NCBI GenBank assembly: GCA_024508855.1
Contig: JANINJ010000025.1
Location: 1-51,998 of the forward strand
Length of the DNA stretch: 51,998 bases
Direction of reading: 5' to 3'
From: Xanthobacteraceae bacterium
GTDB lineage: Bacteria > Pseudomonadota > Alphaproteobacteria > Rhizobiales > Xanthobacteraceae
Every line of letters starts with the position of its first letter. Position 1 is the first letter of the stretch. The translations under genes were made by a program, and so were the position numbers. Below the pieces are notes generated by a model. That model searched no databases, was not told where the DNA came from, and saw only the letters and a list, made by a program, of their open reading frames with translations. Below are positions 1 to 51,998 of the stretch, in pieces.

Positions 1-2
1 GG

Positions 3-290
3 CTGGTGCGTGGCGGTGCAGGAACCGCGCTGGTCGGCGATCCGCAAACCGTCGCGGCGCGGATCAAGGAGTATCAAAGCATCGGCATCGACACGTTCAT
101 CCTGTCTGGCTATCCGCATCTCGAGGAGGCCTATCGGTTTGCCGAACTGGTTTTTCCGCTGCTGTCGACCCGGTCGCGCGATAACGTGAGGTCCATTCGT
201 CTTAATACCGGTCCGTTCGGCGAGACCATTGCGAACGAAAGCCGGCCCGCCGAGCCGCACGTTCTGAAGATCGGGGCGTCGCAGTCATGA
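3..290 (+). CDS. ssuD: SsuD-type alkanesulfonate monooxygenase, C-terminal part
   Basis: This is the 3' end of a gene entering from the left edge; the first complete codon is at base 3 and about 95 residues are visible. The stretch [19 protein letters not shown], followed by a [21 protein letters not shown] segment, matches the C-terminus of FMNH2-dependent alkanesulfonate monooxygenases of the luciferase family. These release sulfite from alkanesulfonates using reduced flavin from a partner reductase. The stop overlaps the start of the SsuC-like permease by 4 bases, so the two are translationally coupled. A flavin reductase lies two genes downstream. About 40 residues extend beyond the conserved family end and show nothing recognisable. 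Related enzymes act on other substrates, so the exact substrate is open. Confidence 0.85.
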
Positions 291-1093
291 GCCTCGCCGA
301 TACCCTTCCGCGCCGCCGTGTTTGGCGTTTGCCCGGCGCCGATGGCGTCATTCCATGGATATTGCCGGTCGTCATCCTGATCGTCTGGCAGATTGCTTGC
401 AGCACGGGTTATGTGCCGACCCGCGTTCTGCCGGCGCCGAGCGACGTGGTGCTTGCGGGCTGGAAGTCGGTGCAATCCGGTGAACTGATCCGCAATATCT
501 GGGTCAGCTTCTGGCGCGCAACCGTCGGCTTCCTGATCGGCGGCGGCATCGGCTTTGCGTTCGGTCTGGCCAACGGACTCTCGCAACTCAGCGACAAGCT
601 CACCGATACGACCTTGCAGATGATCCGAAACGTGCCACATCTGGCACTGATCCCGCTGGTCATTTTGTGGTTCGGCATCGACGAGTCGGCGAAACTGTTC
701 CTGGTCGCACTCGGTGTGTTCTTTCCGATCTATCTCAATACACTGCACGGTATCCGGACCGTCGATCCGCAATTGATCGAGATGGGCCGCATCTACGGCA
801 TGAGCAACGGCGAACTGTTTCGCCGCATCATCTTCCCCGGCGCGCTGCCATCCATCTTCGTCGGCGTTCGGTTCGCGCTCGGCATCATGTGGCTGACGTT
901 GATCGTAGCGGAAACCATCGCCGCATCGTCCGGGCTTGGCTACATGGCGATGCAGGCGCGCGAGTTCATGCTGATCGACGTCGTCGTGCTCAGCATCCTT
1001 ATTTATGCCCTTCTCGGCAAGCTGGCCGACAGCGCCTCGCGCGTTCTCGAGCGGTTGACCCTATCTTGGCATCCCGTATTTCAGAAGCATTGA
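287..1093 (+). CDS. ssuC: Sulfonate/nitrate/taurine-type ABC transporter permease
   Basis: A 268-residue inner-membrane permease of the SsuC/TauC/NrtB group. The N-terminus is short and basic, followed by hydrophobic segments. The binding-protein-dependent transport signature lies around residues 165-205, in [25 protein letters not shown], whose EAA-like loop docks on the ATPase. The start overlaps the upstream monooxygenase stop by 4 bases, and the ATPase gene follows after 8 bases, so the genes form one transcription unit. The position between an SsuD homologue and an SsuB homologue supports import of an organosulfonate, but permeases of this group also carry nitrate, taurine and thiamine-precursor-like compounds. 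No substrate-binding protein is visible here; it may lie upstream of the window. Confidence 0.85.
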
Positions 1094-1101
1094 GAGTGAC
1101 T

Positions 1102-1965
1102 ATGCAGCAATCCCTTCGTGTATTTCCATCCGACGTGGCATTCGTTCCGCCGACCGCGCTCGTCGAGCAAGCGCGAACCGCGCGGCGTCTGCCTGAGCCG
1201 GTACCGACGTTCACATCAAATGCAGGCGGGCTGTCACTCACGATTCAAAGCTTGCGTAAATCGTTCGGCGATAACGAGGTGCTGCGTGGAATCGATTTGC
1301 ATATTCCGGCGGGCCAGTTCGTCGCCATCGTCGGCCGCAGCGGATGCGGCAAAAGCACGTTATTGCGGTTGATTGCAGGGCTCGAGACGCCGACCTCGGG
1401 CAGCATTAGCTTCGGCGAAGACCCGCGTGCCGAAGATGTGCGCGTCATGTTCCAGGAGCCGCGCTTGTTGCCGTGGGCAACGGTATCGTCGAATGTCGAG
1501 GTCGGCCTGGGCCGTCAACGTTCGCGATCCGATGCAAAGGTCCGTGCCGAGCAGGCGTTGGCCGAAGTTGGACTTAAAGAAAAGCGAGACCAGTGGCCGA
1601 GCGTTCTGTCCGGTGGGCAGAAGCAGCGTGTCGCGCTTGCACGCGCGCTGGTGAGCCATCCGCGCGTGCTGGCATTTGACGAGCCGCTCGGCGCACTGGA
1701 TGCGTTGACGCGAATTTCCATGCAGCGGTTGCTGGAGCGGGTGTGGCGCGAACAGACCTTCACCGCCATCCTCGTCACCCACGATGTGTCGGAAGCCGTG
1801 GCCCTGGCTGACCGTGTGCTCGTGATCGAGGATGGGCGCATAGCCCACGATGTCCTGATCGATATCGCGCGTCCGCGCCAACATGGGAGCGCCGATCTGG
1901 CGGCGCTCGAGGGCTCCATTCTGGGCCACCTGCTGTCGGCCGGCGATGACGGTATGGATGGATGA
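1102..1965 (+). CDS. ssuB: Sulfonate-type ABC transporter ATP-binding protein
   Basis: A 287-residue ATPase that energises the adjacent permease. Walker A (GRSGCGKST) is at residues 78-86, the Q-loop lies in [13 protein letters not shown], the signature is [15 protein letters not shown] and Walker B ends in DEPLGALD. The LLPW segment is typical of SsuB/TauB/NrtD ATPases. The frame is open far upstream, but the ATG at 1102, 8 bases after the permease stop, is the sensible start because earlier codons overlap the permease and encode arginine-rich shadow sequence. The roughly 40 residues before the ABC domain are longer than in minimal SsuB proteins, as in many alphaproteobacterial versions. The gene is in one unit with the permease and the flavin reductase. 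Confidence 0.85.
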
Positions 1966-1972
1966 GGAAAAA

Positions 1973-2554
1973 ATGAACCTGGTCGCCCGCAATGTTCCTG
2001 TGGCGCGAGCGATTGCGCCGAATGAATTCCGTCACGCGATGCGTCACCTCGTGGGCGGAGTCAGCGTCATCACGGCCGGCCGCGGCGGCGATATCTCGGG
2101 AATGACCGTGACATCGGCCTCGTCGCTGGCGGTCGATCCTCCCACTCTGATCGTCGCGATCAATCGGGATGCTTCGTCGCTGCCTATGTTGCGGCGTTAT
2201 GGTGCATTCGGCGTCAATATCCTGTCCGGTGAGCAGGTCGACGTTGCCGAGCGTTTCGCAGGGAAGGGTGGACTCAAGGGAGCGGAGCGTTTCGCGGGTA
2301 GTGTCTGGATCGCGGGACCATCCGGCGTGCCGTTGCTGAGGGATGCATTGGTCGCAATCGGCTGCGAGGTGGAGGAAATTATCGAGCGGCACTCCCATGC
2401 CATCGTGATCGGACACGTCGTTCATCTGGCTTCCACGGAGGGGCCCGCAGCGCTGGCCTATTGGCGCGGGAAATATCTCGCGGTGGAACAGGATCGTGAC
2501 GCCTCACGTCTGGCCGAGGTCAGCCTTCCGACATCGCGTGCGCTGTGGGACTAG
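1973..2554 (+). CDS. Flavin reductase-like protein
   Basis: A 193-residue member of the flavin reductase domain family (relatives: RutF, HpaC and the small subunits of two-component monooxygenases). These reduce FMN or FAD with NAD(P)H and hand the reduced flavin to a partner oxygenase. The family hallmark TVTSASSL is at residues 45-52, followed by a PPTLIVAINRDASS strand and a YGAFGVNIL segment. The start at 1973 is preceded by GAGGAAAA; an in-frame ATG at 1955 overlaps ssuB and is less likely. The gene lies 7 bases after ssuB. The upstream SsuD homologue is the natural partner, since SsuD needs a separate reductase. The classical SsuE belongs to a different fold, so this is a replacement of that role by inference. 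Confidence 0.8.
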   Translation: MNLVARNVPVARAIAPNEFRHAMRHLVGGVSVITAGRGGDISGMTVTSASSLAVDPPTLIVAINRDASSLPMLRRYGAFGVNILSGEQVDVAERFAGKGGLKGAERFAGSVWIAGPSGVPLLRDALVAIGCEVEEIIERHSHAIVIGHVVHLASTEGPAALAYWRGKYLAVEQDRDASRLAEVSLPTSRALWD

Positions 2555-2564
2555 ACCCGGAATT

Positions 2565-3236
2565 CTATCGCCTTGCCCGATCCAGATATGAATACGCGGT
2601 GGCTCTGGATATTCCGAACTGTTCGGCGACCTGCGTAATTCCCTTTCTGATGCCGAAGATTCCCTTTTCGTCGAGAATCCGGAAAAGGGCGATGCGCTGC
2701 TTCGCGCTTAGTTCGTCGAACTGCTGATCCCTCAATTCCTGCGACAGCACGACATCGATGACTTCTCGGATATCGTCCGTGAAGGTCGCCGGTGCTTGAA
2801 TCGGCGCAGTCTGACCGGAGATTCCGGACAGGAAAGCCGCAGCGCTTCGAACTTCCGTGATGTCCAGGTTGAGACAGAACGCGCCAAACACCTTGTTGCG
2901 GTTGTCCCTCAAAATAAGCGTGGTCGATTTGACGTCGCGGCCCCACGGAAGCTGGGTGATGTAGTTCATCTGGTCTTTCGCAGCTTCGCCTTCTGCGAGC
3001 AGCGACAATCCGATCTGCGACATCGATCCGCCCACGGACCGTTTCGTAACCTGACCGCCGATCGCGACGATCGATTTCTCCGGCGTCCGGAAATCGTGCA
3101 GGACGATTTCGCAGTGGGGACCAATTGCCGCAGCGAGCCCGTTCACGATGGTCTTGAGGGCTGCCAGCCGCTGATCCGCATCGCTCTTCAACGCGGGCTT
3201 GCGAATAGCATTCCGTCGTTTTGTTGCTTTGGTCAT
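2565..3236 (-). CDS. YheO/DauR-type transcriptional regulator
   Basis: A 223-residue DNA-binding regulator. The N-terminal two thirds match the YheO-like PAS domain: an AAIGPHCEIVLHDF strand, then SIVAIGGQVTKRSVGG and a TLILRDNRNKVFGAFCLNLDI segment. The C-terminal 30 residues form a helix-turn-helix (ITQVAEQFGISRATAYSYL), as in DauR, which controls D-arginine catabolism. I chose the ATG at 3236 because the PAS homology begins soon after it; the frame is open for 30 more codons upstream without homology. The gene is divergent from the RidA/molybdenum-hydroxylase genes and tail-to-tail with the flavin reductase, so it is the likely local regulator. The effector is unknown. A 26-bp near-palindrome sits between it and RidA. 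Confidence 0.75.
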   Translation of the reverse strand: MTKATKRRNAIRKPALKSDADQRLAALKTIVNGLAAAIGPHCEIVLHDFRTPEKSIVAIGGQVTKRSVGGSMSQIGLSLLAEGEAAKDQMNYITQLPWGRDVKSTTLILRDNRNKVFGAFCLNLDITEVRSAAAFLSGISGQTAPIQAPATFTDDIREVIDVVLSQELRDQQFDELSAKQRIALFRILDEKGIFGIRKGITQVAEQFGISRATAYSYLDRARR

Positions 3237-3295
3237 GGACCTTTTCACGTTTGTCCGGCCGTAGATTGAGCAGTCTATAGCCGCCCGCTGCACAT

Positions 3296-3321
3296 TTCGA
3301 AAGCATCCGGATGCATTCGAA
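3296..3321. promoter_or_regulatory. Near-palindromic operator candidate in divergent region
   Basis: Thirteen bases at 3296-3308 (TTCGAAAGCATCC) are the reverse complement of 3309-3321 with a single mismatched pair (3302/3315). The site also contains a direct repeat, TTCGAAAGCA at 3296-3305 and 3316-3325, spaced 20 bp apart, about two helical turns. It lies 59 bp upstream of the regulator start (2565-3236, minus strand) and 29 bp before a TTGACA box at 3350 on the plus strand. Both the symmetry and the position fit a dimeric regulator acting on both divergent genes. Confidence 0.6.
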
Positions 3322-3349
3322 AGCAATCAAGACAAAAAGTCCAGCCTGC

Positions 3350-3377
3350 TTGACAGTATGTCCAGTATCTGTAATTT
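3350..3377 (+). promoter_or_regulatory. Possible sigma70-type promoter for RidA/molybdenum hydroxylase operon
   Basis: TTGACA at 3350-3355 is a perfect -35 hexamer. TAATTT at 3372-3377, 16 bp further on, is a fair -10. It lies 52 bp upstream of the RidA start and just downstream of the palindromic operator candidate. Assigned by eye only. Confidence 0.4.
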
Positions 3378-3429
3378 CTGCCGAAATCCGGGGCCGATGT
3401 GCGGCGTTCGGACCGAGCGGGGACGCGGG

Positions 3430-3816
3430 ATGTCAAAGGAACTGATCGAAACACCGCACGCGCCGCCGGCGCGAGGTGCCTATTCCCGTGCGTTGCGGGC
3501 GGGTGGATTCATCTTCGTTGCGGGCCAGAGCGCACGCGATGAAGAGTTGCGGGTCGTCGGTTCGTCCATCGAGGAGCAGACCGAAGTCACACTCGGGAAC
3601 ATCGAAAAAATCCTCAAGGACGCGGGCGCGGAATTATCCGATATCGTGCAGTCCACCGTGCATCTGAGCGATCTGACGAATTTCAGCAGGTACGATGAAG
3701 TGTATGCGCGCATCATGCCGCCGCCGCATCCGGTGCGCACGACGGTCGGAAGTGTGCTGGCGCCGGGCGTATTGATCGAGATCAACGTGGTTGCTTGTGC
3801 ACCCGGACCTGTGTGA
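3430..3816 (+). CDS. RidA family protein (YjgF/YER057c/UK114)
   Basis: A 128-residue RidA-fold protein. The family core is present: GFIFVAGQSARD in the N-terminal half, the helix VTLGNIEKILKDAGAEL, and the C-terminal strand PHPVRTTVGSVLAPGVLIEIN with the conserved Arg103 and Glu117 that in RidA bind and hydrolyse enamine/imine intermediates. I chose the ATG at 3430; the frame is open to 3358 but without homology. It is the first gene of the molybdenum hydroxylase unit, 6 bases before the large subunit. In known pathways RidA relatives (for example RutC in pyrimidine breakdown) deaminate reactive enamines or aminoacrylates, so its presence here hints at a nitrogen-containing substrate. That last step is inference. 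Confidence 0.85.
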   Translation: MSKELIETPHAPPARGAYSRALRAGGFIFVAGQSARDEELRVVGSSIEEQTEVTLGNIEKILKDAGAELSDIVQSTVHLSDLTNFSRYDEVYARIMPPPHPVRTTVGSVLAPGVLIEINVVACAPGPV

Positions 3817-3822
3817 GTCCAC

Positions 3823-6198
3823 ATGAGCGCAGCATCTGCTCCGATCGACGGGGACAATCGCCAGGGGATCGGCTCGTCGCCCAGGCGAAATGAAGACCGT
3901 CGTTTCCTCGATGGCAAAGGCGAATATGTCGCCGACATCCGCGTGCCCGGTATGTCGGAGGCCGTGTTCCTTCGCAGCCCGATCGCGCACGGCCGGATCC
4001 GATCGGTCGAGGTGCCGCCGGAGCACCAGGGCAAGGTGTTCTTTGCCGCCGATATTGCATTTGCAAAGCCGATTGTCGCGGCCAGCGCAGCTCCGAATTT
4101 TCAGCGTTCCGACTATCCTCCGCTTGCCGTCGACAAGGTGCGGTTCGTCGGCGATATCGTGGCAATCTGCATCGCTCCGACGCGGGCGGAGGCGGAAGAT
4201 ATCGCGCAAGCGTGCGTGATCGATTTCGAAGAATTGCCGCCGATCTGGGATATCGACGTGGCACTCGCGCCCGATGCGCCGTTGATCCACGATCATTGGA
4301 CTAATAATCTTTACGTCGAGACGCGGATCGAGACCGGCGATATCGAGGCTGCGCGCAAAAGCGCGCCGGTGACGGTCCGCAAGTCGTTGCGCATGGGGCG
4401 CCACGCCGGCGTCTCGCTCGAGTGCCGCGGCGTAGTGGCTCATTACGATCGGCGTCTGGACGAACTGGTCATCTACAGTTCCACCCAGTTTCCTCACGTT
4501 ATTCGTTCTATCCTGGCCGAATGCCTTGGTGTGTCCGAAGGCAAGCTCAGGGTGATCGCGCCGGATGTCGGTGGCGGTTTCGGCATCAAGAACAATTTCA
4601 ATCCGGAAGAACTGGCAATTGCCGCGCTTTCGCTGAAGCTTGGTCAGCCGCTGCGCTGGATCGAGGACCGGCGCGAGCATCTGATCGCGTCGCCTCACGC
4701 GCGCGAACATCGCTATGAACTTACTGCCTATGCGGACCAGAGCGGACGCGTGCTGGCGCTCGATGCGGTTGTGGTCGTGGATGCCGGCGCCTATTCTGTG
4801 TGGCCGTGGACCGCATCCATGGAGGCCGGCATGTCCGCCGGTATCATGACGGGCCCGTACGATATCCCGATTTATCGCGGCGTGGCGCGGACCGTCTGCA
4901 CCAACAAATCCCCGATGGGACCTTATCGTGGCGTCGGGCGTTCCGGCGCGTGCTTCGCGATCGAAACCTTGATCGACGAGGTAGCTCGCAGCGTGGGTCG
5001 CGATCCGATCGATGTCCGCATCGAAAACATGGTGCGGCCGGAATCGATGCCGTATCGCAGCGCGACCCACAAGCTCTACGACAGCGGGGATTACCCGGAG
5101 TGCGCGCGACGTACCGCCGAGGCCATCGACGTCGCCGCAATCCGCAAGCGCCAAACGGAAGTGTCGCCTGATGGGCGGCTGATCGGGCTTGGCATGGCGA
5201 GCTACACTGAACAGACCGCGCATGGCACTGCCGAGTGGGTGGCGCGCGGGCTTCCGGTCGTATTCGGCTACGAGCCGGCGCTGGCACGGTTCACGCCTGA
5301 CGGGAAACTGGTTCTGTTCGTCGGAATCCAGAACCATGGCCAGGGACTTGAGACCACGCTGGCGCAGGTAGCCAATCAGGAACTGGCAATTCCGGTCGCC
5401 GACGTCATCGTGCGGCACGGCGACAGTTCGGTGTCGCCTTACGGGATGGGCACCTTCGCCTCGCGCAGCATGACGATGGCCGGCGGGGCCGTCTCGGCAG
5501 CCTGCGCGCAACTCGCGGAAAAAATCCGGCGTATCGGCGCCCATCTGCTTCAGGCGCCGCGCGACGAAGTTCACCTCGCGGACGGACGCGTGCATTTCGG
5601 GACGCAAAGCGTTGCGTTCAAGGATGTCTGTCAGGCGGCGTTTCTGCATCCCGAAAGGCTGCCCGAAGGCGAAGATCCGGCGCTTGAGGTCAATGCCGTC
5701 TATCAGCCAGGCCGCAGCACCGGCGCATTCTCCTATGCGACCCATGCCTGCGTCGTTGCGGTCGATCCGGGGACGGGCCACACCGAAATTCTGGATTACG
5801 TCGTCTGTCACGACTGCGGTACCATGGTGAATCCCATGATCGTCGAGGCGCAGGTCGTTGGCGGTGTGGCGCAGGGGCTGGGCACCGCACTTTACGAAGA
5901 AATTCCCTACGATGAAAACGGCCAGCCGCTGGCGTCGACGTTCCTTGATTACATGATCCCCGGCGCGACCGAAGTCCCGGACGTTCGCGTGCTGCATATG
6001 GAGACGCCGTCGCCGCATACCCGCTTCGGGATCAAGGGGATGGGCGAAGGCGGGGCGATCGCGCCGCCGGCCGCAGTACTCAACGCCGTTAACGACGCGC
6101 TGCGATCGCTCAACGCCGCCGTCACGGAAACACCTGTCACGCCGGAGCGTATCCTGGATGCGATCGCATCGTCGGCCGGGCAAAGGGTTTCAGCATGA
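3823..6198 (+). CDS. Xanthine dehydrogenase-family molybdopterin-binding large subunit
   Basis: A 791-residue catalytic subunit of a molybdenum hydroxylase, which inserts an oxygen atom from water at an electron-poor C-H bond of an aldehyde or N-heterocycle. An a/b hammerhead domain covers roughly residues 20-150 and the molybdenum cofactor domain the rest. Visible signatures are DVGGGFGIKNNFNPEE near residue 250, GPYRGVGRSG near residue 366 and GMGEGGAIAPP with the base-catalyst Glu742. The AYRCSFR loop of true CO dehydrogenase is absent (GPYRGVG is found instead), so this is not a form I CO dehydrogenase. The stop overlaps the FAD subunit start by 4 bases. Isoquinoline, nicotinate, aldehyde and purine substrates are all possible. 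Confidence 0.85.
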   Translation: MSAASAPIDGDNRQGIGSSPRRNEDRRFLDGKGEYVADIRVPGMSEAVFLRSPIAHGRIRSVEVPPEHQGKVFFAADIAFAKPIVAASAAPNFQRSDYPPLAVDKVRFVGDIVAICIAPTRAEAEDIAQACVIDFEELPPIWDIDVALAPDAPLIHDHWTNNLYVETRIETGDIEAARKSAPVTVRKSLRMGRHAGVSLECRGVVAHYDRRLDELVIYSSTQFPHVIRSILAECLGVSEGKLRVIAPDVGGGFGIKNNFNPEELAIAALSLKLGQPLRWIEDRREHLIASPHAREHRYELTAYADQSGRVLALDAVVVVDAGAYSVWPWTASMEAGMSAGIMTGPYDIPIYRGVARTVCTNKSPMGPYRGVGRSGACFAIETLIDEVARSVGRDPIDVRIENMVRPESMPYRSATHKLYDSGDYPECARRTAEAIDVAAIRKRQTEVSPDGRLIGLGMASYTEQTAHGTAEWVARGLPVVFGYEPALARFTPDGKLVLFVGIQNHGQGLETTLAQVANQELAIPVADVIVRHGDSSVSPYGMGTFASRSMTMAGGAVSAACAQLAEKIRRIGAHLLQAPRDEVHLADGRVHFGTQSVAFKDVCQAAFLHPERLPEGEDPALEVNAVYQPGRSTGAFSYATHACVVAVDPGTGHTEILDYVVCHDCGTMVNPMIVEAQVVGGVAQGLGTALYEEIPYDENGQPLASTFLDYMIPGATEVPDVRVLHMETPSPHTRFGIKGMGEGGAIAPPAAVLNAVNDALRSLNAAVTETPVTPERILDAIASSAGQRVSA

Positions 6199-7025
6199 AG
6201 CCCGCACCGTTTTCATATCACCGTGCAACGTCGGTCGACGACGCAGTGGCAGCGCTGACGCAAGGCGCCGGCATGGCACGGATTTTGGCCGGTGGGCAAT
6301 CGCTGGTGCCGATGCTGAACTTGCGTCTGGCGCCGCTGGACACCGTCATCGATATCAGTCGGGTCGACAGTTTGCGGCAGGCACATGACGATGCGGATTC
6401 GGTGCGTTACGGTGCATTAGTCACTCACGCGGCGTTCGAAGATCGCCGCGTTCCCGATGGCTCCAACGGATTGATGCCGTTTGTGGCCGGGCAGATCGCA
6501 TATCGGGCGGTTCGTAACCGCGGCACGATCGGAGGGTCGCTCGCGCTTGCCGATCCCGCGGCGGATTGGCTGACGACGCTCGTCGCGCTGGAGGGCAAGC
6601 TTCTGATCGCGGGGCCGGAAGGCCGGCGAGCGGTGGCGGCTGCCGATTTCGTGATCGGATCGTATCTGACCGATCTCGCGGAGAACGAAATGATCGAAGC
6701 GGTCGTTGTTCCGCGTCGATCGGCAACGGAGCGTTGGGGACATTACAAAGTCGCGCGCAAGACCGGCGAATACGCCGAGTCCATGGCGATCGCGCTTGTC
6801 GACAAGGCACGCAACTATGCGCGGCTGGTCGTTGGCGCGACCGATGGCGCTCCGCTCGTCCTGGAACAGGCCGCGCAGGCATTTCTCGACGGGCGTACCG
6901 ATGACGCCCTCCGTGTCGTGATCCGTGACGAATTATTGGCGGCAGGGCGCGAATTCTCGGCGGCACGATTGACCATGCATACCACTGTCGCGATGCGCGG
7001 ATTGAAGGGCGCAGCAGCAAAATGA
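6195..7025 (+). CDS. Molybdenum hydroxylase FAD-binding medium subunit
   Basis: A 276-residue FAD subunit of the CoxM/xanthine dehydrogenase medium-chain family. It passes electrons from the iron-sulfur clusters to an acceptor. The two FAD-binding loops are visible: AGGQSLVPML at residues 32-41 and RNRGTIGGSLALADPAAD near residue 110. A C-terminal CO_deh_flav_C-like domain follows. Four-base overlaps with both the large subunit and the 2Fe-2S subunit show a translationally coupled three-subunit enzyme in the order large, medium, small. Length is normal for the family. Confidence 0.88.
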   Translation: MKPAPFSYHRATSVDDAVAALTQGAGMARILAGGQSLVPMLNLRLAPLDTVIDISRVDSLRQAHDDADSVRYGALVTHAAFEDRRVPDGSNGLMPFVAGQIAYRAVRNRGTIGGSLALADPAADWLTTLVALEGKLLIAGPEGRRAVAAADFVIGSYLTDLAENEMIEAVVVPRRSATERWGHYKVARKTGEYAESMAIALVDKARNYARLVVGATDGAPLVLEQAAQAFLDGRTDDALRVVIRDELLAAGREFSAARLTMHTTVAMRGLKGAAAK

Positions 7026-7507
7026 AGGTAACGATTTCACTCACGGTGAACGGCGCGCAGATCCGGCGCGATGTCGAGCCGCGAACCAGTCTTGCTGATT
7101 TCCTGCGAGAGGAATTGCGGCTGACCGCAACGCATCTCGGCTGCGAGCACGGCGTCTGCGGTGCCTGCACGGTGATGGTGGATGGCGCCCCGGCGCGCGC
7201 GTGCATTGCTCTGGCGGTCTCGTTGGACGGCGCCGAGATCAGAACGGTCGAGGGATTTGCCGAAGACGCCGCGATGGGCGTCATCAAGGAGGCTTTCCAT
7301 CAGGAACACGGCTTGCAGTGCGGCTTCTGTACGCCGGGCATGCTCATCAGTGCACGCGATCTGATTGCGCGCCATCCGGAGGCCGACGACGTCGGCATTC
7401 GCCGCGCGATGAGTGGCAACCTCTGCCGCTGCACCGGTTACCAGGGGATCGTCCGTTCGATCAAAAGTGCAGCACGTCAACTGTCGTCCCAAGGCAAGCA
7501 GCCATGA
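7022..7507 (+). CDS. Molybdenum hydroxylase 2Fe-2S small subunit
   Basis: A 161-residue iron-sulfur subunit. All eight cluster cysteines are present: the plant-ferredoxin-type set Cys41, Cys46, Cys49 and Cys61 ([12 protein letters not shown]) and the C-terminal helical set Cys100, Cys103, Cys135 and Cys137 (QCGFCTPG and NLCRCTGYQ). It relays electrons from the molybdenum site to FAD. The start overlaps the FAD subunit by 4 bases and the stop overlaps the CoxG-like gene by 4 bases. Length matches the family. Confidence 0.92.
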
Positions 7508-8109
7508 AGATCACCAAGCAATTCAGCCTCGCATATCCACGCGACGCCGTTTGGAAAGCAATGGGCGACGTTTACCAGGTCGCCGAATGCCTTCCGGGGG
7601 CATCGATTGTCGAGGACCTGGGCGACAATCGCTACAAGGGAAAGTTTTCGGTGAAAGTGGGGCCGATGGCCGCCGCGTTCGCCGGCGAAGTCGGAATCGA
7701 ACGGAAGCCGGAAGACTGGACGGCGGTGGTCACCGGTAAGGGCGCCGATGCGCGCTCGGGATCGCGCGCCAACGGCAGCATGACATATGCGCTGACGGCG
7801 CGGGAAGCCGCGCAGACCGATGTGGATGTGGTTTGCGAGATCAATCTGGCCGGCGCGCTCGCCCAGTTCGGCAAGGGCGCCGTCATACAGGAGATAGCCA
7901 ACCGCATCACGGCGGAGTTCGTCCGCAACTTCGAGGCCAAGGTGGCTGCATCCGCGACACGTGAGACGCCACAGCTGCAGATCCATCGGCAGGAGAATGA
8001 GGTTCAGCCGGCACCGCGTGCGGCAGAGAGCCTCGATGTCGGAAATTTGTTCTGGACCATGCTGAAAGAGCGCATCGCCGCGTTCTTTCGGCGCCTGTCA
8101 GGCAACTGA
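7504..8109 (+). CDS. CoxG-like carbon monoxide dehydrogenase subunit G family (SRPBCC) protein
   Basis: A 201-residue protein whose first 150 residues match the CoxG/SRPBCC fold: SLAYPRDAVWKAMGDVYQVAECLPGA at the N-terminus, then GKFSVKVGPMAAAFAGEV and an AGALAQFGKGAVIQEIANRI helix. CoxG of Oligotropha anchors the molybdenum enzyme to the membrane; whether this one does is unknown. The C-terminus carries a charged linker and then LFWTMLKERIAAFFRRL, a possible amphipathic membrane-binding helix. The ATG at 7504 overlaps the small subunit stop; the longer open frame upstream is shadow coding. It closes the hydroxylase operon. Confidence 0.82.
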   Translation: MKITKQFSLAYPRDAVWKAMGDVYQVAECLPGASIVEDLGDNRYKGKFSVKVGPMAAAFAGEVGIERKPEDWTAVVTGKGADARSGSRANGSMTYALTAREAAQTDVDVVCEINLAGALAQFGKGAVIQEIANRITAEFVRNFEAKVAASATRETPQLQIHRQENEVQPAPRAAESLDVGNLFWTMLKERIAAFFRRLSGN

Positions 8110-8118
8110 AGCTGGAAT

Positions 8119-8144
8119 CGTAAATTTCTTTCGGACGTAAATTT
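8119..8144 (+). promoter_or_regulatory. CGTAAATTT direct repeat upstream of the livK-like gene
   Basis: CGTAAATTT occurs at 8119-8127 and again at 8136-8144, 17 bp apart, in the 60-bp AT-rich gap before the substrate-binding protein gene. The spacing fits a tandem activator site or a promoter-associated element. No match to a named regulator is claimed. Confidence 0.35.
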
Positions 8145-8169
8145 ATCAATGAACAAGAGGAGAGAGGGA

Positions 8170-9297
8170 ATGCGGAAGACATGTTTGGGTATCGCCGCCA
8201 GCGTCGTCATGGCGGCAACCGCGGCGCAAGCTCAGGAAACCATCAAGATCGGATTGATCCAGCCGCTGACCGGCTCGGTGGCCTATAACGGCAAGACCGA
8301 CGTCAATGGCGCGACCCTGGCCGTCGACATGCGGAACGCCAAGGGCGGCGTGATGGGTAAGAAGATCGACCTGGTGGTCGAGGATGGCCAGTGCCGGCCC
8401 GCGGAATCGGTCAACGCGGCTGAAAAGCTGATCCAGCGCGACAAGGTCGTGGCGCTCGCGGGTGCGTTCTGCAGCTCGGCCACGTTGGCGGTGATGCCGG
8501 TCGCGGCAAACTACAAGATTCCACTGATCACCGGCGTGTCGTCGAACGCGTCGCTGACCGAAAAGGGCAACAAGTATTTCTTCCGCGCCACCGAGACGGA
8601 CGAACTGCTCGCCAAATCGTTTGCCAAGGTCGTGTTTGACACGCTGAAGCTTCGCAACGTCGCTTATATCGGCGTTAACGACGACTGGGGCCGCGGTGGT
8701 GTCGCCGAATTCGAGAAGCAGATGACCGCTCTCGGCGCGAAGACCGTGATGAAGGAATATTTCGAGCACGGCACCACGGATTTCTACACCCTGTTGACCA
8801 AGCTGAAGTCGTCGGGCGCCGACGGTGCGTTCGTTGCGGCGGAAACGCAGGACGGGTCGATCTTCGTCAAGCAGAAGGCGGAATTCGGTCTCCCGGTGAA
8901 AGTGTTCGGCGTCGGCTCCTGGGCAACCGCCGACTTCATCAAGCTGACCGGCGATGCGTCGGAAGGCCTGTATGCGGCCGTGCCGTATGCATCGACCATG
9001 ACGACGCCTAAGAACAAGGCATTCGTGGATGCGTATGTCGAGCGTTTCAAGGAGCCTCCGGGGAAGTATTCCGCTGCGGGTTTCAATTCGCTCAACATCA
9101 TGATGGATGCGATCGAACGCGCTGGCTCGACCGATGCGGAGAAGATCCGGGAGTCACTGACGAAGACCAACTATGAAGGTCCGAACGGCCATTTCCAGTT
9201 CGATGCCAAAGGACAGGCAACGGGCTTCAGCGTCGTGCTCGTGCAGTTGCAGAAGGGCGTTCCGAACGTGATTGCCACAACGACGGTCGAACACTGA
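8170..9297 (+). CDS. Branched-chain-type ABC transporter substrate-binding protein
   Basis: A 375-residue periplasmic binding protein of the Leu/Ile/Val-binding family (Peripla_BP_6). The signal peptide is MRKTCLGIAASVVMAATAAQA, with cleavage likely before QETIKIG. The mature N-terminus IKIGLIQPLTGSVAYNG is typical, as is the central PLITGVSSNASLT segment. The ATG at 8170 is chosen over the one at 8149 because GAGGAGAGAGGGA directly precedes it and the signal peptide begins there. It heads a full livKHMGF-like set. Paralogues of this family bind aromatic acids, amides and urea as often as amino acids, so the ligand is probably the compound degraded by neighbouring enzymes. Confidence 0.88.
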   Translation: MRKTCLGIAASVVMAATAAQAQETIKIGLIQPLTGSVAYNGKTDVNGATLAVDMRNAKGGVMGKKIDLVVEDGQCRPAESVNAAEKLIQRDKVVALAGAFCSSATLAVMPVAANYKIPLITGVSSNASLTEKGNKYFFRATETDELLAKSFAKVVFDTLKLRNVAYIGVNDDWGRGGVAEFEKQMTALGAKTVMKEYFEHGTTDFYTLLTKLKSSGADGAFVAAETQDGSIFVKQKAEFGLPVKVFGVGSWATADFIKLTGDASEGLYAAVPYASTMTTPKNKAFVDAYVERFKEPPGKYSAAGFNSLNIMMDAIERAGSTDAEKIRESLTKTNYEGPNGHFQFDAKGQATGFSVVLVQLQKGVPNVIATTTVEH

Positions 9298-9319
9298 CCG
9301 TAACTGCGTCTAGAACGGT

Positions 9320-9360
9320 TCCTTGCCCTCGTCGCGGCCGATCCGCGATGCGGGCAAGGA
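9320..9360 (+). other. Stable intercistronic hairpin between binding protein and permease genes
   Basis: TCCTTGCCC at 9320-9328 pairs perfectly with 9352-9360. After a 3x3 internal loop, TCGCGG at 9332-9337 pairs with CCGCGA at 9343-9348 around a 5-nt loop. There is no U-tract, so it is more like an mRNA-stabilising or attenuating hairpin than a terminator. It would let the binding protein be made in excess over the membrane subunits. Confidence 0.6.
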
Positions 9361-9401
9361 CGACTTCCTGAGAAACGCACTCCAACAACAAGACGCGTGC
9401 G

Positions 9402-10274
9402 ATGGATTTCCTGCTTCAATTGCTGGCGAACGGCCTGGTCAATGGCACGTTCTACGCACTGTCGGCTCTGGGCCTGACATTGATCTTCGGATTGATGCGT
9501 GTGGTCAATTTCGCGCATGGCGAGCTTTACATGGTGGGCGGCCTGATCGGCTGGGCCCTTACCGAACTCGTGGGCGCAAATTTTTTTCTCGCATTGCTGA
9601 TTGTCGTCATTGCCACTGGCGCGGCCGGCTATCTGATCGATCGCTGGCTGATTGAGCGGGTCCGCAATCAAGGCGCTGAAAGCGGCATTCTGCTGACCAT
9701 CGGAATTTCGATCTTTCTCACCAATACGGCACTCTTGATCGTCGGTACGGTGCCGCACAAGGTGCTGTCGCCGTTTGCGAACAAACCGCTGTTTCTCGGC
9801 CCGGTTGTGTTGACGCAATCGCGGCTTTCCATCGTGGCGATTTGCGCCGTTCTCATGCTTGCCGTGCATCTGCTGATCAAGCACACCACGCTCGGTCGCG
9901 CGATGCGAGCGACCGTTCAGGATGCGATGGCGGCGAGCCTGGTCGGCATCCGCACCGAACGCATTCATGGTTTCACCTTCGCCCTCGGTACGGCGCTGGC
10001 AAGCGCCGCCGGCGCGCTGTTGGGCTCAATCTACGTCACGCAACCGACTATCGGTGGTCTGGTGAGCTTGAAAGCGTTCGTGGTTGTTATCCTTGGCGGC
10101 CTTGGCAGTTTCGCGGGTGCGATCATCGGCGGCCTGGTACTCGGAGTCGCCGAGGCTCTCTGGGGCGGCTATTTCGCGACCGGCTATGTCGACGCCATCG
10201 GCTTCGCGCTGGTCATCGTCATGCTTCTGGTGCGTCCCTATGGCCTGTTCTCGGTCAAGTCGGAGCGCGCGTGA
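9402..10274 (+). CDS. Branched-chain-type ABC transporter permease (LivH-like)
   Basis: A 290-residue inner-membrane permease of the LivH family. The signature ALGLTLIFGLMRVVNFAHGELYMVG near residues 25-50 and the C-terminal VVIILGGLGSFAGAIIGGLVLG loop are both family hallmarks. About eight hydrophobic segments are visible. It starts 104 bases after the binding protein stop, across a strong hairpin, and its stop overlaps the LivM start. It forms the channel with the next permease. Confidence 0.9.
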   Translation: MDFLLQLLANGLVNGTFYALSALGLTLIFGLMRVVNFAHGELYMVGGLIGWALTELVGANFFLALLIVVIATGAAGYLIDRWLIERVRNQGAESGILLTIGISIFLTNTALLIVGTVPHKVLSPFANKPLFLGPVVLTQSRLSIVAICAVLMLAVHLLIKHTTLGRAMRATVQDAMAASLVGIRTERIHGFTFALGTALASAAGALLGSIYVTQPTIGGLVSLKAFVVVILGGLGSFAGAIIGGLVLGVAEALWGGYFATGYVDAIGFALVIVMLLVRPYGLFSVKSERA

Positions 10275-11218
10275 TGATTTTCGAACGCCGTTTCCTGCTT
10301 GGCGCGCTCGCGATCGCCATCGTCTTCCCGCTGCTCGGCTGGAGCGAGTACGTGATCCACGTTGGCGTGCTGATCATGTTTTCCATCATGCTGGCGACCG
10401 GGTTCAACCTGATCGTCGGTTATGTCGGTGAGTTTTCGCTCGGCCATACCGCGTTTCTCGGAATAGGCGCCTATACGGCCGCGCTATTGTCGTCGAGCCT
10501 CGGCATGCCGATCTTTTTCAATATCGCGGCGGCCGCCGTGGTGGCGGCCATTGCCGGGTTCTTTATCGGCGCTGTGACGTTACGGCTGCGCGGCCCGTTC
10601 TTCGTCATCGTGACGCTCTGCTTCGCGGAAGTGCTTCGCATCGTCGCCAATAACTGGGTGGCGCTGACGAACGGTCCGATGGGCATTGCCGGTATCGTCA
10701 AGCCGGCCTGGATGGCACAGCAGACTGCCCTGCAACAGAAGATCGATTTCTATTACATCGGCCTGGCGTTGGTGACGGTCTGCGTCTACTTCGCCTATCG
10801 CTTCGTGTATTCGTTTCTCGGCCGCGCCGTCGTGACCATTCGCGAGAACCGTTTTGTCGCGCAATCGGTGGGCATCTGGCCCTATTCATACAGCCTGCTG
10901 GCTTTCGTCGTTGCGTCCGCCATGGCAGGCGTAGCGGGTGCGTTCTATGCCCATTACGTATCGTATGTCGGGCCGGAAGTGTTCGGTTTCCCCTTCATGA
11001 TCTCGATGATCATCATGGTTCTGCTCGGCGGAAAGGGGACGTTGATTGGCCCCGTCATCGGACCGGTCATCGTCGTGCTGCTTGAGGAATATCTGCGCGA
11101 CTTCAAGGATCTGCGCTTCTCCATTTTCGGTCTCGTCATCGTCGCGGTCGTCCTGTTCGTCCCGCAAGGCCTCATGGGCTTTGTCGCTGCTCGACGCGAG
11201 CAGTATGCGCGAAAGTGA
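10274..11218 (+). CDS. Branched-chain-type ABC transporter permease (LivM-like)
   Basis: A 314-residue permease of the LivM family. ATGFNLIVGYVGEFSLGHTAFLGIGAYTAALL near residues 35-67 is the typical N-terminal signature, and MVLLGGKGTLIGPVIG near residue 250 is the EAA-like ATPase-docking loop. The start is set at the ATG at 10274, which shares one base with the LivH stop (TGATG); longer upstream frames run antisense-like through LivH. It pairs with LivH and is followed closely by the LivG-like ATPase. Confidence 0.9.
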   Translation: MIFERRFLLGALAIAIVFPLLGWSEYVIHVGVLIMFSIMLATGFNLIVGYVGEFSLGHTAFLGIGAYTAALLSSSLGMPIFFNIAAAAVVAAIAGFFIGAVTLRLRGPFFVIVTLCFAEVLRIVANNWVALTNGPMGIAGIVKPAWMAQQTALQQKIDFYYIGLALVTVCVYFAYRFVYSFLGRAVVTIRENRFVAQSVGIWPYSYSLLAFVVASAMAGVAGAFYAHYVSYVGPEVFGFPFMISMIIMVLLGGKGTLIGPVIGPVIVVLLEEYLRDFKDLRFSIFGLVIVAVVLFVPQGLMGFVAARREQYARK

Positions 11219-11225
11219 GCAAGGC

Positions 11226-11987
11226 ATGCTGCAGGTCGATAACATCACCAAGAACTTCGGCGGCATCACTGCGGTTGCCGATGTCAGTTTCGCGATCAAC
11301 AAGGGTGAGGTGGTCAGCCTGATCGGCCCCAACGGAGCCGGGAAGACGACGTGCTTCAACCTGATTACCGGCTTCTACCGGCCGACGGCAGGACGGGTGC
11401 AATTCGAAGGCACCGATATCACGGCGTTCGACCCGCATCGCGTGGCTCGCCTCGGCGTGGTCCGGACGTTCCAGAAGACCAACGTGCTGCCGCGGCTGAA
11501 TGTATTCGAGAACGTTCTTGCCGCGCGGCACCTTCACGGCGAGACGTCGATCCTGCGGGCATTCTTTCCGGGTAAGGCGGTTCGCGTTCGCGAGAAGCGC
11601 GTTCGGGACGAAGCCGCCGATCTGATCGAGACATTGGGCCTGCTGGCCCGGATCGACACGCCCGCGGAATCGCTGTCGTGCGGCGAGCTGCGGTTGCTGG
11701 AAGTCGCAGTAGCGCTCAGCGCCGGTCCCCGATTGCTGATGCTGGATGAGCCGGCCGCCGGTCTGAATACGCAGGAAGCCGAACGCCTCGCCGACATTCT
11801 GAAACAACTGGTCGGAACGCGTGTCGATGCGCTGCTGCTGGTCGAACATAATATGAGCCTCGTCATGAGCGTGTCCCACCGCGTCGTGGTGCTGAACTTC
11901 GGACGCAAGCTGATGGAAGGATCGCCGGAGCAGGTGCGCAACAGCGCGGAAGTGATCGAAGCCTATCTCGGAAAGCCGGTCGAATGA
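11226..11987 (+). CDS. Branched-chain-type ABC transporter ATPase (LivG-like)
   Basis: A 253-residue ATPase. Walker A (GPNGAGKTT) is at residues 34-42, FNLITGFYRPTAG follows, and the LivG-typical VVRTFQKTNVLPRLNVFENVL Q-loop is clear. The signature reads LSCGELRLLEVAVAL, with Cys where most relatives have Tyr or Gly. Walker B is LLMLDEPAAGL. The ATG at 11226 is 7 bases after the LivM stop and begins the ABC homology; the longer open frame upstream is shadow. The stop overlaps the LivF-like start by 4 bases. Confidence 0.9.
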   Translation: MLQVDNITKNFGGITAVADVSFAINKGEVVSLIGPNGAGKTTCFNLITGFYRPTAGRVQFEGTDITAFDPHRVARLGVVRTFQKTNVLPRLNVFENVLAARHLHGETSILRAFFPGKAVRVREKRVRDEAADLIETLGLLARIDTPAESLSCGELRLLEVAVALSAGPRLLMLDEPAAGLNTQEAERLADILKQLVGTRVDALLLVEHNMSLVMSVSHRVVVLNFGRKLMEGSPEQVRNSAEVIEAYLGKPVE

Positions 11988-12697
11988 GCATGTTGCTTGA
12001 ACTCACCGGAATCGAGGCGGCGTACGGGAAACTCAAGGCGCTTCACGGCGTCAGTTTTTCGGTTGCTCAGGCCGAGATCGTGGCGTTGCTGGGAGCGAAT
12101 GGCGCTGGCAAGAGCACGACCCTTCGGGTCATCTCCGGGCTGATGAAGGCCAGCGCCGGCAACGTGGTGTTCAACGGCAAGCCCATCGCCAATCTGCGCC
12201 CGGATCTCATTCTGAAACTGGGCATCGCGCATTGTCCGGAAGAGCGCCACGTCTGGCCGGAAATGACGGTCGAGGAAAACCTGCGGCTCGGTGGCTATAC
12301 CTGCTCCAGCAAGACTGAACTGGAACAGCGTCTCGAAAAGGTAGTCCAGCCGTTCGCGCGGCTGCGTGAGCGCTATCGCCAATTGGCGGGAACGCTGTCG
12401 GGCGGTGAGCAGCAGATGCTTGCAATCGCGCGGGCGCTGATGTCGTCGCCCCGGCTTCTCCTGCTCGACGAACCCAGCCTCGGTCTCGCGCCGCGGATCA
12501 CGCAGGAGCTGCTCGATATCTTTCGGCAACTGCGTGATGGCGGGATGACCATTGTGCTGGTCGAGCAGAATGTGCACAACGCGCTTTCGGTTGCGAGCCG
12601 GGCTTATGTATTCGAGACCGGCCGTGTCGTGGCTGAAGACACCGCAAAGTCGCTTCTCGGCAATCCCGATCTGCTGCGCGCGTATCTGGGAGGGTAG
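11984..12697 (+). CDS. Branched-chain-type ABC transporter ATPase (LivF-like)
   Basis: A 237-residue ATPase, the usual size of LivF. Walker A (GANGAGKST) is at residues 37-45, the Q-loop lies in CPEERHVWPEMTVEENL, the signature is LSGGEQQMLAIARAL and Walker B is LLLLDEPSLGLAPRI. It is coupled by a 4-base overlap to LivG and completes the importer. The aspartate-dehydrogenase-like gene follows after 41 bases, probably in the same transcript. Confidence 0.92.
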   Translation: MSMLLELTGIEAAYGKLKALHGVSFSVAQAEIVALLGANGAGKSTTLRVISGLMKASAGNVVFNGKPIANLRPDLILKLGIAHCPEERHVWPEMTVEENLRLGGYTCSSKTELEQRLEKVVQPFARLRERYRQLAGTLSGGEQQMLAIARALMSSPRLLLLDEPSLGLAPRITQELLDIFRQLRDGGMTIVLVEQNVHNALSVASRAYVFETGRVVAEDTAKSLLGNPDLLRAYLGG

Positions 12698-12738
12698 AGG
12701 TCGATGAAGCCGGGTGCCAATGCGACAGGTGAAGTCTG

Positions 12739-13554
12739 ATGACGGCAGCCATTCCCGTTGCCGTCAGTGGATTTGGCTCGGTCGGCAAGGCCCTGGCGCG
12801 GCGCCTGCTTGCCGGCGTGCCCGGCTTCGAGCTGGCCGCCATCGGGTCACGCGATCCCGCACGAACGAGCGTTCAGGTGGAGCGGACTCTCGGCCGCAGC
12901 TATCCGGTCCTGGATTCGCGTGCCCTAAACGGGTCTGCCAGCATTCTGCTGGAGTGCGCCCCGGCAGGTGCATTCCGAAGCATCGTTGAGCCTGCGCTGA
13001 TCGCGGGCATGACCGTGGTGACGATCAGCGCCGCCGCACTACTCGATAATCTCGATCTCGAGACGATCGCCGCGCACAGCAAGGGACGCATTCTTCTCGC
13101 CAGCGGTGCCATCGCAGGACTTGACGCGATCAAGGCCGCGCGGCTCGAGAAGATCGAGAGCGTGCGCATGATTACCCGCAAGCCGCCGCAATCGTTGGCG
13201 CGCACGAGCTGGATGCAGACCCACAACGTCGATGTGGATGCGATGACGGATGCGGTCTGCGTTTTTTCCGGAACGGCGCGGGATGCTGCACGGCAATTTC
13301 CGGCGAACGCCAATGTCGCTGCGGCGGTGTCGCTCGCGGGAGCGGGCCCCGATCGCACGATGGTCGAAATCTGGGCCGATCCGGCGGTCGAGAGAAACAC
13401 GCATTCCGTATTTCTCGATTCAGACGCGGCCAGGATCGAAGTGAAGATCGCCAATTATCCGAGTCCGGATAATCCGGCGACCAGCCGCATTGCTGCGTTG
13501 AGCATGCTGGCCACGCTGATCAGCCTGACCTGTCCGCTTTCGATCGGCACTTGA
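12739..13554 (+). CDS. Aspartate dehydrogenase-like NAD(P)-dependent oxidoreductase
   Basis: A 271-residue protein of the NadX/aspartate dehydrogenase family. A Rossmann motif GFGSVG is at residues 11-16. The family fingerprints LLASGAIAGLDAIKAARL in the middle and FPANANVAAAVSLAGAGPDRTMV followed by ADPAVERNTHSV in the last third are very clear. Known members oxidise L-aspartate to iminoaspartate for NAD synthesis. There is no nadA, nadB or nadC here, and the gene sits at the end of a catabolic importer operon, so a role in releasing ammonia from, or dehydrogenating, a pathway intermediate is as likely as NAD synthesis. Confidence 0.8.
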   Translation: MTAAIPVAVSGFGSVGKALARRLLAGVPGFELAAIGSRDPARTSVQVERTLGRSYPVLDSRALNGSASILLECAPAGAFRSIVEPALIAGMTVVTISAAALLDNLDLETIAAHSKGRILLASGAIAGLDAIKAARLEKIESVRMITRKPPQSLARTSWMQTHNVDVDAMTDAVCVFSGTARDAARQFPANANVAAAVSLAGAGPDRTMVEIWADPAVERNTHSVFLDSDAARIEVKIANYPSPDNPATSRIAALSMLATLISLTCPLSIGT

Positions 13555-13578
13555 GGCAATCTGCTTGATCCGGAATCG

Positions 13579-14982
13579 TCAGTAAGCAGCCTGAGCGGAC
13601 CCGCCGGCGCGCGGATCGGCAGCAAGCTCGATCAAGCGATCTGGGGCGATGCGCAGCACCTGTTGCACGGATCCTTGCGAAAGCGGGGCAACGCCGCGCA
13701 AGGCGATGCCTTCGGGCAGCTTTGCGCCGGGCTCGGCCGATAGTTCGTCGCTTTCCGTCAGCGCCCAGCGCGGATTGGTCACCGCCTCGACCGGTGAAGT
13801 ACCCGCAAGCAGTTCGGTGACGGTCTGTGCATTCCACGGCAGTTGATTGATGCCGCCCGGCGTTGCGCCCGCAAGCAGTTCGTCCGGTCGCTCCAGCGCC
13901 CAGCCATGCAAGGTCGTCGGCGGAACGCGACCCGCGCGCGGCGCGTTGCGTGCCTCCGGTGGTGCAGCGAGGTCGAACCCGCGGCCCGGTCGGTTGGTAA
14001 GAACCAGTCCGTTGGAGAGCACGATCCCCGAAGCGAATTGAGGAAACGAATTGCTGTGCAGGACGACGACGACATTGCCTTCGCTGTCGGCTGCCGTGAC
14101 CACCGACGTGCCGCCGTCGGTTGCCAGCCGTCCGACGCGCTTGGCCTCGGCGCGCTCGGCGCGAACGATTGAGACCAGCGGCTCCGATGTATCGCGTGCG
14201 CGCGTTACGAGGTTGACAAGCCTGCGGCCGGAGGTCGGCTCCGGCGTCACGATCATGCGTGTGCCATCGTCAAGAACGGTGGCCTCAGCAGCCATCTGCC
14301 GCGCGGGGCGGATCGCCAAGTCCGCTTTTGTGAGGATGCCGCCCTTGGCTTGCAATTCCTTCAGATAGAGGTCACCGGCTGCGCCTGCGAATAGATCCGC
14401 GCCATCCCTGACGAAGTCACGCAGCAAGGCGCCGAGGCCGGGAAGGCGGCGGAGCGATCCGAGGGCAGGGCGTTTCCCATCGGGTGCATAGGGAGAGTTC
14501 GGACTCCAGCGCGCCAGCAACTCTTCGGCTTGAATATAATAGTTGAGCGCGACACGGCTCCATGGCACGCCCGCTTCGGCGGCCGCGATTGCTGGCGCGG
14601 CCAGTTTGTCGAGACCGAGACGGCAAAATCGATGCAAGGTCGCATAACCGTCCGGTGCGCCTGGAACGCCGACCGAGCGTGGACCGAGCCGCTCCAGCTT
14701 TTCGCCATCGGCAATCGCGCGAGCACCCGGACCGACGCTGACAACGGCTTCGAAAGGCCCGCCGGCTCGCCGAAACAGCGCGACCAGATCGCCGCCGAGT
14801 CCGCATTTCATCGGCAGTGCGACGTCTTCCATGAAACAGGCCGCAAGCGCAGCGTCGAAGGCGTTACCACCGGCAGCATAAGCGCCGATCCCGGCGCTGG
14901 TCGCGGCATGATGGGCCGACGAGACCACGCGCGGTCCGCTGACCCCGATCCTCTCGCGAATGCGCTCGATGCTCATCGGCAT
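13579..14982 (-). CDS. Gamma-glutamyltransferase-family N-terminal nucleophile hydrolase
   Basis: A 467-residue protein of the gamma-glutamyltransferase (GGT) superfamily. The N-terminus (VSSAHHAATSAGIGAYAAGGNAFDAALAACF) matches the large-subunit start. The self-cleavage site is visible near residue 292 in DGGTSVVTAADSEGNVVVV, where Thr would become the N-terminal nucleophile. FASGIVLSNGLVLTNRPGRGFD corresponds to the small-subunit substrate loop. It is shorter than classical GGTs (about 530-580 residues) and I see no signal peptide, so it is probably cytoplasmic. Relatives include amidohydrolases such as HpxW, so amide hydrolysis is an alternative function. It is on the opposite strand to the importer and 6 bases downstream of the aldehyde dehydrogenase, in one unit with it and the dioxygenase. 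Confidence 0.75.
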   Translation of the reverse strand: MPMSIERIRERIGVSGPRVVSSAHHAATSAGIGAYAAGGNAFDAALAACFMEDVALPMKCGLGGDLVALFRRAGGPFEAVVSVGPGARAIADGEKLERLGPRSVGVPGAPDGYATLHRFCRLGLDKLAAPAIAAAEAGVPWSRVALNYYIQAEELLARWSPNSPYAPDGKRPALGSLRRLPGLGALLRDFVRDGADLFAGAAGDLYLKELQAKGGILTKADLAIRPARQMAAEATVLDDGTRMIVTPEPTSGRRLVNLVTRARDTSEPLVSIVRAERAEAKRVGRLATDGGTSVVTAADSEGNVVVVLHSNSFPQFASGIVLSNGLVLTNRPGRGFDLAAPPEARNAPRAGRVPPTTLHGWALERPDELLAGATPGGINQLPWNAQTVTELLAGTSPVEAVTNPRWALTESDELSAEPGAKLPEGIALRGVAPLSQGSVQQVLRIAPDRLIELAADPRAGGSAQAAY

Positions 14983-14988
14983 TCTCCC

Positions 14989-16413
14989 CTAGGCACGGAT
15001 ACCGATGAACTTGACCTGGGAGAATTCCTCGATGGCATAACGCAGGCCTTCCCGTCCGACGCCACTCTGTTTCATTCCGCCGAACGGATAGATGTCGAGC
15101 CGGAAGCGGCTGGCCTCATTGATCCACAGGGCTCCGACGTCGAATTGGTCGGCGAACTGAAATGCGGAGCGCAGGTTGCTTGTGAACACGGCGCCCTGCA
15201 GGCCGAACGGTGAATCGTTTGCAAGCGCAAGCCCGTCGGCGACGCCCTCGAACGGGACCACGATGGCCATCGGACCGAACACTTCCTCGCGCCATAGTCG
15301 CGCGGTGCGTGGAACATTCAGCAGGATACCCGGCGACACCAGTGCATCGGTGTGCTGCGGCTCGAGAGCATACGTCGCGCCCGATGCGATCGCGTCCTCG
15401 CACATCGCCATCACCCGTTCCGCAGCCGCGCGGCTGACCATCGGGCCGACATCGGTGGCCGGATCGTCGGCGCGTCCGACCTTCAGTTTTGAGGCCGCCG
15501 CGGCAAAGCTTTGCACGAAGGCATCGAACACCGGCTTTTCAACCAGAACGCGCTGCGCCGAGATGCATTGCTGACCGCTGGCTTCGAAGGCGGCGGCTGC
15601 AATCTTCTGGGCGGCTTCCTGTATGTCGGCATCGGCGAGTACGACGTTGGCAGCATTGGAGCCGAGCTCGGCCACGAATTTCTTGGCACCGGCGGCGCGG
15701 GCGAGGGCGTCTCCCGCCGTCGTACCGCCGGTGAACGAAACGGCGCGCACGGTCGGATGCGATGCAAGCGCCAGCGCCGTTTCCTTGTCGCCGGTCAGGA
15801 CCGTGAACAGTCCCTTCGGCCAGCCTGCATCCTGGAAGAGCCGCGCGAGCCGCAGAGCCGTTCGTGTCCCTGCGGGCGCGGGCTTTGTTATGACGGCATT
15901 GCCGGCAGCGATCGCCGGCGCAACCTTCTGCACCAGCAGATTGACCGGGGCGTTGAACGGCGTGATCCCGGCGACGACGCCATAAGGCACGTGGCGGGTA
16001 TAACCAAAGTGTCCCGCGCCGGCGGCCGTCACGTCGAGCGGCAGCACTTCGCCGCCGAGTTGGGTCAGCGTGGCCGCGGTGGCCTCGAGAAACTCTGCGC
16101 CGCGGCGAACCTCGCCTCGCGCAATACGGATCGGCTTGCCGACATCTTCGCAGATCAGCGCTGCAATCTCATCGACGGTTTGCGACAGCGCATCCGCGGC
16201 ACTCTTCAGCCAGCCGACACGTTGATGCACCGGTGACAAACGATGCGCTGCGAACGCAGCCGTTGCGACCGCTACTGCCGCTTCGACGCCACTCTGTCCG
16301 GACTCGGCGATCCGCCCGATGATCCGGCCGTCCTGCGGACGCACCTGATCGAAGGTCGGAGCATCGGATGGTTTTTCGTCTCCGAGAAAGGAGCTGATGA
16401 TGGGTGTTGTCAT
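14989..16413 (-). CDS. NAD(P)-dependent aldehyde dehydrogenase
   Basis: A 474-residue aldehyde dehydrogenase, which oxidises aldehydes to acids. The catalytic Cys lies in ASGQQCISAQRVLVEK, a little before residue 280, with the general-base Glu in KFVAELGSNAANVVL upstream. The cofactor-binding GITPFNAPVNLLVQKVAPA and the C-terminal PFGGMKQSGVGREGLRYA are standard. I chose the ATG at 16413 (7 bases after the dioxygenase stop); an ATG at 16434 overlapping the dioxygenase by 14 bases is also possible. Being between a ring-cleavage dioxygenase and a GGT-family protein, it most likely oxidises a semialdehyde formed by ring opening. Confidence 0.88.
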   Translation of the reverse strand: MTTPIISSFLGDEKPSDAPTFDQVRPQDGRIIGRIAESGQSGVEAAVAVATAAFAAHRLSPVHQRVGWLKSAADALSQTVDEIAALICEDVGKPIRIARGEVRRGAEFLEATAATLTQLGGEVLPLDVTAAGAGHFGYTRHVPYGVVAGITPFNAPVNLLVQKVAPAIAAGNAVITKPAPAGTRTALRLARLFQDAGWPKGLFTVLTGDKETALALASHPTVRAVSFTGGTTAGDALARAAGAKKFVAELGSNAANVVLADADIQEAAQKIAAAAFEASGQQCISAQRVLVEKPVFDAFVQSFAAAASKLKVGRADDPATDVGPMVSRAAAERVMAMCEDAIASGATYALEPQHTDALVSPGILLNVPRTARLWREEVFGPMAIVVPFEGVADGLALANDSPFGLQGAVFTSNLRSAFQFADQFDVGALWINEASRFRLDIYPFGGMKQSGVGREGLRYAIEEFSQVKFIGIRA

Positions 16414-16420
16414 GCCGATA

Positions 16421-17479
16421 TCAGCGTCCCGCACGCAGACGCTGGACCTGCATATTGGCGAGGAACGGCACCAGCGGGTGCGCGCCCATGCCGACGATGC
16501 CCTTCATGTCGAGCGTGACGAGCGCCTGACGCTGCTCCGGCGAAAGCTTGAAGTGGTCGGCATAGGCGCCGGCATCCGCGATATATTGCGCGCGTTTTTC
16601 GGCGCTATGGGCGAGGCCATGGAGTGCGGAGGTCAGTTCGACGAGTTCGGGCTTGATCGAGGGATAATGAGCGTCCTGGGTTCCGGGCTGTGAGCCGGTC
16701 CAGCCGAGCGAGGCATAATTGTGGTGCCAGCTTGGATCGAGCGAGACGACGTCCGGCTTGCGTTCGCCGAGCGCGCCTGCGGCACAAGCCCAGCAGCGCA
16801 GTTCGATATTGCCGGTGTCGTCGAGTTCGGTCTCGTTATATCCGATCAGCGACTTCAGATTTCCCGTCGCCAGCTTTTCGAGCACCTGCTTGTCAAAAGC
16901 GAGTTCGGGATTGGAATAGCGGTCCGTTCCCGGAAAGTGTGACATGCCTCCGCTGGCGAGGATAACGGTCTTGAGGCCCATTGCCGTGACGGCGCGCGCA
17001 ACGGCCTGGCCGAACGAATAGCAACGCTCCATGCTCGGCTGCGGCGGCAGATAGGCGTTCACATAAATTGGCAGTACCGGTTCGGTGAGGCCAAGGTGGG
17101 TAAGCGGAATGCCGATTGCGTAATCGATCTTCGCCGTGCTGGTGAAGGCTGGATCGAAATTCTGCCGATACAGTTCACGGACCAGTTCGAACGACACTTC
17201 GCTCGGAATATTCCAGTGAAACTTCCGCCCGGCGAACTCGCCGGTTGCCTCGCCGCCGACGTGAATCGTGAACGGCGGCGCTGCGTTGTGGAAGAATTGC
17301 TCGGCGTGATCGTTGGAGAAGATGATCCAGAGGTCCGGCTTCATCGCCTTGAGCTTGTCGCCGATATCTTTCGCCACCGCGCGGACGGCTTCGACCACCG
17401 CCTTGTCCTCGGTATCGGGCATGGTGAAGAACTGGGGGGCGTGCGGCAGCATGGCGCCGCCAATGACCGTGGACATCAT
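16421..17479 (-). CDS. Class III extradiol dioxygenase, fused LigB-LigA type
   Basis: A 352-residue ring-cleavage dioxygenase. The first 270 or so residues match LigB, the catalytic subunit of protocatechuate 4,5-dioxygenase: iron ligands His13 (MLPHAPQF), His58 (SNDHAEQF) and Glu226 (NIELRCWACAAG), and catalytic His181 (GGMSHFPG). These match LigB His12, His61, Glu242 and His195 in order and approximate spacing. The last 70 residues (LHGLAHSAEKRAQYIADAGAYADHFKLSPEQ onward) resemble the small LigA subunit, so both subunits are fused, as in gallate dioxygenases. The ATG at 17479 follows AGGAG by 9 bases; an earlier in-frame start at 17548 lacks homology. It is the first gene of a leftward operon and is divergent from an AraC regulator. 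Confidence 0.82.
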   Translation of the reverse strand: MMSTVIGGAMLPHAPQFFTMPDTEDKAVVEAVRAVAKDIGDKLKAMKPDLWIIFSNDHAEQFFHNAAPPFTIHVGGEATGEFAGRKFHWNIPSEVSFELVRELYRQNFDPAFTSTAKIDYAIGIPLTHLGLTEPVLPIYVNAYLPPQPSMERCYSFGQAVARAVTAMGLKTVILASGGMSHFPGTDRYSNPELAFDKQVLEKLATGNLKSLIGYNETELDDTGNIELRCWACAAGALGERKPDVVSLDPSWHHNYASLGWTGSQPGTQDAHYPSIKPELVELTSALHGLAHSAEKRAQYIADAGAYADHFKLSPEQRQALVTLDMKGIVGMGAHPLVPFLANMQVQRLRAGR

Positions 17480-17580
17480 GAGTGTTGTCTCCTCGCGCGC
17501 GGACAGGAGCCCGCCAAAACTCGGACAATGCGACCGTTGCAAAGACAATAACTCCTTTCAGCGCAGCCGGATTAGCGTTA

Positions 17581-17592
17581 TATTGCCCAATA
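17581..17592. promoter_or_regulatory. TATTG-CC-CAATA palindrome in divergent promoter region
   Basis: The perfect 5+5 dyad TATTGCCCAATA lies 20 bp upstream of the AraC-type gene and 102 bp upstream of the dioxygenase start, within an AT-rich patch in GC-rich surroundings. The position fits an operator controlling one or both divergent genes. Confidence 0.4.
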
Positions 17593-17611
17593 ATATATGT
17601 GAAACGACAGA

Positions 17612-18418
17612 ATGATGCGACCGGATCACATCCCACCAGAATTGTATGTGCCGCCGCCGCCGGACCATCCCGGTCAGGTCGTGGCCTATGTGTCGGACAT
17701 TAAGCGCGGCGGCGGTCTGCCGCCGCATCAGCATGAACGGGCTCAACTGCTCACGATCGTATCCGGCTCCATCGCTGTAACGACGTGGGAGGGGACTTTT
17801 GTGGTGCCGGCGGAGCGGGCGCTTTGGATTCCTGCCCGGACTGTTCACGAGACCCGCCACCTCGCATCAACCCGCGTCCACACACTTTATATAACGACCG
17901 ATACGACGCCGGCCCTGCCGGGCGGCACCACCGTGCTTCAGGTCAACCCGTTGCTGCGGGCGATTGTCGATTCGCTGATGTCGAAGCCGCGCGATCCCGA
18001 AAGCGACGAACCGACCGATCGCCTGATCTCCGTTCTGCTCGATCAGATTACCTCGTCGAGAATTCTGCCGCTGCATCTGCCGATGCCCCGCGACGGCGCG
18101 CTGCGGCAAATCGCAGAGCGTATCGTCGAACATCCGACCGATGCACGGACGATCGAGGAGTGGAGTTCGCTGGCGAAAGTCTCGGTGAGGACACTCGAGC
18201 GGCGTTTCAAATCCGAAACCGGATTCTCCCTGCGAAGTTTTCGGCGGCAGGCCAAGCTTTTCAAGGCACTCGAACTGCTGTCGACGGGGATTTCAGTCAG
18301 TGAGATATCGGACCAACTCGGTTTCGAGGAGCCAAGCCCCTTCATTGCGATGTTCAGGACCGCATTCGGAATGAGTCCCGCTCGCTATCGCAAGGAGGTC
18401 AAATCGGGGACGTTTTAA
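17612..18418 (+). CDS. AraC-family transcriptional regulator with cupin domain
   Basis: A 268-residue regulator. The N-terminal half is a small cupin domain (LPPHQHERAQLLTIVSGSIAVTTWEGTFVVPAERALWIPARTVHE), which usually binds the effector. The last 100 residues carry two AraC helix-turn-helix motifs: EEWSSLAKVSVRTLERRFKSETGFSLRSF and ISVSEISDQLGFEEPSPFIAMFRTAFGMSPARYR. The start at 17612 (ATGATG) keeps the full cupin. It is divergent from the dioxygenase / aldehyde dehydrogenase / GGT operon, which is its probable target; this is inferred from position only. Confidence 0.85.
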   Translation: MMRPDHIPPELYVPPPPDHPGQVVAYVSDIKRGGGLPPHQHERAQLLTIVSGSIAVTTWEGTFVVPAERALWIPARTVHETRHLASTRVHTLYITTDTTPALPGGTTVLQVNPLLRAIVDSLMSKPRDPESDEPTDRLISVLLDQITSSRILPLHLPMPRDGALRQIAERIVEHPTDARTIEEWSSLAKVSVRTLERRFKSETGFSLRSFRRQAKLFKALELLSTGISVSEISDQLGFEEPSPFIAMFRTAFGMSPARYRKEVKSGTF

Positions 18419-18463
18419 GCGCGCTCCGATCCGAGGATTTGCGGCGCGACGATTACACAAACG

Positions 18464-18505
18464 CCAGCGCCGCTCGGACGGAATATTGTCGTCCCGCGGC
18501 GCTGG
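18464..18505. terminator. Long hairpin, probable bidirectional terminator
   Basis: CCAGCGCCGC at 18464-18473 pairs perfectly with 18496-18505. Inside it GGACG at 18476-18480 pairs with CGTCC at 18490-18494 around a 9-nt loop, so the stem is nearly continuous. On the plus strand it is followed by TTTAT. It lies between the convergent AraC gene and the YWTD-propeller gene. The T-run is short, so termination strength is uncertain. Confidence 0.6.
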
Positions 18506-18698
18506 TTTATGCCCCGAGCCTTGAAATTTCTCGGACGTCGATTGAGTACGTCGAGTGGAACCGGCGACGTGTGAACTGCTTCACAGGCTAAGCAATAAAG
18601 CCCGCGAGTTGCGGATGGAGACGGCCCGGCAAGAATCTCGACCGAGAAGCCTTCGAGAATTTTCCGCCTCGCTGGACGGTTCGCCGGTTATGAGAGGC

Positions 18699-19613
18699 TC
18701 AACTTCGCAAGTATGCGATACCGGTCAGCGGGCCGCGGCTCTGGTAAATGATGTTGCCTTCGCCGGGCCGGTCGAGACTCGTCACCCACAACGAGCCCTT
18801 CAGGTCGCTGACGAAAATGCGCCGGCTTACGTGGTCGAGTGCGAGACCGATCGCCTCTTGAAGACCAGAGAGAATGATCTTGTGGTCGACGGCCTTGCCG
18901 TTGTGGATGGTGGTGCGATTCAAGGTGTTGCCCTTGGGCGGGTCGCCACGATCGGTCCAGTACAGGGTTTCCGTTTCGCCATCCCATTCGAGATCGATGG
19001 GTTCGGGCAGCCCGTCGAAAAGGACCTCGATGTCGGTGCGTTGAGCTGGGTCCATGTCGGGTGCGCGCGAAAGCGGAGCCCTGAGGATTTTCCCCTCATT
19101 TCCCTTCGGCTTGCCCTTCTGGGTCCAATAAAGAAAGCCTCCCTTTGGATCGACGGCAACGCCGACGCAGTGGCGGCGGCGATCCTGCTTGTCCTCCTGG
19201 GAGCCGGTTCGGACATGGATGGTGAGGTCGGAGCCGTCGAGGCGGCAACTCATCACGCCCAGCCCTTCGCGGTCGCTCCAATAGAGCCTGCCGTTCTCTG
19301 CGTCGCACTGGATTTGCTTGCCGGTCACGAAGGTGCCCGCCGGCACGATGACGGTTCGTTCGCTTCCGTCGAAGTTTGCGCGCTCGATGTACCCGTCGTT
19401 CTCCCAGAAATCCTCGCCGTCCCGGATGGCGCCCATGAAGGTGTAGTAGAGATGCCGGTTGATCGGGTCGACGGCGACGCCATCTGGCATCGCCTCAAGT
19501 CCTTCGATCAGAACCTGCATATCGCCGCCGCCCGGGGTTACGGACACCACACGGGATTTCCGGCCAAGGCTCAGCATGACAATCCTGTCTGAATTCGTGC
19601 TCAAGGCGGTCAT
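18699..19613 (-). CDS. YWTD/LDL-receptor-class-B-like beta-propeller protein
   Basis: A 304-residue protein built of beta-propeller repeats. Recurrent YWTD-type motifs are visible: HLYYTFMG, RLYWSDREG, FLYWTQKG, TLYWTDRGD and RIFVSDLKG, each about 45-50 residues apart and each preceded by a GVAVDP or LEWD segment. There is no signal peptide or membrane segment, so it is probably cytoplasmic. Bacterial relatives are annotated as SMP-30/gluconolactonase-like or simply as propeller proteins; I cannot assign a reaction. I use the ATG at 19613; a TTG two codons upstream is also possible. It stands alone, converging on the AraC gene across a probable terminator. Confidence 0.7.
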   Translation of the reverse strand: MTALSTNSDRIVMLSLGRKSRVVSVTPGGGDMQVLIEGLEAMPDGVAVDPINRHLYYTFMGAIRDGEDFWENDGYIERANFDGSERTVIVPAGTFVTGKQIQCDAENGRLYWSDREGLGVMSCRLDGSDLTIHVRTGSQEDKQDRRRHCVGVAVDPKGGFLYWTQKGKPKGNEGKILRAPLSRAPDMDPAQRTDIEVLFDGLPEPIDLEWDGETETLYWTDRGDPPKGNTLNRTTIHNGKAVDHKIILSGLQEAIGLALDHVSRRIFVSDLKGSLWVTSLDRPGEGNIIYQSRGPLTGIAYLRS

Positions 19614-20207
19614 CTCCAATTGAGCCTGTGCCGTTACGACGGGTGGTTGAGGGGGCGCTGATAACTCTTCATAAGCCGGACCTTCGGCCAGCGTCTATTC
19701 AAGTTTGCAATGCCGCCTGTCGTTCGCGGGTAATTCAGCGCCGCGTTCTTCGGCATCGAAACGATGCCGCGTCGGTTGAGATCGCTGAAGCGTAGCAAGC
19801 TTGCGGTCATCCAAAAGGTGCGCCCCGACGGTTGCAAGGGTTATTTTGCGACGGAGCTATCGGCAATCATCTCGTTGCAGTCGGCGTCATGTCGAGGCCC
19901 GCTGCGAATTGTCATGCAATACTTTCTCAATCCGGAAGCGCTGTACTCGAAATTTGTACTGGGGATTCTGCGCGTGGGTACAATGGTAAGAACCGTTAAA
20001 CGCGGTGCCGTGAATAATGTCTGGAGGGATAAGCGCGGTATTGCAATGCGAAGTGAATTCTGAATGCCAAGAAGTTTGACGTGCTCAAGCTCGATCCGTC
20101 GATGTCTGTGTGGTTCAGCTTCTTTTGTCGTTTGCGCGCTTGCGTCCATGCCGTTCGCGTGACTGAATTTGCAGACGCGAAAGGTTGGAAGGGTGAAGAG
20201 GGCGGCC
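19614..20207. other. Intergenic region without a convincing gene
   Basis: 594 bases between the divergent propeller and AraC genes. Short open frames exist on both strands but none has a believable ribosome site plus homology. The minus-strand frame near 19740-19830 contains LLRFSDLNRRGIV, which faintly recalls the N-terminus of AlpA-like excisionases, but the rest does not follow. The last 150 bases probably carry the promoter of the downstream AraC gene; I could not pick out a clear one. Confidence 0.5.
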
Positions 20208-21281
20208 ATGAACAAGTCGGGTGAGCAGAACCCGCGGAGCGACGGGTCGGTATCTCGGACCCCGTCCGATTTCGATCAACGCATCTATTCGCCGCACACG
20301 ATTGCCGCGCTGGTCGCCGAACTCGGCATGCAAGGGATACCGGCATCGGTCGCGCTCGAAGGTACGGGGCTGGAACAGTCGCAGCTTGAAAATCACAAGA
20401 CGCAAATCGCTTACCGGCAACTCGACATCGTCATTCGCAACGCATTGAATCTGGCGAAGGAGCCGACCACGGCATTCCGGGCCGGGCTGCGGATGCGGGT
20501 CACCGCCTACGGAATGTACGGATACGCGCTATTGAGCAGTGCGACCTATGCCGAGGTGCGCGATTTCGCAAATCGTTATAACCGGATCATCGGTCCTCTT
20601 TGCGATATCAGCTACTCATACGAGGAGGGCCTTGCGGTATGCGCTTTCGATCCCCTGCATTGGCCCAATCCGACGGAAGACGTGCATCGGTTCACGGCCG
20701 AGTTTGCCCTGGCCGCCCATCTGACCATCATCCGTGACCTGGCCGGACAATCCTTCAACTTTGCACGGGTCGCTCTCGACTACGCGGCACCGCAGCATGC
20801 GGATTTCTACCGCAAGCTGTTCGAGTGCCCGGTTCTGTTCATGCAGCGCCACAACGAATACCGCTACGACCTGAGCTACGCCGATGGCCCGATGGCGCTT
20901 GCCGATCCGCGCACCCACGCGATGGCGCGCGAGATGTGTGAACAACTTCTGGGCGAGGTCAATCGCGCCGGTGGCATTGCTGCCGATATCCGGCGAATCC
21001 TGATCGAACAGCCTGGCCGGTATCCAAGTATCGAAGCGATCGCGGAGAAGATTGGGATGCACCCGCGCGCGCTTCGACGCAAGCTTGAGATCGAAGAGAC
21101 GTCGTATCGCGACCTGTTGGCCGAAGTGCGCATGCGTCTCGCGATCGAATATCTCCGTAAAACCGAGATGACCAACGAAGAAATCGCCAGCCGGCTGGGA
21201 TACAGCGATGCCTCGAACTTCCGGCATGCCTTCACGCGATGGACCGGAAAGAGTCCGTCGGAGTTTCGTGTCGCGGTCTGA
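20208..21281 (+). CDS. AraC-family transcriptional regulator with arabinose-binding-like N-terminal domain
   Basis: A 357-residue regulator of the OruR/ArgR-like AraC subgroup. Residues of about 35-220 match the Arabinose_bd-type ligand domain (IAALVAELGMQGIPASVALEGTGL through FGLRM- and YGYALLSS-like segments), and the C-terminal 90 residues have two helix-turn-helix motifs: PSIEAIAEKIGMHPRALRRKLEIEETSYRDL and MTNEEIASRLGYSDASNFRHAFTRWTGKSPSEFR. The ATG at 20208 follows AGAGGGCGGCC; an ATG at 20169 lacks homology. It precedes the lipid-storage genes on the same strand by 354 bases and is the obvious candidate regulator for them. Confidence 0.85.
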   Translation: MNKSGEQNPRSDGSVSRTPSDFDQRIYSPHTIAALVAELGMQGIPASVALEGTGLEQSQLENHKTQIAYRQLDIVIRNALNLAKEPTTAFRAGLRMRVTAYGMYGYALLSSATYAEVRDFANRYNRIIGPLCDISYSYEEGLAVCAFDPLHWPNPTEDVHRFTAEFALAAHLTIIRDLAGQSFNFARVALDYAAPQHADFYRKLFECPVLFMQRHNEYRYDLSYADGPMALADPRTHAMAREMCEQLLGEVNRAGGIAADIRRILIEQPGRYPSIEAIAEKIGMHPRALRRKLEIEETSYRDLLAEVRMRLAIEYLRKTEMTNEEIASRLGYSDASNFRHAFTRWTGKSPSEFRVAV

Positions 21282-21635
21282 CACTCATCGGCTTCCCGCA
21301 GCGCAAGATAAAATGTTGCGGCGCGTTTCAGGAAACTTGCACTTACACGCGTAACGAAGTGAACCGTAACGCGTGCCATGCGACGTAAGAAAGCTTGCCA
21401 GGCGTCGCGGTAAGCGAGAGCTCCGCGCAAATTTTCTTCGAAGTTGTTTGCGTTGTCCTCAACTAACCTCCCAGACGGGCCAATCGCACCTTTCGCTGAA
21501 AACGACGGCCGATACCGTAGCCTCTAAATCGAGCGGCACGATTGTGCGGCAAGCGTTCGCGCTTTGCATTACAATCGAAGCAAAACGACTTGATACGGGG
21601 AGAACGCGACCAACGCGAAATGCAGGGGGAATGTT
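21282..21635 (+). other. Intergenic region with CACGCGT dyad upstream of the lipid cluster
   Basis: 354 bases with no gene that I can support. CACGCGT at 21346-21352 and its complement ACGCGTG at 21369-21375 make a 7-bp dyad with a 16-bp spacer, a possible operator about 260 bp before the hydrolase. The last 12 bases contain a strong ribosome site (GGGGGA at 21625-21630) for the TTG-started hydrolase. Confidence 0.45.
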
Positions 21636-22424
21636 TTGGATACGACCATCGATCGTACGAAGCCGCCGTCTCAGTTGTTGCTTGCGCTCGAAGTGCGCGG
21701 GATCTGGGAGCTTCAGGCTTTCTTCGCGGCCTATCCGTTGCTTCGGCGCGCACCGCGCGGTGACGGACATCCGGTTCTCGTATTGCCTGGTCTCGCTGCA
21801 AGCGATATTTCCACGCGCCCGCTGCGCGCCTACCTGAAGGCGCAGGGCTATGCGGCCCACGGTTGGAAGCAGGGCCAGAATCGCGGCCCCCGCGACGGCG
21901 TCGAGGCCGGCATCGATGCGCGCGTCGCCGAACTTGCCGAGCGGTATCAGCGCAAGGTCAGTCTGATTGGCTGGAGTCTCGGCGGCGTCTTCGCGCGCGA
22001 GTCGGCAAGACGCGCGCCCGGATCGGTGCGTCAGGTGATTACGCTCGGCAGTCCGTTCGCCAATGAGCCCAAAGCGAGCAATGCCTGGCAGCTTTATGAA
22101 GCGCTGAGCGGACGTGAAGTCGGCGACTGGCCCGAGCGCGAAATCATGAAGCGGCCGCCGCCGGTGCCAAGCACGTCGATCTATTCCCGGACTGACGGCA
22201 TCGTCGCCTGGCAAGGTTGCCTCGAACAGGAGAGCGCGACCACCCAGAACATCGAGGTTGAAGGCAGCCACTCGGGGCTCGGGCATAACCCCGTTGTGCT
22301 TTACGCGATCGCGGATCGGCTCGCATTGCCGGAAGGCGAATGGTGGCCCTTCGATCGCAGCGGAGTACGAAGCTTGCTGTATCCGGATCCGAATCGTCGT
22401 GCAGGCGGTCCGTTGATGGCGTAG
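21636..22424 (+). CDS. Alpha/beta hydrolase (lipase/acyltransferase-like) with TTG start
   Basis: A 262-residue alpha/beta hydrolase. The nucleophile elbow GWSLGG places Ser at residue 114. The acid Asp is probably in IYSRTDGIV and the His in EGSHSGLGHNP. HPVLVLPGLAASDISTRPLRAYL is the oxyanion-strand region. I see no signal peptide. The start is TTG at 21636, with GGGGGA five bases upstream; no in-frame ATG occurs before residue 160, so a non-ATG start is required. The short LPGL...GWSLGG architecture is like esterase or lipase relatives found near wax-ester and polyester genes. It heads a row of storage-lipid genes, 59 bases before a phasin. Confidence 0.72.
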   Translation: MDTTIDRTKPPSQLLLALEVRGIWELQAFFAAYPLLRRAPRGDGHPVLVLPGLAASDISTRPLRAYLKAQGYAAHGWKQGQNRGPRDGVEAGIDARVAELAERYQRKVSLIGWSLGGVFARESARRAPGSVRQVITLGSPFANEPKASNAWQLYEALSGREVGDWPEREIMKRPPPVPSTSIYSRTDGIVAWQGCLEQESATTQNIEVEGSHSGLGHNPVVLYAIADRLALPEGEWWPFDRSGVRSLLYPDPNRRAGGPLMA

Positions 22425-22483
22425 CGCTCTTCAATCGTCCCGTCGCTCTTTTCGCCAGAGCCTTGAGATTAAAGGGAGGATTT

Positions 22484-22924
22484 ATGGAGACCGATAACAA
22501 GCAATCGAGCGCTTCGGACGCAACCGCGATGCCGTGGTTCGACGATCTGAAAAAGTTGCTCGAGAAATTCCAGTTGCCGGGGATCGATCTCGATGCTGTG
22601 CTCGACTGGCAGCGCAAGGACATGGATGCGCTGTTCGAAGCGAACCGCCAGGCCCTGGAAGGGATCAAGGCGCTTGTCGAGCGGCGCAACGAGATACTTC
22701 AGGAAACGCTTGCGCAGTGGCAGGCCGGACTGAAGGACGCTGCCGGTCCCGATCTGCTTGCGAAGCAATCGGAGGCTGCGAGGCAGAGCGTGGAGCAGGT
22801 GATGGCGAATTTCCGTGAACTCGCCGAGCTGGAAACGCGATCCCGCAGCAACGTCTGGAAGGTCATGCAGGATCGCTTGCAGGAAAATATGACAAGTCTG
22901 CAGAAAATTCTGCAGCCGAAGTAA
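22484..22924 (+). CDS. Phasin family protein
   Basis: A 146-residue phasin, a small amphipathic helical protein that coats carbon-storage granules. WFDDLKKLLEKFQLPGIDLDAVLDWQRKDMDALFEANRQALEGIKALVERRNEIL is the typical Phasin_2/TIGR01841 core, and heptad-rich helix continues to the C-terminus (SVEQVMANFRELAELETRSRSNVWKVMQ). The ATG at 22484 has GGGAGGA just upstream; the longer open frame before it is not coding. No polyhydroxyalkanoate synthase is visible, while a WS/DGAT enzyme lies two genes downstream, so the granule may be lipid or polyester. Confidence 0.88.
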   Translation: METDNKQSSASDATAMPWFDDLKKLLEKFQLPGIDLDAVLDWQRKDMDALFEANRQALEGIKALVERRNEILQETLAQWQAGLKDAAGPDLLAKQSEAARQSVEQVMANFRELAELETRSRSNVWKVMQDRLQENMTSLQKILQPK

Positions 22925-23007
22925 GGCCCGTTGTTTTGCGGCGGACCGGGAGCGGCCGCCGCAATATGAGAAATCAGTTACTTTTTGCGACCCGTGGAGC
23001 GACTGCA

Positions 23008-24711
23008 ATGAACGACATGCCGTGGATCAAATCCTATCCGGCCGGAGTGAAGTGGGATGCCGATATCCCGCTTATCCCGGTGCAACAACTTCTTGAAGAA
23101 TCCGCGTCGAACTTCCCGGATCATCCGGCGGTCGATTTCATGGGCAGGAAGATCACCTATCGCGAGCTCGATGATCTTGCGAACCGCGCGGCCCATGGCT
23201 TTCAGAAACTCGGCGTGAAGCCCGGCGTTCACGTCGGTCTGTATTTGCCCAACACACCTCACTACCTCGTCAGCCTGTTCGGAATCTTGAAAGCAGGCGG
23301 GACGATCGTCAATTATTCTCCGCTCGATGCGGAGAAGGTGCTGGAGCACAAGGTCGAGGACAGCGAAACCGACTTTCTGGTGACGCTCGATCTTGTAAGC
23401 CTCTATCCGCAGATGGCGAAGCTGCTGGAACACACCCGGCTCAAGAAGCTGATCGTGGGCAACGTGGCTGAGATGTCGGCCCAGCCGGAAGCGGTCAAGG
23501 CGCAGATGCAGGCGGCGAAACAGCTCGCCAACGTTTCGGCCGACGACAGGCACGTTACGTTCCAGGCGCTGCTGGATAACGACGGGATCTATCGAAGCTA
23601 TCCGATTGCCGATCTCACCGACGCCATTGCGGTTCTGCAATACACCGGCGGTACGACCGGGCTACCCAAAGGCGCGATGCTGACACACGCCAATCTGACG
23701 GCTGCAACGCATCAGTGCCTCGAAACCACGCGAACGGAGCCGCCGGTGCTGGAGCTGGGCAAGGAGCGGGTTCTCGCAGTTCTGCCGCCGTTTCATATCT
23801 ATGCGCTTACCGTCAACATGCTGCTTGGCATCTGCATCGGTGCAGAACTCGTTCTGCATTCGCGGTTCGATGCCGATGCCGTCGTGCGGGACCTCACGGA
23901 AAAGAAGATCACGGCGTTCCCGGGCGTCCCGACGATGTTCGTCGCGGTCATCAACCATCCGAGCTCCGCAAAGGCCGACCTGAGTTCGCTGAAATGGTGC
24001 AATTCCGGCGGCGCGCCACTTCCGCTCGAAGTCCAGCAGAACTTCGAGAAGCTGACGGGTTGCAAGCTGGCCGAAGGCTGGGGGATGACGGAGACATCGC
24101 CCACCGGCACTTTCACGCCTCCGCAAAATACGCCGCGGCCCGGCTCATGCGGGGTGCCCAGTCCCGGCATCACCATCAAGTTTCTCAGCGTCGACGATTC
24201 CACGACCTACGTTGCCCAGGGTGAGCGCGGAGAGCTGTGCATCGGCGGCCCGAATGTCATGAAGGGGTACTGGAAGAAGCCCGACGCCACCGCCGCGATC
24301 ATGACGGCCGACGGTCTGATGCGAACCGGCGACGTCGGTTACATGGACGCGGACGGATACGTCTATATCGTCGACCGCACCAAGGACATGCTGCTGTGCG
24401 GCGGCTTCAACGTCTATCCCCGCACCATCGAGGAAGCGATCTATACGCATCCGTCGGTCGAGGAAGTCAGCGTCATCGGCATTCGCGATGAATACCGAGG
24501 TCAATCACCCAAGGCGTTCATCAAACTCAAGAACGGCGCTGCGGGATTCACCGTCGACGAACTCAAGGCCTACTTGAAAGACAAGCTCGGCAAGCACGAG
24601 ATGATTTCGGCCATGGAAATCAGACCGGAATTGCCGAAGACGGCGGTCGGCAAGCTGTCCAAGAAAGAACTCTACGACGAAGAAGAACGCAAGGCGGCCG
24701 CGAAGGTTTAA
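23008..24711 (+). CDS. Long-chain fatty-acid--CoA ligase (AMP-forming)
   Basis: A 567-residue adenylate-forming enzyme that activates fatty acids to acyl-CoA. The AMP-binding motif lies in LQYTGGTTGLPKGAMLTH, the second motif in AEGWGMTETSPTGT, and the hinge region in YVYIVDRTKDMLLCGGFNVYPRTIEE. The catalytic lysine is near the C-terminus in LPKTAVGKLSKKEL. It resembles FadD-like ligases. I chose the ATG at 23008, 9 bases after GGAG; an earlier ATG lacks homology. Placed between phasin and WS/DGAT, it would supply acyl-CoA for storage lipid. Confidence 0.9.
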   Translation: MNDMPWIKSYPAGVKWDADIPLIPVQQLLEESASNFPDHPAVDFMGRKITYRELDDLANRAAHGFQKLGVKPGVHVGLYLPNTPHYLVSLFGILKAGGTIVNYSPLDAEKVLEHKVEDSETDFLVTLDLVSLYPQMAKLLEHTRLKKLIVGNVAEMSAQPEAVKAQMQAAKQLANVSADDRHVTFQALLDNDGIYRSYPIADLTDAIAVLQYTGGTTGLPKGAMLTHANLTAATHQCLETTRTEPPVLELGKERVLAVLPPFHIYALTVNMLLGICIGAELVLHSRFDADAVVRDLTEKKITAFPGVPTMFVAVINHPSSAKADLSSLKWCNSGGAPLPLEVQQNFEKLTGCKLAEGWGMTETSPTGTFTPPQNTPRPGSCGVPSPGITIKFLSVDDSTTYVAQGERGELCIGGPNVMKGYWKKPDATAAIMTADGLMRTGDVGYMDADGYVYIVDRTKDMLLCGGFNVYPRTIEEAIYTHPSVEEVSVIGIRDEYRGQSPKAFIKLKNGAAGFTVDELKAYLKDKLGKHEMISAMEIRPELPKTAVGKLSKKELYDEEERKAAAKV

Positions 24712-24789
24712 CGCGGTCGCTATGCGTCGAGACAAGCGGCGTGGCCGGTGCGGGCCAATGCCGCCATCAACGGACTGGAGGGGACCACG

Positions 24790-26352
24790 ATGGAACAACT
24801 CAGCAGCATGGACGCCTCGTTCCTGCATTTCGAAACGCCGGAAACGCCGATGCATGTCGGCAGCCTGATGCTGTTCGAACTTCCGCAAGGCTATACCGGC
24901 GACTACTACGAGGACGTCAAGGCGGTGATCGGCAAGCGGATGCATCTATGCACGCTGTTTCACCGCAAGCTGGCGCAGATGCCTTTCGACCTGGCCAATC
25001 CGGTGTGGGTCGAGGACGACGATATCGACCTCGACTATCACGTGCGCAGCGTCACACTGCGCCGCCCGGGCACGATGGCGCAACTCGAACAGCTTATCGC
25101 GCGGCTGCACTCGACATTGCTGGATCGCAGCCGTCCGCTTTGGGAAATCTATGTGATCGACGGGCTCGAGAACGGGCAGGTCGGCTACTATACCAAGGCC
25201 CATCACAGCGGCATCGATGGCAAGGCCGGCGTCGAATTGTCGAAGGTGGTTTACGATCCTTCGCCGGAAGTGCGTGAGGTGCCTCCGCCCCGGCGCGTGC
25301 GGGGGCCGACGGCGCAACAACTCGGCGTGGCGGAGTTGCTTCAGGCCGCGGTTACCAATAGCGCACGGCAATATGCCAAGACCGCTGCACTGTTGCCAAC
25401 GGCCGTGAAGGCGCTCGGCGCCGCCGGAAACCTCGTCGCCGGACGCAGTACCAGGACGAAAGGCGACCGCGATCTGTCGCTCGGTCTCGGCCCGAAATCG
25501 ATCTTCAACGAATCGATCACCAACCAGCGGTCCTACAGCACGCTCACGGTGTCGCTTGCCGACATCAAGGCGTTGGGCAAGCGGATCGGCGGCACGGTCA
25601 ACTCGATCGTCATGGCGATGTGCAGCAGTGCCTTGCGCCGCTTCCTGCTGGAGCGTCACGAATTGCCCGAAAAAGGATTGATCGCTGCCGTTCCTGTCAG
25701 CTTGCGTTCCGCCGACGACAGCTCGATGAACAACCAGGTCTCGATGATCCGCGTCGATCTCGCTACCGACATCGCCGATCCCGCGGCGCGCTTCAAGGCC
25801 ATCCACGCCTCGTCGGAAGACGCAAAGGCCGTGGTCAGCGAGCTGAAGCCGGTGCTTGGCGCAGATATGCCGGTCTTCGGTTCACCCTGGATCATGAGCG
25901 GGCTGGCCTCGTTGTTCGGTCGCTCGGATCTGGCGAGCCGAACCCCGCCCGCAGCCAATGTCTGTATTTCCAACGTGCCCGGAATCCCGACCCCGCTCTA
26001 TCTCGCCGGGGCGCGCATGGTGCACTTCTATCCGGTCTCGATTCCCTATCACGGCATGGCCCTGAACATGACCGTGCAGAGTTATGCGGGCATGCTCGAA
26101 TTCGGCCTCACCGCCTGCCGGCGCACGCTGTCGCAGGACGAATCGTATGAACTGATCGGCTATCTGAAGGATGCGCTGCGCGAGATCGAAGCGTTGCCGA
26201 CCGTCGATGCGCCGAAGGCAGCCGAGCCTGCCGCTTCGCCCGTGAACGAACCGGGCAAGGCATCTGCAAAGAAGAAATCGGTCACCATCGGTCAGTCCGA
26301 AGCGTCTCAGGGGGATGCAGCGGCCAACGCGCCGTCGCCTCGGATCGAATAG
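24790..26352 (+). CDS. WS/DGAT wax ester synthase / diacylglycerol acyltransferase
   Basis: A 520-residue acyltransferase making wax esters or triacylglycerol from acyl-CoA. The N-terminal LSSMDASFLHFETPETPMHVGSL and the active-site HHxxxDG motif (HHSGIDG, residues 138-144) are diagnostic. The C-terminal domain carries SNVPGIPTPLYLAGARM and a YHGMALNMTVQSYAG segment. The last 50 residues are a charged, alanine- and lysine-rich tail not needed for the fold. The ATG at 24790 is preceded by GGAGGGG. With the acyl-CoA ligase, phasin and hydrolase it forms a coherent storage-lipid set. Some relatives are promiscuous, so the end product (wax, triacylglycerol or other ester) is unknown. Confidence 0.9.
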   Translation: MEQLSSMDASFLHFETPETPMHVGSLMLFELPQGYTGDYYEDVKAVIGKRMHLCTLFHRKLAQMPFDLANPVWVEDDDIDLDYHVRSVTLRRPGTMAQLEQLIARLHSTLLDRSRPLWEIYVIDGLENGQVGYYTKAHHSGIDGKAGVELSKVVYDPSPEVREVPPPRRVRGPTAQQLGVAELLQAAVTNSARQYAKTAALLPTAVKALGAAGNLVAGRSTRTKGDRDLSLGLGPKSIFNESITNQRSYSTLTVSLADIKALGKRIGGTVNSIVMAMCSSALRRFLLERHELPEKGLIAAVPVSLRSADDSSMNNQVSMIRVDLATDIADPAARFKAIHASSEDAKAVVSELKPVLGADMPVFGSPWIMSGLASLFGRSDLASRTPPAANVCISNVPGIPTPLYLAGARMVHFYPVSIPYHGMALNMTVQSYAGMLEFGLTACRRTLSQDESYELIGYLKDALREIEALPTVDAPKAAEPAASPVNEPGKASAKKKSVTIGQSEASQGDAAANAPSPRIE

Positions 26353-26405
26353 CCAAAGTCAATCCAAGGCCGCGAGCCTAAAAAATATTCTGGAGGGGAG
26401 CGAAC

Positions 26406-27755
26406 ATGCATCCAACGACGACGAGCAGCGTGTCTCATGCGCTAGCCGAAAGCCCGGCACTCAAGGCGGTGTTCTCGAAGATCAACTGGCGTCTCATCCC
26501 TTTGCTGTTGATTGCGTATATGGTCGCGTATCTCGATCGCATCAACATCGGATATGCGCAGCTGCAGATGAAGCAGACGTTGCCGTTCAGCGATGCGGTT
26601 TACGGGCTGGGTGCGGGCATCTTCTTCATTGGTTATTTTCTGTTCGAAGTGCCGAGCAATCTCCTTCTGGAAAAGATCGGTGCACGCAAGACCCTGCTGC
26701 GCATCATGGTGCTATGGGGCATCGCCGCCGTCGCCATGATGTTCGTGTCGACGCCCACGCAATTCTATGTCGTGCGTTTCCTGCTGGGTGCGTTCGAGGC
26801 AGGTTTCTTTCCAGGTGTCATTCTCTATTTCACTTACTGGTATCCCTCGGTGCGCCGCGGCCAGGTGATTGCGATCTTCATGTCGGCAACCACCATCGTG
26901 TCCGTCATTGCAGGACCGCTCTGCGGCGGAATCCTGAAATATTTCGACGGCGTGAGCGGCCTGCATGGCTGGCAGTGGCTTTTCATCGTGCAAGGGCTGC
27001 CGGCGGTCATCCTCGGCTTCCTGGTTTATGTCCTTCTGGAGGACAGGCCTGCCGATGCGAGCTGGCTCTCGCAGGACGAGAAGCGATTGCTCGATGACCG
27101 GATGAAGAACGACGTGAAGGATGTCGAAGGCGAGCCCTCCGGCACGTTCGGGCAAATGCTTCGCGATCCGAAGGTCTACGTATTGTCGCTGGTTTATTTC
27201 CTTCTGCTGGGTGCGACCTACACGATGGTGTTCTGGTTGCCGACGCTGATTCAGAGCTGGGGCGTGAAGGATCTGTTCCTGATCGGCATTTACGCCGCGA
27301 TCCCCAATGCGGTGGGCGTCATCGGCATGATCCTGATCGGCCGCAATTCGGACAAGTGGCACGAGCGCCGATGGCACTTTGCGGCCTGCGTGGTGATTGC
27401 TGCGGTCGGTCTTTTTGCCACCACCTTGCTCCAGGGCAATCTGGTGGCATCCGTTCTCGCGCTGTCGTTCGCCGTTATCGGGATTGCCTCGGCGACGCCG
27501 ATCTTCTTTGCGCTGATCAGCGAATATCTGTCTGCCGGCGCCGCCGCCGGCGGTCTCGCGCTTATCAGCAGCCTCGGCAACCTCGGTCCGGCCGTGAGCC
27601 CGTCGATCAACGGGTTCATCGTGAAGAACACGGGCGACAATATCTACAGCATGTACTTCGTCATGGCGCTCTATGTGCTGTCGGGTCTGCTGCTGTTGTT
27701 CACGATCCGGTCGGCCCTGACAGTGCGCACGCCGATGGCGGCCCCTGCGCACTGA
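26406..27755 (+). CDS. MFS transporter, anion:cation symporter type
   Basis: A 449-residue major facilitator with about 12 hydrophobic segments. The segment YMVAYLDRINIGYAQLQM near residue 45 is the A-motif region typical of the anion:cation symporter (ACS) family, which includes tartrate and phthalate carriers. FFPGVILYFTYWYPSVRRGQ is the matching mid-domain loop. A GGAGGGG ribosome site precedes the ATG at 26406. It lies 53 bases after WS/DGAT, on the same strand, but need not belong functionally to the lipid genes. Substrate is probably an organic anion. Confidence 0.82.
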   Translation: MHPTTTSSVSHALAESPALKAVFSKINWRLIPLLLIAYMVAYLDRINIGYAQLQMKQTLPFSDAVYGLGAGIFFIGYFLFEVPSNLLLEKIGARKTLLRIMVLWGIAAVAMMFVSTPTQFYVVRFLLGAFEAGFFPGVILYFTYWYPSVRRGQVIAIFMSATTIVSVIAGPLCGGILKYFDGVSGLHGWQWLFIVQGLPAVILGFLVYVLLEDRPADASWLSQDEKRLLDDRMKNDVKDVEGEPSGTFGQMLRDPKVYVLSLVYFLLLGATYTMVFWLPTLIQSWGVKDLFLIGIYAAIPNAVGVIGMILIGRNSDKWHERRWHFAACVVIAAVGLFATTLLQGNLVASVLALSFAVIGIASATPIFFALISEYLSAGAAAGGLALISSLGNLGPAVSPSINGFIVKNTGDNIYSMYFVMALYVLSGLLLLFTIRSALTVRTPMAAPAH

Positions 27756-27773
27756 CGTCGCCCCATCCTCGGT

Positions 27774-27796
27774 GTCGTCCCCGCGCAGGCGGGGAC
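27774..27796. repeat. Short dispersed palindromic repeat (GTCGTCCCCGCGCAGG type)
   Basis: A copy of the element GTCGTCCCCGCGCAGGCGGGGAC, whose arms GTCCCCGC and GCGGGGAC pair around GCAG-type centre bases. The same core occurs at 47833-47869, 48767-48803 and, inverted, at 48859-48898. It lies just after the transporter stop, where it could also form a terminator-like hairpin. Confidence 0.75.
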
Positions 27797-27934
27797 GATA
27801 CCGTGCGCGTGGCGCGGATGGCGCGAAGCTGAATCGCAAACCATCCTTTCAGCTAGCCCGAGGAGGCGAATCGCGCTTCCGCACGCGCGTCACTTGGCAT
27901 AAAGACACCGCAACTTTTCTTTGCGTGTGTGGAT

Positions 27935-29557
27935 ATGATTCGTCTCGACAACATCAGTAAGCAGAACGGCCATCAGATTCTCTTCATCGAAGCCTCCGCG
28001 GCGCTTCTGCCGGGGGAAAAGGTGGGCCTCGTTGGACCCAACGGGGCCGGCAAGACCACGCTTTTTCGGATGATCACGGGTCAGGAACTTCCGGACGAAG
28101 GCCAGGTAGCTGTCGATCGGGGCGTAACCGTCGGCTACTTCAGCCAGGATGTCGGCGAGATGTCGGGCCGCAGTGCGGCCGCCGAGGTGATGGACGGGGC
28201 CGGTCCCGTCAGCGCGGTTGCGATCGAATTGAAGGAACTCGAAGCCGCGATGGGAGATCCGGATCGCGCGGATGAGATGGAAACCATCATCGAGCGCTAC
28301 GGCGAAGTTCAGGCTCGCTTCGAGGAACTGGACGGCTACGCACTGGAGGGGCGGGCGCGTGAAGTGCTCGCAGGATTGAGCTTCAGCCAGGAAATGATGG
28401 ACGGCGACGTCGGCGCATTGTCCGGCGGCTGGAAGATGCGCGTTGCGCTGGCCCGCATTCTGCTGATGCGTCCGGATGTCATGTTGCTGGACGAGCCGAG
28501 TAACCATCTCGATCTCGAAAGCCTGATCTGGCTGGAGCAATTCCTGAAAGGGTACGAGGGCGCGCTGTTGATGACTTCGCACGATCGCGAGTTCATGAAC
28601 CGCATCGTCAACAAGGTGGTGGAGATCGACGGCGGTACGCTGACGACCTATTCGGGCAATTACGAATTCTATGCGCAGCAGCGGGCCCTGAACGAAAAAC
28701 AGCAGCAGGCCCAGTTCGAACGTCAGCAGGCGATGCTTGCGAAGGAGATCAAGTTCATCGAACGCTTCAAGGCGCGCGCTTCCCACGCTGCACAAGTGCA
28801 GAGCCGGGTGAAAAAGCTGGACAAGATCGAACGTGTCGAGCCGCCCAGGCGCCGCCAGACCGTATTGTTCGAATTTCTGCCGGCGCCGCGTTCCGGTGAA
28901 GACGTGGTCAGCCTGAAAAACGTGCACAAGGGTTACGGCAGCCGCAGCATCTATGAGGGGCTGGATTTCCACGTCCGCCGCAAGGAGCGCTGGTGCGTCA
29001 TGGGCATCAACGGCGCAGGCAAATCGACGTTGCTGAAACTCGTCGCCGGCTCGACGGAGCCGGACGATGGCACGGTGACATTGGGCGGCAGCGTGAAGAT
29101 GGGTTACTTTGCGCAACACGCCATGGATCTATTGGACGGCGAACGCACCGTGTTCCAATCGCTGGAAGACTCGTTCCCGCAGGCAGGGCAGGGCTCGCTG
29201 CGCGCATTGGCTGGATGTTTCGGATTCTCCGGCGACGATGTCGAGAAGAAATGCCGGGTGCTGTCGGGCGGCGAGAAAGCGCGGCTGGTGATGGCGAAAA
29301 TGCTTTACGATCCGCCCAATTTCCTGGTGCTGGATGAACCCACCAACCATCTCGACATGGCAACGAAGGAAATGCTGATCGCGGCATTATCCGAATACGA
29401 AGGCACCATGCTGTTCGTTTCGCATGACCGGCACTTCCTTGCGGAATTGTCCAATCGGGTGCTGGAGCTGACGCCCGAGGGCATCCATCAATACGGCGGT
29501 GGATACACGGAGTATGTGGCGCGCACCGGGGTCGAGGCACCCGGCCTGCGCAGTTGA
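27935..29557 (+). CDS. ABC-F family ATPase (YbiT-like)
   Basis: A 540-residue soluble protein with two ABC domains and no membrane segments, characteristic of ABC-F proteins, which act on ribosomes. Walker A motifs are GPNGAGKTT (residues 34-42) and GINGAGKST (357-365). Signatures are LSGGWKMRVALARILL and LSGGEKARLVMAKMLY. Both halves carry DEPSNHLD / DEPTNHLD, the ABC-F hallmark. The inter-domain linker (RALNEKQQQAQFERQQAMLAKEIKF onward) is lysine/glutamine-rich and helical. Of the E. coli ABC-F members it looks most like YbiT. The ATG at 27935 begins the homology; a GTG two codons upstream is possible. It appears monocistronic. Confidence 0.88.
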   Translation: MIRLDNISKQNGHQILFIEASAALLPGEKVGLVGPNGAGKTTLFRMITGQELPDEGQVAVDRGVTVGYFSQDVGEMSGRSAAAEVMDGAGPVSAVAIELKELEAAMGDPDRADEMETIIERYGEVQARFEELDGYALEGRAREVLAGLSFSQEMMDGDVGALSGGWKMRVALARILLMRPDVMLLDEPSNHLDLESLIWLEQFLKGYEGALLMTSHDREFMNRIVNKVVEIDGGTLTTYSGNYEFYAQQRALNEKQQQAQFERQQAMLAKEIKFIERFKARASHAAQVQSRVKKLDKIERVEPPRRRQTVLFEFLPAPRSGEDVVSLKNVHKGYGSRSIYEGLDFHVRRKERWCVMGINGAGKSTLLKLVAGSTEPDDGTVTLGGSVKMGYFAQHAMDLLDGERTVFQSLEDSFPQAGQGSLRALAGCFGFSGDDVEKKCRVLSGGEKARLVMAKMLYDPPNFLVLDEPTNHLDMATKEMLIAALSEYEGTMLFVSHDRHFLAELSNRVLELTPEGIHQYGGGYTEYVARTGVEAPGLRS

Positions 29558-29584
29558 GGCGGTCGATTAAGCCGAGGCCCGCGA

Positions 29585-30025
29585 TCAGGCCGTCCCCGAT
29601 GATGCAACACCGCGGAGGTCGGTCATCGTCTCCGCCGCGCGTCGCTTCTTCGCGGCTTCGAAGCCGTGCATGCCGAACTGCCACTGCATGCCGACAATGG
29701 CGCCCTTGACCGGCTGCAGCAGGGCCAGCGAACTCACCAGCGTCAGCGGCAGCCATATCAAGGCCTGCAGCCAGTAGGGCGGAGCGTAGGCGGTTTCGAC
29801 CGCGAGAATCAGCGGAACGATAACGTGTCCGACGGCGACGATGACGAGATAGGCCGGCAAATCGTCGGCGCGATGGAGATGAAATTCCTCGCCGCACGTC
29901 TCGCAGTGATCGGCCACCTTGAGAAAACGGCCGAACAGCCGTCCCTCTCCGCAGTGCGGGCACTTGCCGCGAAACCCACGGCCCATCGCCTGGGCCAGCG
30001 AAACCTGATGCGTTTCTGTCGTCAT
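29585..30025 (-). CDS. DUF983 family membrane protein
   Basis: A 146-residue protein of the DUF983 family, of unknown function and common in alphaproteobacteria. Two zinc-ribbon-like pairs are visible, CPHCGEGRLF near residue 22 and CETCGEEF near residue 43. They are followed by two hydrophobic segments: LVIVAVGHVIVPLILAV and LQALIWLPLTLVSSLALL. The C-terminus is cytoplasmic-looking and basic. The ATG at 30025 begins the homology. It is divergent from a MocR-type regulator across 72 bases. Confidence 0.85.
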   Translation of the reverse strand: MTTETHQVSLAQAMGRGFRGKCPHCGEGRLFGRFLKVADHCETCGEEFHLHRADDLPAYLVIVAVGHVIVPLILAVETAYAPPYWLQALIWLPLTLVSSLALLQPVKGAIVGMQWQFGMHGFEAAKKRRAAETMTDLRGVASSGTA

Positions 30026-30043
30026 GACCGTTCTCCTTGCGTG

Positions 30044-30070
30044 ATCCATACAATAGTGGTCTGGATACAA
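30044..30070. promoter_or_regulatory. ATACAA direct repeats / ATCCA-TGGAT dyad upstream of MocR-type regulator
   Basis: ATACAA occurs at 30048-30053 and 30065-30070 (17 bp apart), and ATCCA at 30044-30048 is the complement of TGGAT at 30062-30066. Regulators of the MocR/GabR family typically bind direct repeats, often near their own divergent promoter, so this is a likely site for the gene at 30098. Confidence 0.4.
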
Positions 30071-30097
30071 ACAATCAAAACGATTTGGTCGAATTGC

Positions 30098-31474
30098 ATG
30101 GATTGGAACCCTACAATCTCCGAAGCGACGGGTCCGTTGTATCTGCGGATCGTTGACGCGTTGTCGTCGGATATTACGAGCGGGCGTCTGGTTCGGGGCC
30201 AGCAGCTTCCGACCCATCGCGCTCTGGCCAAAACACTCGATGTCGATTTGACGACGGTGACGCGGGCCTATGCGGAAGCGCGGCGACGCGGGCTGCTCGA
30301 CGCGCACGTTGGGCAGGGGACTTTCGTTTCGGAAACCAGCGCCCGATCGGCGGCCGATATTTCGCATCAGGTCAAGATCGACCTTTCGATGAACGTGCCA
30401 CCGCATCCGGTCGAAGCCAATCTGGACGGCCGCATCATGCAGGGGCTGGCCGCACTCCAGAACCATTCGGGGCTGACCGCGTTCCTGAGCTATCAGCAGC
30501 CCGGCGGCAGCGATGAGGAGCGAGCGACCGCGGCCGAATGGCTGCGGCGTCGCGTTTCATTTGCCAGTGCCGATCGCTTGATCGTTTACCCCGGCACCCA
30601 GGCCATCCTTTTCAACGTGCTGCTGTCGCTGACATCACCGGGCGACGTGGTGCTGACGGAAGAAATGACGTTTCCAGGCATGAAGGCCGCCGCGGCGAAG
30701 CTCGGGGTTAGGCTCGTTGGCGTGGCAATGGACTCCGAGGGCATTCAGCCGGATGCGCTGAAAAGCGCGTGCCGCCTGCACAAGCCCAAAGCGGTCTACC
30801 TCATTCCGACGCTGCACAATCCGACGACCGCGACGCTGTCGCCGTCACGACGCAAGGCGATTGCCGCGATCATTCGCGCCAACGGGGCGTTCCTGATCGA
30901 GGACGACGCTTATGGATGGCTCGATCCGTCCGCGTCGCCGATCGCCAACCTTATCCCGGAACGAAGTTATCTTGCGGTCAGCCTGTCGAAGTGCATCGCA
31001 CCGGCATTGCGGGTTGCCTATCTGCTGGTGCCGGACGCGACTTCGGAACAGGTCATGCGGAGCAGCCTGCAAGCGACCATGCAGATGCCGCCGCCGCTGA
31101 TGGTGGCGCTGGTAACGCACTGGATCAGATCGGGCGTTGCCGACCAAATCGTCGCCGCCATTCGCGATGAGGCGCGCGGGCGACAACAGTTGGCGGCCCG
31201 GATTTTGAAGGGGGCGTCGTTCGCAGCGCAGCCGAACGGACATCATGTGTGGCTGTCGCTGCCGCGGCAATGGAATTGCAGCGATTTCGTTGCGCGTGTC
31301 CTGCGCGATGGCCTTGCAGTGGTTGGAGGCGAGGCTTTCGCAGTGCAGGGCGCCGCGCCCCATGCCGTGCGCGTATCGCTCGGCGCGGCCCGCAATCGCG
31401 CGGAACTTGGCCAGGCGCTACATCTTCTCGCCAATGCGTTGAAATCGCCGGCTTCGTCGGTTCAGATCGTCTGA
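30098..31474 (+). CDS. MocR-type GntR-aminotransferase regulator
   Basis: A 458-residue transcription factor. Residues 1-75 are a GntR winged helix (LYLRIVDALSSDITSGRLVRGQQLPTHRALAKTLDVDLTTVTRAYAEARRRG). The remainder is a class I aminotransferase-fold domain with NPTTATLSP and the PLP-lysine in YLAVSLSKCIAPALRVAYLL. MocR-type proteins use pyridoxal phosphate or its amino-acid adducts as effector. The ATG at 30098 begins the GntR homology; the open frame upstream is antisense to DUF983 and not coding. It is divergent from DUF983. Whether it senses PLP or an amino compound cannot be told. Confidence 0.85.
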   Translation: MDWNPTISEATGPLYLRIVDALSSDITSGRLVRGQQLPTHRALAKTLDVDLTTVTRAYAEARRRGLLDAHVGQGTFVSETSARSAADISHQVKIDLSMNVPPHPVEANLDGRIMQGLAALQNHSGLTAFLSYQQPGGSDEERATAAEWLRRRVSFASADRLIVYPGTQAILFNVLLSLTSPGDVVLTEEMTFPGMKAAAAKLGVRLVGVAMDSEGIQPDALKSACRLHKPKAVYLIPTLHNPTTATLSPSRRKAIAAIIRANGAFLIEDDAYGWLDPSASPIANLIPERSYLAVSLSKCIAPALRVAYLLVPDATSEQVMRSSLQATMQMPPPLMVALVTHWIRSGVADQIVAAIRDEARGRQQLAARILKGASFAAQPNGHHVWLSLPRQWNCSDFVARVLRDGLAVVGGEAFAVQGAAPHAVRVSLGAARNRAELGQALHLLANALKSPASSVQIV

Positions 31475-31598
31475 TCTGCATTGCGGAAACGCAGGGGCGT
31501 ACTCTCCGATATCTTGCGCTGACGCATACAATCGTGCCTTAAATCCGTATCGGAGGAAGCCCGGCATCGCCGGTTAACAAAGAAAAAGGCAGTTCGAA

Positions 31599-32444
31599 AT
31601 GCCGCATGTCGATGCACAAGGCGCCCGGCTCTATGTCCAGGAAACGGGCCGGGGATACCCGATCATATTCGTGCACGAATTCGGTGCCGATCACCGCGAA
31701 TGGGAAACGCAGGTGCGCTATTTTTCGCGCGCCTATCGCTGCATCACCTACAATGCGCGCGGCTATCCGCCGAGCGATGTGCCGGAAGACCCGGAGCTTT
31801 ATGGCTGGGAATTTTCCGTCGAGGATATCGCCGCCGTCATGCGCGGCACCGGCATCGATCGCGCGCATGTCGTCGGGCTGAGCATGGGCGGCTACGCCGC
31901 CTTGCAGTTCGGGTTGCGTTATCCCGGGAAGGCGAGCGCCATCGTTGCCGCCGGGGCCGGTTCGGGCTCGCCGCCCGCGCTGCGCGACGCATGGATGAAG
32001 GAAACGCCCATATTCGCGCGCGGTTTTCTCGAGCGTGGCATGGATGCGATGGCGCAGGAAATGGGGCATAGTCCGACGCGCATTCAACTCAAGCACAAGG
32101 ATCCGCACGGTTGGCAGGATTTCGTCGATCATCTGAGCGAGCATTCGCCGCGCGGCATGACCAACACGATGATGCGCTATCAGACGTTGCGGCCATCGTT
32201 GCACGATTTTCAAGAGCAGTTCGCGCGAATGGCTGTTCCGGTGCTGCTCGCCGTTGGCGATGAGGATGAGCCGTGCATAGATACCAATCTGATGCTGAAG
32301 GCGGCGTTGCCAAATGCCGGACTTTGGATCTGCCCCAACACCGGCCACGCGATCAATCTGGAGGAGCCCGCGGCTTTCAACGCACAGGTGGAGCAATTCT
32401 TCAGCGCGGTCGAGCGCGATAGCTGGCGTCGGGGATTTGGTTGA
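31599..32444 (+). CDS. Alpha/beta fold hydrolase
   Basis: A 281-residue alpha/beta hydrolase. The nucleophile is Ser95 in GLSMGG, the oxyanion region is IIFVHEFGADHREWETQV, the acid lies in AVGDEDEPC, and the His in CPNTGHAINLEEP. These are features of ring-cleavage-product or enol-lactone hydrolases and haloperoxidase-like esterases. It lies 46 bases upstream of an intradiol dioxygenase, so it plausibly acts on that enzyme's product or on an ester precursor. No signal peptide is visible. Confidence 0.8.
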   Translation: MPHVDAQGARLYVQETGRGYPIIFVHEFGADHREWETQVRYFSRAYRCITYNARGYPPSDVPEDPELYGWEFSVEDIAAVMRGTGIDRAHVVGLSMGGYAALQFGLRYPGKASAIVAAGAGSGSPPALRDAWMKETPIFARGFLERGMDAMAQEMGHSPTRIQLKHKDPHGWQDFVDHLSEHSPRGMTNTMMRYQTLRPSLHDFQEQFARMAVPVLLAVGDEDEPCIDTNLMLKAALPNAGLWICPNTGHAINLEEPAAFNAQVEQFFSAVERDSWRRGFG

Positions 32445-32490
32445 GTTTTTGGCGGGAGCGTAACGGGTCCGTTTTAACCGGAGAGGTCTC

Positions 32491-33375
32491 ATGCGTAACT
32501 TCAGCGAGACGACAATCACAGATGCGGTCCTGGAGCGGATTCAGGACACCGGAAATCCCCGCATCAAGCAAATCAATGAAGCGTTGGTTCGGCACTTGCA
32601 CGCCTTTGTGCGCGAAGTCAGGCCGACCCAGAAGGAATGGGAGCAGGGAATCGATTTTCTGACCCGCACCGGGCACATGTGCAACGACAAGCGCCAGGAA
32701 TTCATCCTGCTGTCGGATACTTTGGGCGCATCGATGCTCGTCGACGTTATCAATCACGGCGCGCAAAAAGGTGTCACCGAGACGACGGTGCTGGGCCCGT
32801 TCTTCGTGGAGGCGGCGCCGGACAAGGCGCTCGGCGACGATATCTCCGGCGGCATGGTCGGCGATCCGATGATCGTCACCGGTTCGGTCTCATCTCCGGA
32901 CGGCAAGCCGATCGCCAATGCGACGATCGACGTCTGGCATTCCGATGACGACGGCTACTATGACGTACAGCAACTCGACAAGATCGGCGATCTTGCGATG
33001 CGGGCGAGATTTCATGCCGACCAGAACGGCCAGTTCCGGTTCTGGTCGATCAAGCCTGCCGCCTATCCTGTGCCGCATGACGGCCCGACCGGCGAAATGC
33101 TGGAAGCGCAAGGCCGGCATCCATGGCGGCCGGCACATGTTCATTTCATGATTTCGGCGCCAGGCTACGAGCAACTGGTGACTCACGTTTTCGTAGCCGG
33201 CGACAAATACCTCGATTCCGACGTGGTGTTTGGCGTCAAGGACAGTCTGATCCGCGAGTTCGTCAGACACGAGCCCGGTCAGGCGCCCGACGGCCGAACG
33301 CAGAACACGCCGTACTACCATCTCAACTATGACTTCGGTCTGAAACCCGACAAGGCCGCGTCGCGCGCGGCTTGA
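32491..33375 (+). CDS. Intradiol ring-cleavage dioxygenase (hydroxyquinol/catechol 1,2-dioxygenase type)
   Basis: A 294-residue non-heme Fe(III) dioxygenase that opens catechol-type rings between the hydroxyls. All four iron ligands are found with the spacing of catechol 1,2-dioxygenase: Tyr156, Tyr192, His216 and His218 (the reference enzyme has Tyr164, Tyr200, His224 and His226). The N-terminal helical domain (QEFILLSDTLGASMLVDVINHG) and TTVLGPFFVEAAP are as in the hydroxyquinol branch, which I favour without being certain. A good ribosome site GAGAGG precedes the ATG at 32491. The upstream hydrolase is on the same strand. Confidence 0.88.
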   Translation: MRNFSETTITDAVLERIQDTGNPRIKQINEALVRHLHAFVREVRPTQKEWEQGIDFLTRTGHMCNDKRQEFILLSDTLGASMLVDVINHGAQKGVTETTVLGPFFVEAAPDKALGDDISGGMVGDPMIVTGSVSSPDGKPIANATIDVWHSDDDGYYDVQQLDKIGDLAMRARFHADQNGQFRFWSIKPAAYPVPHDGPTGEMLEAQGRHPWRPAHVHFMISAPGYEQLVTHVFVAGDKYLDSDVVFGVKDSLIREFVRHEPGQAPDGRTQNTPYYHLNYDFGLKPDKAASRAA

Positions 33376-33421
33376 GATCGGGCAGGTCCGAGAGACAAAC
33401 GACTTGGCTTTCGTTGCGGTC

Positions 33422-34678
33422 TCAACCTTGAGATCGCGGGTTGGGGCGCGTCAGGTAGAGAAACGCCACGGTGCCGATGACGAGTGCGGTTGCCATGAAC
33501 ATCAAAACAACGGGGAGACCCCATCTGGCACCGATCGGATCGGTTGCCGATTGCATGGCAGCCGTTCCAAGAAAGAACGCAAGATTAACGGCGGAGAGCG
33601 CCTTTCCCGCGTTTTCCATCGTCACCGCGTGCTGGGTCATGGTGTAGATCAACGGTTGCGATGAGAGAACGAAGCCGAGCACTGCGAGGAGGATGACATC
33701 GTATCGCGCCGGCATCTGAATGGTGCCGAATATCGTCGAAACGATACCTCCTGGACCGCCTCCTGCCATCAGGAGGAGCAGGCCCGCGGCAATCAGTTGA
33801 CAGCCAGCCAGCAGCACTCGGGGATGCCCGACGTTGCGTTCGACGACGCCGACGATGAAGGGCCCGGCGATCAGCGCCAGCGTAAAGAGAAAAAGCACGT
33901 TGCCGGCTTCGAGGCGCGACAGGCCCTTTACGTCCATCAACCATGGTCCACCCCACAGACCGCGCAGAACGAGCATGACGGAAAGGGATACAAGCGCGAT
34001 GGCGATGATGCCGCGCAGCGCCGGCGATAGTGCAAGACGCGCCACTTCGACCATCTCGCCAAGCAGGGCGGGAGCCTTGCCTTGTTGAGGCCGTTTGCCG
34101 GGTACGCAGACCGCAACCGCCGCGGCGATAACCAAACCGAACGCTAAGGATATCCAGAAGCCGGAACGCCAGCCATAATGTTCGACGGCCCAGGCTAGCG
34201 GACTGGCCGAGATCAACATTCCCACGTTGCCGAGCGACAGGATCAGTCCGGACCATAATCCGAACTTGAGCGGCGGCAGTTCGCGTGCGGCCAGTGCCAT
34301 CGGGCACATCAGCATTCCGGACGTCGCTGTTCCGAGCATCAGCTGCGCCAGCAAAAAGCTTAGCGGGCTGGCGGACAATGCGGCGAAAGCGCATCCCACA
34401 ACGGTCGCGGCGAGCAGCGTCAGCGACACCGCGCGTACGGAAAACCGGTCCAGCGCAGCGCCGACCGGAAGCTGGCAGGCGGCAAAAGCGAAGTGATAGG
34501 CGGCAGTCAGCGAAGCGATCTCGTGCGGGCTCGAATGCAAATCCGGCGCCATGACGTCGACGGCGATCGCCGGCAAGGTGCGTACCAGATTTGACAGCAT
34601 GTGGCCGCTTGCCAGGACGACAAGCGGGACAATCAGGTAACGACTGACGTCTGCTTTCTTGTGCTCCATGCCCCGCAT
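33422..34678 (-). CDS. MFS transporter
   Basis: A 418-residue major facilitator superfamily protein with about 12 hydrophobic segments; GALDRFSVRAVSLTLLAATV and LSLGNVGMLISASPLAWAVEHYGWRSGFW are typical loop and helix boundaries. I chose the outer ATG at 34678; one at 34669 is an equal alternative. It converges on the intradiol dioxygenase, with 46 bases between stops, and is divergent from an acetylpolyamine-amidohydrolase-like gene. Substrate is unknown; proximity suggests an aromatic acid or polyamine derivative. Confidence 0.78.
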   Translation of the reverse strand: MRGMEHKKADVSRYLIVPLVVLASGHMLSNLVRTLPAIAVDVMAPDLHSSPHEIASLTAAYHFAFAACQLPVGAALDRFSVRAVSLTLLAATVVGCAFAALSASPLSFLLAQLMLGTATSGMLMCPMALAARELPPLKFGLWSGLILSLGNVGMLISASPLAWAVEHYGWRSGFWISLAFGLVIAAAVAVCVPGKRPQQGKAPALLGEMVEVARLALSPALRGIIAIALVSLSVMLVLRGLWGGPWLMDVKGLSRLEAGNVLFLFTLALIAGPFIVGVVERNVGHPRVLLAGCQLIAAGLLLLMAGGGPGGIVSTIFGTIQMPARYDVILLAVLGFVLSSQPLIYTMTQHAVTMENAGKALSAVNLAFFLGTAAMQSATDPIGARWGLPVVLMFMATALVIGTVAFLYLTRPNPRSQG

Positions 34679-34956
34679 TGTTGCCGATCCGCCCCCGCGC
34701 CGTTCATGAGGCGGTAGGCTGAAACAGTACCGAAGGCAACACCTTGTCTTGCAGGTTGGCTACCGGTGGTTTGCAGTGCTGCGGACGATGATTTCAGCCT
34801 GGAGGCAACATCGCAAAGCAGCGATGCGAGGGGCGCCCGCAAGCGAACGGCAGTGGAAAGGTGCCGCCGCGATTCCGGGTTGAAACCGCAGGCCCGCGGT
34901 GGAATGTTGCCTCGGCCAAACCATCCTGAATCAGGTCCGCAATATCGAGGCTCGTC

Positions 34957-35982
34957 TTGAAAGCGATCTATACCGAACGTCACCGCAGCCACGATCCTCA
35001 GTTTTTTCTGGTGCGGGGCGTCGTGAAGCGCACCACAGAGCAACCCGAACGCGCGGATCGATTGCTCAAGGGGCTTGCGGCAGGCCATCATCAGCTCATC
35101 GAGCCAACGGCGTTCGGCCAGGGTCCGCGGGCGCGAGTTCACAGTGCCGAATATCTCGGCTTTCTCGAACACGCATGGGATGAGTGGGCGGCGCTTGGCG
35201 ACGCGGGCCCGGAGATGATCGCGAATATCCATCCTGTGCGAAACGCCGCGACGTATCCGACGCACATCGTTGGGAAGCTGGGGTGGCATACGATTGACAC
35301 GGCATGTCCGATCGGTCCCGGCACCTGGGAAGGCGCCTGTGCCGCGACCGACGTAGCAGCCACGGCGGCGCAACTCGTCATGGATGGAGCGCGCGCCGTA
35401 TATGCGTTGTGCCGGCCGCCCGGTCATCACGCCTATCGCGATCAGGCAAGCGGCTTCTGCTTCCTCAACAACACGGCGATCGCGGCGGCGCATCTTCGGC
35501 TCGCGCATGAACGTGTGGCGATTCTTGATGTCGACGTGCATCACGGCAATGGCACGCAGGGAATCTTTTACGAGCGTCCCGATGTGTTGACGATTTCGAT
35601 TCACGCCGATCCCGTCGCCTACTATCCGTTTGTATGGGGATATGCGCATGAACGTGGCGCCGGGCCGGGGCTCGGGGCCAACCTCAATATTCCGCTGCCG
35701 CTCGGCACCGGTGACGATGGCTACATGCAGGCACTGATCCGCGCGAAGACGATGTTCGATGCCTTTGCGCCGACCGCATTGGTGGTGGCGCTGGGCCTCG
35801 ATGCATCGGAGCATGATCCATTGGCAGGACTTGCCGTCACCACCGACGGCTTCCGCCGTATCGGTGCAGCCATTGCCGCGATGGATCTGCCGACGGTCTT
35901 CGTGCAGGAAGGCGGCTACCTGTCGGATATTCTCGGCGCCAATCTCACCGCAGTGCTCGGCGGCTTCGAAGGCGCCTGCTGA
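34957..35982 (+). CDS. Histone deacetylase / acetylpolyamine amidohydrolase family protein
   Basis: A 341-residue zinc-dependent deacetylase. Metal ligands are Asp193 and His195 (DVDVHHGNGTQ) and Asp282 (GLDASEHDPL). The catalytic histidine pair is His157-His158 in RPPGHHAYRDQASGFCFLNN. The N-terminus (MKAIYTERHRSHDPQFFLVRG) and length match bacterial acetylpolyamine amidohydrolases, which remove acetyl groups from acetylated putrescine, cadaverine or spermidine. The start at 34957 begins the homology. No transcription partner follows on the strand. It is divergent from an MFS transporter, with 278 bases of shared upstream DNA. Confidence 0.88.
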   Translation: MKAIYTERHRSHDPQFFLVRGVVKRTTEQPERADRLLKGLAAGHHQLIEPTAFGQGPRARVHSAEYLGFLEHAWDEWAALGDAGPEMIANIHPVRNAATYPTHIVGKLGWHTIDTACPIGPGTWEGACAATDVAATAAQLVMDGARAVYALCRPPGHHAYRDQASGFCFLNNTAIAAAHLRLAHERVAILDVDVHHGNGTQGIFYERPDVLTISIHADPVAYYPFVWGYAHERGAGPGLGANLNIPLPLGTGDDGYMQALIRAKTMFDAFAPTALVVALGLDASEHDPLAGLAVTTDGFRRIGAAIAAMDLPTVFVQEGGYLSDILGANLTAVLGGFEGAC

Positions 35983-36438
35983 TCTGCAGCGACGCCGCGG
36001 AACGAGTTACCGATTGTCGTCGGCTTGAGACGCTATCGATGCCCGCGGTCCCCCGAATTGCTTTCAACCGGCCTGCCGGGGCAGGGGCTGGCTGAGTCGT
36101 CCGCCGCGACGAGAGCGACCGTGATTTCGTCTGCGGTTGGTCGTCTCACGAAAATATTTTTTCATGCAGCTAGCCGGCGGATAGGTCGAAAAAAATATTT
36201 CCACTGTACATCGCTCCTTATGCAGAAAATATCGACTGTTAGTCGATCTATCTTCGAAACATTAATCTATTTGCTTTTTCGAGCAAAAAAAATGCATTAA
36301 GGCGGCAATATCATTCGCTTTCTACCGGCCCCGAGCGATGCAATTCGTATCCCACGGGTCGTGTGTCTAACGATTTGGACCTCCAAAGCGACGAGAAGCG
36401 ATCGGTGAGCGCGGCCCGCGGCGCGAGGATGCAATGCG
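35983..36438 (+). promoter_or_regulatory. AT-rich leader with nested inverted repeats upstream of cysJ
   Basis: 456 bases without a supported gene; bases 36151-36300 are far richer in A and T than anything around. Three dyads are visible. AAATATTTTTTC at 36152-36163 mirrors GAAAAAAATATTT at 36188-36200 with one bulge. ATCGACT at 36231-36237 mirrors AGTCGAT at 36241-36247 with a 3-base centre, a perfect match. TTTGCT at 36270-36275 mirrors AGCAAA at 36282-36287. Together they suggest promoter and operator DNA for the sulfite reductase operon; no named regulator is claimed. Confidence 0.5.
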
Positions 36439-38295
36439 ATGACGAAACTGGAATTTTCGGGGCCCGGCCTGAGCAACGAGCAATGGGAGCGCATCAACGC
36501 GCTTGCGGTGTCGCTCAAGCCGGGTCAGGCATTGTGGTTGAGCGGATACTTTGCGGGCCTCGATTACAACGCGCGCGCGCTTGGCGGATTTGACGATCTC
36601 ACATTGCTCACGCGCGGCAACGCCGATGCGCCGCCGGCTGCGGTCGCGACGACGCGCACGCTGACGATCCTCTACGGGACCGAGACCGGCAACAGCAAGG
36701 GACTCGCCAAGTCGCTGGCGGAAGCCGCGCAGCAGCAGGAGATCGCGTCCGTCGTCGCCGACATGTCGGATTACAAGACGCGCAAGCTCAAGGAAGAGCA
36801 GGACCTGCTGGTGATCACCAGCACGCACGGCGAGGGCGATCCGCCGCAATCCGCGGTGTCGTTCTTCGAATTCCTGGAGGGCCGCAAGGCCCCGAAACTT
36901 CCGGACCTGCGGTTTGCCGTGCTGGCGCTGGGCGATTCCACCTACGAGCGTTATTGCGAGGGCGGCAAGCGGATCGACCGTCGTTTGGAAGAACTCGGTG
37001 CGACGCGGCTGGAAGCTCGCGTGGATTGCGACGTCGATTATGAAGACGCCGCGGCCGAATGGATCGCGGCTGTCGTGGCCAAGCTCACCCCGCCCAGGAC
37101 CGAGTCGACCTCGGTCGGCCATGGATCGGGTGTTGCCGCCCAGCGTGCTGCGGCACCCGCGCCTGTGGCGCAGCCCATCCACGACAAGCAGAATCCGTTT
37201 TCTGCCACCATCATCGAGAATCTGGTGCTCACCGGCCGCGGTTCGAGCAAGGAGACGCGCCACATCGAACTGTCGCTCGAAGGCTCCGGCCTCACCTACG
37301 AGCCCGGCGATGCGCTCGGCATCATGCCGCGCAACGATCCGGCGCTGGTCGATGGTCTTCTCGAACATCTCGCGCTGCCGGTCGATGCAACCGTGACGGC
37401 AAGGAAGCAACCGGTGGGGTTGCGCGAAGCCCTGTCGTCGGCCTTCGAGATCACGGCTGCGACGCCGCGCTTCATCGATCATTGGGCCGAGCTCAGCGGC
37501 GCGTCCGAATTGCAGCAATTGCGCGGTACCGAGCGAGCCGAAGCGCGTGCGGCGTTCATGTACAACAACCACGTCCTCGATATCGTCCGCCGGTTTCCGG
37601 TAAAGGGTCTTGACGCTGAAACCTTCGTGCGTGGATTGCGCCCGCTCCAGCCGCGTTTGTACTCGATCTCGTCGAGTCTGGCCGCGGCGCCGGACGAAGC
37701 ACACCTCACGGTCAGCACGGTTCGCTACGATCTGCACGGCCAGCCGCGCACCGGCGTTGCTTCGGGTCATCTCGCCGCGCGTGCCGAAGCTGACACGACA
37801 CTGCCGGTCTACATTCAGGCCAATACGCATTTTCGCCTACCCCACGACGATGCACCCATTCTCATGATCGGAGCAGGGACCGGCGTCGCACCTTATCGGG
37901 CTTTCATGCAGGAGCGCGAGGCGCGCGGCGCCAGCGGAAAGTCGTGGCTGGTATTTGGCGAACGCAATTTCCGCAGCGACTTCCTCTATCAGGTCGAGTG
38001 GCAGAGCTATCTCAAGGACGGCATTCTGAGCCAGATGGATGTCGCGTTTTCTCGCGACCGCACGCCGAAGGCCTACGTGCAGGATCGTCTGCGCGAACAC
38101 GCACGCGAAGTGTATGCGTGGCTCGAAGAGGGCGCCCACATCTACGTTTGCGGCGATGCCGCGCGCCTCGCGCCGGACGTGCACACCGCGCTGATCGACA
38201 TCGTCGCCGAGCAGGGCGGCCTGGATAGTGCCGCGGCGGCGGACTATCTCGCCAATCTGCAGCGCGATCATCGCTATCAGCGTGACGTTTATTGA
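36439..38295 (+). CDS. cysJ: Assimilatory sulfite reductase flavoprotein subunit
   Basis: A 618-residue diflavin reductase that passes electrons from NADPH via FAD and FMN to CysI. Domains in order: short N-terminal region (LSNEQWERINALAVSLKPGQALWLSGYFAG, as in E. coli CysJ), flavodoxin domain with LYGTETGNSKGLAKSL beginning near residue 78, connecting FAD domain with PRLYSISSSLAAAPDEAHLTV, and NADPH domain with MIGAGTGVAPYRAFMQEREARG. It is slightly longer than the E. coli protein (599). The start follows GCGAGGATG. The stop is followed by cysI after 8 bases, so the two are one operon. Confidence 0.93.
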   Translation: MTKLEFSGPGLSNEQWERINALAVSLKPGQALWLSGYFAGLDYNARALGGFDDLTLLTRGNADAPPAAVATTRTLTILYGTETGNSKGLAKSLAEAAQQQEIASVVADMSDYKTRKLKEEQDLLVITSTHGEGDPPQSAVSFFEFLEGRKAPKLPDLRFAVLALGDSTYERYCEGGKRIDRRLEELGATRLEARVDCDVDYEDAAAEWIAAVVAKLTPPRTESTSVGHGSGVAAQRAAAPAPVAQPIHDKQNPFSATIIENLVLTGRGSSKETRHIELSLEGSGLTYEPGDALGIMPRNDPALVDGLLEHLALPVDATVTARKQPVGLREALSSAFEITAATPRFIDHWAELSGASELQQLRGTERAEARAAFMYNNHVLDIVRRFPVKGLDAETFVRGLRPLQPRLYSISSSLAAAPDEAHLTVSTVRYDLHGQPRTGVASGHLAARAEADTTLPVYIQANTHFRLPHDDAPILMIGAGTGVAPYRAFMQEREARGASGKSWLVFGERNFRSDFLYQVEWQSYLKDGILSQMDVAFSRDRTPKAYVQDRLREHAREVYAWLEEGAHIYVCGDAARLAPDVHTALIDIVAEQGGLDSAAAADYLANLQRDHRYQRDVY

Positions 38296-38303
38296 GGATT
38301 GCA

Positions 38304-40037
38304 ATGACGACGACACTCACGCAACCCGATCGCAGTCGGGACGTTTCGCAGCCGCTCGACAAGCTCGGTCCAGACGAAACGCTGAAAGCGAACAGTAACC
38401 AGCTTCGCGGGACGATTACCAAAAGCCTGTTCGATCCGATCACCGGCTCGGTTGTCGCCAACGACACCAAGCTGATGAAGTTTCACGGCATCTATCAGCA
38501 GGACGACCGCGACATCCGCGACGAGCGCCGGCGCCAGAAGCTGGAGCCGGCCTTCACCTTCATGGTGCGCGTTCGGTTACCGGGCGGAGTTTTGAGTTCG
38601 TCGCAATGGCTAAAACTCGACGAACTCGGCCGCGCGCATGGTGCCGAGACGCTGCGGCTGACGACGCGCCAGACGTTTCAGTTCCATCGTGTCGTCAAGG
38701 AAGACCTGCAGACGTTGATGCAGGGGTTGCGCGACGTGGTTCTCGATACGCGCGCGGCGTGCGGCGACGATACCCGCGGCGTCATGTGCTCGATCAATCC
38801 GCAGCTCTCGAAAATTCATGCCGAGGTCTACGCGCTGGCGAAACAGGCCAGCGATCATGCGATTCCCAAGACCGGCGCCTACAACGAGATCTGGTACGGT
38901 GAGGAACGCGGCAAGGTTTCCGAACCGGAAGAGCCGTTCTACGGGCGCACCTACATGCCCCGCAAATTCAAGATCGGCTTCGTCATTCCGCCGAGCAACG
39001 ACATCGACGTCTATTCGCAGGACCTCGGTTTTATTGCCATCGTCCAGAAGGGCAAGCTGAAAGGCTTCAACGTCGCGATCGGCGGCGGCATGGGCCGCAC
39101 CGATCAGGCGCCGCAGACCTATCCCCGCCTTGCCGATGTGATCGGCTTCATCAAGGTCGAACAACTCACGGCCGCGATCGACGCGGTGATGTCGGTGCAG
39201 CGCGACTACGGCGATCGCGTGGATCGGCTGCATGCGCGGTTCAAATACACCATCGACGACAAGGGGCTCGACTGGATCAAGGCCGAAATCGAGAACCGGC
39301 TCGGCGCTCCGTTCGCGCCGGCACAGCCCTACAAATTCACCTCCAACGGCGATGAGTTCGGTTGGGTGAAAGGCGAGGACGGCCGTGAGCACTACACGAT
39401 GTTCATCGAAAACGGCCGCATCATCAATACGCCGGAGCGGCCGATGCTGGATGGCTTGCGTGCCATCGCGCGTGTCCACACCGGAACGTTTCGCATCACG
39501 CCGAACCAGAGCCTGACGATCTCCGATGTCGAGCTGAAGGATCGCCCGGCCATCGAAAAACTTATGAGCGAATATGGCCTGGCCAGGCAGAACGCCCACA
39601 GCGCCATGCGGCTCAACTCGATGGCCTGTGTCGCGCTGCCGACTTGCGCCTTGGCGATGGCCGAAAGCGAGCGGTATCTGCCGATATTGTTGTCCAAGAT
39701 CGAACCGATCCTGGAAGCCAACGGTCTGACGGATGAGCCGATCACGATTCGCATGACCGGATGTCCGAACGGTTGCGCACGACCCTACATCGCGGAGATC
39801 GCGCTCACCGGCCGCGCTCCCGGCAAATACAATCTCTATTTCGGCGGCGGCTTTCATGGGCAGCGGCTGAACAAGATGTATCTGGAGAATGTCGGCGAAG
39901 AGGTCATCCTCAAGGCGCTCGACGAGATTCTGGGCCGCTACGCCCGCGAACGGCAGCCGCAAGAGCGCTTTGGCGATTTCGCGATCCGCGCCGGTTATGT
40001 CGCCGAAGTCAAGGAAGGCCGGCACTTCAACGATTGA
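38304..40037 (+). CDS. cysI: Assimilatory sulfite reductase hemoprotein subunit
   Basis: A 577-residue siroheme/4Fe-4S enzyme reducing sulfite to sulfide. The four cluster ligands Cys442, Cys448, Cys487 and Cys491 (CVALPTCALAMAESE and MTGCPNGCARPY) have exactly the spacing of E. coli CysI (434, 440, 479, 483). The siroheme-binding arginines lie in LRLTTRQTFQFHRV. The ATG at 38304 is 8 bases after the cysJ stop; the earlier TTG at 38292 is less likely. With cysJ it forms an NADPH-dependent enzyme. Confidence 0.94.
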   Translation: MTTTLTQPDRSRDVSQPLDKLGPDETLKANSNQLRGTITKSLFDPITGSVVANDTKLMKFHGIYQQDDRDIRDERRRQKLEPAFTFMVRVRLPGGVLSSSQWLKLDELGRAHGAETLRLTTRQTFQFHRVVKEDLQTLMQGLRDVVLDTRAACGDDTRGVMCSINPQLSKIHAEVYALAKQASDHAIPKTGAYNEIWYGEERGKVSEPEEPFYGRTYMPRKFKIGFVIPPSNDIDVYSQDLGFIAIVQKGKLKGFNVAIGGGMGRTDQAPQTYPRLADVIGFIKVEQLTAAIDAVMSVQRDYGDRVDRLHARFKYTIDDKGLDWIKAEIENRLGAPFAPAQPYKFTSNGDEFGWVKGEDGREHYTMFIENGRIINTPERPMLDGLRAIARVHTGTFRITPNQSLTISDVELKDRPAIEKLMSEYGLARQNAHSAMRLNSMACVALPTCALAMAESERYLPILLSKIEPILEANGLTDEPITIRMTGCPNGCARPYIAEIALTGRAPGKYNLYFGGGFHGQRLNKMYLENVGEEVILKALDEILGRYARERQPQERFGDFAIRAGYVAEVKEGRHFND

Positions 40038-40063
40038 GCCTGCGTCAAACCCCGTTTCAGTTG

Positions 40064-40112
40064 GATTTGCAGGCGAAAGCCTCTAAACCTGCAGCCACGC
40101 CATTCGCGTGCT
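40064..40112 (+). promoter_or_regulatory. Possible degenerate SAM-II-like leader element before metB
   Basis: Between cysI and the metB-like gene, GATTTG (40064-40069) and GCAGCCACG (40091-40099) occur in order, as in alphaproteobacterial SAM-II riboswitches, and GTGCT follows at 40108-40112. The GCTAAA box expected next is not present (GTGCTCAGG instead) and the P1 stem would be weak. An alternative hairpin, TGCAGG/CCTGCA with a nested GGCGAAAGCC tetraloop stem, uses the same bases. I regard it as unproven. Confidence 0.25.
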
Positions 40113-40127
40113 CAGGAATTGTTCGCT

Positions 40128-41294
40128 ATGCCAAAGCCTAAGGATCTCCACACCATTGCGGCCGCAAATGGCATCGCGACGGACAGCACTTTTCGTGCGG
40201 TGACGCCGCCGATCTATCTCTCCAGCACCTTTGCCTTCAACGGCTACGAGAAGAGCGGCGCTTATGAATATACGCGCACGGCCAATCCAAGCCGCGACAT
40301 GCTGGGCGATACGCTGGCCAAGCTGGAAGGCGGCGCGGGCGCCGTGGTCGTGTGTTCCGGGATGGCTGCGGTTGATGTCGTTCTCGCCCAAACCCGCAAG
40401 GGAGGTCTCGTCGTCGCGCCGCACGATTGTTATGGCGGCACCTATCGCCTGTTGGAAGCGCGGCAACGATGCGGGCAGATCGAGGTCGCTTTCGTCGATC
40501 AAGGCGACGCAGCGGCGCTGAGTGCAGCCTTCGCGCGTTCGCCGGCCTTGGTGCTGATCGAGACGCCGAGCAATCCGTTGATGCGCGTCGTTGATATCAA
40601 GGCGATTGCCGCACAGGCCAAGCGTGCGGGAGCCCGTGTTGCTGTCGACAACACCTTTCTCTCTCCGGCCTTGCAGCGGCCGATCTCGCTCGGCGCGGAT
40701 TTCGTGATTCATTCCACCACCAAGTATCTCAACGGTCATTCCGATGTCGTTGGCGGAGCGGTGATCGCCGCCGATCGGGCGGATGCCGAAGCGCTTGCCG
40801 AATGGGTCAACGTCGTCGGCGTCACCGGCGCGCCGTTCGATTCCTATCTGACCTTGCGAGGATTGCGAACACTGTTTCCGCGCGTCGAGCGGCAGCAGAC
40901 CAATGCCGGCGCTATCGCTCGCTTTCTCGACGGCCACAAGCTGGTCGGCGCCGTTCATTATCCCGGCCTGCCGTCGCACCCTGGTCATGGCATCGCCAAA
41001 ACGCAGCAGGCCGGATTTGGTGCCATGCTGAGCTTCGAACTGGTGGGCGGCACCGAAGCGGTCCGGGCTTTCGTCGAGGCGATCGAGGTATTCACGCTTG
41101 CCGAGTCGCTCGGCGGTGTTGAAAGTCTGATTGCGCATCCCGCTACCATGACGCACGCCAAGATGGGCGTCGAAGCCCGCCGCATTGCCGGGATCAGCGA
41201 CAGCTTGTTGCGTCTCTCGGTCGGGCTGGAAGCGGAGGCCGACCTTCTCGCCGGCCTCGAAGCAGGTTTCGCTGCTATCTCGAACCAACGTTAG
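40128..41294 (+). CDS. metB: Cystathionine gamma-synthase / trans-sulfuration PLP enzyme
   Basis: A 388-residue Cys/Met metabolism PLP-dependent enzyme. The PLP-lysine is Lys199 in HSTTKYLNGHSDVVGG. YEYTRTANPSRDMLGDTLAKLEGGAGAVVVCSGMAA and VFTLAESLGGVESLIAHPATMTH are family hallmarks. MetB joins an activated homoserine to cysteine to make cystathionine; close paralogues instead use sulfide directly (MetZ/MetY-like), and sequence by eye cannot separate them. The ATG at 40128 is used in preference to a TTG three codons earlier. It follows cysJI by 90 bases, fitting sulfide use into cysteine and methionine. Confidence 0.85.
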   Translation: MPKPKDLHTIAAANGIATDSTFRAVTPPIYLSSTFAFNGYEKSGAYEYTRTANPSRDMLGDTLAKLEGGAGAVVVCSGMAAVDVVLAQTRKGGLVVAPHDCYGGTYRLLEARQRCGQIEVAFVDQGDAAALSAAFARSPALVLIETPSNPLMRVVDIKAIAAQAKRAGARVAVDNTFLSPALQRPISLGADFVIHSTTKYLNGHSDVVGGAVIAADRADAEALAEWVNVVGVTGAPFDSYLTLRGLRTLFPRVERQQTNAGAIARFLDGHKLVGAVHYPGLPSHPGHGIAKTQQAGFGAMLSFELVGGTEAVRAFVEAIEVFTLAESLGGVESLIAHPATMTHAKMGVEARRIAGISDSLLRLSVGLEAEADLLAGLEAGFAAISNQR

Positions 41295-41306
41295 CCTTAA
41301 GCGCCG

Positions 41307-42161
41307 ATGGACGTTGAACTCGCCCGCACGTTTCTCGAAATCGTCGCTACGCGCAGTTTCGTTCGTGCGGCAGAACACCTCAATGTCAGCCAGACCACCG
41401 TCAGCGCCCGCATCCGATCGCTGGAGGAGCGGCTTGGCCGATCCTTGTTCGTTCGCAACAAGAACGGCGCGACGCTGACGCCGGCCGGTGAGCAGTTCCT
41501 TCGCTATGCGCCGATGTTCGTGCAGTTGTGGGAGCGCGCCCGCCATCAGGTTGCGGTGCCGTCCGGCAGCCGTGCCGTCCTTGCCATCGGCGGTGAAACG
41601 AGCCTGTGGCAGCCTTGGTTGCAAAGCTGGCTGCTCTGGATGAGGAAAACCGCTCCGGATATCGCCTTGCGCGTCCAGGTCGGACCGGCCGAGGCATTGA
41701 CCAGCCAGGTCGCCGACGGCGTGCTCGATATTGCCGTGATGTATGCGCCTCAACAGCGGCCCGGTTCCCGGGTCGAACTGCTGCGCGAGGAGAAGCTGGT
41801 TCTGGTTTCGACCGATCCTTCCGCCCAGCAATCCAATCCGCCGGGATATGTCTATGTCGATTGGGGGCCGGACTTTGCCCTGCACCACGGCCTGAGTTTT
41901 CCCGATGCGATGAACCCGGGCCTGTTTGTGGGGCACGCGCCGCTGGCGCTGAACTATATTCTGGAAGCGGGCGGCTCCGGATACTTTCGCCAGAGCGCCG
42001 TGATGTCGCATCTTGCCGCGGGCAGGTTGCATCTGGTGCCCGGCGCGCCGAGCTTCTTCCATCCAATCTACGCGGTGTGTTCGTCGCAGGCCGATGAGGC
42101 GCTGATCGGATTGGCGATCGATGGCCTGCGTGCCGTCGCCTCAGCCGATTCCAGCGGATAG
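41307..42161 (+). CDS. LysR-family transcriptional regulator
   Basis: A 284-residue LysR regulator. The winged helix-turn-helix is at residues 1-60 (VELARTFLEIVATRSFVRAAEHLNVSQTTVSARIRSLEERLGRSLF); the remainder is a periplasmic-binding-fold effector domain. It starts 12 bases after the metB-like gene on the same strand, which is unusual for LysR regulators (often divergent from targets), so it is probably co-transcribed with the sulfur genes. Whether it acts on cysJI/metB or the downstream aldolase gene is unknown. Confidence 0.85.
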   Translation: MDVELARTFLEIVATRSFVRAAEHLNVSQTTVSARIRSLEERLGRSLFVRNKNGATLTPAGEQFLRYAPMFVQLWERARHQVAVPSGSRAVLAIGGETSLWQPWLQSWLLWMRKTAPDIALRVQVGPAEALTSQVADGVLDIAVMYAPQQRPGSRVELLREEKLVLVSTDPSAQQSNPPGYVYVDWGPDFALHHGLSFPDAMNPGLFVGHAPLALNYILEAGGSGYFRQSAVMSHLAAGRLHLVPGAPSFFHPIYAVCSSQADEALIGLAIDGLRAVASADSSG

Positions 42162-42250
42162 TCCGAGGCCGTCAAGTCAGCCTCACCCACGAGACGGCAT
42201 GCGGCGCGGGTTCTTGACGAACCGCCTGCGATAGCCTCAAACATCCCGCC

Positions 42251-43126
42251 ATGAACCAGTTTCACGGCGTTTATCCCTATCTCGTCTCACCTCTCGATGC
42301 CGCCGGCAAGGTGCGCGCCGACGTGTTGGGGCGGCTGTGCGATGACCTCATCAAATCCGGCGTGCATGGCCTGACGCCGCTCGGTTCGACCGGCGAGTTC
42401 GCCTATCTCGACCGCGACCAGCGAATGGCGGTCGCGCAGGCGACGATCGAGGCCGCACAACGCCGCGTGCCGGTGATCGTCGGCGTCAGTTCGACCTCGA
42501 CCGCAGATGCGGTCGCGCAAGCGCGATCCTGTCAGCACCTCGGCGCCGACGGCATCCTTGCGATCCTGGAGGCCTACTTTCCGCTCAAGGATGGGCAGGT
42601 CGAATCCTATTTCCGCGCTATCGCCGATGCTGTCGACATTCCCGTGGTGATGTACACCAATCCGCAATTCCAGCGATCGGACCTCACGCTGGATGTGATC
42701 GCGCGGCTCGCACAGCATCCGCGGATCAATTACATCAAGGATGCTTCGACCAATACCGGCCGGCTGCTGTCGATCATGAATCGTTGCGGCGACGACCTGC
42801 AGGTGTTTTCGGCATCCGCGCATATTCCGGCCGCCGTGATGCTGATCGGCGGCGCCGGATGGATGGCTGGTCCGGCCTGTATCGCGCCACGTCAGAGCGT
42901 CGCATTGTACGAGCTCTGCAAGGCCGGGCGTTGGGACGAAGCGCTGGCCCTGCAGCGCAAGCTATGGCGACTCAATGAGGCCTTCGCGCGATTCAATCTC
43001 GCGGCCTGCATCAAGGCCGGACTCGCCATCCAGGGTTACGAGGTCGGCGATCCAGTCGCCCCGCAATCGCCATTGAGTGCGGAAGACCGCAAAGTTGTCG
43101 AAGCTGTGTTGCGGGATATCGCCTAG
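42251..43126 (+). CDS. Dihydrodipicolinate synthase/N-acetylneuraminate lyase family protein
   Basis: A 291-residue class I aldolase of the DapA/NanA family. The Schiff-base lysine is Lys163 (INYIKDAST) and the catalytic tyrosine Tyr135 (VVMYTNP). [14 protein letters not shown] is the substrate-carboxylate loop. Diverse family members act in lysine synthesis, sugar-acid and aromatic breakdown; being next to a LysR regulator and a molybdenum hydroxylase rather than lysine genes, it is probably not the housekeeping DapA. The ATG at 42251 begins the homology. Confidence 0.82.
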
Positions 43127-43198
43127 GTCGTTCGCCGTGAACTTCGTGCCAGACAACCGATTGTATTTCCATCATTTGAGTTCGTTGAAGGAAGCTCC

Positions 43199-45526
43199 AT
43201 GAATATCCTGCCCGGCAATATGCGCTTCGGCGCGGGCCAGCCCGTCAAGCGTCTCGAAGACCAGCGCCTGCTGACAGGACGCGGAAAATATATCGACGAC
43301 AAGCCCGCGGATGGCGCGTTGTGGCTGGTGTTGTTGCGATCGCCCCATGCGCACGCACGGATTCGCGCGATCGACACGGACGACGCGCGCGCCATCGCCG
43401 GTGTGGAAACGATCGTCACGGGCGCCGATCTGATTGCTGACGATATTGGCACCATCCCCACTTTGATGATCTTCAAACGGCCGGACGGTTCCGACATGAA
43501 GGTGCCGCCGCGCCGGTTGCTTGCGCATGACGTTGTCCGCTTCACGGGCGAAGCTGTTGCCGCGGTGGTCGCGACGTCGCAGGCCATTGCGCAAGCGGCG
43601 GTCGAGGCGATTTCGGTGGATTATGAAATCCTGCCGTCGGTGTCCGATCCTGTCGCGGCAATCGCGCCGGATGCGCCTGCGGTATGGCCCGATGCGCCGG
43701 ACAATATTGCCGCTGCCATGAGCTATGGCGACGCAGCGGAAGTGGAGAAGGTTTTCGCTGCCGCCAGGCATGTCGTGTCGCTCGAAGTTGTGAGCCAGCG
43801 GCTGGTGCCGTCGGCGATGGAGCCGCGCAGCACGATCGCCGAGATCGAGAAGCAGACCGGGCGGCTGGTTCTGCACGTGCAATCGCAGACCCCGACCTCG
43901 ACCCGCGACCTGTTGGCCGAAGCGATCCTCAAGCGCCCGAAGGAAAGCGTGCACGTTCGCGTCGGCGATCTCGGTGGCGGCTTCGGCCAGAAGACCGGTC
44001 TCTATCCCGAAGACGGCATCGTGGCCTATGCAGCGGTCAAACTCGGCCGCAAGATACGCTGGCGCGGCGAGCGCACCGACGAATTCGTCGGCGGCACGCA
44101 TGGCCGCGATCTGACCTCGACCGGCGAGTTCGCGCTGGACGAGAAGGGCCGCGTGCAGGCGTTCCGCGTGCGCTCGATCGGCGGCACCGGCGCTTACCTG
44201 ACCGGCACCGGCGCGATTATTCCGCTGGTACTCGGTCCGTTCGTTGCGACCGGCGTTTACGATCTGCCGCTGGTTCATTTCGACATCAAGGCGGTGATGA
44301 CGAACACCGCGCCGGTCGGCGCTTATCGCGGCGCCGGGCGGCCGGAAGCGGTGTTCATCGTGGAGCGCCTGATGGATGCCGCCGCACGACAACTCGGCAT
44401 GGATCCGCGCGCGATCCGCAAGGCCAACTTCATCAAGCCCGCGCAATTGCCGTACACCAACGCCGCGGGTCAGGTTTACGACAGCGGCGCCTTCGCACAC
44501 ATGCTCGATCGCGCCACCAAGCTTGCGGACTGGGATGGATATGCCGCGCGCAAGAGAGCCGCGACCAAGAAGGGCCTGCTCTACGGCCGCGGCCTGACCA
44601 GCTATATCGAGTGGACCGGCGGCCGCGCGCATACCGAAAGCGTCAGCCTGCATGCTACGGCTGAGGGCCGCATCGTATTGTATTCCGGCACGCAGGCGAT
44701 GGGGCAGGGACTTGAGACTAGCTACGCGCAGATGATTGCCGCATCGCTCGGCGTTTCGATCGACAAGATCGACGTGGTGCAAGGCGACACCGATCTGGCG
44801 CAGGGTTTCGGCAGCGTCGGTTCGCGTTCGCTGTTCGTCGGCGGAACGGCCGTCGCGGTATCGACGACGGACCTGATCGCGAAAGCGCGCGAGAAAGCGT
44901 CGCATGTTCTCGAAACCTCGGTCGAGGATATCGAGTACGTCGACGGCTGGCTCACGGTGGTCGGCACCGATCGCCGCGTTTCGCTGTTCGAGATTGCCAA
45001 AGACGAGAAGGGCGCGCGGCTCAGCGTCGACAGCACCGGCGAAGTGGACGGGCCGAGTTGGCCAAACGGCGTCCACATCTGCGAGGTGGAGATCGATCCC
45101 GAGACCGGTATCACCAACGTGGTGAAATACACCACGGTCGACGACGTCGGTGTCGCGGTCAATCCGATGCTGGTCGCCGGGCAGGTTCATGGCGGCGTCG
45201 CGCAGGGTATCGGGCAGGCGTTGTATGAAGGCGTCGCCTACAGCGCCGAGGGACAGCTGCTGACCGCGACCTATCAGGATTACTGCATCCCTCGCGCCAG
45301 CGACGTGCCGTCGATCGAGGTCACGCTGGATGGTTCCGCACCGTGCCGGACCAATCCGCTCGGCGCCAAAGGATGCGGCGAATCCGGTGCGATCGGCGGA
45401 CCGCCCTGCATCACCAATGGCGTGATGGACGCGCTCAGCCCGCTCGGCATTAAGACGCTGCAGACGCCGCTGTCGCCGATCAAGGTCTGGCAGGCCATTC
45501 GGGACGCGCGTTCCGCACAGGCTTGA
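43199..45526 (+). CDS. Xanthine dehydrogenase-family molybdopterin-binding subunit (no neighbouring partner subunits)
   Basis: A 775-residue molybdenum hydroxylase large subunit, clearly a paralogue of the one at 3823-6198. It has RFGAGQPVKRLEDQRLLTGRGKYIDD at the start, VGDLGGGFGQKTGLYPED near residue 260, GAYRGAGRPEAV near residue 375 and GCGESGAIGGPP with catalytic Glu728. The CO dehydrogenase Cys loop is absent. No FAD or 2Fe-2S subunit gene is adjacent, so it must borrow them from elsewhere or work in another arrangement. The ATG at 43199 follows AAGGAAGCTCC. It follows the DapA-family gene by 72 bases, perhaps in the same transcript. Confidence 0.85.
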   Translation: MNILPGNMRFGAGQPVKRLEDQRLLTGRGKYIDDKPADGALWLVLLRSPHAHARIRAIDTDDARAIAGVETIVTGADLIADDIGTIPTLMIFKRPDGSDMKVPPRRLLAHDVVRFTGEAVAAVVATSQAIAQAAVEAISVDYEILPSVSDPVAAIAPDAPAVWPDAPDNIAAAMSYGDAAEVEKVFAAARHVVSLEVVSQRLVPSAMEPRSTIAEIEKQTGRLVLHVQSQTPTSTRDLLAEAILKRPKESVHVRVGDLGGGFGQKTGLYPEDGIVAYAAVKLGRKIRWRGERTDEFVGGTHGRDLTSTGEFALDEKGRVQAFRVRSIGGTGAYLTGTGAIIPLVLGPFVATGVYDLPLVHFDIKAVMTNTAPVGAYRGAGRPEAVFIVERLMDAAARQLGMDPRAIRKANFIKPAQLPYTNAAGQVYDSGAFAHMLDRATKLADWDGYAARKRAATKKGLLYGRGLTSYIEWTGGRAHTESVSLHATAEGRIVLYSGTQAMGQGLETSYAQMIAASLGVSIDKIDVVQGDTDLAQGFGSVGSRSLFVGGTAVAVSTTDLIAKAREKASHVLETSVEDIEYVDGWLTVVGTDRRVSLFEIAKDEKGARLSVDSTGEVDGPSWPNGVHICEVEIDPETGITNVVKYTTVDDVGVAVNPMLVAGQVHGGVAQGIGQALYEGVAYSAEGQLLTATYQDYCIPRASDVPSIEVTLDGSAPCRTNPLGAKGCGESGAIGGPPCITNGVMDALSPLGIKTLQTPLSPIKVWQAIRDARSAQA

Positions 45527-45687
45527 AATTGTGTTGGCGGAAGCGAATGTTACCGCCACGGCGCACCAGCGGGGCTGACGATGTGGCAACAGGCCGCGTT
45601 TAGGGTATGCTCGCGAAACGGAATGAGCCGTGCAGTGCAAGCTGCCGGGCTCACATCGTTATTGCAGTCGTATGACAGGAGATATTG

Positions 45688-46371
45688 ATGCGTCGACTTC
45701 TGACGGTCTTGGCAACCCTCGCGACACTGAGTCTGACCAATTGCGGCTATAACGCTATCCAGACCAATGACGAGCAGGTCAAATCGAGTTGGTCCGAAGT
45801 CGTCAATCAATATCAGCGCCGCGCCGATCTGGTGCCCAATCTCGTCAATTCGGTGAAGGGCTTCGCCCAGCAGGAAAAGGATGTCTTGCTCGGCGTCACC
45901 AATGCGCGCGCCAAGGTCGGCAGCCTTCAGGTCTCGCCGGAAACGCTCAACGATCCCGCCGCGTTCAACAAGTTCCAGCAGGCGCAGGGCGAACTCTCCA
46001 GCGCGCTGTCGCGCTTGCTGGTCGTGACCGAGAATTATCCGCAGCTGAAGTCCGACGCGCTGTTCCGCGATCTGATGTCGCAGCTTGAAGGCACCGAGAA
46101 CCGCATCACCGTAGCGCGCAATCGCTACATCAAGTCGGTGCAGGATTATAACGTTACGGTCCGTTCGTTCCCGTCGAACCTGACGGCGATGATGTTCGGT
46201 TACAAGGAGAAGCCGAACTTCACCGTCGACAACGAGAAGGCGATTTCGACGGCGCCGAAGGTCGACTTCAATGCGCCGGCCCCCGCTGCACCGGCTCCTG
46301 CCGCTCCGGCTCCTGCGCCCGCACCGGCGACACCGGCTCCTGCAACTCCCGCGCCCCAACCGGCAAAATAG
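45688..46371 (+). CDS. lemA: LemA family protein, probable lipoprotein
   Basis: A 227-residue LemA protein. The N-terminus MRRLLTVLATLATLSLTNC resembles a lipoprotein signal with Cys19 as the anchor, although Asn at -1 is not ideal. The family core (SSWSEVVNQYQRRADLVPNLVNSVKGFAQQE and TNARAKVGSLQVS) is a long helical bundle. The last 40 residues are an alanine-proline repeat tail, longer than in most relatives. The ATG at 45688 has AGGAG upstream. It is followed by two TPM-domain genes, a common arrangement. Biological role remains poorly defined. Confidence 0.85.
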   Translation: MRRLLTVLATLATLSLTNCGYNAIQTNDEQVKSSWSEVVNQYQRRADLVPNLVNSVKGFAQQEKDVLLGVTNARAKVGSLQVSPETLNDPAAFNKFQQAQGELSSALSRLLVVTENYPQLKSDALFRDLMSQLEGTENRITVARNRYIKSVQDYNVTVRSFPSNLTAMMFGYKEKPNFTVDNEKAISTAPKVDFNAPAPAAPAPAAPAPAPAPATPAPATPAPQPAK

Positions 46372-46374
46372 CCG

Positions 46375-47265
46375 ATGACGCGCGGCCTGGTGGTGACGCG
46401 GACGGCGGCGGCAGCCGTTCTGGCCCTGATGCTGTGCTGGGCCTGGGCGGCGTTCGCCGACGTTGCCATTCCCGCATTGACCGGCCGCGTCGTCGACCAG
46501 ACCGCGACGCTGACGCCGGATCAGGCCGCCGCGCTCGAACAGAAGCTGAAGGCGTTCGAGGACCGAAAAGGCACGCAGATCGCCGTGCTGATCGTGCCGA
46601 CGACGGAGCCCGAAACCATCGAGCAGTTTTCCATTCGCGTGGCGGAAGCGTGGAAGATCGGGCGCAAGAAGATCGATGACGGCGCGCTGCTGGTTGTCGC
46701 CAAGAATGACCGGACGTTGCGCATCGAGGTCGGCTACGGCCTCGAGGGTGCGCTGACCGACGTCACCTCCAAGCGCATCATCGATGAGGTCATCGTACCG
46801 AAATTCCGCAACGGCGATTTCGCCGGCGGCATTTCGGATGGCGTCGATCGTATGATCAGCGTCGCCGACGGCGAGCCGCTGCCGCCGCCGGCCGCGCGCC
46901 GGCAACAAAGCTCTGGCGTTCTCGACAACCTTGAATCGATCATTCCGTTCGCCTTCATTGCCGTGCTGGTTCTTGGCGGCATTCTGCGGGCCGTGCTCGG
47001 GCGTTTGGTCGGCGCCATCGTGACCGGTGGCCTGGTGGGCCTGATCGCCTGGTTCTTCGTCGGCGCTTTGGCTGTTGCGATCATCACCGGGATCATCGCG
47101 TTTTTCTTCACGCTGGTGGGCGACAGCATTGCGACGACCGGCGGGGGTGGACGGGGCGGCGGCTGGTCGGGCGGCAGCGGCGGCGGTTTCTCGGGCGGGT
47201 CCGGCGGCGGCTTCAGCGGTGGCGGCGGCAGTTTCGGTGGCGGCGGCGCATCGGGGAGGTGGTGA
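46375..47265 (+). CDS. TPM-domain membrane protein (YgcG-like) with glycine-rich tail
   Basis: A 296-residue protein. A signal peptide (VVTRTAAAAVLALMLCWAWAAFA) is followed by a TPM domain (VVDQTATLTPDQAAALEQKLKAFEDRKGTQIAVLIVPTT through VGYGLEGALTDVTSKRIIDEVIVPKFRNGDFAGGI). Two or three hydrophobic segments lie around residues 185-245, and a glycine/serine-rich tail ends the protein. TPM proteins are periplasmic or membrane linked to stress and photosystem maintenance; no enzyme activity is certain. The start is 3 bases after the lemA stop. Confidence 0.87.
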   Translation: MTRGLVVTRTAAAAVLALMLCWAWAAFADVAIPALTGRVVDQTATLTPDQAAALEQKLKAFEDRKGTQIAVLIVPTTEPETIEQFSIRVAEAWKIGRKKIDDGALLVVAKNDRTLRIEVGYGLEGALTDVTSKRIIDEVIVPKFRNGDFAGGISDGVDRMISVADGEPLPPPAARRQQSSGVLDNLESIIPFAFIAVLVLGGILRAVLGRLVGAIVTGGLVGLIAWFFVGALAVAIITGIIAFFFTLVGDSIATTGGGGRGGGWSGGSGGGFSGGSGGGFSGGGGSFGGGGASGRW

Positions 47266-47267
47266 CG

Positions 47268-47765
47268 ATGGAAATCACGCGCATCGGCAAACACCTGATT
47301 GCGAACCGCTCCCGCGTCCGCAAGGCATTTCCGGACCCGGCGCTGCTCAATATCCAGCGCGCCATCAAGGCGAGCGAGGCGACGCACGCCGGCCAGATCC
47401 GCTTCGTGGTCGAAGGTGCGCTCGATGGCGTGCCGCTGTTCCGGGATCAGACCGCGCGGGCGCGGGCGCTGGATGTGTTCTCGCAATTGCGGATATGGGA
47501 CACCGCGCACAACAGCGGCGTGCTGATCTATCTGCTGCTCGCCGATCGCAAGGTCGAGATCGTCGCCGATCGCGGCATCAACGCAGCGGTGGGGCAGGCG
47601 ACGTGGGAAGACATCTGCGTCGCGATGGAGGCGGAGTTCAAGCAAGGCCATTTCGAGAGCGGCGTGCTGGCTGGCATCCGATCCGTCACGGACCATCTCG
47701 CGCGGCATTTTCCGCGTGGCGCTGGCAGCACTAACGAGCTGCCGGACAAGCCCGTGGTGTTGTAA
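47268..47765 (+). CDS. TPM-domain protein
   Basis: A 165-residue TPM-domain protein without a signal peptide. ITRIGKHLIANRSRVRKAFPDPALLNIQRAI precedes the core HAGQIRFVVEGALDG, and LIYLLLADRKVEIVADRGINAAVG is the family centre. The ATG at 47268 follows GGGGAGG by 9 bases and is 2 bases after the previous stop; the GTG codons before it overlap. It is coupled to the two genes upstream, giving a lemA-TPM-TPM operon, as in other alphaproteobacteria. Confidence 0.85.
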   Translation: MEITRIGKHLIANRSRVRKAFPDPALLNIQRAIKASEATHAGQIRFVVEGALDGVPLFRDQTARARALDVFSQLRIWDTAHNSGVLIYLLLADRKVEIVADRGINAAVGQATWEDICVAMEAEFKQGHFESGVLAGIRSVTDHLARHFPRGAGSTNELPDKPVVL

Positions 47766-47832
47766 GGCGCGAGTTAGGAAGCGGCGACGCTTCGCATTTA
47801 TCTTTGCGTATTACGTCACGCCACTCCCTGCC

Positions 47833-47869
47833 GTCGTCCCCGCGCAGGCGGGGACCCATAATCCCTGTG
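47833..47869 (+). repeat. Dispersed palindromic repeat, copy A
   Basis: A GTCGTCCCCGCGCAGGCGGGGACC-type core followed by CATAATCCCTGTG. The same 37 bases recur at 48767-48803, and the inverted form at 48859-48898. Confidence 0.85.
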
Positions 47870-47951
47870 TGAATGGTGATGGTGAGCGCTTCAACGACGC
47901 TTCACTCGCTCTGCATTCGCCACCGTGGAACGAGCGTCCTCTGCAACAATA

Positions 47952-47993
47952 GGCGACACGGAGTATGGGTCCCTGCCTTCGCAGGGACGACGG
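47952..47993 (-). repeat. Dispersed palindromic repeat, inverted diverged copy
   Basis: GGCGACACGGAGTATGGGTCC followed by CTGCCTTCGCAGGGACGACGG. It is the inverted relative of 48859-48898, with the arm sequences changed in a compensating way (GTCCCTGC/GCAGGGAC), so pairing is kept. Confidence 0.75.
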
Positions 47994-48028
47994 GGGTGAT
48001 GAACGGCAACGCTCCCACATACTCCATC

Positions 48029-48115
48029 GTCATCACCGGGCTTGTCCCGGTGATCCACGTCCTTGCGATGCGACTGCGAAAAGACGTGGATGGCCGGGAC
48101 GAGCCCGGCCATGAC
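48029..48115. repeat. Large inverted repeat, 33-nt arms
   Basis: Bases 48029-48061 (GTCATCACCGGGCTTGTCCC onward, ending CCACGTC) are nearly the reverse complement of 48083-48115. The few changes are mostly transitions. The 21-nt spacer is TTGCGATGCG-like. This is a typical dispersed alphaproteobacterial intergenic palindrome and would form a long hairpin in RNA. Confidence 0.8.
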
Positions 48116-48163
48116 GGAGGTTGGTGTCGTGCGCGAGCGCTCGCACGCTTGTCCGAATTGCCG

Positions 48164-48192
48164 TTGACAAAACCCGTATATGGGTTTATATT
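48164..48192 (+). promoter_or_regulatory. Near-consensus sigma70 promoter with a palindrome in its spacer
   Basis: TTGACA at 48164-48169 and TATATT at 48187-48192 are 17 bp apart, a near-perfect promoter. The spacer is almost entirely AAACCC-GTATAT-GGGTTT (48170-48187), a perfect 6+6 dyad that would cover the promoter when bound. The dyad ends on the first base of the -10. No ORF with a credible ribosome site follows, but a structured non-coding stretch does. Confidence 0.7.
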
Positions 48193-48198
48193 CCTAGA

Positions 48199-48715
48199 TA
48201 TCCCGCCTCACTGAGAGGGGCGGCTCGCGATCGTCACGGTCTGCGGGGCGGGATGCGGTGGACGTGAGGTGGCGTTCGAGGGCCGGAGCGTGAAAAGCGC
48301 CCCGGATGACGACCGCGCCACCCACGGACGGCGGAAGGCGTGGATCGTCCCGGCGCAGTTGCCCTGCGCCAGATGAGGCCGGGCCGGCCGCTGCGATCGG
48401 GGTCTCCCCGCAAGGGAGGCCGGGTCGTGGCGGCGGCAAGCGCAAGCCCGGCAAACGGTGGAAACCCGGAGCGTTCACCGGGGGCGCCACGCGGATACGC
48501 CGTCACTCCTCACCGCGTGCGGAACGCCGGATGCGTCCGGTGCTTTCGTGGCGACTACACTCGTGTGCTTACTAACTTTGCACACGAAGCTGCGGACGGA
48601 TCGCGCGTCCGGCGTTCCGCGCGCCCTCTCAAGGAAGAGGGCGGGACGTTCATCGCAAAGCTCGGGCGCAATCGCGTCGCGAGATCGCGAAGATGTGCCT
48701 GCAATCACTGCCGCT
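48199..48715 (+). ncRNA. Candidate structured non-coding RNA
   Basis: About 450-500 nt downstream of a strong promoter with no believable protein. Perfect nested arms are visible. GCGGAACGCCGGA at 48519-48531 pairs with 48608-48620. Inside it CGTCCG (48534-48539) pairs with CGGACG (48593-48598). Inside that TCGTGTGC (48561-48568) pairs with GCACACGA (48580-48587). Further hairpins are GGCGCAG/CTGCGCC at 48352-48370 and CGCCCTCT/AGAGGGCG at 48622-48643. The 3' limit is not defined; no U-tract terminator was found. It could instead be a degenerate repeat element. Confidence 0.5.
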
Positions 48716-48766
48716 GTTTGACATTCGAATCCGAGAATTGACGCACGCCGTCACCGCACCACCAGC

Positions 48767-48803
48767 GTCGTCCCCGCGCAGGCGGGGACCCATAATCCCT
48801 GTG
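48767..48803 (+). repeat. Dispersed palindromic repeat, copy B
   Basis: Identical in 37 bases to copy A at 47833-47869 (core GTCGTCCCCGCGCAGG followed by CATAATCCCTGTG). Confidence 0.85.
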
Positions 48804-48858
48804 GTTATGAGTAAGGGAATGCTTGCTACCCAAGGTCACCACCGCTGCCCGCATCATC

Positions 48859-48898
48859 GGCGACACGGCGTATGGGTCCCCGCCTGCGCGGGGACGAC
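48859..48898 (-). repeat. Dispersed palindromic repeat, inverted copy
   Basis: GGCGACACGGCGTATGGGTC then CCCGCCTGCGCGGGGACGAC: the same GC arm pair as copies A and B but reading in the opposite orientation, making a facing pair with 48767-48803. Confidence 0.8.
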
Positions 48899-48927
48899 GG
48901 TGATTGTGTGGTGACACGCGTGCGTCT

Positions 48928-48970
48928 CATCATCCGTCGAGGCGCGCTATGCGCGCACCTCGGGATGACG
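48928..48970. repeat. CGAGGCGCGC-type palindromic repeat
   Basis: CATCATCCGTCGAGGCGCGC, a TATGCGCGCACCTCG middle and a GGGATGACG end pair with each other to form a 40-nt stem-loop. It lies 24 bases downstream of the GST stop codon (on the minus strand) and may help terminate that transcript. Confidence 0.65.
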
Positions 48971-48993
48971 GGACCGGTGTGCGCTGTGGCGCC

Positions 48994-49605
48994 TTAAGCC
49001 TTCACCGACGGCCGTTCCGCGATGCGCTTGAACCACGCGGCGATGTTGTTGTTCGCCGCGTCCAGCGGCTGGCCGACTTGCTTGCCGAAATCGAGCCAGA
49101 CGTAGAGCATCATGTCGGCCAGCGTGAAGCGCGAGCCACAGATGAATTCCTTGCCCTGCATCTGCCCGTCGAGCCAGCGGAGGCGGTCGGCGGCGATTTT
49201 CTTCAGGCCGGGTGCGGCTTCCGGCACGCAGACGATGCGGTTCTGGAACAGCTTCAATCCTTCGGCGAAACGAAAGCCGTTGGTCAGGGGCTCGCAGATG
49301 TTGAGATCGATCCGCCGCGTCCACATCCGGCATTCGGCGCGCTCCTCGGCATTGCTTCCGATCAGCACCGGCGCAGGATGGGTTTCCTCGAGGTATTCGC
49401 AGATGACCAGAATCTCCGAAACATACTTGCCGTTGTCGAGTTCGAGCGCGGGCATCTGGCCGTGCGCATTACGCGCGAGATGCGCTTCCTGCCGGTTTTC
49501 ACCGGCCCTCAGATCGACGGTCTGTGTGGGAATGTTCAACCCCTTTTCGGCAATGAACATCCGGACCAGACGCGGGTTCGGACCGATCGAATCGTAAAGT
49601 TTCAT
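48994..49605 (-). CDS. Glutathione S-transferase family protein
   Basis: A 203-residue GST. The N-terminal thioredoxin-like domain includes MKLYDSIGPNPRLVRMFIAEKG and GQMPALELDNGKYVSEILVICEYLE, with the cis-Pro after Met (MPALEL) and the SE pair that binds glutathione. The C-terminal helical domain has GSRFTLADMMLYVWLDFG. The catalytic residue is likely Ser6 near the start (YDSIGPNP), an inference. Length is usual. It is single, flanked by repeats on one side and an unrelated divergent gene on the other. Confidence 0.88.
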   Translation of the reverse strand: MKLYDSIGPNPRLVRMFIAEKGLNIPTQTVDLRAGENRQEAHLARNAHGQMPALELDNGKYVSEILVICEYLEETHPAPVLIGSNAEERAECRMWTRRIDLNICEPLTNGFRFAEGLKLFQNRIVCVPEAAPGLKKIAADRLRWLDGQMQGKEFICGSRFTLADMMLYVWLDFGKQVGQPLDAANNNIAAWFKRIAERPSVKA

Positions 49606-49934
49606 GGTGGTGGTTCCCCGTGATGGGGCATTGCTTCAAGCGCAGCCCGTGTGGTGGTCTCGCCGCGCGAATTGAGAAGAGGCCGGTGTGACCGGTCCGC
49701 TTTGGCCTTCTGGCGTCGCTCCCTGCCGCCATGTTAACGGCGAAACCCCGCGAGGCAACGGGGGACCGAATGTCGCACGGCCGCCGCCCCGCGCGAGATG
49801 GCGTCCGTTCAGGTTCCGGTCATCAAGGCTTCGCCATAGTCGAAGGCCACAAAGCGCATGGTAACCATTTGGCAAGCAATAATGGTTACCAAAGTGTCAA
49901 TCCCATTTCAGGAAACCTGGCCGTGAGTGAGCAT
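49606..49934. other. Divergent region with a 10-bp inverted repeat
   Basis: 329 bases between GST and the coiled-coil protein gene. GGTAACCATT at 49860-49869 and AATGGTTACC at 49881-49890 are a perfect 10-bp dyad with an 11-base spacer, about 45 bp before the next gene and possibly an operator. It is followed by AAAGTG rather than a T-run, so it is not a terminator. Otherwise nothing is identified. Confidence 0.55.
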
Positions 49935-50894
49935 ATGTCCGATCACAACAGCGACGATCTCAATGCCAAGCCCGCCGCCAATGGCGCGGACCACCTCGAT
50001 GCGTCGATGCATGGTCCTCAGCAGCCGCAGGATATGCAGGCGGGCGCGGCGAACGCCGCGGCGGCAGGTCCGGCTTCCGAACACGGTCAATCCGGCGAGG
50101 CTCCGAAGGCCGACGCGGCGGCGTCTGCTGCCGAGACCGGCGCGCCGCGCGGATCCAGTCACATCATGGTCCTGCCGCCCTCACGCAACAGCGACTGGAA
50201 GGGCAGCACCATCGACGATGAATCGTCTGCACGCAGCGGTGCGAAATCGAGCGTCTTCGGCAAGCGCAGGGCGTCGGCTCTGGCCGCGATCTTTGTGCTC
50301 GCTGCCGTCGCCGGCGTGATCGGCGGTTCGCTCGCCACCGCCGCATTCGGGCATTACCTTGCATCGAACAGCGCGAAGACCGCGAGCAACCAGTCCAGCG
50401 CGCTGGAAGAATCGATCCGCCGGATCGGTGCCGATGTTGCTGCGCTCAAGTCGGGCATGGAACGCTCGTCGAAACTCGACAACGCGCAATTCTCCAAGGT
50501 CAACGACCGCATCGAAAAGATCGAGAAGGCGCAGGCCGAACCCGCCGCCAAGCTCGCCAAGATCAGCGAGACGCTGGAGAAGCTGCGCGTTGCAGCGGCG
50601 ACGCCTGCTGCGACGCAGGCCGCGGCGAAGGAAACCACCGGATCGATCCCGACGCCGACACCTGCGCCGAAGACTGTCGCAGCGAACAAGCCCGAGCCAA
50701 GCCGGATGCCGACCATCGAGGGTTGGCGCATTCGTGACGTCGCCAACGGCGGCGCGCTGCTCGAAGGCCGCGAAGGTCTCTACGAAGTCTATGCCGGCGA
50801 TCCGCTGCCGGGCGTCGGCCGCGTCGACGCGATCCGCCGTCAGGACGGCCGCTGGGTCGTGGTTACTTCCAGGGGACTGATCGTCGCCCGCTGA
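49935..50894 (+). CDS. Membrane-anchored coiled-coil protein of unknown function
   Basis: A 319-residue protein that I do not recognise as a named family. The first 110 residues are an alanine- and glycine-rich disordered region. A single transmembrane segment (ALAAIFVLAAVAGVIGGSLATAAFG) lies near residues 118-142. A coiled coil follows (SALEESIRRIGADVAALKSGMERSSKLDNAQFSKVNDRIEKIEKA) and then a proline-rich linker. A compact C-terminal domain (WRIRDVANGGALLEGREGLYEVYAGDPLPGVGRVDAIRRQDGRWVVVTSRGLIV) closes it. This C-domain recalls cytochrome- or secretin-associated periplasmic domains, but no function is claimed. The ATG at 49935 is used; a GTG at 49923 with AGGAAA upstream is a rival start. 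Confidence 0.75.
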   Translation: MSDHNSDDLNAKPAANGADHLDASMHGPQQPQDMQAGAANAAAAGPASEHGQSGEAPKADAAASAAETGAPRGSSHIMVLPPSRNSDWKGSTIDDESSARSGAKSSVFGKRRASALAAIFVLAAVAGVIGGSLATAAFGHYLASNSAKTASNQSSALEESIRRIGADVAALKSGMERSSKLDNAQFSKVNDRIEKIEKAQAEPAAKLAKISETLEKLRVAAATPAATQAAAKETTGSIPTPTPAPKTVAANKPEPSRMPTIEGWRIRDVANGGALLEGREGLYEVYAGDPLPGVGRVDAIRRQDGRWVVVTSRGLIVAR

Positions 50895-50953
50895 GGCGGC
50901 GCGAAGACAACCAGTCCGACGCTGGAATTCGCAGCCTGATCGGCATACCGTAA

Positions 50954-50973
50954 CGCCTCGTCGACCCGAGGCG
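50954..50973 (+). terminator. Short stem-loop after the coiled-coil protein gene
   Basis: CGCCTCG at 50954-50960 pairs perfectly with CGAGGCG at 50967-50973 around a 6-nt loop. It lacks a U-tract, so it is a weak terminator or spacer hairpin. Confidence 0.35.
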
Positions 50974-51019
50974 CTGGGGCGGAGCCTCGCGGCGATGGCA
51001 TAACGCAGCCGGCCGTTCG

Positions 51020-51998
51020 ATGGACTTTTCGGTGCCGCCAGGAACAAGAGCCGCATGGCGCTCGACGATGCGGGCGTGCGGTCTGGCGCTTGCGATTGTG
51101 CTCGGCGCCAACGTTGCCGTGCGGGCCGCCGATGCACAGATGCTGACGCGCGGCGGCGCGATTGTCGATCCTCTCACGCTGCGTGAACTCGATCTGCACG
51201 AACACATCTCGGACGGTGCGGCGGCGGATTTCAGCCTGCGCCGAATGCTTGCGCCAGGGAGCAAGCTGGATACGCCACTGACGAACGACGAACTATTTTC
51301 GCTGCCATCGATGATTCCGGTACGCGCTGCGATCGATCGCGAGTTCGAACGCTATATCGTGCGCCATCGTGCGGAGCAGCCGCAAATGACGGTTGGCGTC
51401 GGCGCGGGGCACGACCTGCAATTGTTCGATCGCGATCTGTTGTACTCGTCGCGCACGCGCTTCGTGCTCGCCGGCATCGTCAATCGGATGGACCGCGCAT
51501 TCGTGTCGCCTGCGAGCTGCGGCGAAATCCGGTTGATCTATCGGCTCACGCGCATCGACACCGGGGATGCGAATGCACCGCGCTTGCCGATGACATTGAA
51601 CGTGGTGGTGAAGGCAAGGGCTGACAATTCCGCCAGCATCACCTGTTCCGAAATTGCCCGGCGATGGCTGGAAGCCACCGGGAGCAATTCCGGCGGCGTG
51701 CCGCTTGCCGCCAAGCTGGCTTCCCGGGAAGGACCGCTTGCGCTGATCGAGCCTGCGAATGTCGAGCTTCTCGAGTTCAATCTGCAGATCGGCCATATCG
51801 CCAAATCCGCAATTCACGACTTCCAGACCGACTACCTGCTGAAGGTCTTTCGCCGCGATCCATCGAGTGGCGATTTCTCGGAAACGCCGCTGGAGAACCA
51901 GATCGACCGTGATCGGATCCTGGCGGATCCGCAACTCGGACATGATTTCAAGCAGTGGCTGCTGGCGCCTGCGCAGATGCGCGCGCTCGATCGCGGCA
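51020..51998 (+). CDS. Exported protein of unknown function, 5' part
   Basis: An open frame runs without a stop from the ATG at 51020 to the window end, giving 326 residues of a longer protein. The N-terminus contains a signal peptide (CGLALAIVLGANVAVRAADAQ, cleavage near residue 38). Conserved-looking stretches include TRFVLAGIVNRMDRAF followed by CGEIRLIYRL, a pattern seen in several large conserved hypothetical exported proteins. No catalytic motif is recognised. I favour the ATG at 51020; an alternative ATG at 51068 would shorten the signal's N-region. The upstream coiled-coil gene ends 125 bases earlier on the same strand. Confidence 0.65.
   Translation, partial: MDFSVPPGTRAAWRSTMRACGLALAIVLGANVAVRAADAQMLTRGGAIVDPLTLRELDLHEHISDGAAADFSLRRMLAPGSKLDTPLTNDELFSLPSMIPVRAAIDREFERYIVRHRAEQPQMTVGVGAGHDLQLFDRDLLYSSRTRFVLAGIVNRMDRAFVSPASCGEIRLIYRLTRIDTGDANAPRLPMTLNVVVKARADNSASITCSEIARRWLEATGSNSGGVPLAAKLASREGPLALIEPANVELLEFNLQIGHIAKSAIHDFQTDYLLKVFRRDPSSGDFSETPLENQIDRDRILADPQLGHDFKQWLLAPAQMRALDRG

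Follow-up and report, generated by a model that had tools for sequence, protein, structure and literature searches.

A dispersed multicopy family of predicted structured RNA genes with a self-complementary hairpin loop in bradyrhizobia and their relatives

The locus and its promoter

The window analysed here, the whole 51,998-nucleotide stretch from a Xanthobacteraceae bacterium (contig JANINJ010000025.1, forward strand), has no called gene between positions 47765 and 48994 according to a codon-usage gene finder written for this analysis. The nearest called genes end at 47765 and begin at 48994, the downstream one being convergent. On both strands the stretch contains open frames 77 to 133 codons long, as does other high-GC DNA. 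The earlier note on this DNA had described it as lacking a credible protein, and had named a conserved reading frame among homologues as one finding that would overturn its interpretation; we found no coding-like frame inside any of 122 full-length copies of the element described below (five of these being second fetches of another locus), which bears the claim out. The element of the window copy lies on the forward strand and spans 48164–48734. Of the extent given previously (48164–48715), the start stands but the end does not, as the element reaches through a boxA-like tail at 48713–48734. Its flanks appear by eye to consist of intergenic repeats: paired repeats (CGTCGTCCCCGCG...GGGGACCCATA / TATGGGTCCC...GGGACGACG) occur on both sides, at about 47832–47993 and 48766–48899, and a further repeat (CATCACCGGGCTTGTCCCGGTGATCC) at about 48030–48115.

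The element opens with a sigma70-type promoter read in the sequence (48164–48192, forward strand), in which a 17-nt spacer separates a −35 box TTGACA (48164 to 48169 inclusive) from a −10 box TATATT (48187–48192), in agreement with the near-consensus promoter noted before; transcription of the window copy would start near 48199. Across the family, TTGAC occurred at −45 to −25 in 66 of 142 copies, whereas four control windows of the same size placed further upstream had it in 0, 1, 1, and 1 of 142. As for a sigma70-dependent noncoding RNA gene, the −35 and −10 boxes in these 66/142 copies are conserved at a fixed distance from the 5' helix, and the spacer sequence between them varies among copies.

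A perfect AAACCC-GTATAT-GGGTTT dyad lies in the promoter spacer of the window copy (48170–48187) and had been interpreted as an internal operator. The dyad is present, but it is nearly private to this copy and has no family-wide conservation: AAACCC-N6-GGGTTT with up to three mismatches was found in 2 of 66 class-A promoters, namely the window copy and a loose match in L048, and it was rejected as a family operator. When any sequence was allowed, perfect dyads with arms of 6 bp occurred in 6/66 class-A promoters, compared with 1.9 in shuffles. Another dyad, AGGA-N6-TCCT, which mostly covers the −10 box, was present in 45 of the 66 when one mismatch was tolerated (0.85 in shuffles). In many Bradyrhizobium copies, an upstream region AAAAATATT...CCCAAATCA stands by eye in place of TTGACA and could be assigned to no recognised sigma factor or regulator; L059, L060, L064, L082, and other Bradyrhizobium copies have in common a promoter-like AAAAATATTyCGCTT...CCCAAATCA at about −55 to −10.

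Family size and distribution

Sequence comparison places 48164–48734 in a dispersed, multicopy family of putative structured noncoding RNA genes, each about 500 nucleotides long. The impression that similar stretches recur in Bradyrhizobium-type genomes proved correct: BLASTN gave 16 matches in the window's own genome and matches in 13 of 41 genomes (own genome counted), and an exact-pattern search of named genomes returned at least 120 stretches. That pattern fixes the CGCGATCGTCACG loop and part of helices P1 and P2, and its loci were left out of the palindrome and P1 counts given below. Among the 80 titled matches listed, 43 were from Bradyrhizobium, 9 from Afipia, 14 from alphaproteobacterial MAGs, 9 from Hyphomicrobiales MAGs, and 5 from others (two from a Candidatus Acidiferrales MAG and one each from Rhodopseudomonas, Tardiphaga, and Xanthobacteraceae). 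The two matches in the MAG labelled Candidatus Acidiferrales (L064, L128) perhaps lie on misbinned alphaproteobacterial contigs.

A model of the 3' domain built from 32 copies (R1) matched 86 of 198 genomes of the host family, in 20 of 46 genera. Being absent by this model from the other 112/198 family genomes, the RNA appears dispensable over evolution. In the closed genome G146 the model matched 21 places, 20 scoring at least 89 bits and one scoring 43, and in G057 it matched 23; at most 18 candidates per genome were scored in the family scan, so its copy numbers are lower bounds. In a draw of 297 genomes from the order, scored at up to 12 candidates each, 12 genomes matched, of which 11 belong to the same family and one (G328) to another. 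The latter holds a single divergent copy (L260) with the palindrome TCCGGA.

The 5' and 3' ends are conserved among copies, with a variable middle. Copies were located at contig ends in several draft genomes and, given these positions, probably break genome assemblies. Only the 3' end of the element, comprising the CCCTC hairpin and the CTCGGGCG stem, was seen in two further genera (L018 and L021, around 1500–1600), close before apparent gene starts.

No family match was detected on plasmids, nor on viral contigs scanned with one exact pattern. The earlier note had named Rfam as a check; with Rfam 15, no family matched the whole window at gathering thresholds, and permissive searches (E up to 5 for 48100–48800, E up to 1 for five further loci) gave only sub-threshold matches to unrelated families, with OLE, ROOL, and GOLLD not among them. 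In the part of the literature available for searching, no description of the family was found. The RNA family thus appears to be undescribed and unannotated, and is wider than the earlier note had supposed.

Predicted fold, palindromic loop, and boxA-like tail

The predicted fold of 48199–48740 had a free energy of −308 kcal/mol, compared with −257.7 (sd 6.4) for shuffled sequences (z −7.9; 0/100 as good). Multilayered pairing had been proposed for this stretch; its strength is upheld, but in place of the proposed 13+6+8 bp nest, comparative data favour a somewhat different fold, comprising helices P1 to P5 together with a GGCG/CGUC hairpin and, on P3, two apical hairpins. P1 pairs 48200–48209 with 48245–48254, and 5 of its 10 pairs changed on both sides among 56 copies, with 86.5% of cells paired in an alignment that kept only copies with at least 6/9 complementary P1 positions and in which some rows lie one column out. 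Inside P1, a hairpin (48219–48235) with strands GGCG and CGTC holds a loop of about nine nt (GCTCGCGAT in the window copy) with the palindrome TCGCGA at 48225–48230, identified from loop reads and 5' covariation as a candidate self-dimerisation loop. P2 pairs 48255–48261 (GCGGTGG) with 48510–48516 (RNAalifold, 100 copies), and by eye its arms read GCGGTTG and AACCGC in L249, and GCGATGG and CCATTGC in the G146 copies. It closes a middle domain (48262–48509) that differs in length among copies and falls into several sequence types.

The 3' domain (48517–48622) comprises P3 (48517–48528 with 48611–48622) and its apical hairpins (48562–48568/48580–48586 and 48594–48598/48606–48610), and is supported by covariation. 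It is followed by P4, a GCCCTCT/AGAGGGC hairpin at 48623–48642 supported by folding and comparison, and by P5, a CTCGGGCGC...GCGTCGCGAG hairpin at 48661–48683 recognised by comparison. In the G023 copies (L049–L054) and the Afipia copies (L081, L102), a tail CCGCGCCG...AACAACAGGGGCGATG was observed after the last hairpin instead of the CTCGGGCGC stem.

Covariation, which the earlier note had suggested as a check and whose absence it would have taken as a refutation, was strong in both domains. In the 3' domain, 98.9% of cells were paired and 77 double-change cells were counted, compared with 23.3 (sd 5.8) in shuffles (0/500 as high); L010 and L135 had been dropped before this alignment. The 5' domain, aligned for 56 copies retrieved with the 3'-domain model, had 61 double-change cells compared with 18.4 (sd 6.5; 0/500 shuffles), and on two weaker measures the observed value was reached in 6 and 16 of 500 shuffles. 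Fourteen loci (including three artefacts) and identical rows had been dropped beforehand, and the 56 copies were preselected for P1 complementarity of at least 6/9 and for the GGCG/CGUC strands, so that the pairing percentages of P1 and of this stem are partly selected. The palindrome was unselected; its columns 37/41 were CG 33 times and GC 18 times, and columns 38/39 AU 26, GC 25, and CG 3 times.

We newly describe here a 5'-domain hairpin loop that, as read across copies, holds a palindrome changing in sequence yet staying self-complementary. Nine hexamer cores were found among copies retrieved with the 3'-domain model: TCGCGA, TGGCCA, TGCGCA, TCATGA, TGATCA, CTGCAG, TCCGGA, TCTAGA, and CTCGAG. 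Of 125 loci scanned, 78 were matched by a palindrome-blind regular expression demanding GGGGCG (one substitution allowed), CGTC, the P2 arm, and at least 6/9 complementary P1 positions, and 75 were left after removal of three artefacts (L244, L266, L277). Of these readable copies, 70/75 held a perfect palindrome 6 nt or longer, and the other 5/75 one of only 4 nt. Many of the 75 are near-identical paralogues within one genome, and at least four (L214, L216, L220, L222) had already been found through similarity searches. The count of distinct loops is therefore the fairer one: 21 of 24 were palindromic over at least 6 nt, whereas 20,000 shuffles averaged 2.2 and never exceeded 9. Among the loci that the expression did not match, seven could be read by eye, and five of them carried a palindrome (TGCGCA at two G063 loci, CGCGCG in G054 and G145, and ATCGCGAT in G057), the two of G092 being ambiguous. 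No 5' domain was visible by eye in L225, and the remaining unmatched loci were on the wrong strand or cut.

The palindrome stays self-complementary while it changes, and adjacent bases cannot pair within one chain; the RNA therefore probably homodimerises via this loop. A partner elsewhere in the same chain is possible for the TCGCGA class, whose hexamer recurred between 30 nt before the hairpin and the end of P3 in 5/25 copies; the window copy itself has two further TCGCGA sites around P5 and the tail (48677–48682 and 48685–48690). Such a partner is unlikely for the other palindrome classes, with recurrence over the same span in 1/45 copies. Over about 700 nt including the tail, the hexamer was unique in 12 of 16 readable copies picked for variant loops, and L224, L254, L260, and L275 each had one extra occurrence 520–720 nt downstream. 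A single genome can also contain two palindrome classes (G146 has TCGCGA and TGGCCA, G099 has TCATGA and TGATCA), which would make sorted populations of RNA dimers possible within one cell.

The boxA-like tail of the window copy (GCTGTTTGACATTCGAATCCGA, 48713–48734, forward strand) has an 11-nt core, GCTGTTTGACA, that is identical to the rrn leader of its own genome. The motif is taken to be a boxA by its resemblance to the E. coli boxA sequence. The family consensus is GGCTGTTTGAAAAT.GAATC. When sought as GGCTGTTTGANA with at most two mismatches and no more than 260 nt from where P3 ends, the tail was found in 51/109 copies (44 with at most one mismatch), compared with 2/101 further downstream, 2/101 upstream, and 2/109 on the other strand; 58/109 copies had none within 260 nt. 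Second fetches (L104, L107, L125, L150, L152, L162) were dropped from the tail, promoter, and flank counts, and five of them remain among the 122 full-length copies. A stricter tail pattern, which in the own genome matched only two copies and missed the rrn leader, and an earlier expression (7/13) are both superseded. The tail core was found in all eight rrn leaders read from seven genomes, the own-genome leader being GGCTGTTTGACAAGTGAAG and the seven others having GGCTGTTTGACAAGT in common. In some copies, other repeats intervene between the RNA and the tail. The tail usually ends in GAATC, a GANTC site, the type methylated by CcrM.

A probable self-assembling RNA and rival explanations

Two readings offered in the earlier note, a structured RNA and a repeat family with its own promoter, are both supported by the multicopy occurrence, the promoter boxes, the covariation, and the lack of a coding-like frame and of an Rfam match. 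Considered with the helices, the covarying palindrome, the enrichment of the tail, and the lack of orientation bias among neighbouring genes, these features are best explained, and we think probably so, by a dispersed multicopy gene family of a large structured, self-associating RNA with its own promoters. Each copy would be transcribed from its own promoter into an RNA with a 5' domain (P1 and the palindromic hairpin loop), a variable middle closed by P2, a conserved 3' domain (P3–P5), and often a boxA-like tail. We infer that this RNA is untranslated and acts in trans, and that two molecules join via the palindromic loop; it would most likely work as a homodimer or as a larger assembly of like molecules. 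NusB-S10 would bind the nascent chain at the boxA-like tail, as it does at the rRNA leader. A bolder proposal, which we rate at slightly less than even odds, is that the family forms a new class of large RNA that occupies many chromosomal places and self-assembles by a kissing loop with an often-exchanged palindrome, such that one cell could hold sorted dimers made under rRNA-like antitermination.

To our knowledge, few large structured bacterial RNAs have been described and their tasks are mostly open; the present family is multicopy across bradyrhizobia and their relatives, among them laboratory strains that are easy to grow, and the palindrome signature opens RNA self-assembly to direct tests. 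By analogy with OLE, ROOL, and GOLLD, likewise large structured bacterial RNAs, the likeliest task of the oligomer would be that of a scaffold or ribonucleoprotein core. In the available part of PMC12286853, symmetric kissing loops of OLE and GOLLD with loop switching between palindromes are read as intermolecular pairing, the OLE tetranucleotide GGCC changes to GAUC or AGCU, and the argument that adjacent nucleotides cannot pair is applied to OLE L9.3 and GOLLD L21a. At the level of sequence, our family shows a signature of this kind, which may point to homo-oligomerisation via palindromic loops. However, the family differs from these RNAs in sequence and fold, with no covariance-model match in Rfam 15, and it reaches 21–23 copies per genome, carries the boxA-like tail, and was absent from viral contigs in the one exact-pattern scan. 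In the retroviral dimerisation initiation site, too, a hairpin loop about nine nt long contains a six-nt palindrome; the pairing principle is alike, and no common descent is suggested. The GCTGTTTGACA core is the same in the window tail and the own-genome rRNA operon leader, but boxA precedes the RNA it serves there, whereas the motif follows the structured RNA here, and no further similarity to rrn leaders was noticed by eye. Repeats and small RNAs have been described in Bradyrhizobium, the lineage of the present family. The Br-REP1 and Br-REP2 consensus sequences printed in the accessible part of PMC5082802 are unlike the window element. For four of the BjsR sRNAs the same part gives 2 to 4 imperfect copies, and by sequence the present family may still correspond to one of the BjsR RNAs.

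The main rival, which is compatible with the RNA reading but which we consider unlikely as the explanation, is that the family is a non-autonomous, selfish mobile element that relies on an enzyme encoded elsewhere to move its structured transcript or its DNA. Copies are multiple, intergenic, and inconsistently oriented, which are the criteria for mobile or repeat candidates in the part of PMC11109978 available to us. The family is also lineage-specific, copy numbers range from 0 to 23, and at the window locus 5/7 congeners, read by eye, retain the pair of neighbouring genes, separated by a short gap that lacks the element (the neighbour differs in G005, and for G006 the opposite side was read). 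Against mobility, copies contain no coding-like frame, several stand at orthologous places in different species, and promoter boxes, helices, and palindrome have been maintained. RVT_1 was not found by search in 13/20 carrier genomes, including G160, G173, and G204, which disfavours mobility by reverse transcriptase, as a genome-encoded enzyme of this kind is seemingly unneeded. Element-free neighbour pairs exist, but the intergenic regions are too variable to place the element ends, and none of the loci compared offered a clean empty site with a target duplication.

Exchange between copies was considered as well. Among members of orthologous sets that also have a paralogue, the middle was nearer to the own-genome paralogue in 7/11 (L013, L014, L023, L034, L036, L042, L047) and nearer to the orthologue in 4/11 (L002, L015, L026, L032), a hint that is only suggestive of gene conversion or concerted evolution. 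Ectopic recombination seemed indicated by 2/37 right-flank pairs with a common left flank and was dropped on longer flanks, where synteny returned within a few kilobases in three sets (L015/L034/L036, L002/L042, and L026/L032); the comparison of L014 with L023 stops where the G002 contig ends.

It is improbable that the palindrome works as DNA, as the site of a dimeric protein, with the RNA incidental. Palindromes are typical of protein sites and a second conserved dyad covers the −10 box, but nine hexamer cores would need nine specificities, and the palindrome sits within a covarying helix, in the loop of a GGCG/CGUC hairpin that is fully paired, a pairing largely fixed by the regular expression. 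The attenuator-like element proposed earlier is not supported either. In favour of a cis-acting role as leader or attenuator for the gene downstream are copies such as L006 and L041, which precede the same co-directional gene in two species. However, among the 101 copies with a downstream gene called, same-strand genes (48) did not outnumber opposite-strand ones (53), so that the upstream, co-directional placement of a riboswitch or attenuator is not the rule, and the gene downstream of the window copy is convergent; on this orientation evidence we rejected a cis role, which is very improbable. The neighbours' lack of orientation bias, together with the lack of a coding-like frame in full copies, makes a protein, leader, or attenuator unlikely. 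A protein-coding or decayed coding repeat, for which the 77 to 133 codon frames on both strands might speak, has a negligible chance of being correct given the 122 full copies without a coding-like frame, a middle that varies in length, and compensatory changes that track the RNA helices.
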